A program made the position numbers and the translations under genes. Below are positions 1-43,054 of a stretch of DNA of 43,054 nucleotides, in pieces. The notes beneath the pieces were generated by a model. The model was not told the origin of the DNA, searched no databases, and saw only the letters and a list, made by a program, of their open reading frames with translations. Each line of letters begins with the position of its first letter. Positions within the stretch are counted from its first letter, which is position 1. Origin of the DNA: Akkermansiaceae bacterium (GTDB lineage: Bacteria; Verrucomicrobiota; Verrucomicrobiia; Verrucomicrobiales; Akkermansiaceae); assembly GCA_903878115.1 (NCBI GenBank), contig CAIRGO010000100.1, positions 1 through 43,054 of the forward strand, in the 5' to 3' direction.

Positions 1-605
1 TGGCATTTGTGATTGGCTCGTTACTCTGTGCCTTTGGGATCGTACATTTGCTGGTCATGGTCGGGTCGATGCCTTCGCTGTTGGCATTGATCACACTGGT
101 AACCTACATTTTTCTCTACACTCCTATGAAGCGTAGGCACTCGGTCAATACGCTTCTCGGTGCAATACCTGGCGCCATTCCGCCAATGATTGGCTGGACG
201 GCGGGTGGTGGTGCTGTGGATTCTGCCGCGTGGTTTTTATTTGCGCTGCTTTTTTTGTGGCAGCTTCCGCATTTTATTGCGATCAATTGGATGTGCCGCA
301 CCGAGTATGAAGAGGCGGGTTATAAAATGTGGTCGAACGGAGATGTGAGCGGCGTGAAAAGTGGTCGGCTCTCGGCGATGTTTTCGCTGTGCCTCGCCGT
401 GCTGGCACTGTGGCCGTGGTGGGAGGGTCGGGCGAATATCGTATGGGCGATTTCTGGTTTTTTGTTAGGTTTTTGGATGATGATTCTCGCACTTCGCTTT
501 AAAAAAATCGGTGAGCGACCCGCAGCCAGAAAATTATTTCTATTTACTCTGCTTTATTTACCCATCGCCCTAACAATTTTGGCCTTGTGCTGGAAACGTG
601 GCTGA
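1..605 (+). CDS. ctaB: Protoheme IX farnesyltransferase (heme O synthase), C-terminal part
   Basis: This is the C-terminal part of a polytopic UbiA-family prenyltransferase. It would farnesylate heme B to heme O in the inner membrane, for assembly of heme-copper terminal oxidases. The reading frame is open to the left edge, so the N-terminus, including the first Asp-rich prenyl-diphosphate motif, is missing. The GTG at position 9 is only the first start-like codon inside the window. Visible family hallmarks are 'YTPMKRRHSVNTLLGAIPGA' followed by 'PPMIGW', the segment 'LWQLPHFIAINW', and several hydrophobic helices up to the C-terminus. The family is usually about 300 residues, so roughly one third is lost. 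The monooxygenase downstream starts 12 bases after the stop, consistent with co-transcription. The family call is firm. Confidence 0.93.
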   Translation, partial: AFVIGSLLCAFGIVHLLVMVGSMPSLLALITLVTYIFLYTPMKRRHSVNTLLGAIPGAIPPMIGWTAGGGAVDSAAWFLFALLFLWQLPHFIAINWMCRTEYEEAGYKMWSNGDVSGVKSGRLSAMFSLCLAVLALWPWWEGRANIVWAISGFLLGFWMMILALRFKKIGERPAARKLFLFTLLYLPIALTILALCWKRG

Positions 606-617
606 TTTTCATGATTC

Positions 618-1802
618 ATGAAGGCTCCCCGCAAGTTACGTGTCGCGGTCATCGGTTGTGGATCAGCTGGGCCTGCGGCTGCTACGCTATTGGCACGGGC
701 TGGTCATGAGGTGCATTTGTTTGATAAAGCACCTCATTGCTTAGCAGTGGGTGCTGGATTTCTGCTACAACCGAGCGGCATGCACGTGCTTCGTGAATTG
801 GGGATTTTAGAGTCTGTCCTAGCTCATTCTTCGCGCGTGACTCGGCTTCATGTGTTAGAAAAAGATCGTGCTGATTTGATGCAGCTCCTTTATGCAGAAG
901 TAGGCGAGAATTTATTCGGTGCTGGCTTGCATCGCCCGGTATTGTTGCATTATTTGCTGCAAGCCATGGCGCAGGCTGGCGTGATCATGCATTGGAACTG
1001 CGAAATCATTGCTGCGCAGCAAACCAATCAAATCTGGAATCTCACAACCGCAGATCAGCGAGAGCTGTTAGGCTTTGATTTTTTGATCATCGCAGACGGC
1101 GCCCGTTCTCGATTGCGCAAACTTGTCGACGATGACGGCATTGATCGAGGATATGCATGGGGTGCGCATTGGTTCATCGGTGAAAACGATGGTTCATTCG
1201 AAGAAGAAGAGCTTTATCAAATGGTGCATGGCACAAAAATTCTCTCTGGATTTTTGCCGACAGGACGCGATCTCGAAAAAGATCAACGTTTAGTCAGCAT
1301 GTTTTGGAGTATCAAAATCGCCGATGACGTGATGCTGCGCCAACAACCGTTAGAACAGTGGAAAGATCTCGTCTCTGCTACTGTTCCCCGTGCAGAAAAA
1401 TTTCTCCACCAGATCCAAGATTGGTCACAAATTCTCACCGCACGTTATGGCGACGTGCGCATGCGCCGTTGGCATGGCAATGCTGTGGTCGTCCTTGGTG
1501 ATGCGGCTCATGCGATGAGTCCACAACTTGGTCAAGGCGTGAACCTTGCGCTAGCCGATGCTCATTGTCTCGCTTCTTGCATGGAGAAATTTTCTCTGCA
1601 AGAAGCACTCGACGCCTATACAAAAAGGCGTCGTTTTGCGCTACGTTATTATCAATTTTCCACTCGCTCGTTAACTCCATGGTTTCAATCGGACTACGAG
1701 TGGTTAACCCCATTTCGAAGAATGATGTTTCGCACTTCACAGCACATTCCCATCGCGCGCAAGCTTATGACCGCGACGATGGCGGGAATAATTGGTCATT
1801 AA
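618..1802 (+). CDS. FAD-dependent monooxygenase (PHBH/UbiH-like)
   Basis: This 394-residue flavoprotein belongs to the p-hydroxybenzoate hydroxylase-like class A monooxygenases, which use FAD and NAD(P)H to hydroxylate aromatic or other organic substrates. The Rossmann dinucleotide motif GxGxxG is at residues 13-18 ('VIGCGSAGPAAATLLARAG'), followed by an acidic residue at the end of beta-2 ('HLFDK'). A 'DG'-type motif appears in 'IIADGARS', and the second FAD motif 'GDAAHAMSPQLGQGVN' has its Asp at 295. The length is normal for the family. It follows ctaB by 12 bases, probably as an operon. It meets the next, convergent gene with a single base between stops. The substrate cannot be told from sequence; a role in quinone or secondary metabolism would be a guess. 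There is no Shine-Dalgarno sequence, and the palindrome TTCATGAA overlaps the start codon. Confidence 0.85.
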   Translation: MKAPRKLRVAVIGCGSAGPAAATLLARAGHEVHLFDKAPHCLAVGAGFLLQPSGMHVLRELGILESVLAHSSRVTRLHVLEKDRADLMQLLYAEVGENLFGAGLHRPVLLHYLLQAMAQAGVIMHWNCEIIAAQQTNQIWNLTTADQRELLGFDFLIIADGARSRLRKLVDDDGIDRGYAWGAHWFIGENDGSFEEEELYQMVHGTKILSGFLPTGRDLEKDQRLVSMFWSIKIADDVMLRQQPLEQWKDLVSATVPRAEKFLHQIQDWSQILTARYGDVRMRRWHGNAVVVLGDAAHAMSPQLGQGVNLALADAHCLASCMEKFSLQEALDAYTKRRRFALRYYQFSTRSLTPWFQSDYEWLTPFRRMMFRTSQHIPIARKLMTATMAGIIGH

Positions 1803-1803
1803 A

Positions 1804-3657
1804 TTATTTTTTATCTGGCAAGGATACAGGGGCTGCGCTGTCGGTGATGGTCCACTTTTTGAAATCATAAACGCGCATTTTTCCGTTGACCTCAAGTGTT
1901 AGAACTCCGCCGTTTGGGTGGTTGGCTCCATTTGTTTTCAGGAGTGGAAAGAGATCGTAGCGCACCGGCTGTCCATCCACTTGGCATTCGTCTTTCACCA
2001 TGGGTTCGGCTGGCTTCCAGCGTAGGCTCAGTGTGTGACCTCGGAGATTGATGAAGGTTAATTTTGGTGGTGAAACATTCGTCGTCGCTACGAACTTGGT
2101 CTTGCTTCGTAAAGCATCGCAAAATTTTGCCAACTCTGCATCCACTCCACCGCCAGCAAACGGAGCAAGCGGGCTGGTTTCCAGAATCCATCCACCACGT
2201 TGGGCATCGCAGCGCAGAAGATCAAGATTTTCGCGCGGATTTGGTTTGTCCCACTTAGCGGGCTCGGTAAAACGAAAGGCAAACAGCATGGTGCCGCCGT
2301 GGCATAGCACCCAGCCATCGCGTTCGATGCGTTTTACGATCGCGCCTGTGGTGGTGAATGGAGCGCGGGTGGTCCAGTAGGTGTATGCTGTTGGCACGTC
2401 ATGAACGCCGATGAGTGTGCCTTCGTATTGGAGTATTTGGCAGTAGGGGTTTTCTCCGTAAGCAAAAGCGTTACGTAATTGCTCGCTGGGACGGCGTCGA
2501 TTTTCCTGAATGATCGTGAAGGTGCTGGCTGGTTTAGGGCTTTGCCATTTGAGCATAGTGCGTCGGCATTCTTTGAAGAGTGATGAGTCAAAGGGACTTC
2601 CGTCATCGCGCTGACTGGCAAGACCGTAACCAGTTGTGAACCATGCAATCTTACGCACAATTTGTTTATGGCTAGGCCAGATGTGGTTGGCATAAACGGT
2701 GCGCGTGTCTGGGAGTGATGCCTGCCAAGAGCTGAGAAAGTCAGGAGCAAAAACCTTCCCTGGATGTGCCAACCAGTAGGATTGGGGAGCGGAGTTGATG
2801 TTAAATGGTTGATCACTGCCGTAGAGCAACCATGCCATGCTGTTGGTGGCAGAAGCTGAATGTGGACTTAGATTGAGAGATCCCCAATATTTTCCTCGGC
2901 CAGCACTGCTGATGTGATATCCGTGATGCCAGTGTGCACCTGTATGGACTAGCATGAAATCCAGTGTCATCGCAGCAGCTTTGCTCATAGCTGCATCACG
3001 GCTGTATTCGGCAATCATGCGCGTGGGAGCAAAGTCCGTGCCATAGTAAACTGGTGCATCGTATTCGCTCGCATTGCGGTCGGTGGTCTCGCGCCAAATC
3101 CGCCACAGCCACCCTGCGCAATTTTTTTGAATAGTGGCGGCATTGTTGCCACCTGCATCTACGAGGTCAGGCCACTCCTGTGCCGCCAGCCAACCTGAGC
3201 CATCGCGCATGAGTTCGTAGTTTAAAGACACCCCTATCGGTTTTGAATAAGTCCAGCTAGCGGCTAGGCGTTTCACTTTGGCAGTCATCGCGGGTGAAAA
3301 TTTACCCTTGTGAACGAGGTATGCATGCATCACCGCATGGAGATTAAAAGGGTCTGGCTTAGCCTTCAACGTGGCATCTAACATTTTATCGATTGCCACT
3401 AGTGTTCCTGCTGTATCAACGCCGAGTTGCAAACGCGCCGCAAGAAATGGCATGCCGTCTTTCGGAAACGTGGTACTGCGCGGTGTGGCTGCGCCAAAAT
3501 ATTGCGTGCAGGCAAAGGCGCGTTCTGCGTAAGTTTTGCCTGTGAGTCGAGGATTCGCTGTTTGTACTTGCGCATCGATAGGATCAGATCCTGACCAGAT
3601 GAGCATGGCGAGTATAATATAACGTGCTTTAGTTTTTAGTTGAATCAGATCGTTCAT
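1804..3657 (-). CDS. Secreted protein of unknown family, probable alpha/alpha-toroid plus beta-sandwich
   Basis: This 617-residue protein has a hydrophobic N-terminal segment ('YIILAMLIW', about residues 13-21) before 'DAQVQ', consistent with a signal peptide. I do not recognise the family with certainty. The first two thirds are helix-rich, with aromatic and His clusters such as 'EYDAPVYYGTDF', 'HTGAHWHHGYH' and 'ANHIWPSHK'. The last third looks beta-rich. This resembles the toroid plus sandwich layout of heparinase- or alginate-lyase-like enzymes, so a polysaccharide-active role is possible but inferred. It is the last gene of a minus-strand block of large secreted proteins, 131 bases after the preceding stop. 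A possible promoter (TTGCCT, 16 bases, CATATT) lies upstream of the ATG. No Shine-Dalgarno sequence is present. Confidence 0.7.
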   Translation of the reverse strand: MNDLIQLKTKARYIILAMLIWSGSDPIDAQVQTANPRLTGKTYAERAFACTQYFGAATPRSTTFPKDGMPFLAARLQLGVDTAGTLVAIDKMLDATLKAKPDPFNLHAVMHAYLVHKGKFSPAMTAKVKRLAASWTYSKPIGVSLNYELMRDGSGWLAAQEWPDLVDAGGNNAATIQKNCAGWLWRIWRETTDRNASEYDAPVYYGTDFAPTRMIAEYSRDAAMSKAAAMTLDFMLVHTGAHWHHGYHISSAGRGKYWGSLNLSPHSASATNSMAWLLYGSDQPFNINSAPQSYWLAHPGKVFAPDFLSSWQASLPDTRTVYANHIWPSHKQIVRKIAWFTTGYGLASQRDDGSPFDSSLFKECRRTMLKWQSPKPASTFTIIQENRRRPSEQLRNAFAYGENPYCQILQYEGTLIGVHDVPTAYTYWTTRAPFTTTGAIVKRIERDGWVLCHGGTMLFAFRFTEPAKWDKPNPRENLDLLRCDAQRGGWILETSPLAPFAGGGVDAELAKFCDALRSKTKFVATTNVSPPKLTFINLRGHTLSLRWKPAEPMVKDECQVDGQPVRYDLFPLLKTNGANHPNGGVLTLEVNGKMRVYDFKKWTITDSAAPVSLPDKK

Positions 3658-3788
3658 AAGAAAGGGAAATTTTTAAGAGAATGAAATATGGTTTGCGTGC
3701 GAAGTCAGGCAAGGGAGCTTCCCACTAGCATCTATCATCATAACAACAAGGAAACATGGCGAAAGGGTTTTGACTGAATTTCGGCGTA

Positions 3789-6700
3789 TCATGGTGCGGA
3801 AACTGTTAAACGGACAAAACGACGAGTGTTGGTGCCAGCAGGTAGAGACGCTTTGATCGTCTGGATTGTTCCATTGTCACTGATGACTTGCGATGTAACT
3901 CCTGCACTGCTCCAACTTGTTAGGTTGTCACTCCATGCCACTTGATATGTTAGATCGGAGGCGGTTTTATTTTTCACATAAGTAAATTCTAACACGTTTC
4001 CATTTTTTACTATACTTGTAGTATTTCTTGTCTGGCTATAGGGATTTTGGCCAGTGGCATATTCTAACAAATTGGTTTCGCCATCGTTATTGGTATCAGT
4101 GTGGTCGTTGTTAGCAGTATTGCCAAAATGCAATAGTCGCCATTGTTCGAGCGCAGTGGCAATTTTGAGGGTGACATCATTGCCATCGCCGCCGGTATAG
4201 TTGATGATCCAGGTGTAACCGCTCGCTACAAATGTACCGTCCTGTGGTTTTCCTGCAAAAGTTCCGCTGATCGCGCCTACGCTGGTTTTATTGAGGATGA
4301 TCAGAGTATTGCCTGCTGGTAGGCCGGGGTTTGCGATGACATCAAGTGCGCCTGCGAGGGTAACATTACCGCCGACACTAAATGCGCTCAAAGATGTTTC
4401 AAAACGTCCGCCGCTTTGTATGTCCAAACCACCACTGGTGCTTGCTGATCCCTGAGGCGCTAGGCTGCCCGCACTTGCGGTGATGCTGCTTGCTAGGCTG
4501 CCAGAGAGCACTATTTTTCCTGCGTAGATGGTCGTGGTTCCCGTGTAGGAATGACCAGATCCGCTGAGAGTCCATGTGCCCGTTCCGAATTTTTCGAGCC
4601 CCACAGTGTTTGCAGCATTTTTCAACGCGCCACTGAAAATTCCAGAAGCTGTGCCATCGAGTTGGAGTGTTCGACCGGATATCGCAGGAGTGAATTGTCC
4701 CGTTAGATTCAAGGTTCCCGCATCCACGCGGACTCGCGTGCTGCCACCACCATTGGTCAGTGAAAAATTTCCAGCAATCGTGTTATCACCAGCCGCGTTG
4801 ATGATAGCTGGATTTGTCGTGTTGGTATTGCTCGTGACAAAGTTAAGGCTCGCAGGCAGAGCGATATTGCCACCGCTGCCATCAAGGATGAGTCGACAGT
4901 TTCCGTTAGTTCCATTCGTCATCGTCACCGTCTTTGGCCCCACGCCGAGGGCATCGGAACGTGTGATCCGGACTCCTCCACTGTTGACTGTCACGTTGCC
5001 AGTAAAAGAATTGGCTCCACTAAGTGTCGTTTCTACTGCAACCGTGCCGCCAGTAGCAACGCCAAAGTCGAGAGCGCCGCTGCCGCCGATGGTATTTGCC
5101 ACGGTGAGCGCTGTATCGCTGCGATGAAATCGGAGGATCGCATCATTGGTGATTGATCCACTGCCGAGTGTGCCTGTATTCGTGTTCGATCCAATTTGCA
5201 GCACACCCGCCTCGACGATAGTCGGACCGCTGTAAGTTGATGCGCCCGTGAAAGTGAGCGTGCCCGCACCAGATTTCGTCACTGGTAATGCGGCTGTTGT
5301 GCCGTTGGAAATCACGCCCGGTACGATCACATTTCCCGCTCCAGTAAATTCCAAAGTGCGCGCTACATAATTCGAAGTTATGCCACCTCCGCCGATCGTC
5401 AGCGTTCCTGAGTCCGAGCCGATGACGCTACCACCGGCACCAGATCCGAGCACGACATTGCCAGTCACCGCGTTGTTGCCGCTGAGGTTAAGGATTACGC
5501 CATTAGCTGCGCCAAACCCAAGCCCACTGATGGTGATTGTAGGATTTGCCAAAGTAATGCCGCCGCTGAGTTGAAGTTGTGCGCCCATGTGTGAGCCGGC
5601 AGTGTCGCCTGCAATGACGCTCACGGCACCCGTTCCGAGCGAGTTGCTACGGTTGATCCGCAGGATTCCTCCGACCGTGCCGCTGCTGGTATTAACGCCA
5701 ATCATAGTACCGCCACTGAAACTATTTCCCGAGCCAGTCAGTTTCCACAAGCCCGCTCCGCGTTTTACTAGGGCACCAGTTCCGGGGATGTTATAGTTCA
5801 AATCGCCGTCGCCCGCTCCAGTGAGCGTAAGTGTGCCGCCCTCGCTGGCGAGTGTATCATCGTAATCATAGCGATAGCCGATGGAAAACTCAGATCCAGC
5901 GGTAACCGAGTCGAGAGTAGCTCCCGCCGCGCCGATGGTGAAAAGCCGACCTGCCCCACCCGATGTCTTTGCATTGCTCGCACCCGTGTGCTGCAGCGTG
6001 CCACCTTCCAAGATATTTTCCGCAGCCTGCACAGCCATGTAGCGCATTGTCCCCTCCCATCCCCAATCGCCAGAAAATGATAGCGTGGCGCCTGATTTAA
6101 TTGTCAACCCTTCCGAGCCGCCTGACATGTATAGCCGACCTCCCGAGGCGATGGCCAACGTGCCTGCATTCACCATCAGCGGCCCAGTAAATGTATTTGC
6201 ACCACTTAGGGTCAAGGTTCCCGCGCCGCTTTTCACAAGTCCGCCCGAACCGCTCAGCACCGGAGCGAGGGTTGCTGATACTCCAATCGCCGTAGTGATG
6301 GTGGGCGTGGCTCCGGTCAGTGCCAACGCAGTACCCGCCACTTGGTAACCCGTAGTAAAAAAGATCAGATCATTTGCCATGATGCCCGCAGCGAGTGTTA
6401 CCACTCCCGCCGTTCCGCTGAACGTAGCCGCATCATTGCCTCCATTCCGCCAAGTCGTCGCCGCGCCGGTCCATTTGGCAGTTGTCGTATCCCAGGTCCC
6501 TGCGCCGCCACTCCAGGTGAATGCAAACGCCGTCGCAGGATTGCTGTCCGTATTGTATTCCGCTAGGTTGCTCACTCCGTCTGCATCCCAATCTCCCGTT
6601 GCCGATTGCCCCAGTCCGTCAAAATGAAACTGCTCCCAATCGTCCGGCATGCCATCACTATCTGAGTCTGCGACAATTCCCATGTCCCATCGCAACGCGG

Positions 6701-7223
6701 CGACCATCTTGATGTGGCGCACGCGATTCGTCGTGCTGTCCTCGGTATCGTAATTGAGGCCATAAGGCCAAAAGTGGACGTTATCGCAATTTACCACCGC
6801 ACTTGCACCATCGAAAATTTTTACCCGTGCCGTGGCTCTTGATCCATTCCAAGTGCCACCCGCATTACGCGAAGCCCATGTCCCATAAGTGCCCACGCCA
6901 AGCGTGTGGCTAATTTCATGCAATGCTACACGCGTGCCTATGCTGCCACCGAAATCAATCCATCCACTATAATTACCCTGCGCCGTCGGCACGCCTGCAT
7001 TATAGTTTGCAGTGAGATTTTTCGGGAAATACCCATTCGCATTGTAAAGCGCCACCGCCGCATCCATCGCCGCGACAATGCCCGCCCGTTTGTCAGCTGG
7101 CCAAGAGCCATTGCCGCTTGCCAATTGATAGGTTAGCCCGTGACTTTGCGCTGTGGTAAAAATAGTCACCACGAGCAAAGAAAAGCCGCGCAGAAAAGAT
7201 CGTATTTTTGTTAGTTGGCGCAT
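3789..7223 (-). CDS. Secreted metzincin-like protein with autotransporter-associated beta-strand repeats
   Basis: This 1144-residue protein begins with a signal peptide (about residues 1-28, 'FSLLVVTIFTTAQSHG'). The N-terminal domain (about 30-185) carries 'LHEISHTLGVG' with HExxH at residues 102-106 and Gly at 109. That is the beginning of the zinc-protease metzincin signature HExxHxxGxxH, but the expected third histidine is not at its usual place. 'HFWPYGLNYDTE' follows. A calcium-loop linker 'DSDSDGMPDDWEQF' lies near 187-200. Residues from about 235 to 1000 are tandem beta-strand repeats with the unit 'GAGTLTLSGANTFTG', seen many times. Near the C-terminus come a second 'DTNNDGETNLLEYATGQNP' loop and a beta-sandwich ending 'RRFVRLTVSAP'. 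There is no autotransporter barrel and no PEP-CTERM tail. It is likely a cell-surface or secreted adhesin or hydrolase; enzymatic activity is unproven. Confidence 0.85.
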   Translation of the reverse strand: MRQLTKIRSFLRGFSLLVVTIFTTAQSHGLTYQLASGNGSWPADKRAGIVAAMDAAVALYNANGYFPKNLTANYNAGVPTAQGNYSGWIDFGGSIGTRVALHEISHTLGVGTYGTWASRNAGGTWNGSRATARVKIFDGASAVVNCDNVHFWPYGLNYDTEDSTTNRVRHIKMVAALRWDMGIVADSDSDGMPDDWEQFHFDGLGQSATGDWDADGVSNLAEYNTDSNPATAFAFTWSGGAGTWDTTTAKWTGAATTWRNGGNDAATFSGTAGVVTLAAGIMANDLIFFTTGYQVAGTALALTGATPTITTAIGVSATLAPVLSGSGGLVKSGAGTLTLSGANTFTGPLMVNAGTLAIASGGRLYMSGGSEGLTIKSGATLSFSGDWGWEGTMRYMAVQAAENILEGGTLQHTGASNAKTSGGAGRLFTIGAAGATLDSVTAGSEFSIGYRYDYDDTLASEGGTLTLTGAGDGDLNYNIPGTGALVKRGAGLWKLTGSGNSFSGGTMIGVNTSSGTVGGILRINRSNSLGTGAVSVIAGDTAGSHMGAQLQLSGGITLANPTITISGLGFGAANGVILNLSGNNAVTGNVVLGSGAGGSVIGSDSGTLTIGGGGITSNYVARTLEFTGAGNVIVPGVISNGTTAALPVTKSGAGTLTFTGASTYSGPTIVEAGVLQIGSNTNTGTLGSGSITNDAILRFHRSDTALTVANTIGGSGALDFGVATGGTVAVETTLSGANSFTGNVTVNSGGVRITRSDALGVGPKTVTMTNGTNGNCRLILDGSGGNIALPASLNFVTSNTNTTNPAIINAAGDNTIAGNFSLTNGGGSTRVRVDAGTLNLTGQFTPAISGRTLQLDGTASGIFSGALKNAANTVGLEKFGTGTWTLSGSGHSYTGTTTIYAGKIVLSGSLASSITASAGSLAPQGSASTSGGLDIQSGGRFETSLSAFSVGGNVTLAGALDVIANPGLPAGNTLIILNKTSVGAISGTFAGKPQDGTFVASGYTWIINYTGGDGNDVTLKIATALEQWRLLHFGNTANNDHTDTNNDGETNLLEYATGQNPYSQTRNTTSIVKNGNVLEFTYVKNKTASDLTYQVAWSDNLTSWSSAGVTSQVISDNGTIQTIKASLPAGTNTRRFVRLTVSAP

Positions 7224-7239
7224 GATTTTCTAACAGTTT

Positions 7240-7434
7240 TTAGATGAAGATAACGCTTGCCATTACACCCGCTGCAAGGGCTCCAGCGGTTTGACCGAGA
7301 TTGATTTTCTGATTGGCAACGTCATCATGGAATGCGTCATGTCGCGCTTCGTAGGTAGATTGATAGTTGGTCGAATATATCAAAAGTAAAGTGACAGCTG
7401 AAGCAATAAAAGAGGAATGTTTGCTGAAGATCAT
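7240..7434 (-). CDS. Small hydrophobic protein of unknown function
   Basis: This 64-residue ORF fits exactly between two giant secreted-protein genes on the same strand, 16 bases from each neighbour. It has an N-terminal hydrophobic stretch ('SFIASAVTLLLIYS', about residues 8-21), a charged middle with several Asp and His residues ('ARHDAFHDDVANQK'), and a Gly/Ala-rich hydrophobic C-terminus ('AGALAAGVMASVIFI'). It could be a two-helix membrane peptide or a signal-anchored peptide. No Shine-Dalgarno sequence or clear own promoter is visible, so it would depend on the upstream transcript. I recognise no family. It might be a chance ORF, but its placement and composition favour a real gene slightly. 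Confidence 0.4.
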   Translation of the reverse strand: MIFSKHSSFIASAVTLLLIYSTNYQSTYEARHDAFHDDVANQKINLGQTAGALAAGVMASVIFI

Positions 7435-7450
7435 GTGAAAAAATCATGTG

Positions 7451-10400
7451 TTAAGGGGTAATTACAACACGGTAAAAGCGAGAGGCAGTGGTGGCGCTAC
7501 CCACATCTGTTAGAGTCGCGAGTGAACCATTTCCTGCGATAGCCGAGCCAAGAGTTGTCCATGCGCCATTGAGTGAATCCGATCGTTGCAGTTGATACGA
7601 ATGACCAGAATGAGCCATAATGGTGATAGAAAAATTTGCACCAATTTTCTGAGAACTGAGGATGCGTCGATCACTGTTTTCGATCACTATGCCCGTATTT
7701 ACGAAATTGACTGGTAAACTGCTAGCGCTGGTGAGCAAGTCGAGAACGCCGCTGTTAGAGAATGTGCCTGTCACCATCAATTGCGCGCCACCCACTACAC
7801 GAATTGTGCCACTGTTTGTGATGTCACCATTCACATTCAACGTGCTGCCCGATACGGTAGCAAGTCCAGCATTACTAATTTCACCAGTAATGCTTCCGCC
7901 AGTGCTCGTAAAGTTTGCTTCGCTGGCAATGCTGACAGTTTCCACACTGATGCTTCCGCCCTCCAGACATAGCGTCGCGCCACTTTGCACATCGAGTGAT
8001 GCTGTATTTGTGATGGATCCGCTAGACATGATACAAAGCTTGCCAGCCTCGACAGTCGTGGTGCCGCGATGTGTGGCTGGCCCAGCAAGATTCCACACTC
8101 CCTCGCCGGTTTTTACGATCTTCGTCGTGCCGCCACTGACTTGCTCGGCAATGTCGCCGCTGTATGTTGCAGAAGTTCCTTTGCTGCCGATGCGATAAGC
8201 CAGCGTTCGACCGCTTGTGGCACCGCCGCGCAAGTGTGATCCGCTCGCACCATTCAGAGCGCCGATAGAAATCGTAGTGCCTGCGCCTGTATTCGTAGTG
8301 CCACTCATATAAAACCAAGTATTTGCTGCGAGATTCATCGAGGCATTCGGCAAGCCTGGCCAACTATAGGCAGAGGCGATGCGAAAATCACCAGAACCTG
8401 CCGTGGTGATGTTGAGTTGACCAGTAAATGCACTCCAGTCACCCGTGATGTCAGGCCGCACGTAGTTTGTCCGATAATCGAGAGTGCCGCTCCCTGTCAC
8501 GTCACCACTGAATCCACAACGCGGCGCTACTTCGAGTTGTGCGCTGCCCGCGACATGAAGTGAGTTTGGCAAAGTCCCTGCATGAGTACCGTTGCCGGCG
8601 CTATACATTTTTAACACGCCGCCGTTCATCGTCACCACACCACTACCGAGAGCACCAGCGTTGGCGACCGAGTTTCCAAGCTGAATTGTCCCAGCATCGA
8701 GCACCACTCCACCGCTAAAACTATTCGCCGCCGTGAAGGTGACCAACCCCATGCCCAACTTATGCAGCGAGCCATCACCTGTGATGCCAGAGCCGCCAAA
8801 GGTAAATGACCTCGTGGCATTGTTGATCATCACGCTGCGCGGCGCAACATTTGAAGCAATTGTGACTGCGCCACTTGTCGCCGCATCGGTGAATGTCACA
8901 GCATCAGCGTTATAAAATATATCTGCTACCGTTCCATTCAGCCAAGCTGTAGTTGTTGCGATGTCCCACTGTGTTTGCCCGCCACTCCATGCCAGTGTCA
9001 CAGGTGATCCGGTCACAGTCAGCCACACACTTCCTGGTGTAGTGCCTGATACATTACGGCCGAGCGCAAAACTTTGACGAGGTGTATTCACTAGGTTGTG
9101 AGAAAGCGTGACGCTACTTGCCGTGAGTGAACCAGTCGCACTTAGCAAGGTATAAGTCCCCGCACCGAGCGAGCGATTTTTCATCGAAATGTCAAAAACA
9201 TGTGCTCCGCTGAGGTTCAAGGAAGCGGCATTAATTCGATCATTATTCCCGCCGCTTGATCCCGATAAATCAAAGCGCAATGTTGGTGCTGCAAGGGTGA
9301 GTGCACCCGTCGTGAGCACGCCTTCTGGTTCTAAAATTCCACCATTACTTACATTTACTGATCCACCAAAACTCCCGCCTCCACCGAGCCGCGCGCCGCT
9401 GGCAATAGTGACCGCGCTGTTTCCGAAGCTGCCATTCACTAATAGCGTGCCTTCGTTCACGGCAGTCGCTCCCGTATGCGTGCTAGCGCCCGTAAGAGTG
9501 AGTACTCCTGTGCCCACTTTTGTGAGCTTTGCATTGTTCTGAAATTTTCCCGCAAAAGTTGTCGAAGTATTCAGCGAGCCAATGGTGTAAGTCGGCGAAC
9601 CAGCGCTTCCTCCATTCAATACCGCATCCGCAGCCGTGCTCATCAACGCGCCGATAGGAAATGTATTGCCGCCAGAATTTGTCACCGGATTGATGCTGTG
9701 ACCACCGACGAGATCGAGTGTGGCGGCAGAGAGTCCATTGAAAAACCCTCCATTAAAAATCGTGCGTATGCCGCCATTCGTGCCGCCTCCGTTGGTGATG
9801 CGTAGAGTGCCCGTAAATCCAGCCCACGGTCCAGTCAACTCGAACGTATTTCCCGTCACCGTTTGGTTGACGATTGTGAGTAATCCTCCACCAGTCAGGG
9901 TTCCACTGAAGCGAATATTTCGTCCTGCATATATGATCGGCTCACTGCCCACAGGCACGGCAATAGGTGCACTCAACGGAAGTTGCGTGCCAGCCCATGC
10001 ATTCGTGAGTGTGCTATCACCTAACAAGGAAAGTACACCTGATCCAAGGTTGCCTGTATTGTTGCTCGTAGTGCCAATCAAGCCGAGCACCAGTCCACCG
10101 TCTTCGATGCTAGTTCCGCCGCTGTGACTATTGTTGGAGCGTAGCGTGAGCGTGCCACTGCCGCGTTTTGTGAGAATCGCCGCTCCGCCAATGATTCCCC
10201 CAGTGAGTGTGTAGTTTTTTGTTGATGCATCTACTAGCACTGCGGCGGGTTGAACAGTGCCACTCAACGCGATTGCTGGTGTTGCCGAACCCGTGTCGTC
10301 AAGACTTACGAAATCACCATCATTGAAGCTGGTAGGCGCACCGCTGCGCGACCATACGGTGCTAGTTGTATCCCACGGATTGGTCATCGCATTTCCTACC

Positions 10401-12103
10401 CATACGAGGTCGCGTGGAATCGCTGTCGCACTAACTAACACGTTGAAGCGCTGCGTCCACGTGCTACCAGTTGAGTCAGACACCGTGAAGTCGAACCATG
10501 CCCGTCCGAACACATTGGGTGTTGGAGTAAAGTGCACGATTTTTCCGCCGGTGCCACTCTGCATCGTATTTCCGCCCGTGACATTGGAGAGCGTAAAAAT
10601 TGGGCTGCTTGTGAAGCCGCTGGTGTAGCGCGAGAGATCTACGTCCGCAAAACTAGGACTGGCTACTGTGTTTTTTGGAAGCAGTGCGTGCGGCTGTGAT
10701 TTGAAATGCAAATACTCTTCCAAATGCGTGTAACCTGCCACGGTGCCAGCAGGAAAAAAAGTGGTGCCCGTGATGAGACCGCCGCTGCTTAAAAAAACAG
10801 TATTGTGACTCTGCACAGCGGCATTCATCGCTAACGCATTTTCCCATAAATCTGGCATGCCATCTTTATCTGTATCGATCAACGAAGCGGCCGAATTCAG
10901 CGCTGCGAACGCAGTGCCTGTGCTTAGATCTAACGAAATTGGGTCACTGATGATGCCTCGTTGCATGGCAGATGTTCGCGTCACCGCAAGTTGCGTGAGC
11001 TCATCGCGCAGAGGCCGAGCTGCATCGTATTCCATGCGTAAGGCCCCGACTTGCGAGATGACTTTTTTATAAGCTGTAAGTCGCGCGTCAACGGTCACTG
11101 GCACACCAATCACAGTGCCGCCCGTCACGCCATTCACTGTCTGTGGCCATGCCGTTGTGGCGGTGTCGTATGTCGTACCACTCGACACCATCGAATAGTT
11201 TGATTTCGAAACATCAAGCACTCCGTTGTTGTTGCCATCAAGAGCACTGTCGCTCATGTGAAGTTTAAAAATACGTGATCCATCGGGATTATTTCCGCCG
11301 CCATAAATGCAATCGCCCGCACTGCCGCCATGACTAAACGTACTGCCGCGAATGTTCACTCGCGAGGTTGTCTCGGAGCCCTGTGCCATGTTGAAGCCAA
11401 GATCCCAGCCGAAGACAACATTGTTCACCCAATCGAATACCGCTGGACCGATACATTTTGGATTTCGAGTGTGATTGTTCGCCCATAAAGTATGATGCGC
11501 CGTAGCGTGGTTGATGTCCCATAAGCCGCCCGCTGAGTGTGATTGTAAGCCCCACGCATTCACAGACCACTGAAAGGTAAAATTTTCCGGCGGTGTTCCG
11601 AACGAAGATAGATTTTCATCAGTCGAAAACATCACATCGCAATGATCCAAAATGATGCGTTGCGAGCCATTGATGTCCACCGCATCACCACCTGCCGCCT
11701 GCTTCCCATAACGCCAGCGCACATGCCGAATCACGAGATCGTCCCCCGTTACATTCATGGTGTTGTTCCAAAAACACACACCATCTCCTGGCGCTGTTTG
11801 ACCAGCGACTGTAATTTTCGATCCATTAATGCTCAATCCACCTCCACTACCGCTGGGTAGCCGAATGTGTCCACTCACTGCAAATACGATGGTCCGACCC
11901 GCCACAGGAGCCGTTTGCACCGCATCTGCAAACGATCCCGCACCAGAAGCATTCAAGTTCGTTACTATATAAACATCACCGCCGCGCCCACCTGTCGAGT
12001 GTGAGCCATAGCCTTCTGCACCAGGAAACGCAGGGATTTGTGCTTGGACTGTGATTTGAAATACGATGAGTTTCGCTAGCAGTGTGTAAAGTCTGGAGGT
12101 CAT
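7451..12103 (-). CDS. Pectate-lyase-like secreted protein with autotransporter-associated beta-strand repeats
   Basis: The chosen ATG gives 1550 residues with a signal peptide (about 1-21, ending 'TVQAQ'). The ORF extends eight codons further only through a TTG. The N-terminal 400 residues resemble right-handed beta-helix pectate lyases of the PL1 type. Evidence includes the opening 'FPGAEGYGSHSTGGRGGDVY', then 'LPSGSGGGLSINGSKITVAG', 'DDLVIRHVRWRYG' and 'IILDHCDVMFSTDENLS'. A calcium-loop linker 'DTDKDGMPDLWE' lies near residue 410. About 1000 residues of beta-strand repeats follow, with units such as 'GTGVLTLTGASTHTG' and 'GMGLVTFTAANSFSG'. The C-terminal domain ends 'ASRFYRVVITP', resembling the end of the neighbouring repeat protein. 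The likely role is binding or cleaving plant- or algal-type polyuronates outside the cell. Catalytic residues were not verified. A good promoter lies 56 to 84 bases upstream. Confidence 0.87.
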   Translation of the reverse strand: MTSRLYTLLAKLIVFQITVQAQIPAFPGAEGYGSHSTGGRGGDVYIVTNLNASGAGSFADAVQTAPVAGRTIVFAVSGHIRLPSGSGGGLSINGSKITVAGQTAPGDGVCFWNNTMNVTGDDLVIRHVRWRYGKQAAGGDAVDINGSQRIILDHCDVMFSTDENLSSFGTPPENFTFQWSVNAWGLQSHSAGGLWDINHATAHHTLWANNHTRNPKCIGPAVFDWVNNVVFGWDLGFNMAQGSETTSRVNIRGSTFSHGGSAGDCIYGGGNNPDGSRIFKLHMSDSALDGNNNGVLDVSKSNYSMVSSGTTYDTATTAWPQTVNGVTGGTVIGVPVTVDARLTAYKKVISQVGALRMEYDAARPLRDELTQLAVTRTSAMQRGIISDPISLDLSTGTAFAALNSAASLIDTDKDGMPDLWENALAMNAAVQSHNTVFLSSGGLITGTTFFPAGTVAGYTHLEEYLHFKSQPHALLPKNTVASPSFADVDLSRYTSGFTSSPIFTLSNVTGGNTMQSGTGGKIVHFTPTPNVFGRAWFDFTVSDSTGSTWTQRFNVLVSATAIPRDLVWVGNAMTNPWDTTSTVWSRSGAPTSFNDGDFVSLDDTGSATPAIALSGTVQPAAVLVDASTKNYTLTGGIIGGAAILTKRGSGTLTLRSNNSHSGGTSIEDGGLVLGLIGTTSNNTGNLGSGVLSLLGDSTLTNAWAGTQLPLSAPIAVPVGSEPIIYAGRNIRFSGTLTGGGLLTIVNQTVTGNTFELTGPWAGFTGTLRITNGGGTNGGIRTIFNGGFFNGLSAATLDLVGGHSINPVTNSGGNTFPIGALMSTAADAVLNGGSAGSPTYTIGSLNTSTTFAGKFQNNAKLTKVGTGVLTLTGASTHTGATAVNEGTLLVNGSFGNSAVTIASGARLGGGGSFGGSVNVSNGGILEPEGVLTTGALTLAAPTLRFDLSGSSGGNNDRINAASLNLSGAHVFDISMKNRSLGAGTYTLLSATGSLTASSVTLSHNLVNTPRQSFALGRNVSGTTPGSVWLTVTGSPVTLAWSGGQTQWDIATTTAWLNGTVADIFYNADAVTFTDAATSGAVTIASNVAPRSVMINNATRSFTFGGSGITGDGSLHKLGMGLVTFTAANSFSGGVVLDAGTIQLGNSVANAGALGSGVVTMNGGVLKMYSAGNGTHAGTLPNSLHVAGSAQLEVAPRCGFSGDVTGSGTLDYRTNYVRPDITGDWSAFTGQLNITTAGSGDFRIASAYSWPGLPNASMNLAANTWFYMSGTTNTGAGTTISIGALNGASGSHLRGGATSGRTLAYRIGSKGTSATYSGDIAEQVSGGTTKIVKTGEGVWNLAGPATHRGTTTVEAGKLCIMSSGSITNTASLDVQSGATLCLEGGSISVETVSIASEANFTSTGGSITGEISNAGLATVSGSTLNVNGDITNSGTIRVVGGAQLMVTGTFSNSGVLDLLTSASSLPVNFVNTGIVIENSDRRILSSQKIGANFSITIMAHSGHSYQLQRSDSLNGAWTTLGSAIAGNGSLATLTDVGSATTASRFYRVVITP

Positions 12104-12158
12104 TTTACATTTAGCATGAATGTGCAACGTTCATTTTCTTGGAGGAGATTACTCACAT

Positions 12159-12187
12159 ATTTTACTTATACACATGCTTGCAGACAA
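12159..12187 (-). promoter_or_regulatory. Predicted sigma70-type promoter for the pectate-lyase-like gene
   Basis: Read on the minus strand, TTGTCT (12187-12182) is followed by exactly 17 bases and then TAAAAT (12164-12159), close to the -35 and -10 consensus. The expected transcription start is near 12152, giving an untranslated leader of about 48 bases before the ATG at 12103. The leader contains no Shine-Dalgarno sequence. This is a pattern match by eye and has no experimental support. Confidence 0.45.
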
Positions 12188-12283
12188 GCGTTCTTGATGG
12201 AGACTTACGTTTCAGCGCTCAATCAAGGGTTCTTTTTCTATATTCTACAATCGTTATGCAGCATCGGTACATGACACACATCA

Positions 12284-13270
12284 TCAGTCTAGCGGGTGAT
12301 GAGCTGCTGTTCCAGCGGGGCTCTGACGTTGTAAAATAATATTGGCAGCAGTGATCAGAAATCCGCCACCTAGTATGGCGATTGTCCATGTTTCGTTGGC
12401 AATTTCGTGCCCCATGAGTTTTCCTAATAATGCGGGTAAAAACATCGCGATGAGAAAAGTGAAAACAGGTTCGGCGCAGTAGATCATGCCAGCCTCGACG
12501 GAATGAACAAACGATTGCCAATGATTCATCAATCCGTAGGCACCGATGCTGCAAAAGATCGCCATCCCGGCGATGATTCCAAATGCCGCTGGCGATGCAA
12601 TCGCCGTGAAGCAATCGCTTAGCGAGTTCGCTGAGTAGAGCATGTGTGGTGTTCCTAGTAGTGCGATGCCAAGAAACATCACGAAGGTCACCGGCAAACT
12701 TCGATTGCTGGTATAGCGTGGATTTTCCAAGCAAAGAATTTGCATGGTGAAAAATATTGTAGCGAGTAGGGTTTCAATTTCGCCACGGCCCAGACGCAGG
12801 TCACGATAACTCACCCCAGATAGCCATGCCATGCCGATGGTTACCATGACCACCGCAATGAGAGTTGAATTGCTGGGCATGCGTCGCGTTTTGATTGCAT
12901 GAATTAAGGGCAAAAATACGCAGTAGCACTGGGTAATGAATGCGCAGGTAGATGCCTTGGTATAGTCTAAGGCATCCGCCTGCAACCACATGCCGAGCCC
13001 GCCATACAGCGCTAGTAACAAGCCTTGATGCCATTCACTGGTGTTAGGATTCTGTTTTTTCCCCAGTAAGACGGGAAGCACTAACAATGCGGCAAAACCA
13101 AATCGTGACACCATCAACAATGACGATAAAAATGGGCTAGTTGCATGAGCAAGAAGACTGCGTTGTTCTATGAAAAGAATTTTCACCAACGGAAAACTTA
13201 GTGCCCACAACAAGGTGGCTAGCAGCAAATAAAATAATGCGCGATTGTGTAGTGATCTTTCAGGTAACAC
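12284..13270 (-). CDS. EamA/DMT-superfamily transporter
   Basis: This is an integral membrane protein of about 328 residues with roughly ten hydrophobic helices, arranged as two EamA-type halves of five. The first helix is 'FYLLLATLLWALSFPLVKIL', a typical EamA opening with the small-residue/Pro pattern. The second half begins near 'NRSLPVTFVMFLGIALL' and contains 'CSIGAYGLMNHWQSFVHS', 'AGMIYCAEPVFTFLIA' and 'AILGGGFLITAANII', which match the conserved 'xxEPVxAxLxxxxxLGE...GGxLIxxG' pattern. Such proteins export amino acids, nucleosides or other small metabolites; the substrate is not predictable here. The start is uncertain. A GTG at 13270 leaves a short N-tail before helix 1. The ORF is open to 13375, with an ATG at 13360, but that would overlap the divergent gene and add a non-family leader. 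Confidence 0.82.
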   Translation of the reverse strand: MLPERSLHNRALFYLLLATLLWALSFPLVKILFIEQRSLLAHATSPFLSSLLMVSRFGFAALLVLPVLLGKKQNPNTSEWHQGLLLALYGGLGMWLQADALDYTKASTCAFITQCYCVFLPLIHAIKTRRMPSNSTLIAVVMVTIGMAWLSGVSYRDLRLGRGEIETLLATIFFTMQILCLENPRYTSNRSLPVTFVMFLGIALLGTPHMLYSANSLSDCFTAIASPAAFGIIAGMAIFCSIGAYGLMNHWQSFVHSVEAGMIYCAEPVFTFLIAMFLPALLGKLMGHEIANETWTIAILGGGFLITAANIILQRQSPAGTAAHHPLD

Positions 13271-13388
13271 GCCCCGACTTTGCTGTGTGTGGCAAACTCT
13301 GGCAAGGAGTATATCTTTGCAGTTGCGCCATGGAAATTCCGAGCGATGATTCTCGCGCATGCAAGCTTTGCCCACACCGCCCGCGTTG

Positions 13389-13853
13389 ATGCGACAGTTT
13401 GAAAAGGGACTGATTTCACGTGAAGAATTGCATGAAAAAATGAGTTTACACGCTCAGGTGCTGATTGATGAAATGGAAATGCAACACGCAAATCCCGTGG
13501 AATCGTTAATCGAGCAATGGCGCAATCGCATGCAAGCATCGCGTCTTGCTGGCAAACATGGAGAGCTGTGTGTGCGCGAGGTCTTTCATGCACTTTCAGA
13601 GTTGGACGATTTTCCCCCAGCACAATTATTATGGAATGCGGCGCACCCTCATATGCCTTTGTTTTGCTTCATTCGCATGCAGAGTCATCCGTTATTTCGG
13701 GTCGTGGAAATGCAATCTTCGTCATCAAGTATTACGATAGAGGTCGAATATACACGTCATAAAAATGACCTTCGAACAAAAGAGAAATTCCACCTCATAC
13801 GAAATCGAAAATGGATTCTATGCGTGGCGAGTCGTGAACAAATTTTCTTGTGA
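13389..13853 (+). CDS. Conserved-looking protein of unknown function
   Basis: This ORF of about 154 residues, read from the ATG at 13389 (an in-frame ATG also exists at 13359), is not one I can name. The N-terminal half is predicted helical and charged ('FEKGLISREELHEKMSLHAQ', then 'ESLIEQWRNRMQASRLAGKH'). The C-terminal half alternates strands, with 'MPLFCFIRMQ', 'ITIEVEYTRH' and 'REKF'-like charged segments. No signal peptide, membrane helix or metal motif is evident. It is divergent from the EamA gene and convergent with amtB, with only three bases between the two stop codons. Codon use looks like that of its neighbours. It is probably a real cytoplasmic protein, as the frame is intact over its whole length and fills the gap between genes. 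Confidence 0.6.
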   Translation: MRQFEKGLISREELHEKMSLHAQVLIDEMEMQHANPVESLIEQWRNRMQASRLAGKHGELCVREVFHALSELDDFPPAQLLWNAAHPHMPLFCFIRMQSHPLFRVVEMQSSSSSITIEVEYTRHKNDLRTKEKFHLIRNRKWILCVASREQIFL

Positions 13854-13856
13854 AAA

Positions 13857-15170
13857 TCACGATTCCATTGGATAGGCATTTTCGCCATGCTCTGCCCGAT
13901 CTAGCCCTTCGTTTTCTTGCTCGGGAGTAACGCGTAAACCAATTATTTTTTTCACCACCAACGCGATCAAAATGGTAGCCACTGCTGACCAGACAATTGT
14001 CACACCCAGACCTGTTAGTTGGATTCCAAGCTGAGTCATTAGTGGCTTCACATTGCCCAATCCACCGAGATACGGCTGACCAAAAAAAGCTAACAAAATT
14101 GTCCCTAGAATTCCGCCCACACCATGAACGGCAAATACATCTAACGAATCATCAATGTGCCATTTTTCTCGAATCAAACTAACCGAAAAATAACAAACCA
14201 CGGCGGCAATCGAACCGATGGCAATGGCTCCCACTGGTCCTACATCACCGGAGGCTGGAGTGATGGTGGCTAATCCAGCTACGAGACCTGTCACCATGCC
14301 GATGATACCAGCCTTGCCATTGCGCATTCTCTCTAACAACATCCACACAAGTGCCGCACTGCAAGCAGATAAGTGAGTGACCAGCATCGTCATGCCAGCA
14401 CCTGCTCCAGCGGCGAGTTGACTTCCGGCATTGAATCCGAACCAGCCAACCCATAACATCGCGGCTCCGATAAATACCATGGCGGGACTATGCGGCGGAT
14501 GTGGATGCTGCGGAAACCCTTTGCGTTTGCCTAACATAATTGCCAATACTAAAGCGGTGACCCCTGCTGTGGCATGGACGACAATGCCGCCCGCGAGGTC
14601 TTTGATGCCAAGGTCAAACAGCCATCCACCGCCCCAGACCCACTTGCAAACGGGTGCATAAACGATGATCAACCAAAGCGCAGAAAACAGCAGCGTGGCA
14701 CTGAATTTCATCCGCTCCACCACCGCACCAACAAAGAGTCCTGGCGTGATGATTGCGAAGGTCATTTGAAACATCAGGAATAATGATTCTGGAATGCTCG
14801 TGTTAGATGCCACGGCATTCAGCGGCACATTATGCAAAAATGCAGCACTGAAATCCCCGATCCATTTCCCATCACCCTTGAATGCGAGGCTATAAACGCC
14901 CGCGATCCATAGTAGTGAAGCGACACAAGCAATGCCTGCACATTGACCGAGCACGGAAAGAAAATTTTTCCCGCGCACTAGACCTCCATAAAATAATGCC
15001 AAGCCAGGCATGGTCATAAATAATACCAGTGCTGTAGCAGTAAGTATCCACGCGCTATTGCCAGAATCGATCACATGACTTGTCGTCTCCTGTGCTGAGG
15101 CAATCGAAGGAATTAGGATTCCGCAAGCGATCAGCGGAAATGATTTTCTAACAGTATTAAAATGATTCAT
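13857..15170 (-). CDS. amtB: Ammonium transporter (Amt family)
   Basis: This 437-residue protein has a cleavable-looking N-terminus ('LIACGILIPSIASAQE', about 13-28) and eleven or so transmembrane helices. It conducts NH4+/NH3 across the inner membrane. The twin pore histidines are present: His199 in 'DLAGGIVVHATAGV' and His349 in 'FAVHGVGGILGT'. The structurally important Asp191 and the 'WVGWFGFNAGS' helix are also there. The C-terminal cytoplasmic tail contains 'GLRVTPEQENEGLDRAEHGE', the conserved segment for regulation by a PII protein. No glnK gene is adjacent, which is less common for bacterial amtB. This is one of the few genes here with a Shine-Dalgarno-like GGGAG close upstream. A TTGACA box and two tandem palindromes precede it. 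Confidence 0.96.
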   Translation of the reverse strand: MNHFNTVRKSFPLIACGILIPSIASAQETTSHVIDSGNSAWILTATALVLFMTMPGLALFYGGLVRGKNFLSVLGQCAGIACVASLLWIAGVYSLAFKGDGKWIGDFSAAFLHNVPLNAVASNTSIPESLFLMFQMTFAIITPGLFVGAVVERMKFSATLLFSALWLIIVYAPVCKWVWGGGWLFDLGIKDLAGGIVVHATAGVTALVLAIMLGKRKGFPQHPHPPHSPAMVFIGAAMLWVGWFGFNAGSQLAAGAGAGMTMLVTHLSACSAALVWMLLERMRNGKAGIIGMVTGLVAGLATITPASGDVGPVGAIAIGSIAAVVCYFSVSLIREKWHIDDSLDVFAVHGVGGILGTILLAFFGQPYLGGLGNVKPLMTQLGIQLTGLGVTIVWSAVATILIALVVKKIIGLRVTPEQENEGLDRAEHGENAYPMES

Positions 15171-15183
15171 GTGACTCCCGAGT

Positions 15184-15212
15184 ATTCATGAATGCAATTC
15201 ATGAATTGTCAA
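15184..15212 (-). promoter_or_regulatory. amtB promoter -35 box with tandem palindromic operator
   Basis: On the minus strand a perfect TTGACA (15212-15207) is followed at once by the 10-bp palindrome ATTCATGAAT (15206-15197), the spacer TGC, and a second identical palindrome (15193-15184). The second copy overlaps the place of a -10 box. The amtB ATG lies 14 bases beyond it. Two identical dyads lying between the -35 box and the start codon are what a repressor or a nitrogen-responsive regulator site would look like. The regulator is unknown. The sequence match is certain; the function is inferred. Confidence 0.55.
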
Positions 15213-15221
15213 TCGGGAAAA

Positions 15222-16970
15222 TTACATGCGTTGAGGCACGGGAATGCCTAACAATTGCAACCCTTGTTGTAAGGTCCGCGCGGTGACATCGCAAAGAGTC
15301 AGACGGCTGTAGCGCGTAATTCCTTCTGCTTTCAACACGGGGCAAGCCTCAAAGTAGGAGTGGAACGCACGCGCGGTTTCTAATAAGTATGTCGTCAATA
15401 AATTAGGGCGGCAGTCATCTAACACACTCGGCAGAACTTCCGCAAAACGAGAAAGTAGTCGCGCTAGATGAATCTCGGCTTCTTCTTTCAATTCGATAGT
15501 AGAACCTGGCTGAAAGGTTTCTTCTAGTTTGCGGAAAATAGAGCGTGACCGCACAAAGCTATAAAAAAGATACGGAGCCGTATCGCCTTCTAATGCCACC
15601 ATTTTATTCAAATCAAACACATAGTCGGACAAGCGATGATGCGCCAATTCTGTAAATTTCACAGCGCTAATTCCGATCAATTCTGCAAGGTTTGCCCGCT
15701 CTTCATCGGTATCCAAACGACTGCGCTCGTTCACGGTGAGACGCGCTGCACTTACTGCATCATCTAGCACATCTGCCAATTGTGGTAAATCTCCCGCGCG
15801 GGTTTTGAGTGGCTTGCCATCGGTCCCTAGAATCGTGCCAAACGCAATGTGCCGCAGATCTACCTCTGCCATGCCTAGTCGTGCGGCCACGGCGAAGAGC
15901 TGTTGGAAATGCGATGACTGACGATGATCCACCACATACCACACGGCATCCGCTTGCCATTCACGTTGGCGAAATTGTAGCGTCGCAATGTCGGTGGTGG
16001 CGTAGTTGAATGCGCCATCGCTTTTGCGAATCATCATCGGGAAATCGGTCCAGTCGGCATCACGACGAATCAAAAATGGATCTTTCGTAGGGTCGCTCAC
16101 GCTGCCATCGGAAAAAATACATACGGCTCCTTCGCTCTCGCGCGCCAGATTTTTTTCTAACAACTCTTCGACCAGTGGTGCCAGTGCGTCATTGTAGGCA
16201 CTCTCGCCTAACCAATGATCAAACGACACATCGAGACGGTTATAGATTGCATTCAGTCCTTTTTTCGAGAGCTCTAGGCATCTTGTCCAGATCGCGAAAT
16301 TCTCTGCATCGCCTTGTTGGAGTTTTACCAATTCAGACCGACACGCCTCGCGAATTGCTTCATCGGTTTTTGATGAATCACTCGCGTAACGATAGAGGCG
16401 CAGCAATTCCTCCAGCGGATCGGCGAGCAATGCCGCTTCATCGAGCACGTTTTTCCATGCCCACGTGACCATGCCAAATTGCGTGCCCCAGTCGCCAATA
16501 TGATTATCGGTGATGACGTTGTGCCCGAGAAAACGAGCAATTCGCGATAAGCTTTCGCCAAGAATTGTAGAACGGATATGCCCGATGTGCATCGGCTTCG
16601 CCACATTCGGTGCGGAGAAATCGATCACAATTGTTTGCGGGGTGGCGATGCGGTCAACGCTCAATCGTTCATCGATCGCTGCAGCTTGCATCCGTGTGGC
16701 GTAGGCCTCCGCTTTGATGCGGAAGTTGATAAAGCCGGGGCCTGCGATTTCGGTAGTGGCGAGATCAGCGATGTCAAGCGCAGCGATGATTTGCTCCGCT
16801 AACGCCCGCGGATTCATTTTGCGCGATTTCGCTAAAGCCATCGCCGCATTGCATTGATAATCGCCAAATCTCAAATCAGTCGCCGGGCTAACAGAGGCAA
16901 CGATCGTCTCGCCCAAGATCTGGGTGAGCGTGGCGGAAAGTGAGGATTCGAGATGCTGAGCAATAGTCAT
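15222..16970 (-). CDS. argS: Arginyl-tRNA synthetase
   Basis: This 582-residue class I aminoacyl-tRNA synthetase charges tRNA-Arg with arginine in the cytoplasm. It contains an N-terminal ArgS additional domain (about 1-90), the ATP-binding 'HIGH' motif at 128-131 within 'APNVAKPMHIGHIRSTILGE', and the family segments 'DNHIGDWGTQFGMV' and 'RDADWTDFPMMIRKSDGAFNYATTD' (the latter not quoted in full). 'DGKPLKTRAGD' stands at the usual KMSKS position, as in the many ArgS proteins lacking a canonical KMSKS. The C-terminal DALR anticodon-binding domain ends in 'LLGIPVPQRM', a typical ArgS tail. Length and order are normal. No Shine-Dalgarno sequence is seen upstream of the ATG. It is transcribed away from the aminotransferase gene, with a 144-base gap between their start codons. 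Confidence 0.97.
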   Translation of the reverse strand: MTIAQHLESSLSATLTQILGETIVASVSPATDLRFGDYQCNAAMALAKSRKMNPRALAEQIIAALDIADLATTEIAGPGFINFRIKAEAYATRMQAAAIDERLSVDRIATPQTIVIDFSAPNVAKPMHIGHIRSTILGESLSRIARFLGHNVITDNHIGDWGTQFGMVTWAWKNVLDEAALLADPLEELLRLYRYASDSSKTDEAIREACRSELVKLQQGDAENFAIWTRCLELSKKGLNAIYNRLDVSFDHWLGESAYNDALAPLVEELLEKNLARESEGAVCIFSDGSVSDPTKDPFLIRRDADWTDFPMMIRKSDGAFNYATTDIATLQFRQREWQADAVWYVVDHRQSSHFQQLFAVAARLGMAEVDLRHIAFGTILGTDGKPLKTRAGDLPQLADVLDDAVSAARLTVNERSRLDTDEERANLAELIGISAVKFTELAHHRLSDYVFDLNKMVALEGDTAPYLFYSFVRSRSIFRKLEETFQPGSTIELKEEAEIHLARLLSRFAEVLPSVLDDCRPNLLTTYLLETARAFHSYFEACPVLKAEGITRYSRLTLCDVTARTLQQGLQLLGIPVPQRM

Positions 16971-17079
16971 GAAAAATGTGCCATCAAGGGCGGGGGGAGT
17001 TTTTAGGAGGAAATCAGGGGCTTTTCCACTAAAATTCTTATGTTCTTTCTTTTTTCGTGAATCGCGTCCATTTGAAATC

Positions 17080-17108
17080 TTGCCCTGTTGATGATTCTCA
17101 CCTAAAAA
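17080..17108 (+). promoter_or_regulatory. Predicted leaderless promoter of the class IV aminotransferase gene
   Basis: TTGCCC (17080-17085), a 17-base spacer and TAAAAA (17103-17108) resemble -35 and -10 boxes. The last base of the -10 is seven positions before the A of the start codon at 17115, so the predicted transcription start coincides with the start codon. There is no Shine-Dalgarno sequence. The prediction is by eye. Confidence 0.4.
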
Positions 17109-17114
17109 AATTGC

Positions 17115-17942
17115 ATGGCAATCATTTGGATAAATGGAAAATGGCAGGATGTATCTGCTAGCGGTATTCCTCTAAATGACCGTGGTCTGCTGCATGGATG
17201 CGCTGCTTTTGAAACCATGCGCGTGGTCGATGGACGCGTGCAACATCTGGAAAAGCATCGCGCACGCTTAGAGGCCACCAGTAAAGCATTGTCATTGCCC
17301 TCAGTCGAATTGTTGGATTTGTTAGAGATCATTGGATTACTTTGCGAGAAAAATCATTGTGCATCTGGTCATGCCCGTGTTCGGCTCACCGTCACCGCAG
17401 GGGAGGGGACATTGTGGGATTCGCAGCTAGGAAAAAATGCCACGATGTGGATCTCCGCCCAGCCTTTTACTCCCAACCTCAAAACTATTTCAGCGGTCCT
17501 GTTGCCATGGCGACGCAATGAATACAGCCCGCTCAGCGGTATGAAAACTGCCTCCTATGCAGAAAACTTGTTAGCCAAACGCTGGGCGCATCAACAGGGT
17601 TACGACGAAGGAGTCTTTCTCAACACCGCTGGGAATCTCTGCGAAGGCAGCACCAGCAATCTTTTTCTTGTCATAAATCAGGTACTCTACACCCCCGATC
17701 TCAGCAGCGGCTGTCTCCCCGGTGTGATGCGTGCCGTGGTGTTAGAGCAAGCTGCCGCCCTCGGTATCCCGTGCCTCTCCACCCCACTTTCCGCCAACAT
17801 GCTCGAGGAAGCAGATGAGCTATTTTTCACCTCCGCCCTCCACGGAATCATTCCCGCAAATCGCCTAGGTTGCCGTATCCTCAGCGCCCCAGGCCTTATC
17901 ACAGAGAAGTTGCTAGATATAGGAGAAAGCTCTTTCCAATAG
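17115..17942 (+). CDS. Class IV PLP-dependent aminotransferase, aminodeoxychorismate lyase-like
   Basis: This 275-residue fold-type IV PLP enzyme could act as 4-amino-4-deoxychorismate lyase (folate synthesis), as a branched-chain aminotransferase or as a D-amino-acid aminotransferase. Conserved features are the start 'WINGKWQDVSASGIPLNDRG', 'FETMRVVDGRV', the Schiff-base lysine Lys144 in 'GMKTASYAENLLA', and 'CEGSTSNLF' with the PLP-binding Glu177, followed by 'LPGVMRAVV'. The short length and 'GxFETMRV' opening fit PabC or DAAT better than IlvE. A lyase role is favoured but not proven, because no pabA or pabB gene is adjacent. The start is supported by a promoter whose predicted transcript begins at the ATG. 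It is followed by a kinase gene on the same strand after 94 bases. Confidence 0.88.
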   Translation: MAIIWINGKWQDVSASGIPLNDRGLLHGCAAFETMRVVDGRVQHLEKHRARLEATSKALSLPSVELLDLLEIIGLLCEKNHCASGHARVRLTVTAGEGTLWDSQLGKNATMWISAQPFTPNLKTISAVLLPWRRNEYSPLSGMKTASYAENLLAKRWAHQQGYDEGVFLNTAGNLCEGSTSNLFLVINQVLYTPDLSSGCLPGVMRAVVLEQAAALGIPCLSTPLSANMLEEADELFFTSALHGIIPANRLGCRILSAPGLITEKLLDIGESSFQ

Positions 17943-18036
17943 CTTGAGCAACAATTTCGCTTTAAATTGACAAAAATTTAGGATTGCTGCGTGGGATGAT
18001 TGTTGCATACTACGCGCTTTCCCAGAAAACGATCTT

Positions 18037-19191
18037 ATGGTTCCTAACCCATCTCCTACGAAACAAGTCAGCGCTGAGGTATTGGCAGCTATTTCCCATA
18101 TTGGCAATCAGTTCGCCATTCAGGGGGAGTTCAGGGATGGGCATGAAATTGAGAGTGGCCATATTAATACGACCTTTCTCGCGACTTATGAACTGACAGA
18201 TGGCACGCTACAACGGTACATTTTGCAGCGCATTAATCAGAATGTGTTTAAAAAACCGTTAGCTGTGATGAGAAACGTCGAGTGCGTCACGCGGCACATC
18301 AACTGGAAAGTTTTACGCGTGAAAAAAGACTTAGGCGGACAGACCTTGAATCTTTACCCTGGTCGCGGTGGGCGCTTCTGGGTGGAGGGGCCTAATGGTG
18401 GAATTTGGCGTTGCTATAATTTTATCGAGGGTTGCCAGACCTATGATGTGGTAGAAAATACGCGTCAGGCCTATCAAGCAGCGCGTGCTTTTGGTTCGTT
18501 TCAAGATTTGGTGAGTGATTTGGCTGCCAGCAATTTGGAGGAAACTATTCCCGATTTCCATCATACGCCCAAGCGTCTGGAGAAATTGTTAGAAGTTGCC
18601 GCTGCCGATCCGAAAGGTCGCTTGGCCTCGGTGAGAGAAGAATTTGATTTTATCCGCGAGCGTGCTGGTATCACTGGCATTTTGTTACAACTCTGCGAAG
18701 AAGGGAAAATCCCCGTGCGCGTCACTCATAATGACACCAAGATCAATAACGTGATGATCGATAAGGAAACTGATGAAGCGGTGTGTGTGATCGATCTTGA
18801 TACCGTGATGCCCGGTCTTTCGTTGTATGACTTTGGCGACCTAGTGCGCACGGCGACCAGCCCAGCGGAAGAAGATGAGACTGATCTCACAAAAGTGCAA
18901 ATGCGCATGCCGATGTTTGAGGCATTAGTGGAAGGCTATCTCGATTCCGCAGGAGATTTCATCAATGATGTGGAGGTAGATCATCTAGCATTTTCTGGCA
19001 AGCTGATCACGCTGGAAATTGGCATTCGTTTCCTAACGGATTATTTAGAGGGTGATGTTTATTTTAAGACGTACCGCGAGCATCATAACCTCGATCGTTG
19101 TCGCACGCAGTTGATGCTGGTCAAGCGCATCGAGGAGCAAGAAGAAGCAATGGTAAAATTTGCGCGCAAGGTGAGCCGAGGCAGAAAGTGA
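18037..19191 (+). CDS. APH-fold kinase, N-acetylhexosamine kinase (NahK)-like
   Basis: This 384-residue member of the aminoglycoside phosphotransferase superfamily probably phosphorylates a small sugar or amino sugar in the cytoplasm. The catalytic loop is 'THNDTKINNVMID', with Asp233 as the likely base and Asn238 as a metal ligand. The metal-binding 'VIDLDTVMPG' carries Asp253 and Asp255. The opening 'ESGHINTTFLATYELTDG' and 'RYILQRINQNVFKKP' are typical of the NahK/'phosphotransferase enzyme' family described for N-acetylhexosamine 1-kinases. The substrate remains an inference. A weak promoter (TTGCTG, 16 bases, CATACT) could lie at 17984-18011. The stop codon abuts the stop of convergent lptD with no base between them. 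The sugar nucleotidyltransferase at 40684 could act after such a kinase, but the genes are distant. Confidence 0.82.
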   Translation: MVPNPSPTKQVSAEVLAAISHIGNQFAIQGEFRDGHEIESGHINTTFLATYELTDGTLQRYILQRINQNVFKKPLAVMRNVECVTRHINWKVLRVKKDLGGQTLNLYPGRGGRFWVEGPNGGIWRCYNFIEGCQTYDVVENTRQAYQAARAFGSFQDLVSDLAASNLEETIPDFHHTPKRLEKLLEVAAADPKGRLASVREEFDFIRERAGITGILLQLCEEGKIPVRVTHNDTKINNVMIDKETDEAVCVIDLDTVMPGLSLYDFGDLVRTATSPAEEDETDLTKVQMRMPMFEALVEGYLDSAGDFINDVEVDHLAFSGKLITLEIGIRFLTDYLEGDVYFKTYREHHNLDRCRTQLMLVKRIEEQEEAMVKFARKVSRGRK

Positions 19192-21663
19192 TCAATCTGC
19201 GTCCATGCGGAAAGGCACTGAAACGGAGGGGAAATCTTTCAGTGTGAAGTTCACCATGAAGCCATATTCATCATTGATACGGTTGTCGCGGTGAGTGAGT
19301 CCTGCACTGACAATCCAGTTATCGTAGTTCCGGTGCAGCGTGTATTGCTCCAGCTCTAACGTGGCGTCATCAAATTCCCATTGTTGTAAAATCCCAAAGC
19401 CCCAATTTTCGTTGAATCGATTGTAGGCGCGAATTTGTATACGGTTCGAATCAATTAAAAACGGATGATTTTGCAAACTACTATGTGCTACCGAAAATTC
19501 AAAATTAGGCGTTGGCATAAAGCGGACAGCAGTGGTAAATTCGTTATAACCTGAGCCACTACTAATAATGGGAAACTGTGTTTGCAGATCCACCGCGAGC
19601 CACGGCAATGGGGACCATGTGATGTCGTTGTAAAGATTCGAAAATTCGCGATTGAGTTCTGGATCATCGAGATAGCTATCAATGTAGGTATCCATGTATA
19701 ACCACTCGTGGCTTGCGCCATCACGTTTGGTTAGCAAGCGGTTGCGAATACCCAAGCGCATTAGGTTCCAATTTTCCAAATCATCGATCGCTGTAAAACG
19801 AGCAGGATTGATCGGCAAGGGACGTGTAGTGAAGGTGAGTCGATCAATGGCAGGGTAATCAGTGCCAAGATTTTGTGTCGATAAATAAGACCAATTCGCA
19901 TACGGTTGCAACGTGTGGCGGATGCCATTGATGCCCATTTTTTTCCATTGAAAATCAGGATAGTCTTTTTTGAATTTCATGGAAGCTTCCAGTCCCATCG
20001 AAAAGAGCGTGCGATCCTCATCAGTCGCTGGGCCACCGACACTGAAGTAGCGATTGTAGCCCGCGCCCAAGTGCGGAGAAAGGTGGAGCCAGTTGCCGAG
20101 AGTCATTTGCGAAGATAGCTGATGATAGGTGTGAAAGCGATCGAACTGAGGATTTGTCAATTGATTAAACAGATCGTCATAACGCGGATCACCTGGCGGG
20201 AGTTCTCGCAATTGGGCTATCAGCACTTGTTCATAGCGACCCACTTGAGCGAAAAGGCGTTGCAGATCAGGATCATTATCGGGTAGAGTGAGCAATGGCG
20301 TAAGTAAATTCTGACGCGTGGTATCTGCCATGTTTTCCTCGTAGATACCAAAGCTGGTGCTACCTTCATGGAGAATCGGCGAATCAAACAACGGACGTTT
20401 GATTTGATCGTAAATGATTTCAGGGGAACGTGAATCGGTACGATAAAAATCATTCACGCGAAGCCTAGCGAGTGCGGTGAGCAGGGAGGTGTCTGTGCGA
20501 CGGGTTAGGAATACCGTATTGTCTGGCTGGGCATTGCTGCGATAAAACTGTGGATCAAAGTCTTCGAGAAAAAAGTTATCACTTAGGACATGAAGATCGT
20601 AATTGAGTTCATAATCAGCCTGCGGGTCGCTGCCGTGTAGATCAAGAGGAATGCGGTATTGAAACTCTAATCGGTAACGACTGTCAGGCACGGAATCGCG
20701 GGGAAGTCCTGATCGGCTTAGCGATGGATCTTGGTCAAACGTATGATAGAGCTTCAGCCAACCTAGATTGTTGTTGTCTTGGATACGAGTGTCGTAAAAA
20801 TCAACCCCGGTGCCTAGGCCACGACGTGAGCGCATGTCAAAGTGCCATTGTGAGAGGATCCACGGAGCTTCTGGGCCGTTCACAGATGAAGAATCTCCAC
20901 CTAGCATAATGCCATAAGTATTAAGTAAAAATCCCCCCCAGTTCGACCGGGCACCAGGAACAAAACGGTATCCTAATGCAGCATTCAGCGGTTGGCTCAG
21001 ATAGGGAAGCCAAAACACCGGAGTGTCACCGATGTAAAGTTTCAGATCGTCGAAAACGATCTTATCATCGGGAAAAACGGTGGTTGTCTTTGCGCGCAGC
21101 CAAAAGTTTGGATTTTCCACATCGTGCGTAGTAATTCCTGAGTCATGTCCGGTAAAAATGCGATTGCCATTTTCGTCTTCCGTCGCTTCAAAACTACCAG
21201 CCTCCAAAATGATCGGGTCGAAGCTGATGCTTAGGCTCGAGGTATCCAATTTTTTTTGAGCGAGATCATAAACTACTGATTCGCCGCGTTGAATGATGGG
21301 ACCACTAAAGACACTAACATTTCCTGAAAGAGTGTAGGTAGATTTTTCTAAGTCGAGAAGAGCGCGATCCGCAAATACTTCTTCTCCGCGGTTGGTCTTT
21401 AGATGAATGGGGCCCGATACGCTGAATTGTTTCGGCTGATTCGGAACCGGAGAGATCGACCCTTGAATATCGATATTAATACCTGTAGGCATTTGTAATT
21501 TGACCGCTGTTGGATCGATCGGTGTGGCACCAGGAATGAACGGAACAGGAGGAATTTCTACCGCAGGTGGCGGTGTGACGGCAGGAGGTGGCAGAACAGT
21601 TTCCTCCTGCGCAAGAAGAGGAAAAATTAATGGCAACAAACTAAGACACCGCGTAACGTTCAT
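19192..21663 (-). CDS. lptD: LPS-assembly protein LptD (OstA)
   Basis: From the ATG at 21663 this is an 823-residue outer-membrane protein. A signal peptide ('NVTRCLSLLPLIFPLLAQE', residues 2-20) directly supports this start over the ORF's upstream ATG at 21705. After a Pro-rich linker comes the periplasmic OstA/LptA-like beta-jellyroll ('GPIHLKTNRGEEVFADRA', 'LDLEKSTYTLSGNVSV'). 'LYIGDTPVFWLPYLSQPL' and 'GYRFVPGARSNWGGFLLNT' follow, which are strongly LptD-like. The C-terminal half is a long beta-barrel ending in 'MVNFTLKDFPSVSVPFRMDAD'. LptD inserts lipopolysaccharide into the outer leaflet, so the organism has an LPS-type outer membrane. I see no obvious conserved cysteine pairs, unlike the disulfide-linked E. 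coli protein. No lptE-like gene is recognisable nearby. Confidence 0.9.
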   Translation of the reverse strand: MNVTRCLSLLPLIFPLLAQEETVLPPPAVTPPPAVEIPPVPFIPGATPIDPTAVKLQMPTGINIDIQGSISPVPNQPKQFSVSGPIHLKTNRGEEVFADRALLDLEKSTYTLSGNVSVFSGPIIQRGESVVYDLAQKKLDTSSLSISFDPIILEAGSFEATEDENGNRIFTGHDSGITTHDVENPNFWLRAKTTTVFPDDKIVFDDLKLYIGDTPVFWLPYLSQPLNAALGYRFVPGARSNWGGFLLNTYGIMLGGDSSSVNGPEAPWILSQWHFDMRSRRGLGTGVDFYDTRIQDNNNLGWLKLYHTFDQDPSLSRSGLPRDSVPDSRYRLEFQYRIPLDLHGSDPQADYELNYDLHVLSDNFFLEDFDPQFYRSNAQPDNTVFLTRRTDTSLLTALARLRVNDFYRTDSRSPEIIYDQIKRPLFDSPILHEGSTSFGIYEENMADTTRQNLLTPLLTLPDNDPDLQRLFAQVGRYEQVLIAQLRELPPGDPRYDDLFNQLTNPQFDRFHTYHQLSSQMTLGNWLHLSPHLGAGYNRYFSVGGPATDEDRTLFSMGLEASMKFKKDYPDFQWKKMGINGIRHTLQPYANWSYLSTQNLGTDYPAIDRLTFTTRPLPINPARFTAIDDLENWNLMRLGIRNRLLTKRDGASHEWLYMDTYIDSYLDDPELNREFSNLYNDITWSPLPWLAVDLQTQFPIISSGSGYNEFTTAVRFMPTPNFEFSVAHSSLQNHPFLIDSNRIQIRAYNRFNENWGFGILQQWEFDDATLELEQYTLHRNYDNWIVSAGLTHRDNRINDEYGFMVNFTLKDFPSVSVPFRMDAD

Positions 21664-21756
21664 CAATGCAGAAAAGAAACATTTTTCTGAGCTGATGTAA
21701 AGCATGGATACGGAACGGCGAGTGCAAAGTCTTATAATCGCCGTTCGACGGGAGGA

Positions 21757-22659
21757 TTACTGATCCTCCATCATCATTTCCTCATCTGGAGCGCCATTTT
21801 CTGGCTTTGGTTTACGCGGGCGTTCCACCCCAGGTTCGGGTTTTTTCATCGGTCCATTCGCACTCGACTTGGCATGATGTTGTTGCATCTCTTGACCATC
21901 GATTTTTAGATCCTGATTGGTATCAATTTTTTCGAACAAATCCTCTTGGGCATCTTCGCCAAGATTTTTGGCGACAGGGGTTTGTTGAAATTCTCCAAAT
22001 GAAATCGATCCGTTATGATCCGTGTCTGCTAGCGCGAATAGTTTTTCAGGATTCGGGTTTTTGTTCTCGAAGTTTTTTCCCTCAGGGTTTTTTCCCGGAA
22101 ATTCTTTGCCTTTTTCATTTCTAGGGTCACGGTCAAAAAGTGGTCTGCCTTCAGGCGGTCCATCTAGGGGACTTAAAACTCCATCCTTGTTGCGATCCAT
22201 TTTATCAAACATTTTTCGCTGCCGCTCTTGCGGTATCTTGGCCACCATGGGTCCTTGGATGAACTCGTCAAAATCGATTTTTTTATCGTGGTTTTTGTCA
22301 ATTTCGGATAATTTCGGAAGGATTTTATGCTTCATTTCTTCGCCTGGACCTTCGCCCTCACCTGGCCCCTTCATTTCACGAGGCTCCAGCATGCCATCTT
22401 GATTTTTATCAAGATGCAGGAAAAGTTTGTCCTGTTTCTCGGCAGGAAGTTGAGAAATACGTTCCAATGTGATGAATTCCGCTTTGGATAACTTCTGATC
22501 CTGATTAGTATCCACACGTTTCCAGAAGTCCATTTGAGCGCGGGGGCGGTCCTGACCTGATTCAGGAGATGCATTTTTTTTGGCATCTGCTGGTCCCGGT
22601 TGGGCATAGGCCGTCTGTGTGATGCTGATAAATAGAATCAATAAATGCGTGCGTTTCAT
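21757..22659 (-). CDS. Secreted six-EF-hand calcium-binding protein
   Basis: From the ATG at 22659 this is a 300-residue protein with a clean signal peptide ('RTHLLILFISITQTAYAQ', residues 3-20). It carries six EF-hand loops. In order they are DTNQDQKLSKAE, DKNQDGMLEPRE, DKNHDKKIDFDE, DRNKDGVLSPLD, DTDHNGSISFGE and DTNQDLKIDGQE. All have acidic residues at loop position 1; position 12 is Glu except in the fourth (Asp). The linkers and C-terminus are very rich in Pro, Gly, Lys and Glu ('KGKEFPGKNPEGKNFENKNP') and look disordered. It likely binds calcium in the periplasm or outside the cell; its partner is unknown. It is divergent from metF. Upstream codons in frame lack any signal-peptide sense, so the downstream ATG is preferred. 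Confidence 0.85.
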   Translation of the reverse strand: MKRTHLLILFISITQTAYAQPGPADAKKNASPESGQDRPRAQMDFWKRVDTNQDQKLSKAEFITLERISQLPAEKQDKLFLHLDKNQDGMLEPREMKGPGEGEGPGEEMKHKILPKLSEIDKNHDKKIDFDEFIQGPMVAKIPQERQRKMFDKMDRNKDGVLSPLDGPPEGRPLFDRDPRNEKGKEFPGKNPEGKNFENKNPNPEKLFALADTDHNGSISFGEFQQTPVAKNLGEDAQEDLFEKIDTNQDLKIDGQEMQQHHAKSSANGPMKKPEPGVERPRKPKPENGAPDEEMMMEDQ

Positions 22660-22777
22660 GGGATGAGAGAAGTTCGTATTCGAGTATTGTAACCTAACTT
22701 GTTCAGAAAAGTTGCGAAAAAAGATCAATTTGCGGCTTTATTCAACTGCCTCTCTCTGACTATGTTCTCGCTCGACC

Positions 22778-23677
22778 ATGCACATAAGCGAAATTTTACG
22801 GCAAAGCAAGCCATCGTTTTCTTTTGAATTTTTTCCTGCTCGCACAGAAGCGAGTGCAGAGGAACTCTATCAAACGATTCGCGAGCTGGAACCGCTGAAC
22901 CCATCGTTTGTATCAATTACCTATGGCGCAGGGGGCGGCACGAGAGAACTCACCCACCAATTGGTGGCGCGGGTGAAAGAGACAACCACGATTCCGCCGA
23001 TTCCCCATCTTACGTGCGTGGGTCATAGTAAGCAGGAGGTTGATCAAATTTTACAACGCTATGCATCACTCGGCGTTTGTAACATTCTTGCATTGCGTGG
23101 AGACCCTCCACGGGGACAGTCCGATTACGATTGGTCGCAGGGCGACTTCCGTTATGCAGCAGACTTGGTGAAATTTATCCGTGAATTTAATGAATCAGGC
23201 CGTCATCCGCTCGGTGGTTTCGGCATCGGTGTAGCGGGATTTCCCGAAGGTCATCCCGCTACGCCGAATCGGCTGGATGAAATGGATCATTTGAAGGCCA
23301 AAGTCGATCAGGGCGCAGACTACATTTGCACGCAATTGTTTTTTGATAATCATGATTTTTTTGACTTTCGAGATCGTTGTTCATTGGCGGGAATACATAT
23401 TCCGATGATTGCTGGCATCATGCCGGTAACCTCACTGTCGTCGATGAAGCGCATGGCTGAATTAGCCGCAGGATCCCGTTATCCCGCCAAGCTATTGCGT
23501 GCGTTAGCAAGGGCCAATGATGATGCTGAAGCAGTCGAAAAAGTGGGGGTTCATTACGCCGCGGAACAATGTGCGGGCCTGCTCGATGGGGGAGTGGATG
23601 GGCTGCATTTTTACACTCTGAACAAGAGCAAAGTGACGAGAGAAATTTATCAAAGCCTCGGTATGATCGGAAAGTGA
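22778..23677 (+). CDS. metF: 5,10-methylenetetrahydrofolate reductase
   Basis: This 299-residue TIM-barrel flavoenzyme reduces methylene-THF to methyl-THF, supplying the methyl group for methionine synthesis. It shows the family's N-terminal 'FSFEFFPARTEASAEELYQT', 'PSFVSITYGAGGGTRELT', 'HLTCVGHSKQEVDQIL', 'NILALRGDPPRGQSDYDW', 'GADYICTQLFFDNHDFFDF' and 'IPMIAGIMPVTS'. The length matches bacterial MetF. No methionine synthase gene is next to it. The upstream region is shared with the divergent EF-hand gene, and I see no SAM or other riboswitch in its 118 bases. A TATGTT hexamer ends 11 bases before the ATG, but no good -35 box pairs with it. The stop lies four bases from the stop of the convergent AsmA-like gene. 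Confidence 0.97.
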   Translation: MHISEILRQSKPSFSFEFFPARTEASAEELYQTIRELEPLNPSFVSITYGAGGGTRELTHQLVARVKETTTIPPIPHLTCVGHSKQEVDQILQRYASLGVCNILALRGDPPRGQSDYDWSQGDFRYAADLVKFIREFNESGRHPLGGFGIGVAGFPEGHPATPNRLDEMDHLKAKVDQGADYICTQLFFDNHDFFDFRDRCSLAGIHIPMIAGIMPVTSLSSMKRMAELAAGSRYPAKLLRALARANDDAEAVEKVGVHYAAEQCAGLLDGGVDGLHFYTLNKSKVTREIYQSLGMIGK

Positions 23678-23681
23678 TCGA

Positions 23682-25421
23682 TCAAGGATTTTTGGCGTCT
23701 GTCGCTACAGGCGCTTTCTTGAGGTTTTTATCTTCTGCTTCAGCCTTTTTCAACAATAGTAAGTCTTCTGCTTGACTGAGCGTGAGTTCAAAAAGACTGC
23801 CTTTCAATGGGCAATTGAGAATGAGACTTTCTTGATTGGGGGTCTTCGCAAGGTAATCGCGTAAAGGAGAATCTTCAGGGAAGGCTATGATCGGCATTTG
23901 CAATTGAAGCGCTCCTTCATAGACCGCAACCGAAGCAATTTTTTCAGCTGCTCTCATCTGAATTTCCTGTTCCACAGATTCCGCGCGGAAGGGAACGCCC
24001 AAATCAATATCGTCGTCAATAAACCCTTTTTGAGATTTTGTCTTGGGATCTTTATTCACGATGGCAGCAGCATTTTTCAGCGTTAATTCGTCAGAAACTT
24101 TTGTGGTGAGCGCGTTATCCACAGCACCCACATTCCCCAGTTCCGTGGCCATATCGCTAGTGATCGTGCCTTTGCGCAGCAGTTCATCAATTTCTTGCTG
24201 GGTGGGTGGGCGCACTATGGCGTTGCCTTTCATTACCATTTGATTAGGAGCGGTGAGATTGATGTCATCAACTTGGAATTTTCCAGCTCCTGTTTTCATA
24301 GTAAAGTATCCTTCGGTAAAAGTAACTTTCTGATAGCTACCTGAAGGACTTAAAATCGATAGACTATTGAGCAGGTGAATACGACTGCGGATGGTGATTT
24401 GGTCATTTTCATTGAGCGATATCCTGCCCGCTAGGCCAATTCCGTCTGGGGAATTCGTGGAGCCAGAAATTTTTAATGTGCCGGAAACAGAGCCCTCAAT
24501 GTAAGAAAAAAATGTATCCTGCAGAATATCATCCAGCGAAATATTTTCTAGCTCTATGTTGCCAGAAAATGTCGGACGCGCGCCGCCATCAATGCGCACG
24601 TTAGAAAATTTTACTTTTCCCATTGGGTGGGCTTCGGTGACATCCTTGGCATTGCCCACGTGAAATTCACCTTTCTCCACCACGATCCCCTGATCATTAC
24701 AGATCAGTATCAACTCGTCTATTTCGAGATTCCGCAACCAATTTTGTTGAAAAACTCCTTTTTTGAAGGTGACTCGCCACCCGTTGTTCTCGCGCAGCAC
24801 TAACATATTGCTCTGCGATATGCTGCCCATGGTCTTGGATGAGTAGCCCCAAGTGACGCGTGCATTTGTTGACTCCAGTGTTTGAAAGGCAACGCCACTA
24901 TGTGGATCGACGAGAGCTTTTCCTAATCGAGTTGCCTCCTCTGGTGATTCTGCACCTGCTTTGATATTGACGGACAAACGATCAACCACGATGGCGTTCG
25001 CATTCCATACACTCTTCAGGCTGTCAATCAATCCCATGCGAAAGGTGATTCCACCAGCTTCTAATGTATGAAAAAAGCTGCCTTCTCCACCTGAAAGAGC
25101 TAAATGGCGAATGGTCGCTTTATTTTGGGTATTGGTAAATCCACGCATACTGCCTAGGTCGCAATCTAGACCCGCTACGATGCGATTGCTTAGTTTGGTC
25201 TTAAAGCTCAACTGCTCAGGACGTTTGATGAGATAAGCGAGGCAAATTAAACCAACAACGGCAAAGAAAATTGCCACCCGGATCGTCATCCGCAAAAGAT
25301 GATAGGCAATCACGGATGCGCCGCCACCCGCTAAGGAATAGCGCAACTGAAACCAAAACCCCTGCTTAGCTACCCATTGGGCGAGGCGATCATTAAAAAG
25401 TTGCGTTGATTCAATTTCCAT
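23682..25421 (-). CDS. AsmA-like membrane-anchored protein, function unknown
   Basis: This 579-residue protein has one clear membrane helix (about residues 45-65, 'MTIRVAIFFAVVGLICLAYL'), a long beta-rich periplasmic region and a Lys/Glu/Ala-rich C-terminus. Repeated patterns such as 'VKFSNVRIDGGARPTFSGNI', 'LENISLDDILQDTFFSYIEG', 'SVSGTLKISGSTNSPDGI' and 'LAGRISLNENDQITIRSRIH' are characteristic of AsmA/TamB-type proteins. That superfamily is linked to lipid traffic and envelope biogenesis. 'TGAGKFQVDDINLTAPNQMV' continues the same fold. It is shorter than classic AsmA. The assignment to the AsmA-like superfamily is by pattern, not by a conserved catalytic site. It lies between lptD and PBP1A, both envelope genes. 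No Shine-Dalgarno sequence is evident. Confidence 0.65.
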   Translation of the reverse strand: MEIESTQLFNDRLAQWVAKQGFWFQLRYSLAGGGASVIAYHLLRMTIRVAIFFAVVGLICLAYLIKRPEQLSFKTKLSNRIVAGLDCDLGSMRGFTNTQNKATIRHLALSGGEGSFFHTLEAGGITFRMGLIDSLKSVWNANAIVVDRLSVNIKAGAESPEEATRLGKALVDPHSGVAFQTLESTNARVTWGYSSKTMGSISQSNMLVLRENNGWRVTFKKGVFQQNWLRNLEIDELILICNDQGIVVEKGEFHVGNAKDVTEAHPMGKVKFSNVRIDGGARPTFSGNIELENISLDDILQDTFFSYIEGSVSGTLKISGSTNSPDGIGLAGRISLNENDQITIRSRIHLLNSLSILSPSGSYQKVTFTEGYFTMKTGAGKFQVDDINLTAPNQMVMKGNAIVRPPTQQEIDELLRKGTITSDMATELGNVGAVDNALTTKVSDELTLKNAAAIVNKDPKTKSQKGFIDDDIDLGVPFRAESVEQEIQMRAAEKIASVAVYEGALQLQMPIIAFPEDSPLRDYLAKTPNQESLILNCPLKGSLFELTLSQAEDLLLLKKAEAEDKNLKKAPVATDAKNP

Positions 25422-25536
25422 GAGGTGACTTGTTGCGCAATGATTAGACAGTAACAGGGCTACGAATGCCAGAGTAAAATCATTTCTTGAAAAATTACCT
25501 AGCTCTGATGCAAAACATCATGTACACCAAGCCTGC

Positions 25537-26304
25537 GTGGATGCAAATGATTACAAGGTGAAATTGGATATTTTCGAGGGACCTCTCGATTTATTGCTCT
25601 ATCTTATCAAAAAAGATGAAGTGGATATCCATGAGATCTCGCTAGAAAAAATCACCAAGCAGTATCTACAATACATTAGTACATTTCGGATGCTCAATAT
25701 CGACATCGCTGCTGAATTTGTATTAATGGCAGCGAACTTGATGTATATCAAAAGTCGCACACTACTGCCAAAATCAGAACAACCACCAGAAGAGGATGGA
25801 GAAGAAGACGATCCTCGCTGGGACCTGATCCGTCAGTTGATTGAGTATAAAAAATTCAAAGACGCCGCCTCATTTCTGATCAAGCGCGAAGTCGAAATGG
25901 AAGGCGCTTATGCCTATCAAGCGGAAGTGTTAAAAGATGAAACGCCACCAGTATTGGCTGAAGTTTCGATTTTTGATCTGATACGTTCCTTTCAAAATGT
26001 TCTAAAACGTTTCGAAGAAGTCCATGATTTTGGTTCGATCGTAGATGATCGATATACCGTAGCGGATAAGATCGAGCTAATGATGGATACCTTTCAGCCT
26101 GGGCAGGCGATTAAATTTGAGGATCTTTTCGAGCAAGCTACAACAAAAGCCGAGGTCATTGTTACGTTCCTTGCGGTTCTTGAATTAATGAAAATGAACC
26201 AATTCGTGATTCGCCAAGCCTCGATTCTTGGTGAAATCGAGATTGAGCGGAGAATCATCGGCGCCAATCCAGTGTCAGAACTGTCCGAGCAAGAAGCTCT
26301 CTAA
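25537..26304 (+). CDS. scpA: Segregation and condensation protein A
   Basis: This 255-residue kleisin bridges SMC ATPase heads in the bacterial condensin complex with ScpB and is needed for chromosome compaction and segregation. The N-terminal block 'VKLDIFEGPLDLLLYLIKKD' followed by 'EVDIHEISLEKITKQYLQYI' is diagnostic, as is 'AAEFVLMAANLMYIKSRTLL'. An acidic linker ('PPEEDGEEDD') and the C-terminal winged helix ('VTFLAVLELMKMNQFVIRQ') complete the family layout. GTG at 25537 is the only start-like codon close to the conserved N-terminus; no in-frame ATG lies nearby upstream. No scpB or smc gene is in the window. The stop is two bases from the stop of the convergent pseudo-HtrA gene. Confidence 0.94.
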   Translation: MDANDYKVKLDIFEGPLDLLLYLIKKDEVDIHEISLEKITKQYLQYISTFRMLNIDIAAEFVLMAANLMYIKSRTLLPKSEQPPEEDGEEDDPRWDLIRQLIEYKKFKDAASFLIKREVEMEGAYAYQAEVLKDETPPVLAEVSIFDLIRSFQNVLKRFEEVHDFGSIVDDRYTVADKIELMMDTFQPGQAIKFEDLFEQATTKAEVIVTFLAVLELMKMNQFVIRQASILGEIEIERRIIGANPVSELSEQEAL

Positions 26305-26306
26305 GA

Positions 26307-27491
26307 TCATCGATCCAGAGCGCCGATTTCATCGTCTAGTTGCCGTAAGTATTGCTGCATTTCTTTCATTCTAGTCCGTAATCGCTCTTTGTCTTCACGG
26401 TTTAATCGCGGTCTGACGGCGCGATTGTTAGATAGTTTTGGTCCTTCTTCTGCGGTTTTGACTTTTGCCAGACTTTCCGCAATGGGCTTGCGTTGCAGCA
26501 TGGAAACAATCGAGGACGCAGGGATCACATAACTACGGATTCGTCCCGCGCGTGCTGCAGCTAGCCCGATGACATTGCCTTGCAAATCGACAACTGGGCC
26601 ACCGCATTCTTCGGGGTTGAGAACCATATCCGTCTGAATCACCGAAGGAAATCCATCGCGCACGCCACTGATTTCTCCGCCCATGCGTTCCATCACTTCT
26701 AAGCGGCGCTGAGGAAATGCAGCCGTAGCTTGTTTAGAGGCCAAAGTCAGAGTGATAGTTTTTTCATTACCATTTCGAGAAAAAACAATCTTTACTGATT
26801 GGCCAGGCTTCATGGTGGAAAGTAATGAGCGAAATTCCATAATGCTGCCGATCAAGGTGCCATTCATATTGAGAATAATATCGCCCAACTGTAGTCCAGC
26901 CATTTCCGCAGGTGATTTTTCTGCAATTTGTTTTACCACGACTCCGGTTCCCTCGGTGTGTGATTCGGCACCAACACCTACAAATGCTTGATCAATTTCA
27001 CGCAGACTGCGTTCTTTTACGCTGACAACTCCCATGCCCAGAGTCGCATCGCCTGGCCCTGCGGCAACGATAAATTTACCCAAGACTGGTTTCTCACCGG
27101 CAGCCCATACGACTGGTCTCAGTTTGGCATCCTTCAATTTGAGCAAGACTAAGTCTTCCTCTTCGTAAACGCCCTCGATCGTAGCCGAATGAGTCTCGTT
27201 TTTTCCTGAGACGCACTGCAAAGGTGCTCCTTTGGCCGCAGCGACTTCGCTCCACTTTGCTAACACTTTGGAACCATCTTCTACCACTGTACCGACGCAG
27301 ATTTGACGTTTGCCGCCCGCCCAAACCCATACAGTTGACTTGCTTACTTTTTGCGCAATCGGTGCTACAATATCAAACACAGTACCTGATTGGCGACGTA
27401 ATACAGCGCGGTCTTCCTCTTTTTGTAATGGCAATTCTTGGGTGATTCCGAGCGCTTGTATTGCAACTAACATTCCAATGATTTTTTTCAT
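26307..27491 (-). CDS. Catalytically dead HtrA-like protein with a PDZ domain inserted in the protease fold
   Basis: From the ATG at 27491 this is a 394-residue protein with a short signal-like N-terminus ('KKIIGMLVAIQALGIT'). The trypsin-like fold is recognisable: 'VGTVVEDGSKVLAKWSEV' aligns with the His strand of HtrA, 'EEEDLVLLKL' with the Asp strand, and 'QTDMVLNPEECGGPVVDLQG' with the Ser loop. The His position is Ser81, Asp113 is kept, and the nucleophile is Cys296. A complete PDZ domain (about residues 165-252, 'GVVVKQIAEKSPAEMAGLQL' then 'GDIILNMNG') sits between the 'GMGVVSVKER' strand and the Ser loop, instead of after the protease. The C-terminus is a charged coiled-coil-like tail. 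It lies 21 bases downstream of an intact HtrA gene, almost certainly in one operon. A regulatory or chaperone role is inferred. Confidence 0.8.
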   Translation of the reverse strand: MKKIIGMLVAIQALGITQELPLQKEEDRAVLRRQSGTVFDIVAPIAQKVSKSTVWVWAGGKRQICVGTVVEDGSKVLAKWSEVAAAKGAPLQCVSGKNETHSATIEGVYEEEDLVLLKLKDAKLRPVVWAAGEKPVLGKFIVAAGPGDATLGMGVVSVKERSLREIDQAFVGVGAESHTEGTGVVVKQIAEKSPAEMAGLQLGDIILNMNGTLIGSIMEFRSLLSTMKPGQSVKIVFSRNGNEKTITLTLASKQATAAFPQRRLEVMERMGGEISGVRDGFPSVIQTDMVLNPEECGGPVVDLQGNVIGLAAARAGRIRSYVIPASSIVSMLQRKPIAESLAKVKTAEEGPKLSNNRAVRPRLNREDKERLRTRMKEMQQYLRQLDDEIGALDR

Positions 27492-27512
27492 ATCTAACAC
27501 AAAAATTTATAT

Positions 27513-28472
27513 TTATTGAGCGTCTCCACGTCTAACTAATTCCACTTCTTTTTCTAACGATTTTCCATCGCGCTGCACGGTGAGTTTTACTTTATCACCT
27601 ACTTGTTTCCGTAATAGTTCATTGCGTAAATCATCCAAGTTGCGGATGCGCTGACCTTCTAATGCTTCGATAATGTCGCCAGGAAAAATTCCTGCCTGAG
27701 TCGCCTTGGAACCTTTGCTCACTTGACCGATCATCAGTCCTTGTCGCGACCAGTCTAATGCAACTCCCAATACTGGCATGTCTTCATTTTGTAAGGGATC
27801 CAGCACTAATTTGCCCCACTGCTCGCCATCAATCATTTTTTGCCAGTCCTCTTTATAGCCTTCTACTCCAGCGTGGTTATTTACTTTCAATGCCTGACCG
27901 ATATTGGAGTTAATGCCGATAATTTTGCCCTCTAAATCAAATAACGGGCCGCCAGAATCGCCACCGATCAGAGTACAATCCGTGGTGAAAAAATTGCCAG
28001 GCCCCTTCGATACAACTCGACCGAAACGCACCGGAGGAGTGCGGGCAGGATCAAAGCCCGCCGCATGGCCCATCGCGATTACCCAGTCGCCGACTTTGAG
28101 GTCTTTTGATTCACCGCGAGCAGCGGCTGGATAGATTCCCTGTGCTTGGATTTTAACCATCGCCAAGTCTTTACCGTAGTTGGCACCCAGCACTTTGCCC
28201 TTCAGCGTTTTGCCATCGGGAAATACGACATCCATCACATCGCTGCCTTGAACGACATGAGCAGCCGTGAGGATCAGACCATCTTCGGAAGTAATGACGC
28301 CCGAGCCAGAACTGGAGGAATCGCTAGCTACTAAAGCTACTGTAAGCGGCAGGCATTTTTGCGCCACAGCTTCTACTTTATTCTCTAATTGCAGCAGCCC
28401 TTGAATGTCGTTCACCGGTTCGGCACAGGCCAAGCGAATAAAACACAAGGTAAGAATCAGTTGCTTCATCAT
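27513..28472 (-). CDS. HtrA/Deg-type periplasmic serine protease with one PDZ domain
   Basis: This 319-residue protein has a signal peptide ('KQLILTLCFIRLACAEP', about residues 3-19). It carries an intact chymotrypsin-type triad: His72 in 'ILTAAHVV', Asp102 in 'YGKDLAMVKI' and Ser173 in 'LIGGDSGGPLFD'. One PDZ domain follows (about 230-315; 'GLMIGQVSKGSKATQAGIFP', 'GDIIEALEGQRIRNLDDLRN'). It should degrade or hold misfolded periplasmic proteins. It is smaller than DegP, having a single PDZ domain and no long LA loop. It is the first gene of a two-gene unit with the pseudo-HtrA. A -35/-10 pair places the transcript start at the first of two tandem ATGs, so the first ATG is chosen. It is divergent from PBP1A across 150 bases holding an 18-bp palindrome. 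Confidence 0.92.
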   Translation of the reverse strand: MMKQLILTLCFIRLACAEPVNDIQGLLQLENKVEAVAQKCLPLTVALVASDSSSSGSGVITSEDGLILTAAHVVQGSDVMDVVFPDGKTLKGKVLGANYGKDLAMVKIQAQGIYPAAARGESKDLKVGDWVIAMGHAAGFDPARTPPVRFGRVVSKGPGNFFTTDCTLIGGDSGGPLFDLEGKIIGINSNIGQALKVNNHAGVEGYKEDWQKMIDGEQWGKLVLDPLQNEDMPVLGVALDWSRQGLMIGQVSKGSKATQAGIFPGDIIEALEGQRIRNLDDLRNELLRKQVGDKVKLTVQRDGKSLEKEVELVRRGDAQ

Positions 28473-28478
28473 ATCGGT

Positions 28479-28506
28479 ATTCTACACAGCGATGCACTGT
28501 CGTCAA
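28479..28506 (-). promoter_or_regulatory. Predicted leaderless promoter of the htrA pair
   Basis: On the minus strand TTGACG (28506-28501), a 16-base spacer and TAGAAT (28484-28479) closely match -35 and -10 boxes. Counting seven bases on from the last -10 base gives 28472, exactly the A of the first ATG. The mRNA would then have no leader. No Shine-Dalgarno sequence is present. Of the leaderless candidates in this window this has the best boxes. Confidence 0.5.
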
Positions 28507-28513
28507 TTTCTCT

Positions 28514-28531
28514 ATTTTTTCCGGAAAAAAT
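28514..28531. promoter_or_regulatory. 18-bp perfect palindrome between htrA and PBP1A
   Basis: ATTTTTTCCGGAAAAAAT is its own reverse complement over 18 bases. It lies 8 bases upstream of the htrA -35 box and about 90 bases before the PBP1A start. The CRE-like palindrome TGACGTCA (28542-28549) and TTCATGAA (28552-28559) lie close by. The position between divergent genes suits an operator for an envelope-stress regulator, which is inference. As RNA it could fold, but no gene ends here for it to terminate. Confidence 0.5.
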
Positions 28532-28622
28532 CAGCTGCCTGTGACGTCAACTTCATGAATTTTTCACAAAATGAATCTCGATCTATTGCATCATTCACAC
28601 TAGTCTCTGCGTATCCACTCCC

Positions 28623-30968
28623 ATGGCAGTCTCAAAAAAATCTTCTGCACCACGCAGCAAACGCAAAAAAGAACCAGAGCAGCGACCCACCTCGCTGGTA
28701 TCACTGGTATTTTTTTGGCCATTTTACCTTTATCATTATGTGATTCGTAACCTCCCGCTTTTGGCGCGGATCCCATTGCGATTGATCGGAGACCCCGCGA
28801 TCGTGGGCCTTTACTTATTGGTAATGCTCTCGATTGTTTATGGAATTCGCTCAAAGCAATACCGATTGGATAAAATTCATGAAATGCCAGAGCGCACTTT
28901 GATTATAGACAAACGTGGTGTTGAACTAGCTCGTATTCACGGTGAAATACGCGATATTATTACTCTTGATCAAGTCTCTCCCAGTTTCCGTAAAGCGATT
29001 CTCGCGCGCGAAGATGAAAGATTTTATCAACACGGTGCCTTTGATCCGATCGGAATTGTGCGCGCGTTTATCAAAAACTTGCAAGGAAAGCGCGAAGGCG
29101 CATCTACCATCACTCAGCAATTAGCTGCTGATGTGTTTAAACTTAAAGAATACGGCAAGAAAAAATCATTGCTGCAACAAATCGATCGCAAGTTTTTGGA
29201 AATTGCGATCGCCTATCGTATCGAAGGGTATTTGGGCTCTAAAGATAAAGTGTTAGAAGCGTATTTGAACTCGATCAATTGGGGTCGTTCTATCCGCGGC
29301 ATTCAAGAAGCATCACGCATCTATTTTGAAAAAAATGCCAGTGAAATCAATTTATCAGAATCAGCAATGCTTGCGGGAATCGTCCGTGGACCGGATGCCT
29401 TTAATCCATTTAATAATATGGATGCCGCCATTCGCGAGAGGAATTCCACCTTGGAACGCATGGTTGTCGCGAAAGTCATCACTGCCGACGAGGCCGCCGC
29501 AGCGAAGAAAGAACCGCTCGATATTCGTCCTGCTAACCGTCGTAAGATCCGCGAATCATATGCTCTCGATGCGATTCGGCGCGATTTAGAAGTGATTTTG
29601 GAAAAAGAAAATATCGAACTAGGAGGACTGATCATTACGACTACGATCGACAACTTAATCCAACAAAAAGCCGAAGAAGCCGTAGAAGCCTCGCTATCTC
29701 GCATTGAAAAAACACCTGGATATCCGCATCAAACACGCGCCAAATGGCAGGCGATACCTGAAGGGAAAAAAACACCCACGGCCTATCTTCAAGGCGCTGC
29801 TGTGGTGATTGAAAATCATACGGGCGAAGTGCTAGCCATCGTTGGTGGACGCTCGGCCGATGAGTCAAAATTCAATCGAGCGATTCAAGCACATCGTCAA
29901 ATCGGTTCTGTATTTAAGCCATTTGTTTATCTATCCGCATTCGATAAAGGGATGCGCCCTGATACCATGATCTCCGATGGTTACATTGACTCTGGAGAAA
30001 TCAAAGGTGCACCAGCAAGCTGGCATCCGAAGAATTCGGATGGCAAGTATGGCGGTAATTACCCTGTATCCTATGGCCTGATTCGCTCCAGAAATACGAT
30101 GTCAGTTAGGGTCGGTAATTATGCCGGATTTAGTAACGTGAGAGAAGTATCTAGACAGGCTGGATTCCAGTTGGAGTTGCCTGACACTCCCTCCTCATAC
30201 CTAGGATCGTGGGAGGCGACGCCTTATGAGGTAGCATCTGCCTATTCTATGTTGCCGAACGGTGGCGCGCGATACCGACCATTTTTGATTTCACAAATCA
30301 AAGATCGCACAGGAACCATCCTTTATTCGACACCGCCGCTTCCCTACCAAGCTGCGTCATCAGGATCAGCGTGGTCTGTTTCAAAAATCCTCCAAGAAGT
30401 AACCACCACAGGCACTGCGGCCGCAGTCAAGATGTTAGGATTTGATAAACCTTGCGCCGGCAAAACTGGCACGACCAATAATTTCAAAGACGCTTGGTTT
30501 GCTGGTTATACAACATCACTATCATGCGCTGTTTGGTGCGGTATGGATGACTCGCAGCGAACCGTGCAGGGTGGCTATGGCGCCACTCTCTCGCTACCGA
30601 TTTGGGTGGATATCATGAAAACTGCTGAACGTCTCGGCTACAAAGCAAATCAATTTACGCAAATGACGCCAGACACTGGATTGGTTAGTTGCACATTATG
30701 TAAGCAATCTGGCAAACGCGCTACCACCGGATGTGCGGCAGCTGGCACCTCCTATGTCGACCAAGTCCCGGTAGATATCGCTCCCGCTAAAAACGACCTT
30801 TGCCCGATTCATCCGATCAAAGCTGTGTCGAACGACGAAGATACGCCACCGCGTCCATCGGATCGACCATTGCGTGCGCAGCCTGTTGATGAGCCATCGC
30901 GCACGCCACTACGTGCCCAGCCACTAGAAGAACCATCTCAACCATTAAGAGCCCAGCCTGTGGAATAG
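28623..30968 (+). CDS. mrcA: Penicillin-binding protein 1A (bifunctional glycosyltransferase/transpeptidase)
   Basis: This 781-residue class A PBP polymerises and cross-links peptidoglycan on the outer face of the inner membrane. A basic N-tail and a membrane segment (about 58-76, 'PAIVGLYLLVMLSIVYGI') precede a GT51 domain with the catalytic Glu in 'AREDERFYQHGAFD' and 'GASTITQQLAADVF'. The transpeptidase domain has the nucleophile Ser429 in 'GSVFKPF', 'SRN' in 'LIRSRNTMSV', and 'KTGTTN' beginning at Lys614. Near the C-terminus a four-Cys segment ('CTLCKQSGKRATTGC', then 'LCPIHP') may form disulfides. The protein ends in three imperfect copies of 'PLRAQPxxEPS'. The start fits the basic N-tail; no Shine-Dalgarno sequence is seen. 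It is divergent from the htrA operon. Confidence 0.95.
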   Translation: MAVSKKSSAPRSKRKKEPEQRPTSLVSLVFFWPFYLYHYVIRNLPLLARIPLRLIGDPAIVGLYLLVMLSIVYGIRSKQYRLDKIHEMPERTLIIDKRGVELARIHGEIRDIITLDQVSPSFRKAILAREDERFYQHGAFDPIGIVRAFIKNLQGKREGASTITQQLAADVFKLKEYGKKKSLLQQIDRKFLEIAIAYRIEGYLGSKDKVLEAYLNSINWGRSIRGIQEASRIYFEKNASEINLSESAMLAGIVRGPDAFNPFNNMDAAIRERNSTLERMVVAKVITADEAAAAKKEPLDIRPANRRKIRESYALDAIRRDLEVILEKENIELGGLIITTTIDNLIQQKAEEAVEASLSRIEKTPGYPHQTRAKWQAIPEGKKTPTAYLQGAAVVIENHTGEVLAIVGGRSADESKFNRAIQAHRQIGSVFKPFVYLSAFDKGMRPDTMISDGYIDSGEIKGAPASWHPKNSDGKYGGNYPVSYGLIRSRNTMSVRVGNYAGFSNVREVSRQAGFQLELPDTPSSYLGSWEATPYEVASAYSMLPNGGARYRPFLISQIKDRTGTILYSTPPLPYQAASSGSAWSVSKILQEVTTTGTAAAVKMLGFDKPCAGKTGTTNNFKDAWFAGYTTSLSCAVWCGMDDSQRTVQGGYGATLSLPIWVDIMKTAERLGYKANQFTQMTPDTGLVSCTLCKQSGKRATTGCAAAGTSYVDQVPVDIAPAKNDLCPIHPIKAVSNDEDTPPRPSDRPLRAQPVDEPSRTPLRAQPLEEPSQPLRAQPVE
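30866..30965 (+). repeat. Short tandem repeat encoding the PBP1A C-terminal tail
   Basis: The last codons of the PBP1A gene encode three imperfect copies of the peptide PLRAQP[VL][DE]EPS, separated by two or three residues, the last copy being cut short by the stop. The DNA copies (for example 'ttgcgtgcgcagcctgttga', 'ctacgtgcccagccactaga', 'ttaagagcccagcctgtgga') have drifted at many third positions. That points to an old duplication maintained at the protein level rather than recent slippage. The tail is Pro/Arg-rich and probably flexible in the periplasm. Confidence 0.7.
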
Positions 30969-31065
30969 GGGTGATCAAAATCTCGCTTAAAATTAAGTGA
31001 GGATAAATGGTCGGAGTAAAAACTCAAACACACAGCTCATGATGAGCAGGGGGAAAGAAAGGAAG

Positions 31066-31138
31066 TACGAAGACTGGGACTCGAACCCAGGACCAATTAG
31101 TTAAAAGCCAACTGCTCTACCAACTGAGCTATCTTCGC
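31066..31138 (-). tRNA. tRNA-Lys (anticodon UUU)
   Basis: On the minus strand the gene folds as a full cloverleaf of 73 bases. The 7-bp acceptor stem pairs GCGAAGA with TCTTCGT and has a G-U as its first pair. The D arm contains 'AGCTCAGTTGGTAGAGC' (17 of 17 as in common bacterial tRNA-Lys). The anticodon stem GTTGG/CTAAT encloses the loop CTTTTAA, giving anticodon TTT. The T arm is CTGGG/CCCAG around TTCGAGT. The discriminator base is A. The CCA end is not encoded: the next bases are CTT, so the CCA must be added by the tRNA nucleotidyltransferase. Confidence 0.97.
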
Positions 31139-31165
31139 TTTTCCTTTCCCGTGAAGGGGGCGCAC

Positions 31166-31194
31166 TTGTTACGGGAGAACGGTGAGATTGGCAA
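31166..31194 (-). promoter_or_regulatory. Predicted promoter of tRNA-Lys
   Basis: On the minus strand TTGCCA (31194-31189), a 17-base spacer and TAACAA (31171-31166) form a promoter whose start would fall near 31159, about 20 bases before the mature tRNA. The A-rich tracts directly upstream would act like UP elements. Spacing and position are right for a stable-RNA promoter; this is a by-eye call. Confidence 0.5.
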
Positions 31195-31198
31195 GATA

Positions 31199-31252
31199 TT
31201 TTTTCGTTTTTTTCTAATTTTTTTAGATCGATGGATTTTTTTAGGTTTTTTT
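31199..31252. promoter_or_regulatory. Phased A/T-tracts upstream of the tRNA-Lys promoter
   Basis: Five runs of six or seven T (A on the tRNA strand) occur at 31199-31204, 31207-31213, 31218-31224, 31236-31242 and 31246-31252. Centre spacings are about 8.5, 11, 18 and 10 bases, close to whole helical turns. Such spacing usually bends DNA. The block lies immediately upstream of the -35 box and ends 16 bases before the start codon of the divergent RelE-like gene. Confidence 0.5.
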
Positions 31253-31268
31253 CGTTCGTTTCACACGG

Positions 31269-31670
31269 ATGACTTGCCAAATCATTCCTGAATTGCATGA
31301 TGGCCGAGTGTTAGAGATTGTGTTTAATGAACTGAGTGCTGCCGAAATGTCGCAGATGGGGACCATGGAGCAGTTGGAACTGCTGGACCAATTTCATGTG
31401 CAAAAAAGTGATTTGGAGCACCTGGATGGAGAAAAATTTGGTCTCATCGAGCGCGATGGCAAAAAACTCTATCGCTTTCGCACCCGCGATTGGAGATTGT
31501 ATTTTGAAGTCAAAGACGGCTCGGTCATTGTTCATCGTGTGATGCATAAAGGAACATTTTCTGATTTTATGTTTCGCTCAAAGTTGCCAGTGGCAGAAGA
31601 TGAAGAGTTAGCGAAATCGAAACATTTCTGGAAACTCATTGATGAAGGGCGTAATGCTCGTCGTATATAA
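31269..31670 (+). CDS. Solitary RelE/ParE-fold-like small protein
   Basis: This is a 133-residue protein. The central part 'KKLYRFRTRDWRLYFEVKDG' followed by 'SVIVHRVMHKGTFSDFMFR' (about residues 65-103) has the strand pattern of RelE/HigB-type toxins ('YRxRxGdyRviFeidd...IvilxvghRkdvY'). The N-terminal 60 residues are longer than in typical toxins and contain a helical 'LSAAEMSQMGTMEQLELLDQ'. There is no antitoxin-sized ORF before or after it on the same strand: the tRNA-Lys lies upstream on the other strand and a TPR gene follows. So it may be a domesticated translation-related factor rather than a toxin. I do not know a characterised homologue. No Shine-Dalgarno sequence precedes the ATG. 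Confidence 0.65.
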   Translation: MTCQIIPELHDGRVLEIVFNELSAAEMSQMGTMEQLELLDQFHVQKSDLEHLDGEKFGLIERDGKKLYRFRTRDWRLYFEVKDGSVIVHRVMHKGTFSDFMFRSKLPVAEDEELAKSKHFWKLIDEGRNARRI

Positions 31671-31710
31671 ACGAGTGGAATGAAAAATCTCTAACATGAA
31701 ATCTTTCTTC

Positions 31711-31738
31711 TTGGCTAAATGAATTATCTTGCTAGAAA
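31711..31738 (+). promoter_or_regulatory. Predicted leaderless promoter of the TPR-protein gene
   Basis: TTGGCT (31711-31716), a 16-base spacer and TAGAAA (31733-31738) resemble -35 and -10 boxes. The predicted transcription start is 31745, the A of the ATG. No Shine-Dalgarno sequence is present. Confidence 0.4.
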
Positions 31739-31744
31739 AAACCT

Positions 31745-32530
31745 ATGAAAATCCTCATCCATATTATCGCCATTGCCGTATTGGCATTTGGGTGGAAAAC
31801 GCATATTGCAAATAAGCAAAGTGTAAATGAGACTCGTGAACTCTTAAAGCGTATCGACAATGAAGCGATTAGCAGTGATAAAATCCCACAAATGCTAGCC
31901 GACACAAAAAATAGCGCACAGAAAAAAATCATTGAAAAACTTGCCGAGAAGCTAAAAGGCAAAGAGACAGATGTTGATCAAACGATGATCATTGCCGAAG
32001 AAATGGCGAATGAAACTGATGGATCTTCAACCTTCACTGGCATATTACTTACTTTTCTTAGTGCAGGATACGTGGGGATTGTTTTCGTCGCTTACGTCTT
32101 GCCAGTCATCGCTCATCGCGCCACGCATACCATTTATGACAGTGGTGAAATCATGGAGAAAGATCCGATGGCAGAAGCTCGTTCCAAAGTAGCTCAAGGG
32201 GATTATGATGGCGCCATTCTCGCCTTCCGTGAGGCTGCCGAAAAAGATCCTGGCAATCGCGTGCCATGGGTGGAAATTGTCAAGCTACAACGTGAAACCT
32301 TGCACCAACCTGCCGAGGCGATCGCTACGATTCGGGAGGCACTAGAGCAACACGAATGGCAGGAAAACGATGCCGCTTATTTACTTTTCCGCCTCGCGGA
32401 ATTGTATGATGGAGACCTCGCGGATCGCGACTCTGCGATTGAAATCATGAGACAAGCCATGGAACAATTTCCTGAAACTCGCCACTCGGCCAATGCACGC
32501 CACAAGCTCCACGAATGGGGTGTGGTCTAA
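31745..32530 (+). CDS. Membrane protein with C-terminal TPR repeats
   Basis: This 261-residue protein has a hydrophobic N-terminus ('ILIHIIAIAVLAFGW', residues 3-17), a charged helical segment (about 25-80), and a second hydrophobic helix at about 98-125 ('FTGILLTFLSAGYVGIVFVA'). The soluble C-terminus bears TPR-like helices: 'AEARSKVAQGDYDGAILAFR', 'EAAEKDPGNRVPWVEIVKLQ', then 'DRDSAIEIMRQAMEQFPETR'. It is probably an inner-membrane scaffold; the partner is unknown. Its last 38 bases overlap the annotated start of comEC, so the two genes are likely translationally coupled. The start is supported by a -10-like box six bases upstream. Confidence 0.75.
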   Translation: MKILIHIIAIAVLAFGWKTHIANKQSVNETRELLKRIDNEAISSDKIPQMLADTKNSAQKKIIEKLAEKLKGKETDVDQTMIIAEEMANETDGSSTFTGILLTFLSAGYVGIVFVAYVLPVIAHRATHTIYDSGEIMEKDPMAEARSKVAQGDYDGAILAFREAAEKDPGNRVPWVEIVKLQRETLHQPAEAIATIREALEQHEWQENDAAYLLFRLAELYDGDLADRDSAIEIMRQAMEQFPETRHSANARHKLHEWGVV

Positions 32531-34796
32531 GTGTCGCGCTACCTTGCACTCTTGGATTACCCACCACCGCATCCCACTCGCTGCGATTAGCAGTTGTGGC
32601 GCTGTGATGGTGACTGATGGTTCGGTCAACAGCGGATTATTTGTTTGCTTTTCAGCAATCGCATTGATATTTCGTCAAGGATTGCGATTTTTTTTCTTAG
32701 TGACTATGCTCTGTTTGAGTTGTGGATTGCTACATTTATACCGCGGTTATTTGTATCAACAAAATACGACAAAAATTTCGGTCGGATCTCTGCAAACGAT
32801 GACGGTTCGCGTTATCAATATCTCGCCGCAAATGACGAATACATGGCAAGCTACCGCGCGTATCATCCGTGCGGACGTTGCCGATTTGATTGATGAAAAA
32901 ATCTATCTGCGTGGACGTGGTCCAGCACCTTTATTAGGGCAAGCGGTGACAACTTCAGGACGCATGAGCGACCTAATAGGGCCGCGCAATGAAGGGCAAA
33001 TGGATTTCGCTGCATGGCAGCGCAGACAACAGATACTTGGGCAATTTTCCTGCCAACACTGGCAACCGGAAAGCGAGATGAACCATATGCTTTGGGAGGC
33101 GACGCGCAGCCTTCGTGATGCTTTCCGTGACTCTATAACTGTAGGACTAGAAAATGATCAGCCCGCTGCGAAAGTAATTCGTGCCATGGTGATCGGTGAA
33201 CAACCAGCTAATCAAGATCCGCTCCTGTTGTCATTTCGTAATAGCGGCACTCTTCATCTATTTTCCGTTAGTGGGCAGCATGTAAATATCGTTGCTTTGA
33301 TTTTATGGTGGTTTTTGCAACGAGTGCGCATATCGCGGCGCCTGTCCATTTTACTGCTCATCCCTGCGATATTTGTTTACGCTTGGATTACGGGAGCCTC
33401 GGCACCCGCCATGCGCGCGGCGTGGATGGCGACGGTGTTTCTCAGCGCATTTCTTTTTCAACGTCGACCCGATATCATGAATGCATTAGGTGTCGTGATG
33501 ATCGCCGCACTTCTGGTCGATGGGAATGCATTATTCCTTGCGGGTGTTCAGCTATCTTATGGCGTGGTCGCGGCCATCGCATTGGGCTTGGCAGTCACAA
33601 GAAAATACATTCAACGAGCATCATTATTTGATGATTATTTGCCACGTGAGCTTTATCGGAATTGGCAAATTTCGGCGTCTAGCAAATGGCATGCGTTACT
33701 GCAATCACTGAGCATATCGACAACAGCTTCTATCGGCTCCGCGCCGTTAACGATTTTTCATTTTGGCATGGTTACGCCCATATCAATCATTGCAAATTTG
33801 GCTCTAACATTTTTCGTGGCCGCGCTTTTGGCCATCGCAATAGTTTCTTCAACCCTTTACATGTTCTCTCCAAAAGTCGCGGCGTGGAGCAATCGTGCGA
33901 ACGCTATGGTCGCCCATGGCTGCATCAATATTTCCTCATTTTTTGCCAATATTCCCGGCGGGCATTTTCCGCTGTCGATGCGCAATGAAAAACATGATGT
34001 GATTCGTATCTTCGACCTGCCTCGCGGCGGTGGCGCATGCATCATTCACACGCAGAATGCAGATCAGCTTCTCGACACGGGAAATGAGAATCAATTCCGT
34101 ACAGCAGTTTTGCCATGCATTCGTGCTTTTGGTTACGAGCCAGACACAATGATCATGAGCCACGCAGAATCGGCTCATATAGGAGGTGCCGCCTTGGCAG
34201 TGGAACAATTGCCCGTTAAACAGATTATTGCATCCGTCGCGGAGTCAAGGGCGACCACATTTCAGCAAATGCAGCATAGGGCATCGCAAATGTCTGTTCC
34301 CATATTTATCGCACGAGCACAGGCCACCATTGCACTCGATCAAGATGTAAAGTGGGAAATTTTATCCACGGCAGATCCGCGGGAAAAAAATGCCATGAGC
34401 GATGAACGAGTGATTCTCTATCGCTTGCATTTTCACGGCTATCGGATTCTTTTTCTCAACGATGCCAGCCAATATACGATTGAGGGGTGGCTAAAGACAT
34501 CGCCTGATCCGCTATGCGATATCATCGTTGTGGGGCGCCATAGCTACGAACTGCCTCTTACTGAAAATACGATAGCTCTCATCAAACCACGGGCGATCAT
34601 TGCCACTCATAGCGACTTTCCAGAAAACGAGGCCATTCCGCCGAATTGGGAGATGCAATTGAAGCAAAGTGGGGTGACACTTTTCCATCAAGGTCGAACG
34701 GGAATGGTGACGATTCATCATGAACCTGATGGTATTCTGCAGATTGATGGTTTTTTAAATCAACAGAAATTAGTGCTTCCCGTGCCAGTTAAGTAA
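32493..34796 (+). CDS. comEC: ComEC/Rec2-family competence protein with altered C-terminal metal motif
   Basis: This protein of up to 767 residues is an inner-membrane channel family member that takes single-stranded DNA into the cytoplasm during transformation. An N-terminal DUF4131-like part has two hydrophobic helices and an OB-like segment ('TMTVRVINISPQMTNTWQAT'). The competence domain contains 'RAMVIGEQPANQDPLLLSFR', 'NSGTLHLFSVSGQHVNIVAL' and 'WITGASAPAMRAAWMA'. The C-terminal metallo-beta-lactamase-like domain has 'PRGGGACIIHTQNADQLLDTG', here shortened, and 'SHAESAHIGGAAL' at 556-568. There the usual HxDxDH metal motif reads His557-Ala-Glu-Ser-Ala-His562. The start is uncertain: ATG 32493 or GTG 32520, both overlapping the TPR gene. 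No comEA gene or pilus genes are in the window. Confidence 0.88.
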   Translation: MHATSSTNGVWSKCRATLHSWITHHRIPLAAISSCGAVMVTDGSVNSGLFVCFSAIALIFRQGLRFFFLVTMLCLSCGLLHLYRGYLYQQNTTKISVGSLQTMTVRVINISPQMTNTWQATARIIRADVADLIDEKIYLRGRGPAPLLGQAVTTSGRMSDLIGPRNEGQMDFAAWQRRQQILGQFSCQHWQPESEMNHMLWEATRSLRDAFRDSITVGLENDQPAAKVIRAMVIGEQPANQDPLLLSFRNSGTLHLFSVSGQHVNIVALILWWFLQRVRISRRLSILLLIPAIFVYAWITGASAPAMRAAWMATVFLSAFLFQRRPDIMNALGVVMIAALLVDGNALFLAGVQLSYGVVAAIALGLAVTRKYIQRASLFDDYLPRELYRNWQISASSKWHALLQSLSISTTASIGSAPLTIFHFGMVTPISIIANLALTFFVAALLAIAIVSSTLYMFSPKVAAWSNRANAMVAHGCINISSFFANIPGGHFPLSMRNEKHDVIRIFDLPRGGGACIIHTQNADQLLDTGNENQFRTAVLPCIRAFGYEPDTMIMSHAESAHIGGAALAVEQLPVKQIIASVAESRATTFQQMQHRASQMSVPIFIARAQATIALDQDVKWEILSTADPREKNAMSDERVILYRLHFHGYRILFLNDASQYTIEGWLKTSPDPLCDIIVVGRHSYELPLTENTIALIKPRAIIATHSDFPENEAIPPNWEMQLKQSGVTLFHQGRTGMVTIHHEPDGILQIDGFLNQQKLVLPVPVK

Positions 34797-34850
34797 GCGA
34801 GTGCTTGCCAACAGCGTATTCTGCTGTCACTTTATTTCCGACTAACTTTT

Positions 34851-35150
34851 ATGCCTAATTACGACTACGAATGTGAAACTTGCGGAAAACGCTTTGAATT
34901 ATTTCAAAGTATGAAAGATGCAAAGTTGGTGACTTGCCCCACTACGATCTGCGATAAAGCAGGAAAAGTTCGCCGTTTACTTGGCTCTGGAGGCGGTATT
35001 ATTTTCAAAGGTGGAGGATTTTATCAAACTGACTACCGTTCAACCTCATACCAAACGGGAGCCAAAAAAGATTCGGAATCTTCTAAGCCAGCACCTGCTG
35101 CTAGTGAATCAAAGCCACCGGTTACAGGTTCTAGCGAATCAAAATCTTAG
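34851..35150 (+). CDS. FmdB-family zinc-ribbon protein
   Basis: This 99-residue protein begins 'MPNYDYECETCGKRFELFQS', the hallmark of FmdB/CxxC-CxxC regulatory-type zinc ribbons. One pair is Cys8-x2-Cys11; the second is spaced more widely (Cys29 and Cys34 in 'TCPTTICDKAG'). After the ribbon come a Gly-rich turn ('LLGSGGGIIFKGGGFYQTDY') and a disordered Ser/Pro/Lys tail. The family is widespread and of uncertain function; a regulatory role was first proposed for formamidase/amidase operons. It stands alone 54 bases after comEC. A small hairpin (GTTTTC, loop AGT, GAAAAC; 35156-35170) follows the stop but lacks a T-run. Confidence 0.85.
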   Translation: MPNYDYECETCGKRFELFQSMKDAKLVTCPTTICDKAGKVRRLLGSGGGIIFKGGGFYQTDYRSTSYQTGAKKDSESSKPAPAASESKPPVTGSSESKS

Positions 35151-35245
35151 GGGGTGTTTTCAGTGAAAACAGGGATTCGCCGCAAAGGTGCCGTTTTCCA
35201 TTCTGTAACGATCTGGTAAACGAAGAATTAGCAGATGGGAATAAA

Positions 35246-35274
35246 TTGCAATTTTATGTAATTTTTCTTTACAT
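35246..35274 (+). promoter_or_regulatory. Predicted promoter for the small secreted-protein gene
   Basis: TTGCAA (35246-35251), a 17-base spacer and TTACAT (35269-35274) fit a sigma70-type promoter in an AT-rich stretch. The predicted start near 35281 leaves a leader of about 58 bases before the ATG at 35339. The leader has no Shine-Dalgarno sequence and no evident fold. The only gene it could serve is the 65-residue ORF. Confidence 0.4.
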
Positions 35275-35338
35275 TTCACATTTAATCAGTATTTGTTGCC
35301 TTGTTAGCAAACACTCATTCACACACTCACCTTAGCGG

Positions 35339-35536
35339 ATGAAATCATCGATCTTCGTAACGTTTAGTTCTTTGTTCTTTCTTAGTTGGCTTACGCTTTC
35401 GTATGTCACCAGCCTAAAACCCGAGCCACGGTTAGGCAAAGGTTCCTTGCCACTCAGTGCGCAGAATAAAGGTGCATCCTCTCCTAGCATTGAAACTGCT
35501 AAGCATGTGAAGCTTGTTTCCTTCTCTCGCGACTAA
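35339..35536 (+). CDS. Small secreted or membrane-anchored peptide, unknown
   Basis: This is a 65-residue ORF. Residues 5-27 ('IFVTFSSLFFLSWLTLSYVT') are strongly hydrophobic after one lysine, as in a signal peptide or anchor. The remaining 38 residues are polar, with several Lys and Ser ('KPEPRLGKGSLPLSAQNKGA'). No family is recognised. It has its own predicted promoter upstream and stands between fmdB and convergent uppS, with 13 bases between stops. It could encode a lipoprotein-like or exported peptide, although no lipobox cysteine is present. The N-terminal signal-like composition makes a real gene more likely than chance. Confidence 0.5.
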   Translation: MKSSIFVTFSSLFFLSWLTLSYVTSLKPEPRLGKGSLPLSAQNKGASSPSIETAKHVKLVSFSRD

Positions 35537-35549
35537 CACACTTGTTAGA

Positions 35550-36260
35550 TCAAACGCCACCGTATCGACGATGACGTTTTTGGTATTCGGCCACGGCTGC
35601 AAATACATCGCCTTGACGAAATTCTGGCCAGAATTTATCGAAAATCACAATTTCCGCATAGCTGATTTGCCAAAGTAGAAAGTTTGAAACGCGCATTTCG
35701 CCAGATGTCCTTATCAATAGATCAGGGTCGGGCATTTCTGCTGTGTAGAGATGTTGCGAAACAATTTCGTTAGTAATTTGATCTGGCTGCAATAGGCCAT
35801 CTTTTATTTTCTCGGCTATTCTTTTAGTAGCGGAGGTAATCTCTTCACGTGAGCCATAGGAAAGCGCTAAGGTGAGTGTGAGACTGGAATTGTTGTTCGT
35901 CTTATCGATTACGTCGTTGAGGATCGCGAGTGTGGATGCGGGCAATCTGTCTAACTGGCCGATGGCGTGAAGTCTTACATTTTGCTTCATCAAGTCGTCG
36001 AGTTTTGAAGTGAGAAATTTTTCTAACAATAACATCAGTCCCGCTACTTCAGCTTCGGGGCGATTCCAATTCTCCGAAGAAAAGGCGTATAATGTTAAGT
36101 ATTCGACGCCTAGTTCTTTGCAGGCATCGATTGCTTCTCTCACGGATTCAGCTCCAGCTCGGTGCCCTTGTGCGCGAGGTAATCCGTGCATTTTAGCCCA
36201 GCGACCGTTTCCATCCATGATGATGGCAATGTGTTTAGGAATATCGGGAAGTTGATTCAT
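35550..36260 (-). CDS. uppS: Isoprenyl (undecaprenyl) diphosphate synthase
   Basis: From the ATG at 36260 this is a 236-residue cis-prenyltransferase. It condenses isopentenyl diphosphate units onto farnesyl diphosphate to make the lipid carrier for peptidoglycan and O-antigen. 'HIAIIMDGNGRWAK' contains the catalytic Asp16. 'YLTLYAFSSENWNRPEAEVA', 'LALSYGSREEI' and 'PDPDLLIRTSGEMRVSNFLL' are family signatures, the last carrying the pyrophosphate-binding Arg and the Ser/Asn. 'WQISYAEIVIFDKFWPEF' follows as expected. The ORF extends eight codons upstream only via a TTG and the extra residues have no family counterpart, so the ATG is chosen. A cdsA gene, often next to uppS, is not here. It is divergent from the M3 peptidase gene. 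Confidence 0.96.
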   Translation of the reverse strand: MNQLPDIPKHIAIIMDGNGRWAKMHGLPRAQGHRAGAESVREAIDACKELGVEYLTLYAFSSENWNRPEAEVAGLMLLLEKFLTSKLDDLMKQNVRLHAIGQLDRLPASTLAILNDVIDKTNNNSSLTLTLALSYGSREEITSATKRIAEKIKDGLLQPDQITNEIVSQHLYTAEMPDPDLLIRTSGEMRVSNFLLWQISYAEIVIFDKFWPEFRQGDVFAAVAEYQKRHRRYGGV

Positions 36261-36428
36261 GGTCAAAAGTTCTGCGTTAAACAAACAGCAGTATTATGAA
36301 GCAGTGATGAGCGCAGTGTGAATAATTGCAGAAATGATTCACTGTCAACGAAAGACGAACGTAATGGCAAAAGTCGGGTGCGTCAAACATTGAGCCGTCA
36401 TACTTGTAGAAAAAAATGGATTCGTGAT

Positions 36429-36456
36429 TTGCCTTTCCAGTCATTACGTTTAGCAT
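36429..36456 (+). promoter_or_regulatory. Predicted leaderless promoter of the M3 oligopeptidase gene
   Basis: TTGCCT (36429-36434), 16 bases, then TAGCAT (36451-36456). Seven bases beyond the -10 lies 36463, the A of the chosen ATG. This favours ATG 36463 over the in-frame TTG at 36457 as the start. Confidence 0.4.
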
Positions 36457-36462
36457 TTGCCC

Positions 36463-38583
36463 ATGCATCCATTTACTGATCGTCGCTTTGCTGTTCGTTG
36501 GTCCACGCTTGTTCCAGAGTCTGTGGAACCTGATATTCGCATTGCGCTAGAAGAGGCACGTGAGAATTTAGCAGCCATTTCTGCTCTCGATCCAGAATCA
36601 CTGACGTATGAAAATACCTTTCTTGCATTGGAGAATGCATCGGAATCGCTGAATCGTGCGTGGGGACGCCTACAACATTTGGACTCCGTAGTTGACGATC
36701 CTGCGCAGCGGGCGGCATTGAATCAGATGCTTCCTGAGGTGTCAGAATTTTATTCGTCGATTCCGCTAAATGAATCATTGTGGGCTGTGCTCAAAGCCTA
36801 TGGAACTTCGACTGCTGTTGCGGCGTTAACTGAAATTCAACAGCGTCATGTGGAGGAAACCATTCTCGATTTTGTTCATAGTGGCGCAGATTTGCCGCCA
36901 GATAAAAAACAACGAGTCGCTGAGATTGATGCAGAACTTTCGCTAATCACAAAGTCATATTCCGAGCATGTGTTAGACTCTACCAATGCATGGGAAATGT
37001 TGATTAGTGATGTAAAACAGCTGGCTGGCCTGCCTGAATCAGCCATCGCAGCGGCTCTTGCTAATGCGACAGCAAAAGGTGTGGCGACTGAAGAAAAACC
37101 AGCTTGGCGTTTTACTTTGCATCAGCCATCGATGTTTCCGATCATGCAATATGCTGACGACGATTCACTCCGTCATCGCGTGTGGAAAGCGTCTGCAGCA
37201 GTGGGTGCGGAAGGTGATTGCGATAACACGCAATTGGTATGGAAAATCCTCGAATTACGAGACGAAAAAGCAAAGCTGCTAGGTCACAAAAATTTCGCTG
37301 ACTTGACGCTGCAAAGGCGCATGGCCAAAAATGGTGAGACAGCACTTTCATTTACCGAAGATCTTCATGATCGTATTGTAGGCGCTTTCAAAAACGATTA
37401 TAAAGAGCTATGTGCTTACAAAGCAGAAAAAACATCTCAGCCATGTGATGGATTAGAGCCTTGGGAGGTGTCGTATTGGTCGGAGAAGCGCCGCAAGGAG
37501 TGCTATGATCTAGATGACGAAATTCTACGACCTTATTTCCCTGTCAATCAAGTGATGTCAGGAATGTTTGATTTGGCAGCGACAATTTTTGGTATCGATA
37601 TTATCAAATTAGATACCGTTTATTACGATAAAGGTAGTAGATCACCCAATGCCAATGAAAATGAGATTGAGACATGGCATCCTGAGGTGACATTTTATGA
37701 ACTGCGTGACCGCAAATCTGGCGAGCACCTTGGATCATTTTATGCTGATTGGCATCCGCGTGAATCCAAACGTGGTGGAGCGTGGATGAATCAAATCGAA
37801 TCAGGATTGCCCCCGATGAATGGTAATGCTCGTGAACCGCATTTGGGTTTGATCATTGGGAATATGACTCCTCCTGTGAATGATCAACCAGCACTGTTGA
37901 CTCATGGTGAAGTGGAGACAATTTTCCATGAATTCGGACATTTGCTGCATGGATTGCTAAGTGATGTGGCGGTAAAATCTCTAGCGGGAACGAACGTTCC
38001 ATGGGATTTTGTGGAACTGCCTTCGCAGATCATGGAAAATTTCTGCTGGTCACGTGAATCATTGGATCTATTCGCTAAACATTATCAAACTGGTGAAACG
38101 ATTCCCGAAGCGCTTTATCAGAAAATGATCGATGCCAAAAATTACATGAGTGCCTCGGTATTTATGCGTCAGTTAGCACTTGGGAAACTTGATCTGGAAT
38201 TGCATGTGAATCTTGATCATTATCGTGGGCAAGATTTAGACGCGCTAGAGAGAAGCATTTTAGCTGACTATCGTGTGGCATTGAAAACAGATGCTCCTGG
38301 TATGGCACGTAGATTCAATCACTTATTCAGTTCGCCCACAGGTTATGCGGCAGGTTACTATTCCTACAAGTGGGCCGAAGTGCTTGATGCGGATGCTTTC
38401 ACGCGATTTGATAAAGAGGGTATTCTCAATCAACAAACAGGTCATGACTTCCGTGAGCATGTCTTGAGTAAGGGGAACTCGGCACCAGTGGATGATCTCT
38501 ATCGGCGTTTCATGGGACGCGACCCGATCTTAGAGCCTCTGTTGATCCGTGCGGGCTTGATTAACGATCCCGTTCTTGCCTAG
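36463..38583 (+). CDS. prlC: M3-family oligopeptidase (oligopeptidase A type)
   Basis: This 706-residue zinc metallopeptidase of the thimet/oligopeptidase A family degrades short peptides, including cleaved signal peptides, in the cytoplasm. The zinc site is 'ETIFHEFGHLLHGLLSD' with His489, Glu490 and His493. The third ligand is expected in 'LPSQIMENFCWSRESL'. 'YAAGYYSYKWAEVLDADAFT' is the conserved substrate-binding region with the Tyr residues, and 'RKSGEHLGSFYADWHPRESK' and 'RGGAWMNQIESG' are typical. The N-terminal helical domain is complete, and the length is normal. There is no signal peptide. The methyltransferase gene follows after 17 bases, suggesting an operon. Confidence 0.95.
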   Translation: MHPFTDRRFAVRWSTLVPESVEPDIRIALEEARENLAAISALDPESLTYENTFLALENASESLNRAWGRLQHLDSVVDDPAQRAALNQMLPEVSEFYSSIPLNESLWAVLKAYGTSTAVAALTEIQQRHVEETILDFVHSGADLPPDKKQRVAEIDAELSLITKSYSEHVLDSTNAWEMLISDVKQLAGLPESAIAAALANATAKGVATEEKPAWRFTLHQPSMFPIMQYADDDSLRHRVWKASAAVGAEGDCDNTQLVWKILELRDEKAKLLGHKNFADLTLQRRMAKNGETALSFTEDLHDRIVGAFKNDYKELCAYKAEKTSQPCDGLEPWEVSYWSEKRRKECYDLDDEILRPYFPVNQVMSGMFDLAATIFGIDIIKLDTVYYDKGSRSPNANENEIETWHPEVTFYELRDRKSGEHLGSFYADWHPRESKRGGAWMNQIESGLPPMNGNAREPHLGLIIGNMTPPVNDQPALLTHGEVETIFHEFGHLLHGLLSDVAVKSLAGTNVPWDFVELPSQIMENFCWSRESLDLFAKHYQTGETIPEALYQKMIDAKNYMSASVFMRQLALGKLDLELHVNLDHYRGQDLDALERSILADYRVALKTDAPGMARRFNHLFSSPTGYAAGYYSYKWAEVLDADAFTRFDKEGILNQQTGHDFREHVLSKGNSAPVDDLYRRFMGRDPILEPLLIRAGLINDPVLA

Positions 38584-38600
38584 TCATCAGAAAGCATATC

Positions 38601-39599
38601 GTGTCTTCTTTTTTTTCACAAAATGATGGCATGGTCTCGTTCGAGAGATTCATGGAGCACGCGCTTTATGATCCTCGATTTGGCTACTATACGAATCGCA
38701 TTGCTACGGTAGGTAGCGGAGGCGACTTTACGACTAGTGCGGAAATTTCTCCCGCATTAGCGAAGGCAATTGCAGCTTGGATTTTAGCAGTCGCAAAAAG
38801 TAGTCGATGTTATCATGTCATCGAGTTGGGCCCAGGTAGCGGACATTTAGCGGCCGCAGTAAGAAAAAATTTACCGTTGTTACACCGATGGAGATTCCAT
38901 TTTCATCTCGTAGAAACGTCCCCTGGTCTGCGAGAAATACAGCAACAGCAAACTGGACTGCGCGGTGTTCATTGGCATACCACGGTGCAGGATGCTCTGG
39001 CTGCCTGTGGCGGATCGGCTCATATCTATTCTAACGAATTTTTTGATGCATTCCCTGTTCGTGTTTTTCAGCGGCAAGAAACTGAATGGAAAGAAGTGTT
39101 TGTGCAAAGCAATGGTGGAGGTCAGATCAGTGAATCAATGCAGCCTTTGCACAATAAACCCGTCTCATCACTATGGGATAAAGCATTTGCACTGGGGCAG
39201 AGGATTGAAGTGAATGAAAAAATCCACGCTTGGCTAGATCAGTTTGGTGCATCTTGGATGAGTGGCTCGATGTTGACGATTGATTATGGCTGTGAAGTGG
39301 ATTCGCTTTATCATCGTCGCTTGCACGGTTCGCTTCGTGCCTACTTAATGCATCATCGCATAGAGGGATCGGGGATTTATAAAAACATCGGCAGGCAAGA
39401 CCTCACCGCTGACATTAATTTCACTGACTTGATGACATGGAGTGCTTCGTTCACATGCAATCAACAAATCAAAACGCAGCGAGAATTTTTACTGCCTTTC
39501 GTGCAGAAAAATCATCGAGGTGATGCTCAATCCATCGATGCAGATGGAGCTGGCAGTTATTTTCAGGTGTGGACTTGCGAGCGCAAACCTCACCATTGA
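38601..39599 (+). CDS. MidA/NDUFAF7-type SAM-dependent methyltransferase
   Basis: This 332-residue protein of the former DUF185 family has a class I methyltransferase fold. It contains 'ISFERFMEHALYDPRFGYYT'-like family opening (here 'VSFERFMEHALYDPRFGYYT'), the motif 'FTTSAEISPALAKAIAAWI', the SAM-binding 'HVIELGPGSGHLAAAVRKNL', and 'IYSNEFFDAFPVRVFQ'. Eukaryotic members methylate an arginine of a complex I subunit; bacterial substrates are not known to me. The start is GTG at 38601, 17 bases after the M3 peptidase stop, without a Shine-Dalgarno sequence. The last 10 bases overlap the end of convergent fabH. No nuo genes are in the window to support a complex I role. Confidence 0.88.
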   Translation: MSSFFSQNDGMVSFERFMEHALYDPRFGYYTNRIATVGSGGDFTTSAEISPALAKAIAAWILAVAKSSRCYHVIELGPGSGHLAAAVRKNLPLLHRWRFHFHLVETSPGLREIQQQQTGLRGVHWHTTVQDALAACGGSAHIYSNEFFDAFPVRVFQRQETEWKEVFVQSNGGGQISESMQPLHNKPVSSLWDKAFALGQRIEVNEKIHAWLDQFGASWMSGSMLTIDYGCEVDSLYHRRLHGSLRAYLMHHRIEGSGIYKNIGRQDLTADINFTDLMTWSASFTCNQQIKTQREFLLPFVQKNHRGDAQSIDADGAGSYFQVWTCERKPHH

Positions 39600-40579
39600 A
39601 TCGCGGCTGCTGCCCACGTGAGGCCAGCGCCAAAAACGGCAAGGACGATATTATCGCCACGTTTGAATGCACCGCTGCGATTGGCTTCATCAAAGGCGAT
39701 CGCCACAGCAGCGGCGGAGGTATTTCCATATTTATGCAAATTGACGAAAACTTTTTCGTTAGGGACGGCAAGGCGATCAGCGATCGCGTCTATGATGCGC
39801 AAGTTGGCTTGGTGTGGGATCACGCAGGCAATGTCTGATGGCTGAAGACCGGCGCGAGTGATTACCGTTTCTGCGGCTTCTTTCATCCTGTTAACTGCGT
39901 GCTTGAATACTTCTTTGCCGAGCATTGCTAATGTGGCGAGATGCTCATCGGCATTTTCTTTCGTGATCGGTTTTGCCGAACCTCCTCCAGGAATATTGAG
40001 CAGATGGGTAAGTGAACCATCGGTGCCTAGCTCTGTCGCGAGAATCCGACCTTCACCTGGCTGGGATTTGCGTAATACTGCAGCTCCTGCACCATCACCA
40101 AAGAGTATGCACGTGCCGCGATCATTCCAGTTCACAAAGGCAGAAAGTTTTTCCGCACCGATGATCAATGCGTTTTTCACGGTGCCACCAGAGATCATTT
40201 TCCGGGCAATTTCCATGGAGTACAGGAATCCTGAGCATGCAGCGGATATGTCAAAAGCAATCGCGCGGCGGGCACCAAGATTGTCTTGCACGTAACACGC
40301 CGTGGCTGGTGTAAGTGTGTCTGGTGTGATCGTTGCTACGATGATGAGTTCGACATCTTCAGGAGCCAAATGCGCTTGCTCTAAGGCTTGCAACGCTGCT
40401 TTTGTGGCCATGTGAGAGGTGAATTCATCTTCGGCAGCAATGCGGCGTTCTTTGATGCCTGTGCGTGTGGTGATCCATTCATCTGACGTCTCAATGCGCT
40501 TTTCAAGTTCCGCATTGGTCAAAATTCTCTCGGGGACATAACTGCCTGTTCCAGCAATCGTAACTGCGCTGTCGCTCAT
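39590..40579 (-). CDS. fabH: Beta-ketoacyl-ACP synthase III
   Basis: From the ATG at 40579 this is a 329-residue KASIII that starts fatty-acid synthesis by joining acetyl-CoA to malonyl-ACP. The catalytic triad is visible: Cys115 in 'FDISAACSGFLYSME', His256 in 'CVIPHQANLRIID' and Asn286 in 'KYGNTSAAAVAIA'. 'DEWITTRTGIKERRIA' and 'GDGAGAAVL' are conserved. The chosen ATG begins directly before the first beta strand ('SAVTIAGTGSYVPERILTN'). The ORF's 20 extra N-terminal codons reach into the divergent promoter region and look non-coding. No plsX, fabD or acpP gene is adjacent, unlike many genomes. It is divergent from the nucleotidyltransferase gene over about 100 bases. Confidence 0.97.
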   Translation of the reverse strand: MSDSAVTIAGTGSYVPERILTNAELEKRIETSDEWITTRTGIKERRIAAEDEFTSHMATKAALQALEQAHLAPEDVELIIVATITPDTLTPATACYVQDNLGARRAIAFDISAACSGFLYSMEIARKMISGGTVKNALIIGAEKLSAFVNWNDRGTCILFGDGAGAAVLRKSQPGEGRILATELGTDGSLTHLLNIPGGGSAKPITKENADEHLATLAMLGKEVFKHAVNRMKEAAETVITRAGLQPSDIACVIPHQANLRIIDAIADRLAVPNEKVFVNLHKYGNTSAAAVAIAFDEANRSGAFKRGDNIVLAVFGAGLTWAAAAIQW

Positions 40580-40648
40580 GGCGTGAGAGCATGCACATGG
40601 ATTAACCAACTGTGAAGTCTGAAATTCGGTCGATCGCAAGAAAAATGT

Positions 40649-40677
40649 TCGCCATTACAGTCGGCTCACGCCATAAA
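40649..40677 (+). promoter_or_regulatory. Predicted leaderless promoter of the nucleotidyltransferase gene
   Basis: TCGCCA (40649-40654), 17 bases, then CATAAA (40672-40677). Seven bases after the -10 lies 40684, the G of an in-frame GTG immediately before the conserved N-terminus. The match to consensus is modest (four of six in each box), but its position decides the start. Confidence 0.35.
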
Positions 40678-40683
40678 TGGCGC

Positions 40684-41649
40684 GTGAAGAAAGCATTTTT
40701 ATTGGGTGCCGGGTTGGGCACTAGGCTGAAACCGTTAACAAACATTGTGCCAAAGCCTTTGGTGCCATTTTTTCATCGTCCTCTTATTGGGCATGCCGCG
40801 TTGGCCTGTCGTGAATTGGGAATTCATGATCTTGCGATCAATAGTCATCACTTGCCACATGTCTGGAAAGACCCAATACTTGGCATCGGCGCTAGCGATT
40901 GGAAAAAGAATGGCGAATATGGAGGTAATGGCATTGCCGTGGAGCAGGGGATTTGGGAAGGTGCCGATGTCCGTTTGTTTGAGGAACCTATATTGTTAGA
41001 GACTGGAGGCGGATTGCGTAATGTCCGCAAGTGGATGGGAGCGGAAAATGTTTTGGTTCATAATGGCGATATTTATTCATCGATGGATCTTGCCGCCTTG
41101 ATCCGTGAACATGAGCAATCAGGATTGCCAGTTACCATAGCGCTGCGCTCGAACGGAGTGGCAAAACATATTGCCATAGATGAATCGAAGACGCGGGTGG
41201 TCGATATTCGTGGAAAATTGGGACGTGCAGAAGGAACTCATGTGTTCAGTGGTATCTATTGCGTGAATGAGGAAATTTTTTCTTATCTTCCCGACGAAGA
41301 AATTGTTTCGGTTATCCCTGCATTTTTACAACTGGCCCTTCAAAATAGACTCGGCGCCATGGTGATGGATCAAGGAAATTGGTTCGATCTAGGGGAGCGA
41401 AACAGCTACCTAGCTGCTCACCAGTCCTTAGGCATCGGTGAAATGATTCATCCGCTGGCGCAGATTGATACTACGTACATAGTAGAAAATAGCGCAATTG
41501 GTATGAATGCCATAGTCGGAAAAGGAGCCATTGTTCGTAACAGTATTCTGTGGCCGGGAGCTCGCGTTGCTGCTGATGCGGATTTGGATCAGTGCATCGT
41601 ATATTCAGGAAATGAATGCGCTGGTTTTCATCGCAATGAGGATCTTTGA
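40684..41649 (+). CDS. NDP-sugar nucleotidyltransferase (MurU/mannose-1-phosphate guanylyltransferase-like)
   Basis: This protein of about 321 residues transfers a nucleotide to a sugar 1-phosphate. 'KKAFLLGAGLGTRLKPLTNI' and 'VPKPLVPFFHRPLI' carry the nucleotide-binding GxGTRxxPxT and PKP motifs. 'EEPILLETGGGLRNVRKWM' and 'VLVHNGDIYSS' contain the metal-binding aspartate. The C-terminus is left-handed beta-helix-like ('IVENSAIGMNAIVGKGAIVR', 'NSILWPGARVAADADLDQCI'), as in many NDP-sugar synthases. The sugar is unknown; MurU-like (MurNAc-1-P) and mannose-1-P enzymes both resemble it. The ORF runs back to an ATG at 40612, but the conserved N-terminus and a -10-like box support GTG 40684. It is convergent with the DNA methyltransferase gene, with five bases between the stops. 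Confidence 0.88.
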   Translation: MKKAFLLGAGLGTRLKPLTNIVPKPLVPFFHRPLIGHAALACRELGIHDLAINSHHLPHVWKDPILGIGASDWKKNGEYGGNGIAVEQGIWEGADVRLFEEPILLETGGGLRNVRKWMGAENVLVHNGDIYSSMDLAALIREHEQSGLPVTIALRSNGVAKHIAIDESKTRVVDIRGKLGRAEGTHVFSGIYCVNEEIFSYLPDEEIVSVIPAFLQLALQNRLGAMVMDQGNWFDLGERNSYLAAHQSLGIGEMIHPLAQIDTTYIVENSAIGMNAIVGKGAIVRNSILWPGARVAADADLDQCIVYSGNECAGFHRNEDL

Positions 41650-41654
41650 CGCTT

Positions 41655-42887
41655 TTAACGTTTTTGTAAAATAACAATTCGATTGGTATTCGTGCCTTTC
41701 GCCGCATTATCAACTCCCCAACAATTTGATGTTTTGGTAAATTCCTGATCGTTGATCAAAACGGCGATGGGTTTCAAGCCTGCTGACATGGCCGCGGGCA
41801 TTACTAAATCTTCTAACAGAATTTTTCCATTGCGGACTTCTCCTACTTCAAAGGCAACCATGCCATTTGGTACTAAGATTCGGTCGAGTTCTTTAAACAC
41901 CGCAGCCATTGCATCTTGCCATGCTTGGGGACTACGTAGTTGCCATATGGGCACGGTTTTGGAGTCGATTCCATTAAACCAGCAGCGGAGCCAGTTGTCT
42001 TGATCATACTGCACAATATCAAGAAATGGTGGTGAGGTAACAACCAGCGCAATGCTATTTGCTTCTATGGTTGGTGTGCTCTGTGAGTTAGCGGTGACGC
42101 ACTGGGATTTGCCGCCAATGGCTTGTAGATTATTCTTTTCCTGAGCGGTAAGATCACCGAGCAAGCTTTTTGATTTTTTCAAAATGATCGCACGTATATC
42201 CCGCGGTGGGGGCGTTTGCTGACGTTTCTCATTGATGCGAATTTGCGAAGCAACCGAGACAGCTTGATTGGGCGGTAGCGTATAGACTGAGAAAAATCCA
42301 GGTGAATGACCTGTTAGCCGATTGGTTGCCACCATCCGTATCCATGAATCAATCGAATCGAGTGTTTTTTGTTTCTCCTTACTGAGAAAATATTCACGCA
42401 ATGAAGATAATTCTTTTAATGTATCTGAGTGATAAAAAACTAACAAATCTTCGCGAATATCGGTTAGTGTATCGAGTGGTATTTCATCCAACCGTTTTTT
42501 GATTTCACTCAAACTTGGTGCATGCAATCTTGGCATGCAGAGCAGTGCTGATAGCGGATTGACATCACAACCCACGGGGATGCGATTCATTAATGCCGCC
42601 TCCAGAAGTGTGGTGCCGCGTCCCATGAAAGGATCGTAAATTTTTTCGCCTGGTTCGGTGAAGTATTCGATAAAAAACCGAGGCAATTGCGGCTTGAAGC
42701 ATGCACGATAAGAAACTTCATGCAGAGAATGCGCGGCTCGCTGTTTGGCAGTCCAAAACTCATTAACGTAGACCGGGACTAGCAAGCCTTGAAAGTCCTT
42801 CATCAATACCTTCGTCGCTGTCCCAAATTCTGTAAAATCTTTAATTTTCTTATGAAATTGAGTTATTGCTATTTCGTTACGAATCAC
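41655..42887 (-). CDS. Orphan DNA N4/N6-methyltransferase
   Basis: This protein of about 410 residues has two amino-methyltransferase motifs. The SAM site 'KIYDPFMGRGTTLLEAALMN' has DPFMGRGTT at about residues 85-93, followed by 'PVGCDVNPLS'. The catalytic 'VVTSPPFLDIVQYDQDNW' has TSPPF at about 284-288. The C-terminus contains 'GMVAFEVGEVRNGKILLEDL'. The S-P-P-F form is common in N4-cytosine enzymes. About 190 residues, probably holding target recognition, lie between the motifs. The SAM motif precedes the catalytic motif, unlike the standard beta class. No restriction enzyme gene is visible before the window ends. GTG 42887 is chosen because a promoter points exactly at it; a TTG at 42908 is the alternative. 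Confidence 0.85.
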   Translation of the reverse strand: MIRNEIAITQFHKKIKDFTEFGTATKVLMKDFQGLLVPVYVNEFWTAKQRAAHSLHEVSYRACFKPQLPRFFIEYFTEPGEKIYDPFMGRGTTLLEAALMNRIPVGCDVNPLSALLCMPRLHAPSLSEIKKRLDEIPLDTLTDIREDLLVFYHSDTLKELSSLREYFLSKEKQKTLDSIDSWIRMVATNRLTGHSPGFFSVYTLPPNQAVSVASQIRINEKRQQTPPPRDIRAIILKKSKSLLGDLTAQEKNNLQAIGGKSQCVTANSQSTPTIEANSIALVVTSPPFLDIVQYDQDNWLRCWFNGIDSKTVPIWQLRSPQAWQDAMAAVFKELDRILVPNGMVAFEVGEVRNGKILLEDLVMPAAMSAGLKPIAVLINDQEFTKTSNCWGVDNAAKGTNTNRIVILQKR

Positions 42888-42893
42888 GCAGCG

Positions 42894-42922
42894 AGTTAAT
42901 GTAGCCAAGCAAATTAAGTCAA
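42894..42922 (-). promoter_or_regulatory. Predicted leaderless promoter of the DNA methyltransferase gene
   Basis: On the minus strand TTGACT (42922-42917), 17 bases, then TTAACT (42899-42894). Seven bases further is 42887, the G of an in-frame GTG. The -35 is five of six to consensus; the -10 is weak. Confidence 0.4.
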
Positions 42923-42928
42923 GTTTGA

Positions 42929-42960
42929 TGGCTCAACAAAACTTCGTGCGTGTTGAGCCA
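42929..42960. repeat. Perfect 10-bp inverted repeat upstream of the methyltransferase promoter
   Basis: TGGCTCAACA (42929-42938) and its exact reverse complement TGTTGAGCCA (42951-42960) enclose 12 bases. The left arm begins 6 bases upstream of the methyltransferase -35 box. It could be an operator, or the hairpin of a terminator for a gene beyond the right edge, although no T-run follows on either side. The rest of the sequence to the window end holds no gene I can support. Confidence 0.6.
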
Positions 42961-43054
42961 ATGAAAAATGACACCGGAGAGGTTAAGTCGTTGCGCCATT
43001 ATTCATGACACCCGGCGCTTGGTTGTTTTATGGTTGTTTGGGGATGTTTTGACA

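Follow-up and report, generated by a model that had tools for sequence, protein, structure and literature searches.

In an Akkermansiaceae genome of the phylum Verrucomicrobiota, an HtrA protease with an intact catalytic triad is encoded directly upstream of a catalytically dead HtrA paralogue whose PDZ domain is inserted in loop L3 of the trypsin-like fold. This pairing architecture is ancient and order-wide. The best explanation, to which we assign a probability of roughly 55%, is a cell-envelope HtrA made of two obligate components, a catalytic subunit and the pseudoprotease, which would act as sensor and turn the former on within a mixed oligomer.

The gene pair and the fold of the pseudoprotease

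The window analysed here is a stretch of 43,054 nucleotides (contig CAIRGO010000100.1), in which both genes and all of their features lie on the minus strand. The upstream gene (27513..28472) encodes the active HtrA partner, a protein of 319 aa with a putative signal peptide, a trypsin-like domain (Trypsin_2 in Pfam) and, after it, a C-terminal PDZ (PDZ_2, residues 233-312, 27537..27776). Its catalytic residues are H72 (28257..28259), D102 (28167..28169) and S173 (27954..27956), the last of these within the motif IGGDSGGP. The open reading frame of the pseudo-HtrA (26307..27491) begins 21 bases after the stop codon of the HtrA and gives 394 aa from its ATG; a start at the GTG located 9 bases further upstream would lengthen it to 397 aa. 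At the aligned triad positions the pseudo-HtrA carries S81 (27249..27251), D113 (27153..27155) and C296 (26604..26606). A sequence-only reading of this locus had described an intact HtrA followed 21 bases on by a second gene that has Ser in place of the His and Cys in place of the nucleophile, and the open reading frames and alignments agree with it on both points. The pseudo-HtrA also has a putative signal peptide and, as judged from the N-terminal signal-like helices only, the pair would be located in the cell envelope.

In Pfam searches the pseudo-HtrA has PDZ_2 at residues 172-250 (26742..26978), with the second half of Trypsin_2 at residues 268-310, after the PDZ. An AlphaFold2 model built with 62 homologues (pLDDT 90.6, pTM 0.80) predicts that strands in residues 53-161, before the PDZ, and 284-324, after it, form one HtrA-type protease domain. 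Its first part covers residues 41-165 (26997..27371), as delimited by DSSP of the model and by HMMER alignment to DegP-like, DegQ and HtrA, and the remainder covers residues 262-335 (26487..26708). Structure alignment of the model to solved HtrAs matched 185 residues within 33-341 at an rmsd of 2.9 and a Z of 22.7 and skipped the PDZ; because this alignment spans both sides of the PDZ, the trypsin fold of the pseudo-HtrA is completed after it. The earlier placement of the PDZ between a strand and the Ser loop, inside the protease domain, is therefore upheld by both the Pfam order and the model, and the structure prediction that had been proposed for the 394-residue protein gave a completed trypsin fold and not two separate ordinary domains. 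The description of the paralogue as rearranged stands in so far as the PDZ is away from the C-terminus, but the change is a single insertion at a defined loop, L3, with no general rearrangement. In sum, the protein has the HtrA-type trypsin fold and has neither the His-Asp-Ser triad nor a C-terminal PDZ. The model ends in a predicted C-terminal helix (residues 365-393, 26313..26399), a coiled-coil-like tail found in many A-type members of the family. No specific family for the pseudo-HtrA was found in Pfam, NCBIfam or PHROGs.

An order-wide partnership

Extraction of open reading frames from all loci yielded 103 distinct pseudoproteases from 65 genomes, and the family is present in 48 of 57 relatives. 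The position of the catalytic His is occupied by Ser in 95 of the 103 sequences and never by His, whereas the catalytic Asp is retained in 101. At the nucleophile position stands Cys, Ala, Met, Val, Ile, Thr or Leu; just two sequences have Ser there, and both are without the His. A search for homologues with an intact triad returned none among the 103. The loss of catalytic residues is what a decaying duplicate would also display, yet the chance of decay or of an annotation artefact is close to nil: a broken gene, chance and artefact are ruled out by the confident fold, by invariant residues and by order-wide conservation that extends to single-contig genomes. A conserved motif of its own marks the dead active site, K-x-S-[ED] (K79-x-S81 in the window, 27249-27257), with K79 kept in 98/103 and S81 in 95/103; it may have a structural role, bind a ligand or support an unsuspected activity.

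A partner HtrA was found for 102 of the 103 pseudoproteases, and every partner has H-D-S at the triad positions. The partner lies directly upstream on the same strand in 85 cases, with a median gap of -4 bases and 94% of gaps within -80 to +50, and in 17 further cases pseudoprotease and partner form one open reading frame. The sole unlinked pseudoprotease (L077, genome G054) has no neighbour, and the active partner is on another contig of the same genome. The fused or separate state has changed at least four times, and seven times on the best tree of the pseudoprotease part. In 16 of the fusions the active part comes first, whereas one (L128, 2137-4008, genome G282) has the pseudoprotease first, and this reverse order cannot have come from the mere loss of a stop codon in the common operon.

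Profile searches of 387 sampled genomes of the phylum gave full-length pseudoprotease matches in 37. The weaker matches that were left out are PDZ-only or half-domain matches of ordinary HtrAs, the best of them at about 1e-21 compared with about 1e-70 for the weakest true genome. With a threshold of 1e-62 set beforehand, the active-partner profile matched the identical 37 genomes and no others. Copy numbers agree genome by genome, from three and three in G031 and G319 to one and one in family f4, and loss of the pseudoprotease independently of the active partner was not seen in any of the 387 genomes. The distribution is almost wholly confined to the order of the window; beyond it, the family occurs in two genomes that belong to a distant family within the phylum. 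A search of plasmids with the family returned PDZ-level matches only, and a viral scan with the profile turned up no stretch of sufficient conservation. The proposed search for the pair across Verrucomicrobia thus shows an architecture that recurs across an order. Similar proteins, recognizable by 'LQHDTVL..E.CGGPLVDLDG', also occur in Planctomycetota, which offers a lead.

The source genome carries a second, diverged active/pseudo pair (L002 / L153, contig C318) in the same order and with 27% identity. Both pairs are present in the single-contig genome G167 of genus g3, which we take to be A. muciniphila ATCC BAA-835 and Akkermansia, respectively. Ten genomes of this genus (G011, G106, G123, G159, G191, G237, G244, G247, G328 and G343) have lost both genes of both pairs. 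The second pair adjoins, as judged by eye, a rhomboid-like open reading frame and one resembling the C-terminus of a Clp ATPase. Trees of the pseudoproteases and of the active partners each place the A-type clade on one side of a branch, that of the active partners with a support of 99, and the distances in the two families correlate with an r of 0.87. This correlation alone could reflect species descent; taken together with the fusions and the joint losses, it indicates a shared function of the two proteins.

Conserved adjacency, the 17 fusions, matched copy numbers and shared presence and absence all strongly support the earlier view that the second protein lacks catalysis and is the partner of the active HtrA beside it. 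A biochemical role of its own, such as ligand or metal binding, with mere co-expression alongside the protease, has a precedent in MamO, which lost catalysis and binds metal (PMC4794232), and would account for the strongly conserved K-x-S-[E/D] motif and the retained Asp. The fusions, one of them reversed, and the perfect co-occurrence argue for joint function, and we regard such a separate role as very improbable. While the partnership is well supported, it is by inference that we add direct contact and a direction of control. In the MamE/MamO system, MamO needed its TauE domain for activation and the two proteins were not found to touch directly (PMC4794232), so that pairing need not mean contact. 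Even so, we hold it highly probable that the pseudoprotease and its active partner are direct physical partners.

An indication of their arrangement comes from a natural fusion of 648 residues (L029), which is predicted to form a single well-defined body with a pLDDT of 91.7 and a pTM of 0.85. Over four domains, this pTM suggests a fixed mutual arrangement, though as a global value only.

Upstream of the pair, and divergent from it, lies the gene of a bifunctional penicillin-binding protein (28623..30968, plus strand; PF00912 and PF00905). The 150 bases between them (28473..28622) are a candidate divergent promoter region. This linkage is kept in 15 genomes, drawn from families f1 and f4 and with genus g3 represented (loci L155, L158, L159, L160, L163, L164, L166 and L167 are among them), and is absent in the sister species of the window; it weakly suggests a link of the HtrA pair to peptidoglycan synthesis.

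Loops L3 and LD and a proposed division of labour

The L3 loop of ordinary HtrAs follows the strand G-I-V-S-x-x-x-R and finishes at Q-T-D, ahead of the Ser loop. In their trimers, L3 of one subunit passes the signal of a PDZ-bound peptide on to the LD activation loop of the neighbouring subunit. R302 of HtrA1 is such an L3 arginine and is required to activate the neighbouring subunit (PMC5666011). In HMMER alignments to DegP-like, DegQ and HtrA, the pseudoproteases track canonical HtrA up to this arginine and rejoin it at 'GFPxVxQxD', with the PDZ exactly between. The arginine (R161 in the window, 27009..27011) is present in 103 of 103 pseudoproteases, while the active partners have Arg at the same offset in 0 of 101.

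The lengths of the two loops differ between the families. From the strand Gly to the Asp of the TD motif, the span is 20-22 residues in canonical HtrAs (C57 of the same genome, DegP and DegP-like), 121-151 in the pseudoproteases and, in the active partners, 12-14. For loop LD, measured between the GN/GH turn and the strand Gly, canonical HtrAs have 12 residues and pseudoproteases mostly 9 or 12, whereas the active partners have exactly 16 in 101/101. In the window, the active partner has its LD loop, lengthened and strictly conserved, at residues 135-151 (28020..28070) and its shortened L3 region at residues 152-164 (27981..28019). HMMER places R152 of the active partner on the L3 region of DegP, which would make its L3 less unusual, while in the reading adopted here the strand Gly is G151 of the active partner, as placed by profile-profile alignment of the two families and by the strand limits of the fusion model (167-175, followed by a turn of four residues). 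The PDZ insertion in the pseudoprotease is more certain than the change in L3 length of its active partner. The simplest reading of the two sets of loops is a division of labour, in which the pseudoprotease would keep and enlarge the sensor loop L3 and the active partner would keep and enlarge the receiver loop LD.

In the active partners, the Ser loop ('TLIGGDSGGP', window 27954-27980) has the IGGDSGGP of chymotrypsin-type proteases where HtrA has NPGNSGGP, and a nearly invariant Cys precedes it.

The use of PDZ domains is also unequal. The active partner has no detectable PDZ in 10 of 102 cases, which represent at least four changes on the tree and include the B-type pair in every g3 genome that was examined, whereas a PDZ is present in every pseudoprotease (103/103) at 55 bits or more. 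The active partner has lost its PDZ in some members and the pseudoprotease in none, from which it appears that the PDZ inside the pseudoprotease matters most. In the B-type loci L134, L136, L137, L138 and L139 of g3, the active partner is a protease domain alone and the pseudoprotease keeps its PDZ, which makes these loci natural minimal pairs.

In the mechanism that we propose, the upstream protein would be the catalytic subunit of a two-component HtrA, and the downstream pseudoprotease would assemble with it, bringing a sensor PDZ built into L3 beside the conserved L3 arginine. The pseudoprotease would thereby provide L3 and PDZ in trans to its catalytic neighbour, and a peptide or misfolded protein bound to its PDZ would order the LD loop and the active site of that neighbour. 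Trans-activation through L3 and LD is a step to which we give even odds. We are evenly divided, too, on the evolutionary counterpart of this mechanism, according to which sensing and cutting were split between the paralogues by reciprocal loss, with the L3 sensor abandoned by the catalytic subunit and catalysis by the pseudoprotease as it took the PDZ into L3, only the mixed oligomer would be a regulated protease, and the split would predate the separation of Akkermansiaceae from related families. Sequences and models show the dead triad, the PDZ within L3, the invariant arginine, the reciprocal loop changes, the obligate pairing and the fusions, while the hetero-oligomer, activation rather than inhibition, and the nature of the ligand are inferred elements of this scheme. 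Against it stands the fact that nine in ten active partners retain a PDZ themselves and might need no help in sensing peptides.

The pseudoprotease could alternatively serve as a scaffold or substrate-delivery adaptor, its PDZ binding substrates and its dead domain driving assembly, with no switching of the active site. Such a role would be in keeping with the part that the inactive protease domain of plant Deg7 takes in trimerization (PMC3473262), with the retention of the pseudoprotease PDZ where that of the active partner can be lost, and with the C-terminal helix of A-type members. It leaves unexplained, however, the precise placement of the PDZ in L3, the invariance of the L3 arginine and the altered lengths of LD and L3 in the partner, and we consider it unlikely. 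We are more doubtful still of an inhibitor or storage partner, which would keep the active HtrA capped or poisoned for as long as its own PDZ has no peptide bound. The same pairing data fit this possibility, co-expression from one operon is typical of enzyme-inhibitor pairs, and the resting state of an HtrA can be held by inactive subunits; but the activation arginine of L3 is kept in all 103 pseudoproteases and is absent at that position in the active partner, which itself seems to have lost the parts that the pseudoprotease supplies, and this points to dependence more than to inhibition. An enzyme permanently fused to its inhibitor in several lineages would also be less natural, though possible. 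We accordingly favour a sensor and activator over a scaffold or delivery adaptor, these over an inhibitor, and all of them over an unrelated function. The sequence-only reading had offered a regulator, adaptor or decoy forming mixed oligomers; regulator or adaptor remains the best reading, a decoy is not favoured, and the mixed oligomer is putative. The location of the PDZ within L3, the invariant arginine, the reciprocal loop change of the active partner and the second pair in this genome are additions to that reading.

Comparison with known HtrA systems

Compared with DegP, DegQ, DegS and HtrA1-2 (S1C, TIGR02037), the pair shares the trypsin-like fold, the PDZ and the L3 arginine, and the active partner has the triad and the C-terminal PDZ. 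In its strand and in the start of L3, the canonical HtrA of this genome matches the pseudo-HtrA (GIISAKERS and GVVSVKERS, respectively). The pseudo-HtrA differs from canonical HtrA in having no triad and in carrying its PDZ inside L3 rather than at the C-terminus, whereas the active partner differs in its short L3, its long LD and IGGDSGGP replacing NPGNSGGP. Against the TIGR02037 cut-off of 416.2 bits, the pseudo-HtrA scores 96 and the active partner 163.9, so far below the cut-off that the active partner is a divergent HtrA and not a typical Do protease.

A close functional parallel is found in magnetotactic bacteria, where MamO activates MamE-dependent proteolysis without catalysis of its own, which shows that an active HtrA can require an inactive relative for its proteolysis, and where such pairs arose three times (PMC4794232). 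In both systems, an active HtrA operates together with a pseudoprotease from its own superfamily, and the triad of the latter is degenerate. MamO differs in its metal binding, in the TauE transporter domain that activation needs, in having no PDZ in L3 and in that no contact with MamE was found. Pfam searches found no TauE domain in the pseudo-HtrA, which scores 22.9 against 800 bits with the MamO model NF040961, and the pair of the window belongs to a separate, order-wide lineage with natural fusions. Proteins of the Deg7/Nma111 type join active and dead HtrA domains in one chain, as do the 17 fusions, while the window pair is encoded by two genes; Deg7 has four PDZs outside its protease domains, is not split into two genes and has no PDZ inside L3. 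A statement on heteromers was not found in the Deg5/Deg8 structure paper.

Insertion of a PDZ in a protease domain is known from unrelated folds. RseP has a PDZ inserted in its protease domain as a regulatory sensor. The S41 proteases Prc, CtpA and CtpB likewise contain an inserted regulatory sensor PDZ (PMC6686036). In these and in RseP, however, the insertion evolved separately and the catalytic residues are intact. The pseudo-HtrA did not behave as an S41 protein in our searches, with Trypsin_2 as its Pfam domain and a score of 38 against a cut-off of 218.6 with the NCBIfam prc model. The literature searched, mostly outside subscription journals, held no description of a PDZ insertion in L3 of an HtrA fold or of this pair, including work on HtrAs of Akkermansia and Verrucomicrobia. 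The earlier remark that the exact pair had not been described thus holds for that literature, but the pairing of active and inactive HtrAs as such is known from MamE/MamO and plant Deg7; the insertion of the PDZ in L3 has no precedent in the papers searched.

In HtrA allostery, the contributions of PDZ, L3 and LD of identical neighbouring subunits are hard to separate by mutation. If sensor and active site do lie on different chains, they could be changed independently, and the direction of signalling would become directly testable. If G167 is indeed A. muciniphila, the pair may rank among the principal envelope proteases of a much-studied inhabitant of the gut. To the few known pairs of active and pseudo HtrAs, it adds a case that is both ancient and order-wide.
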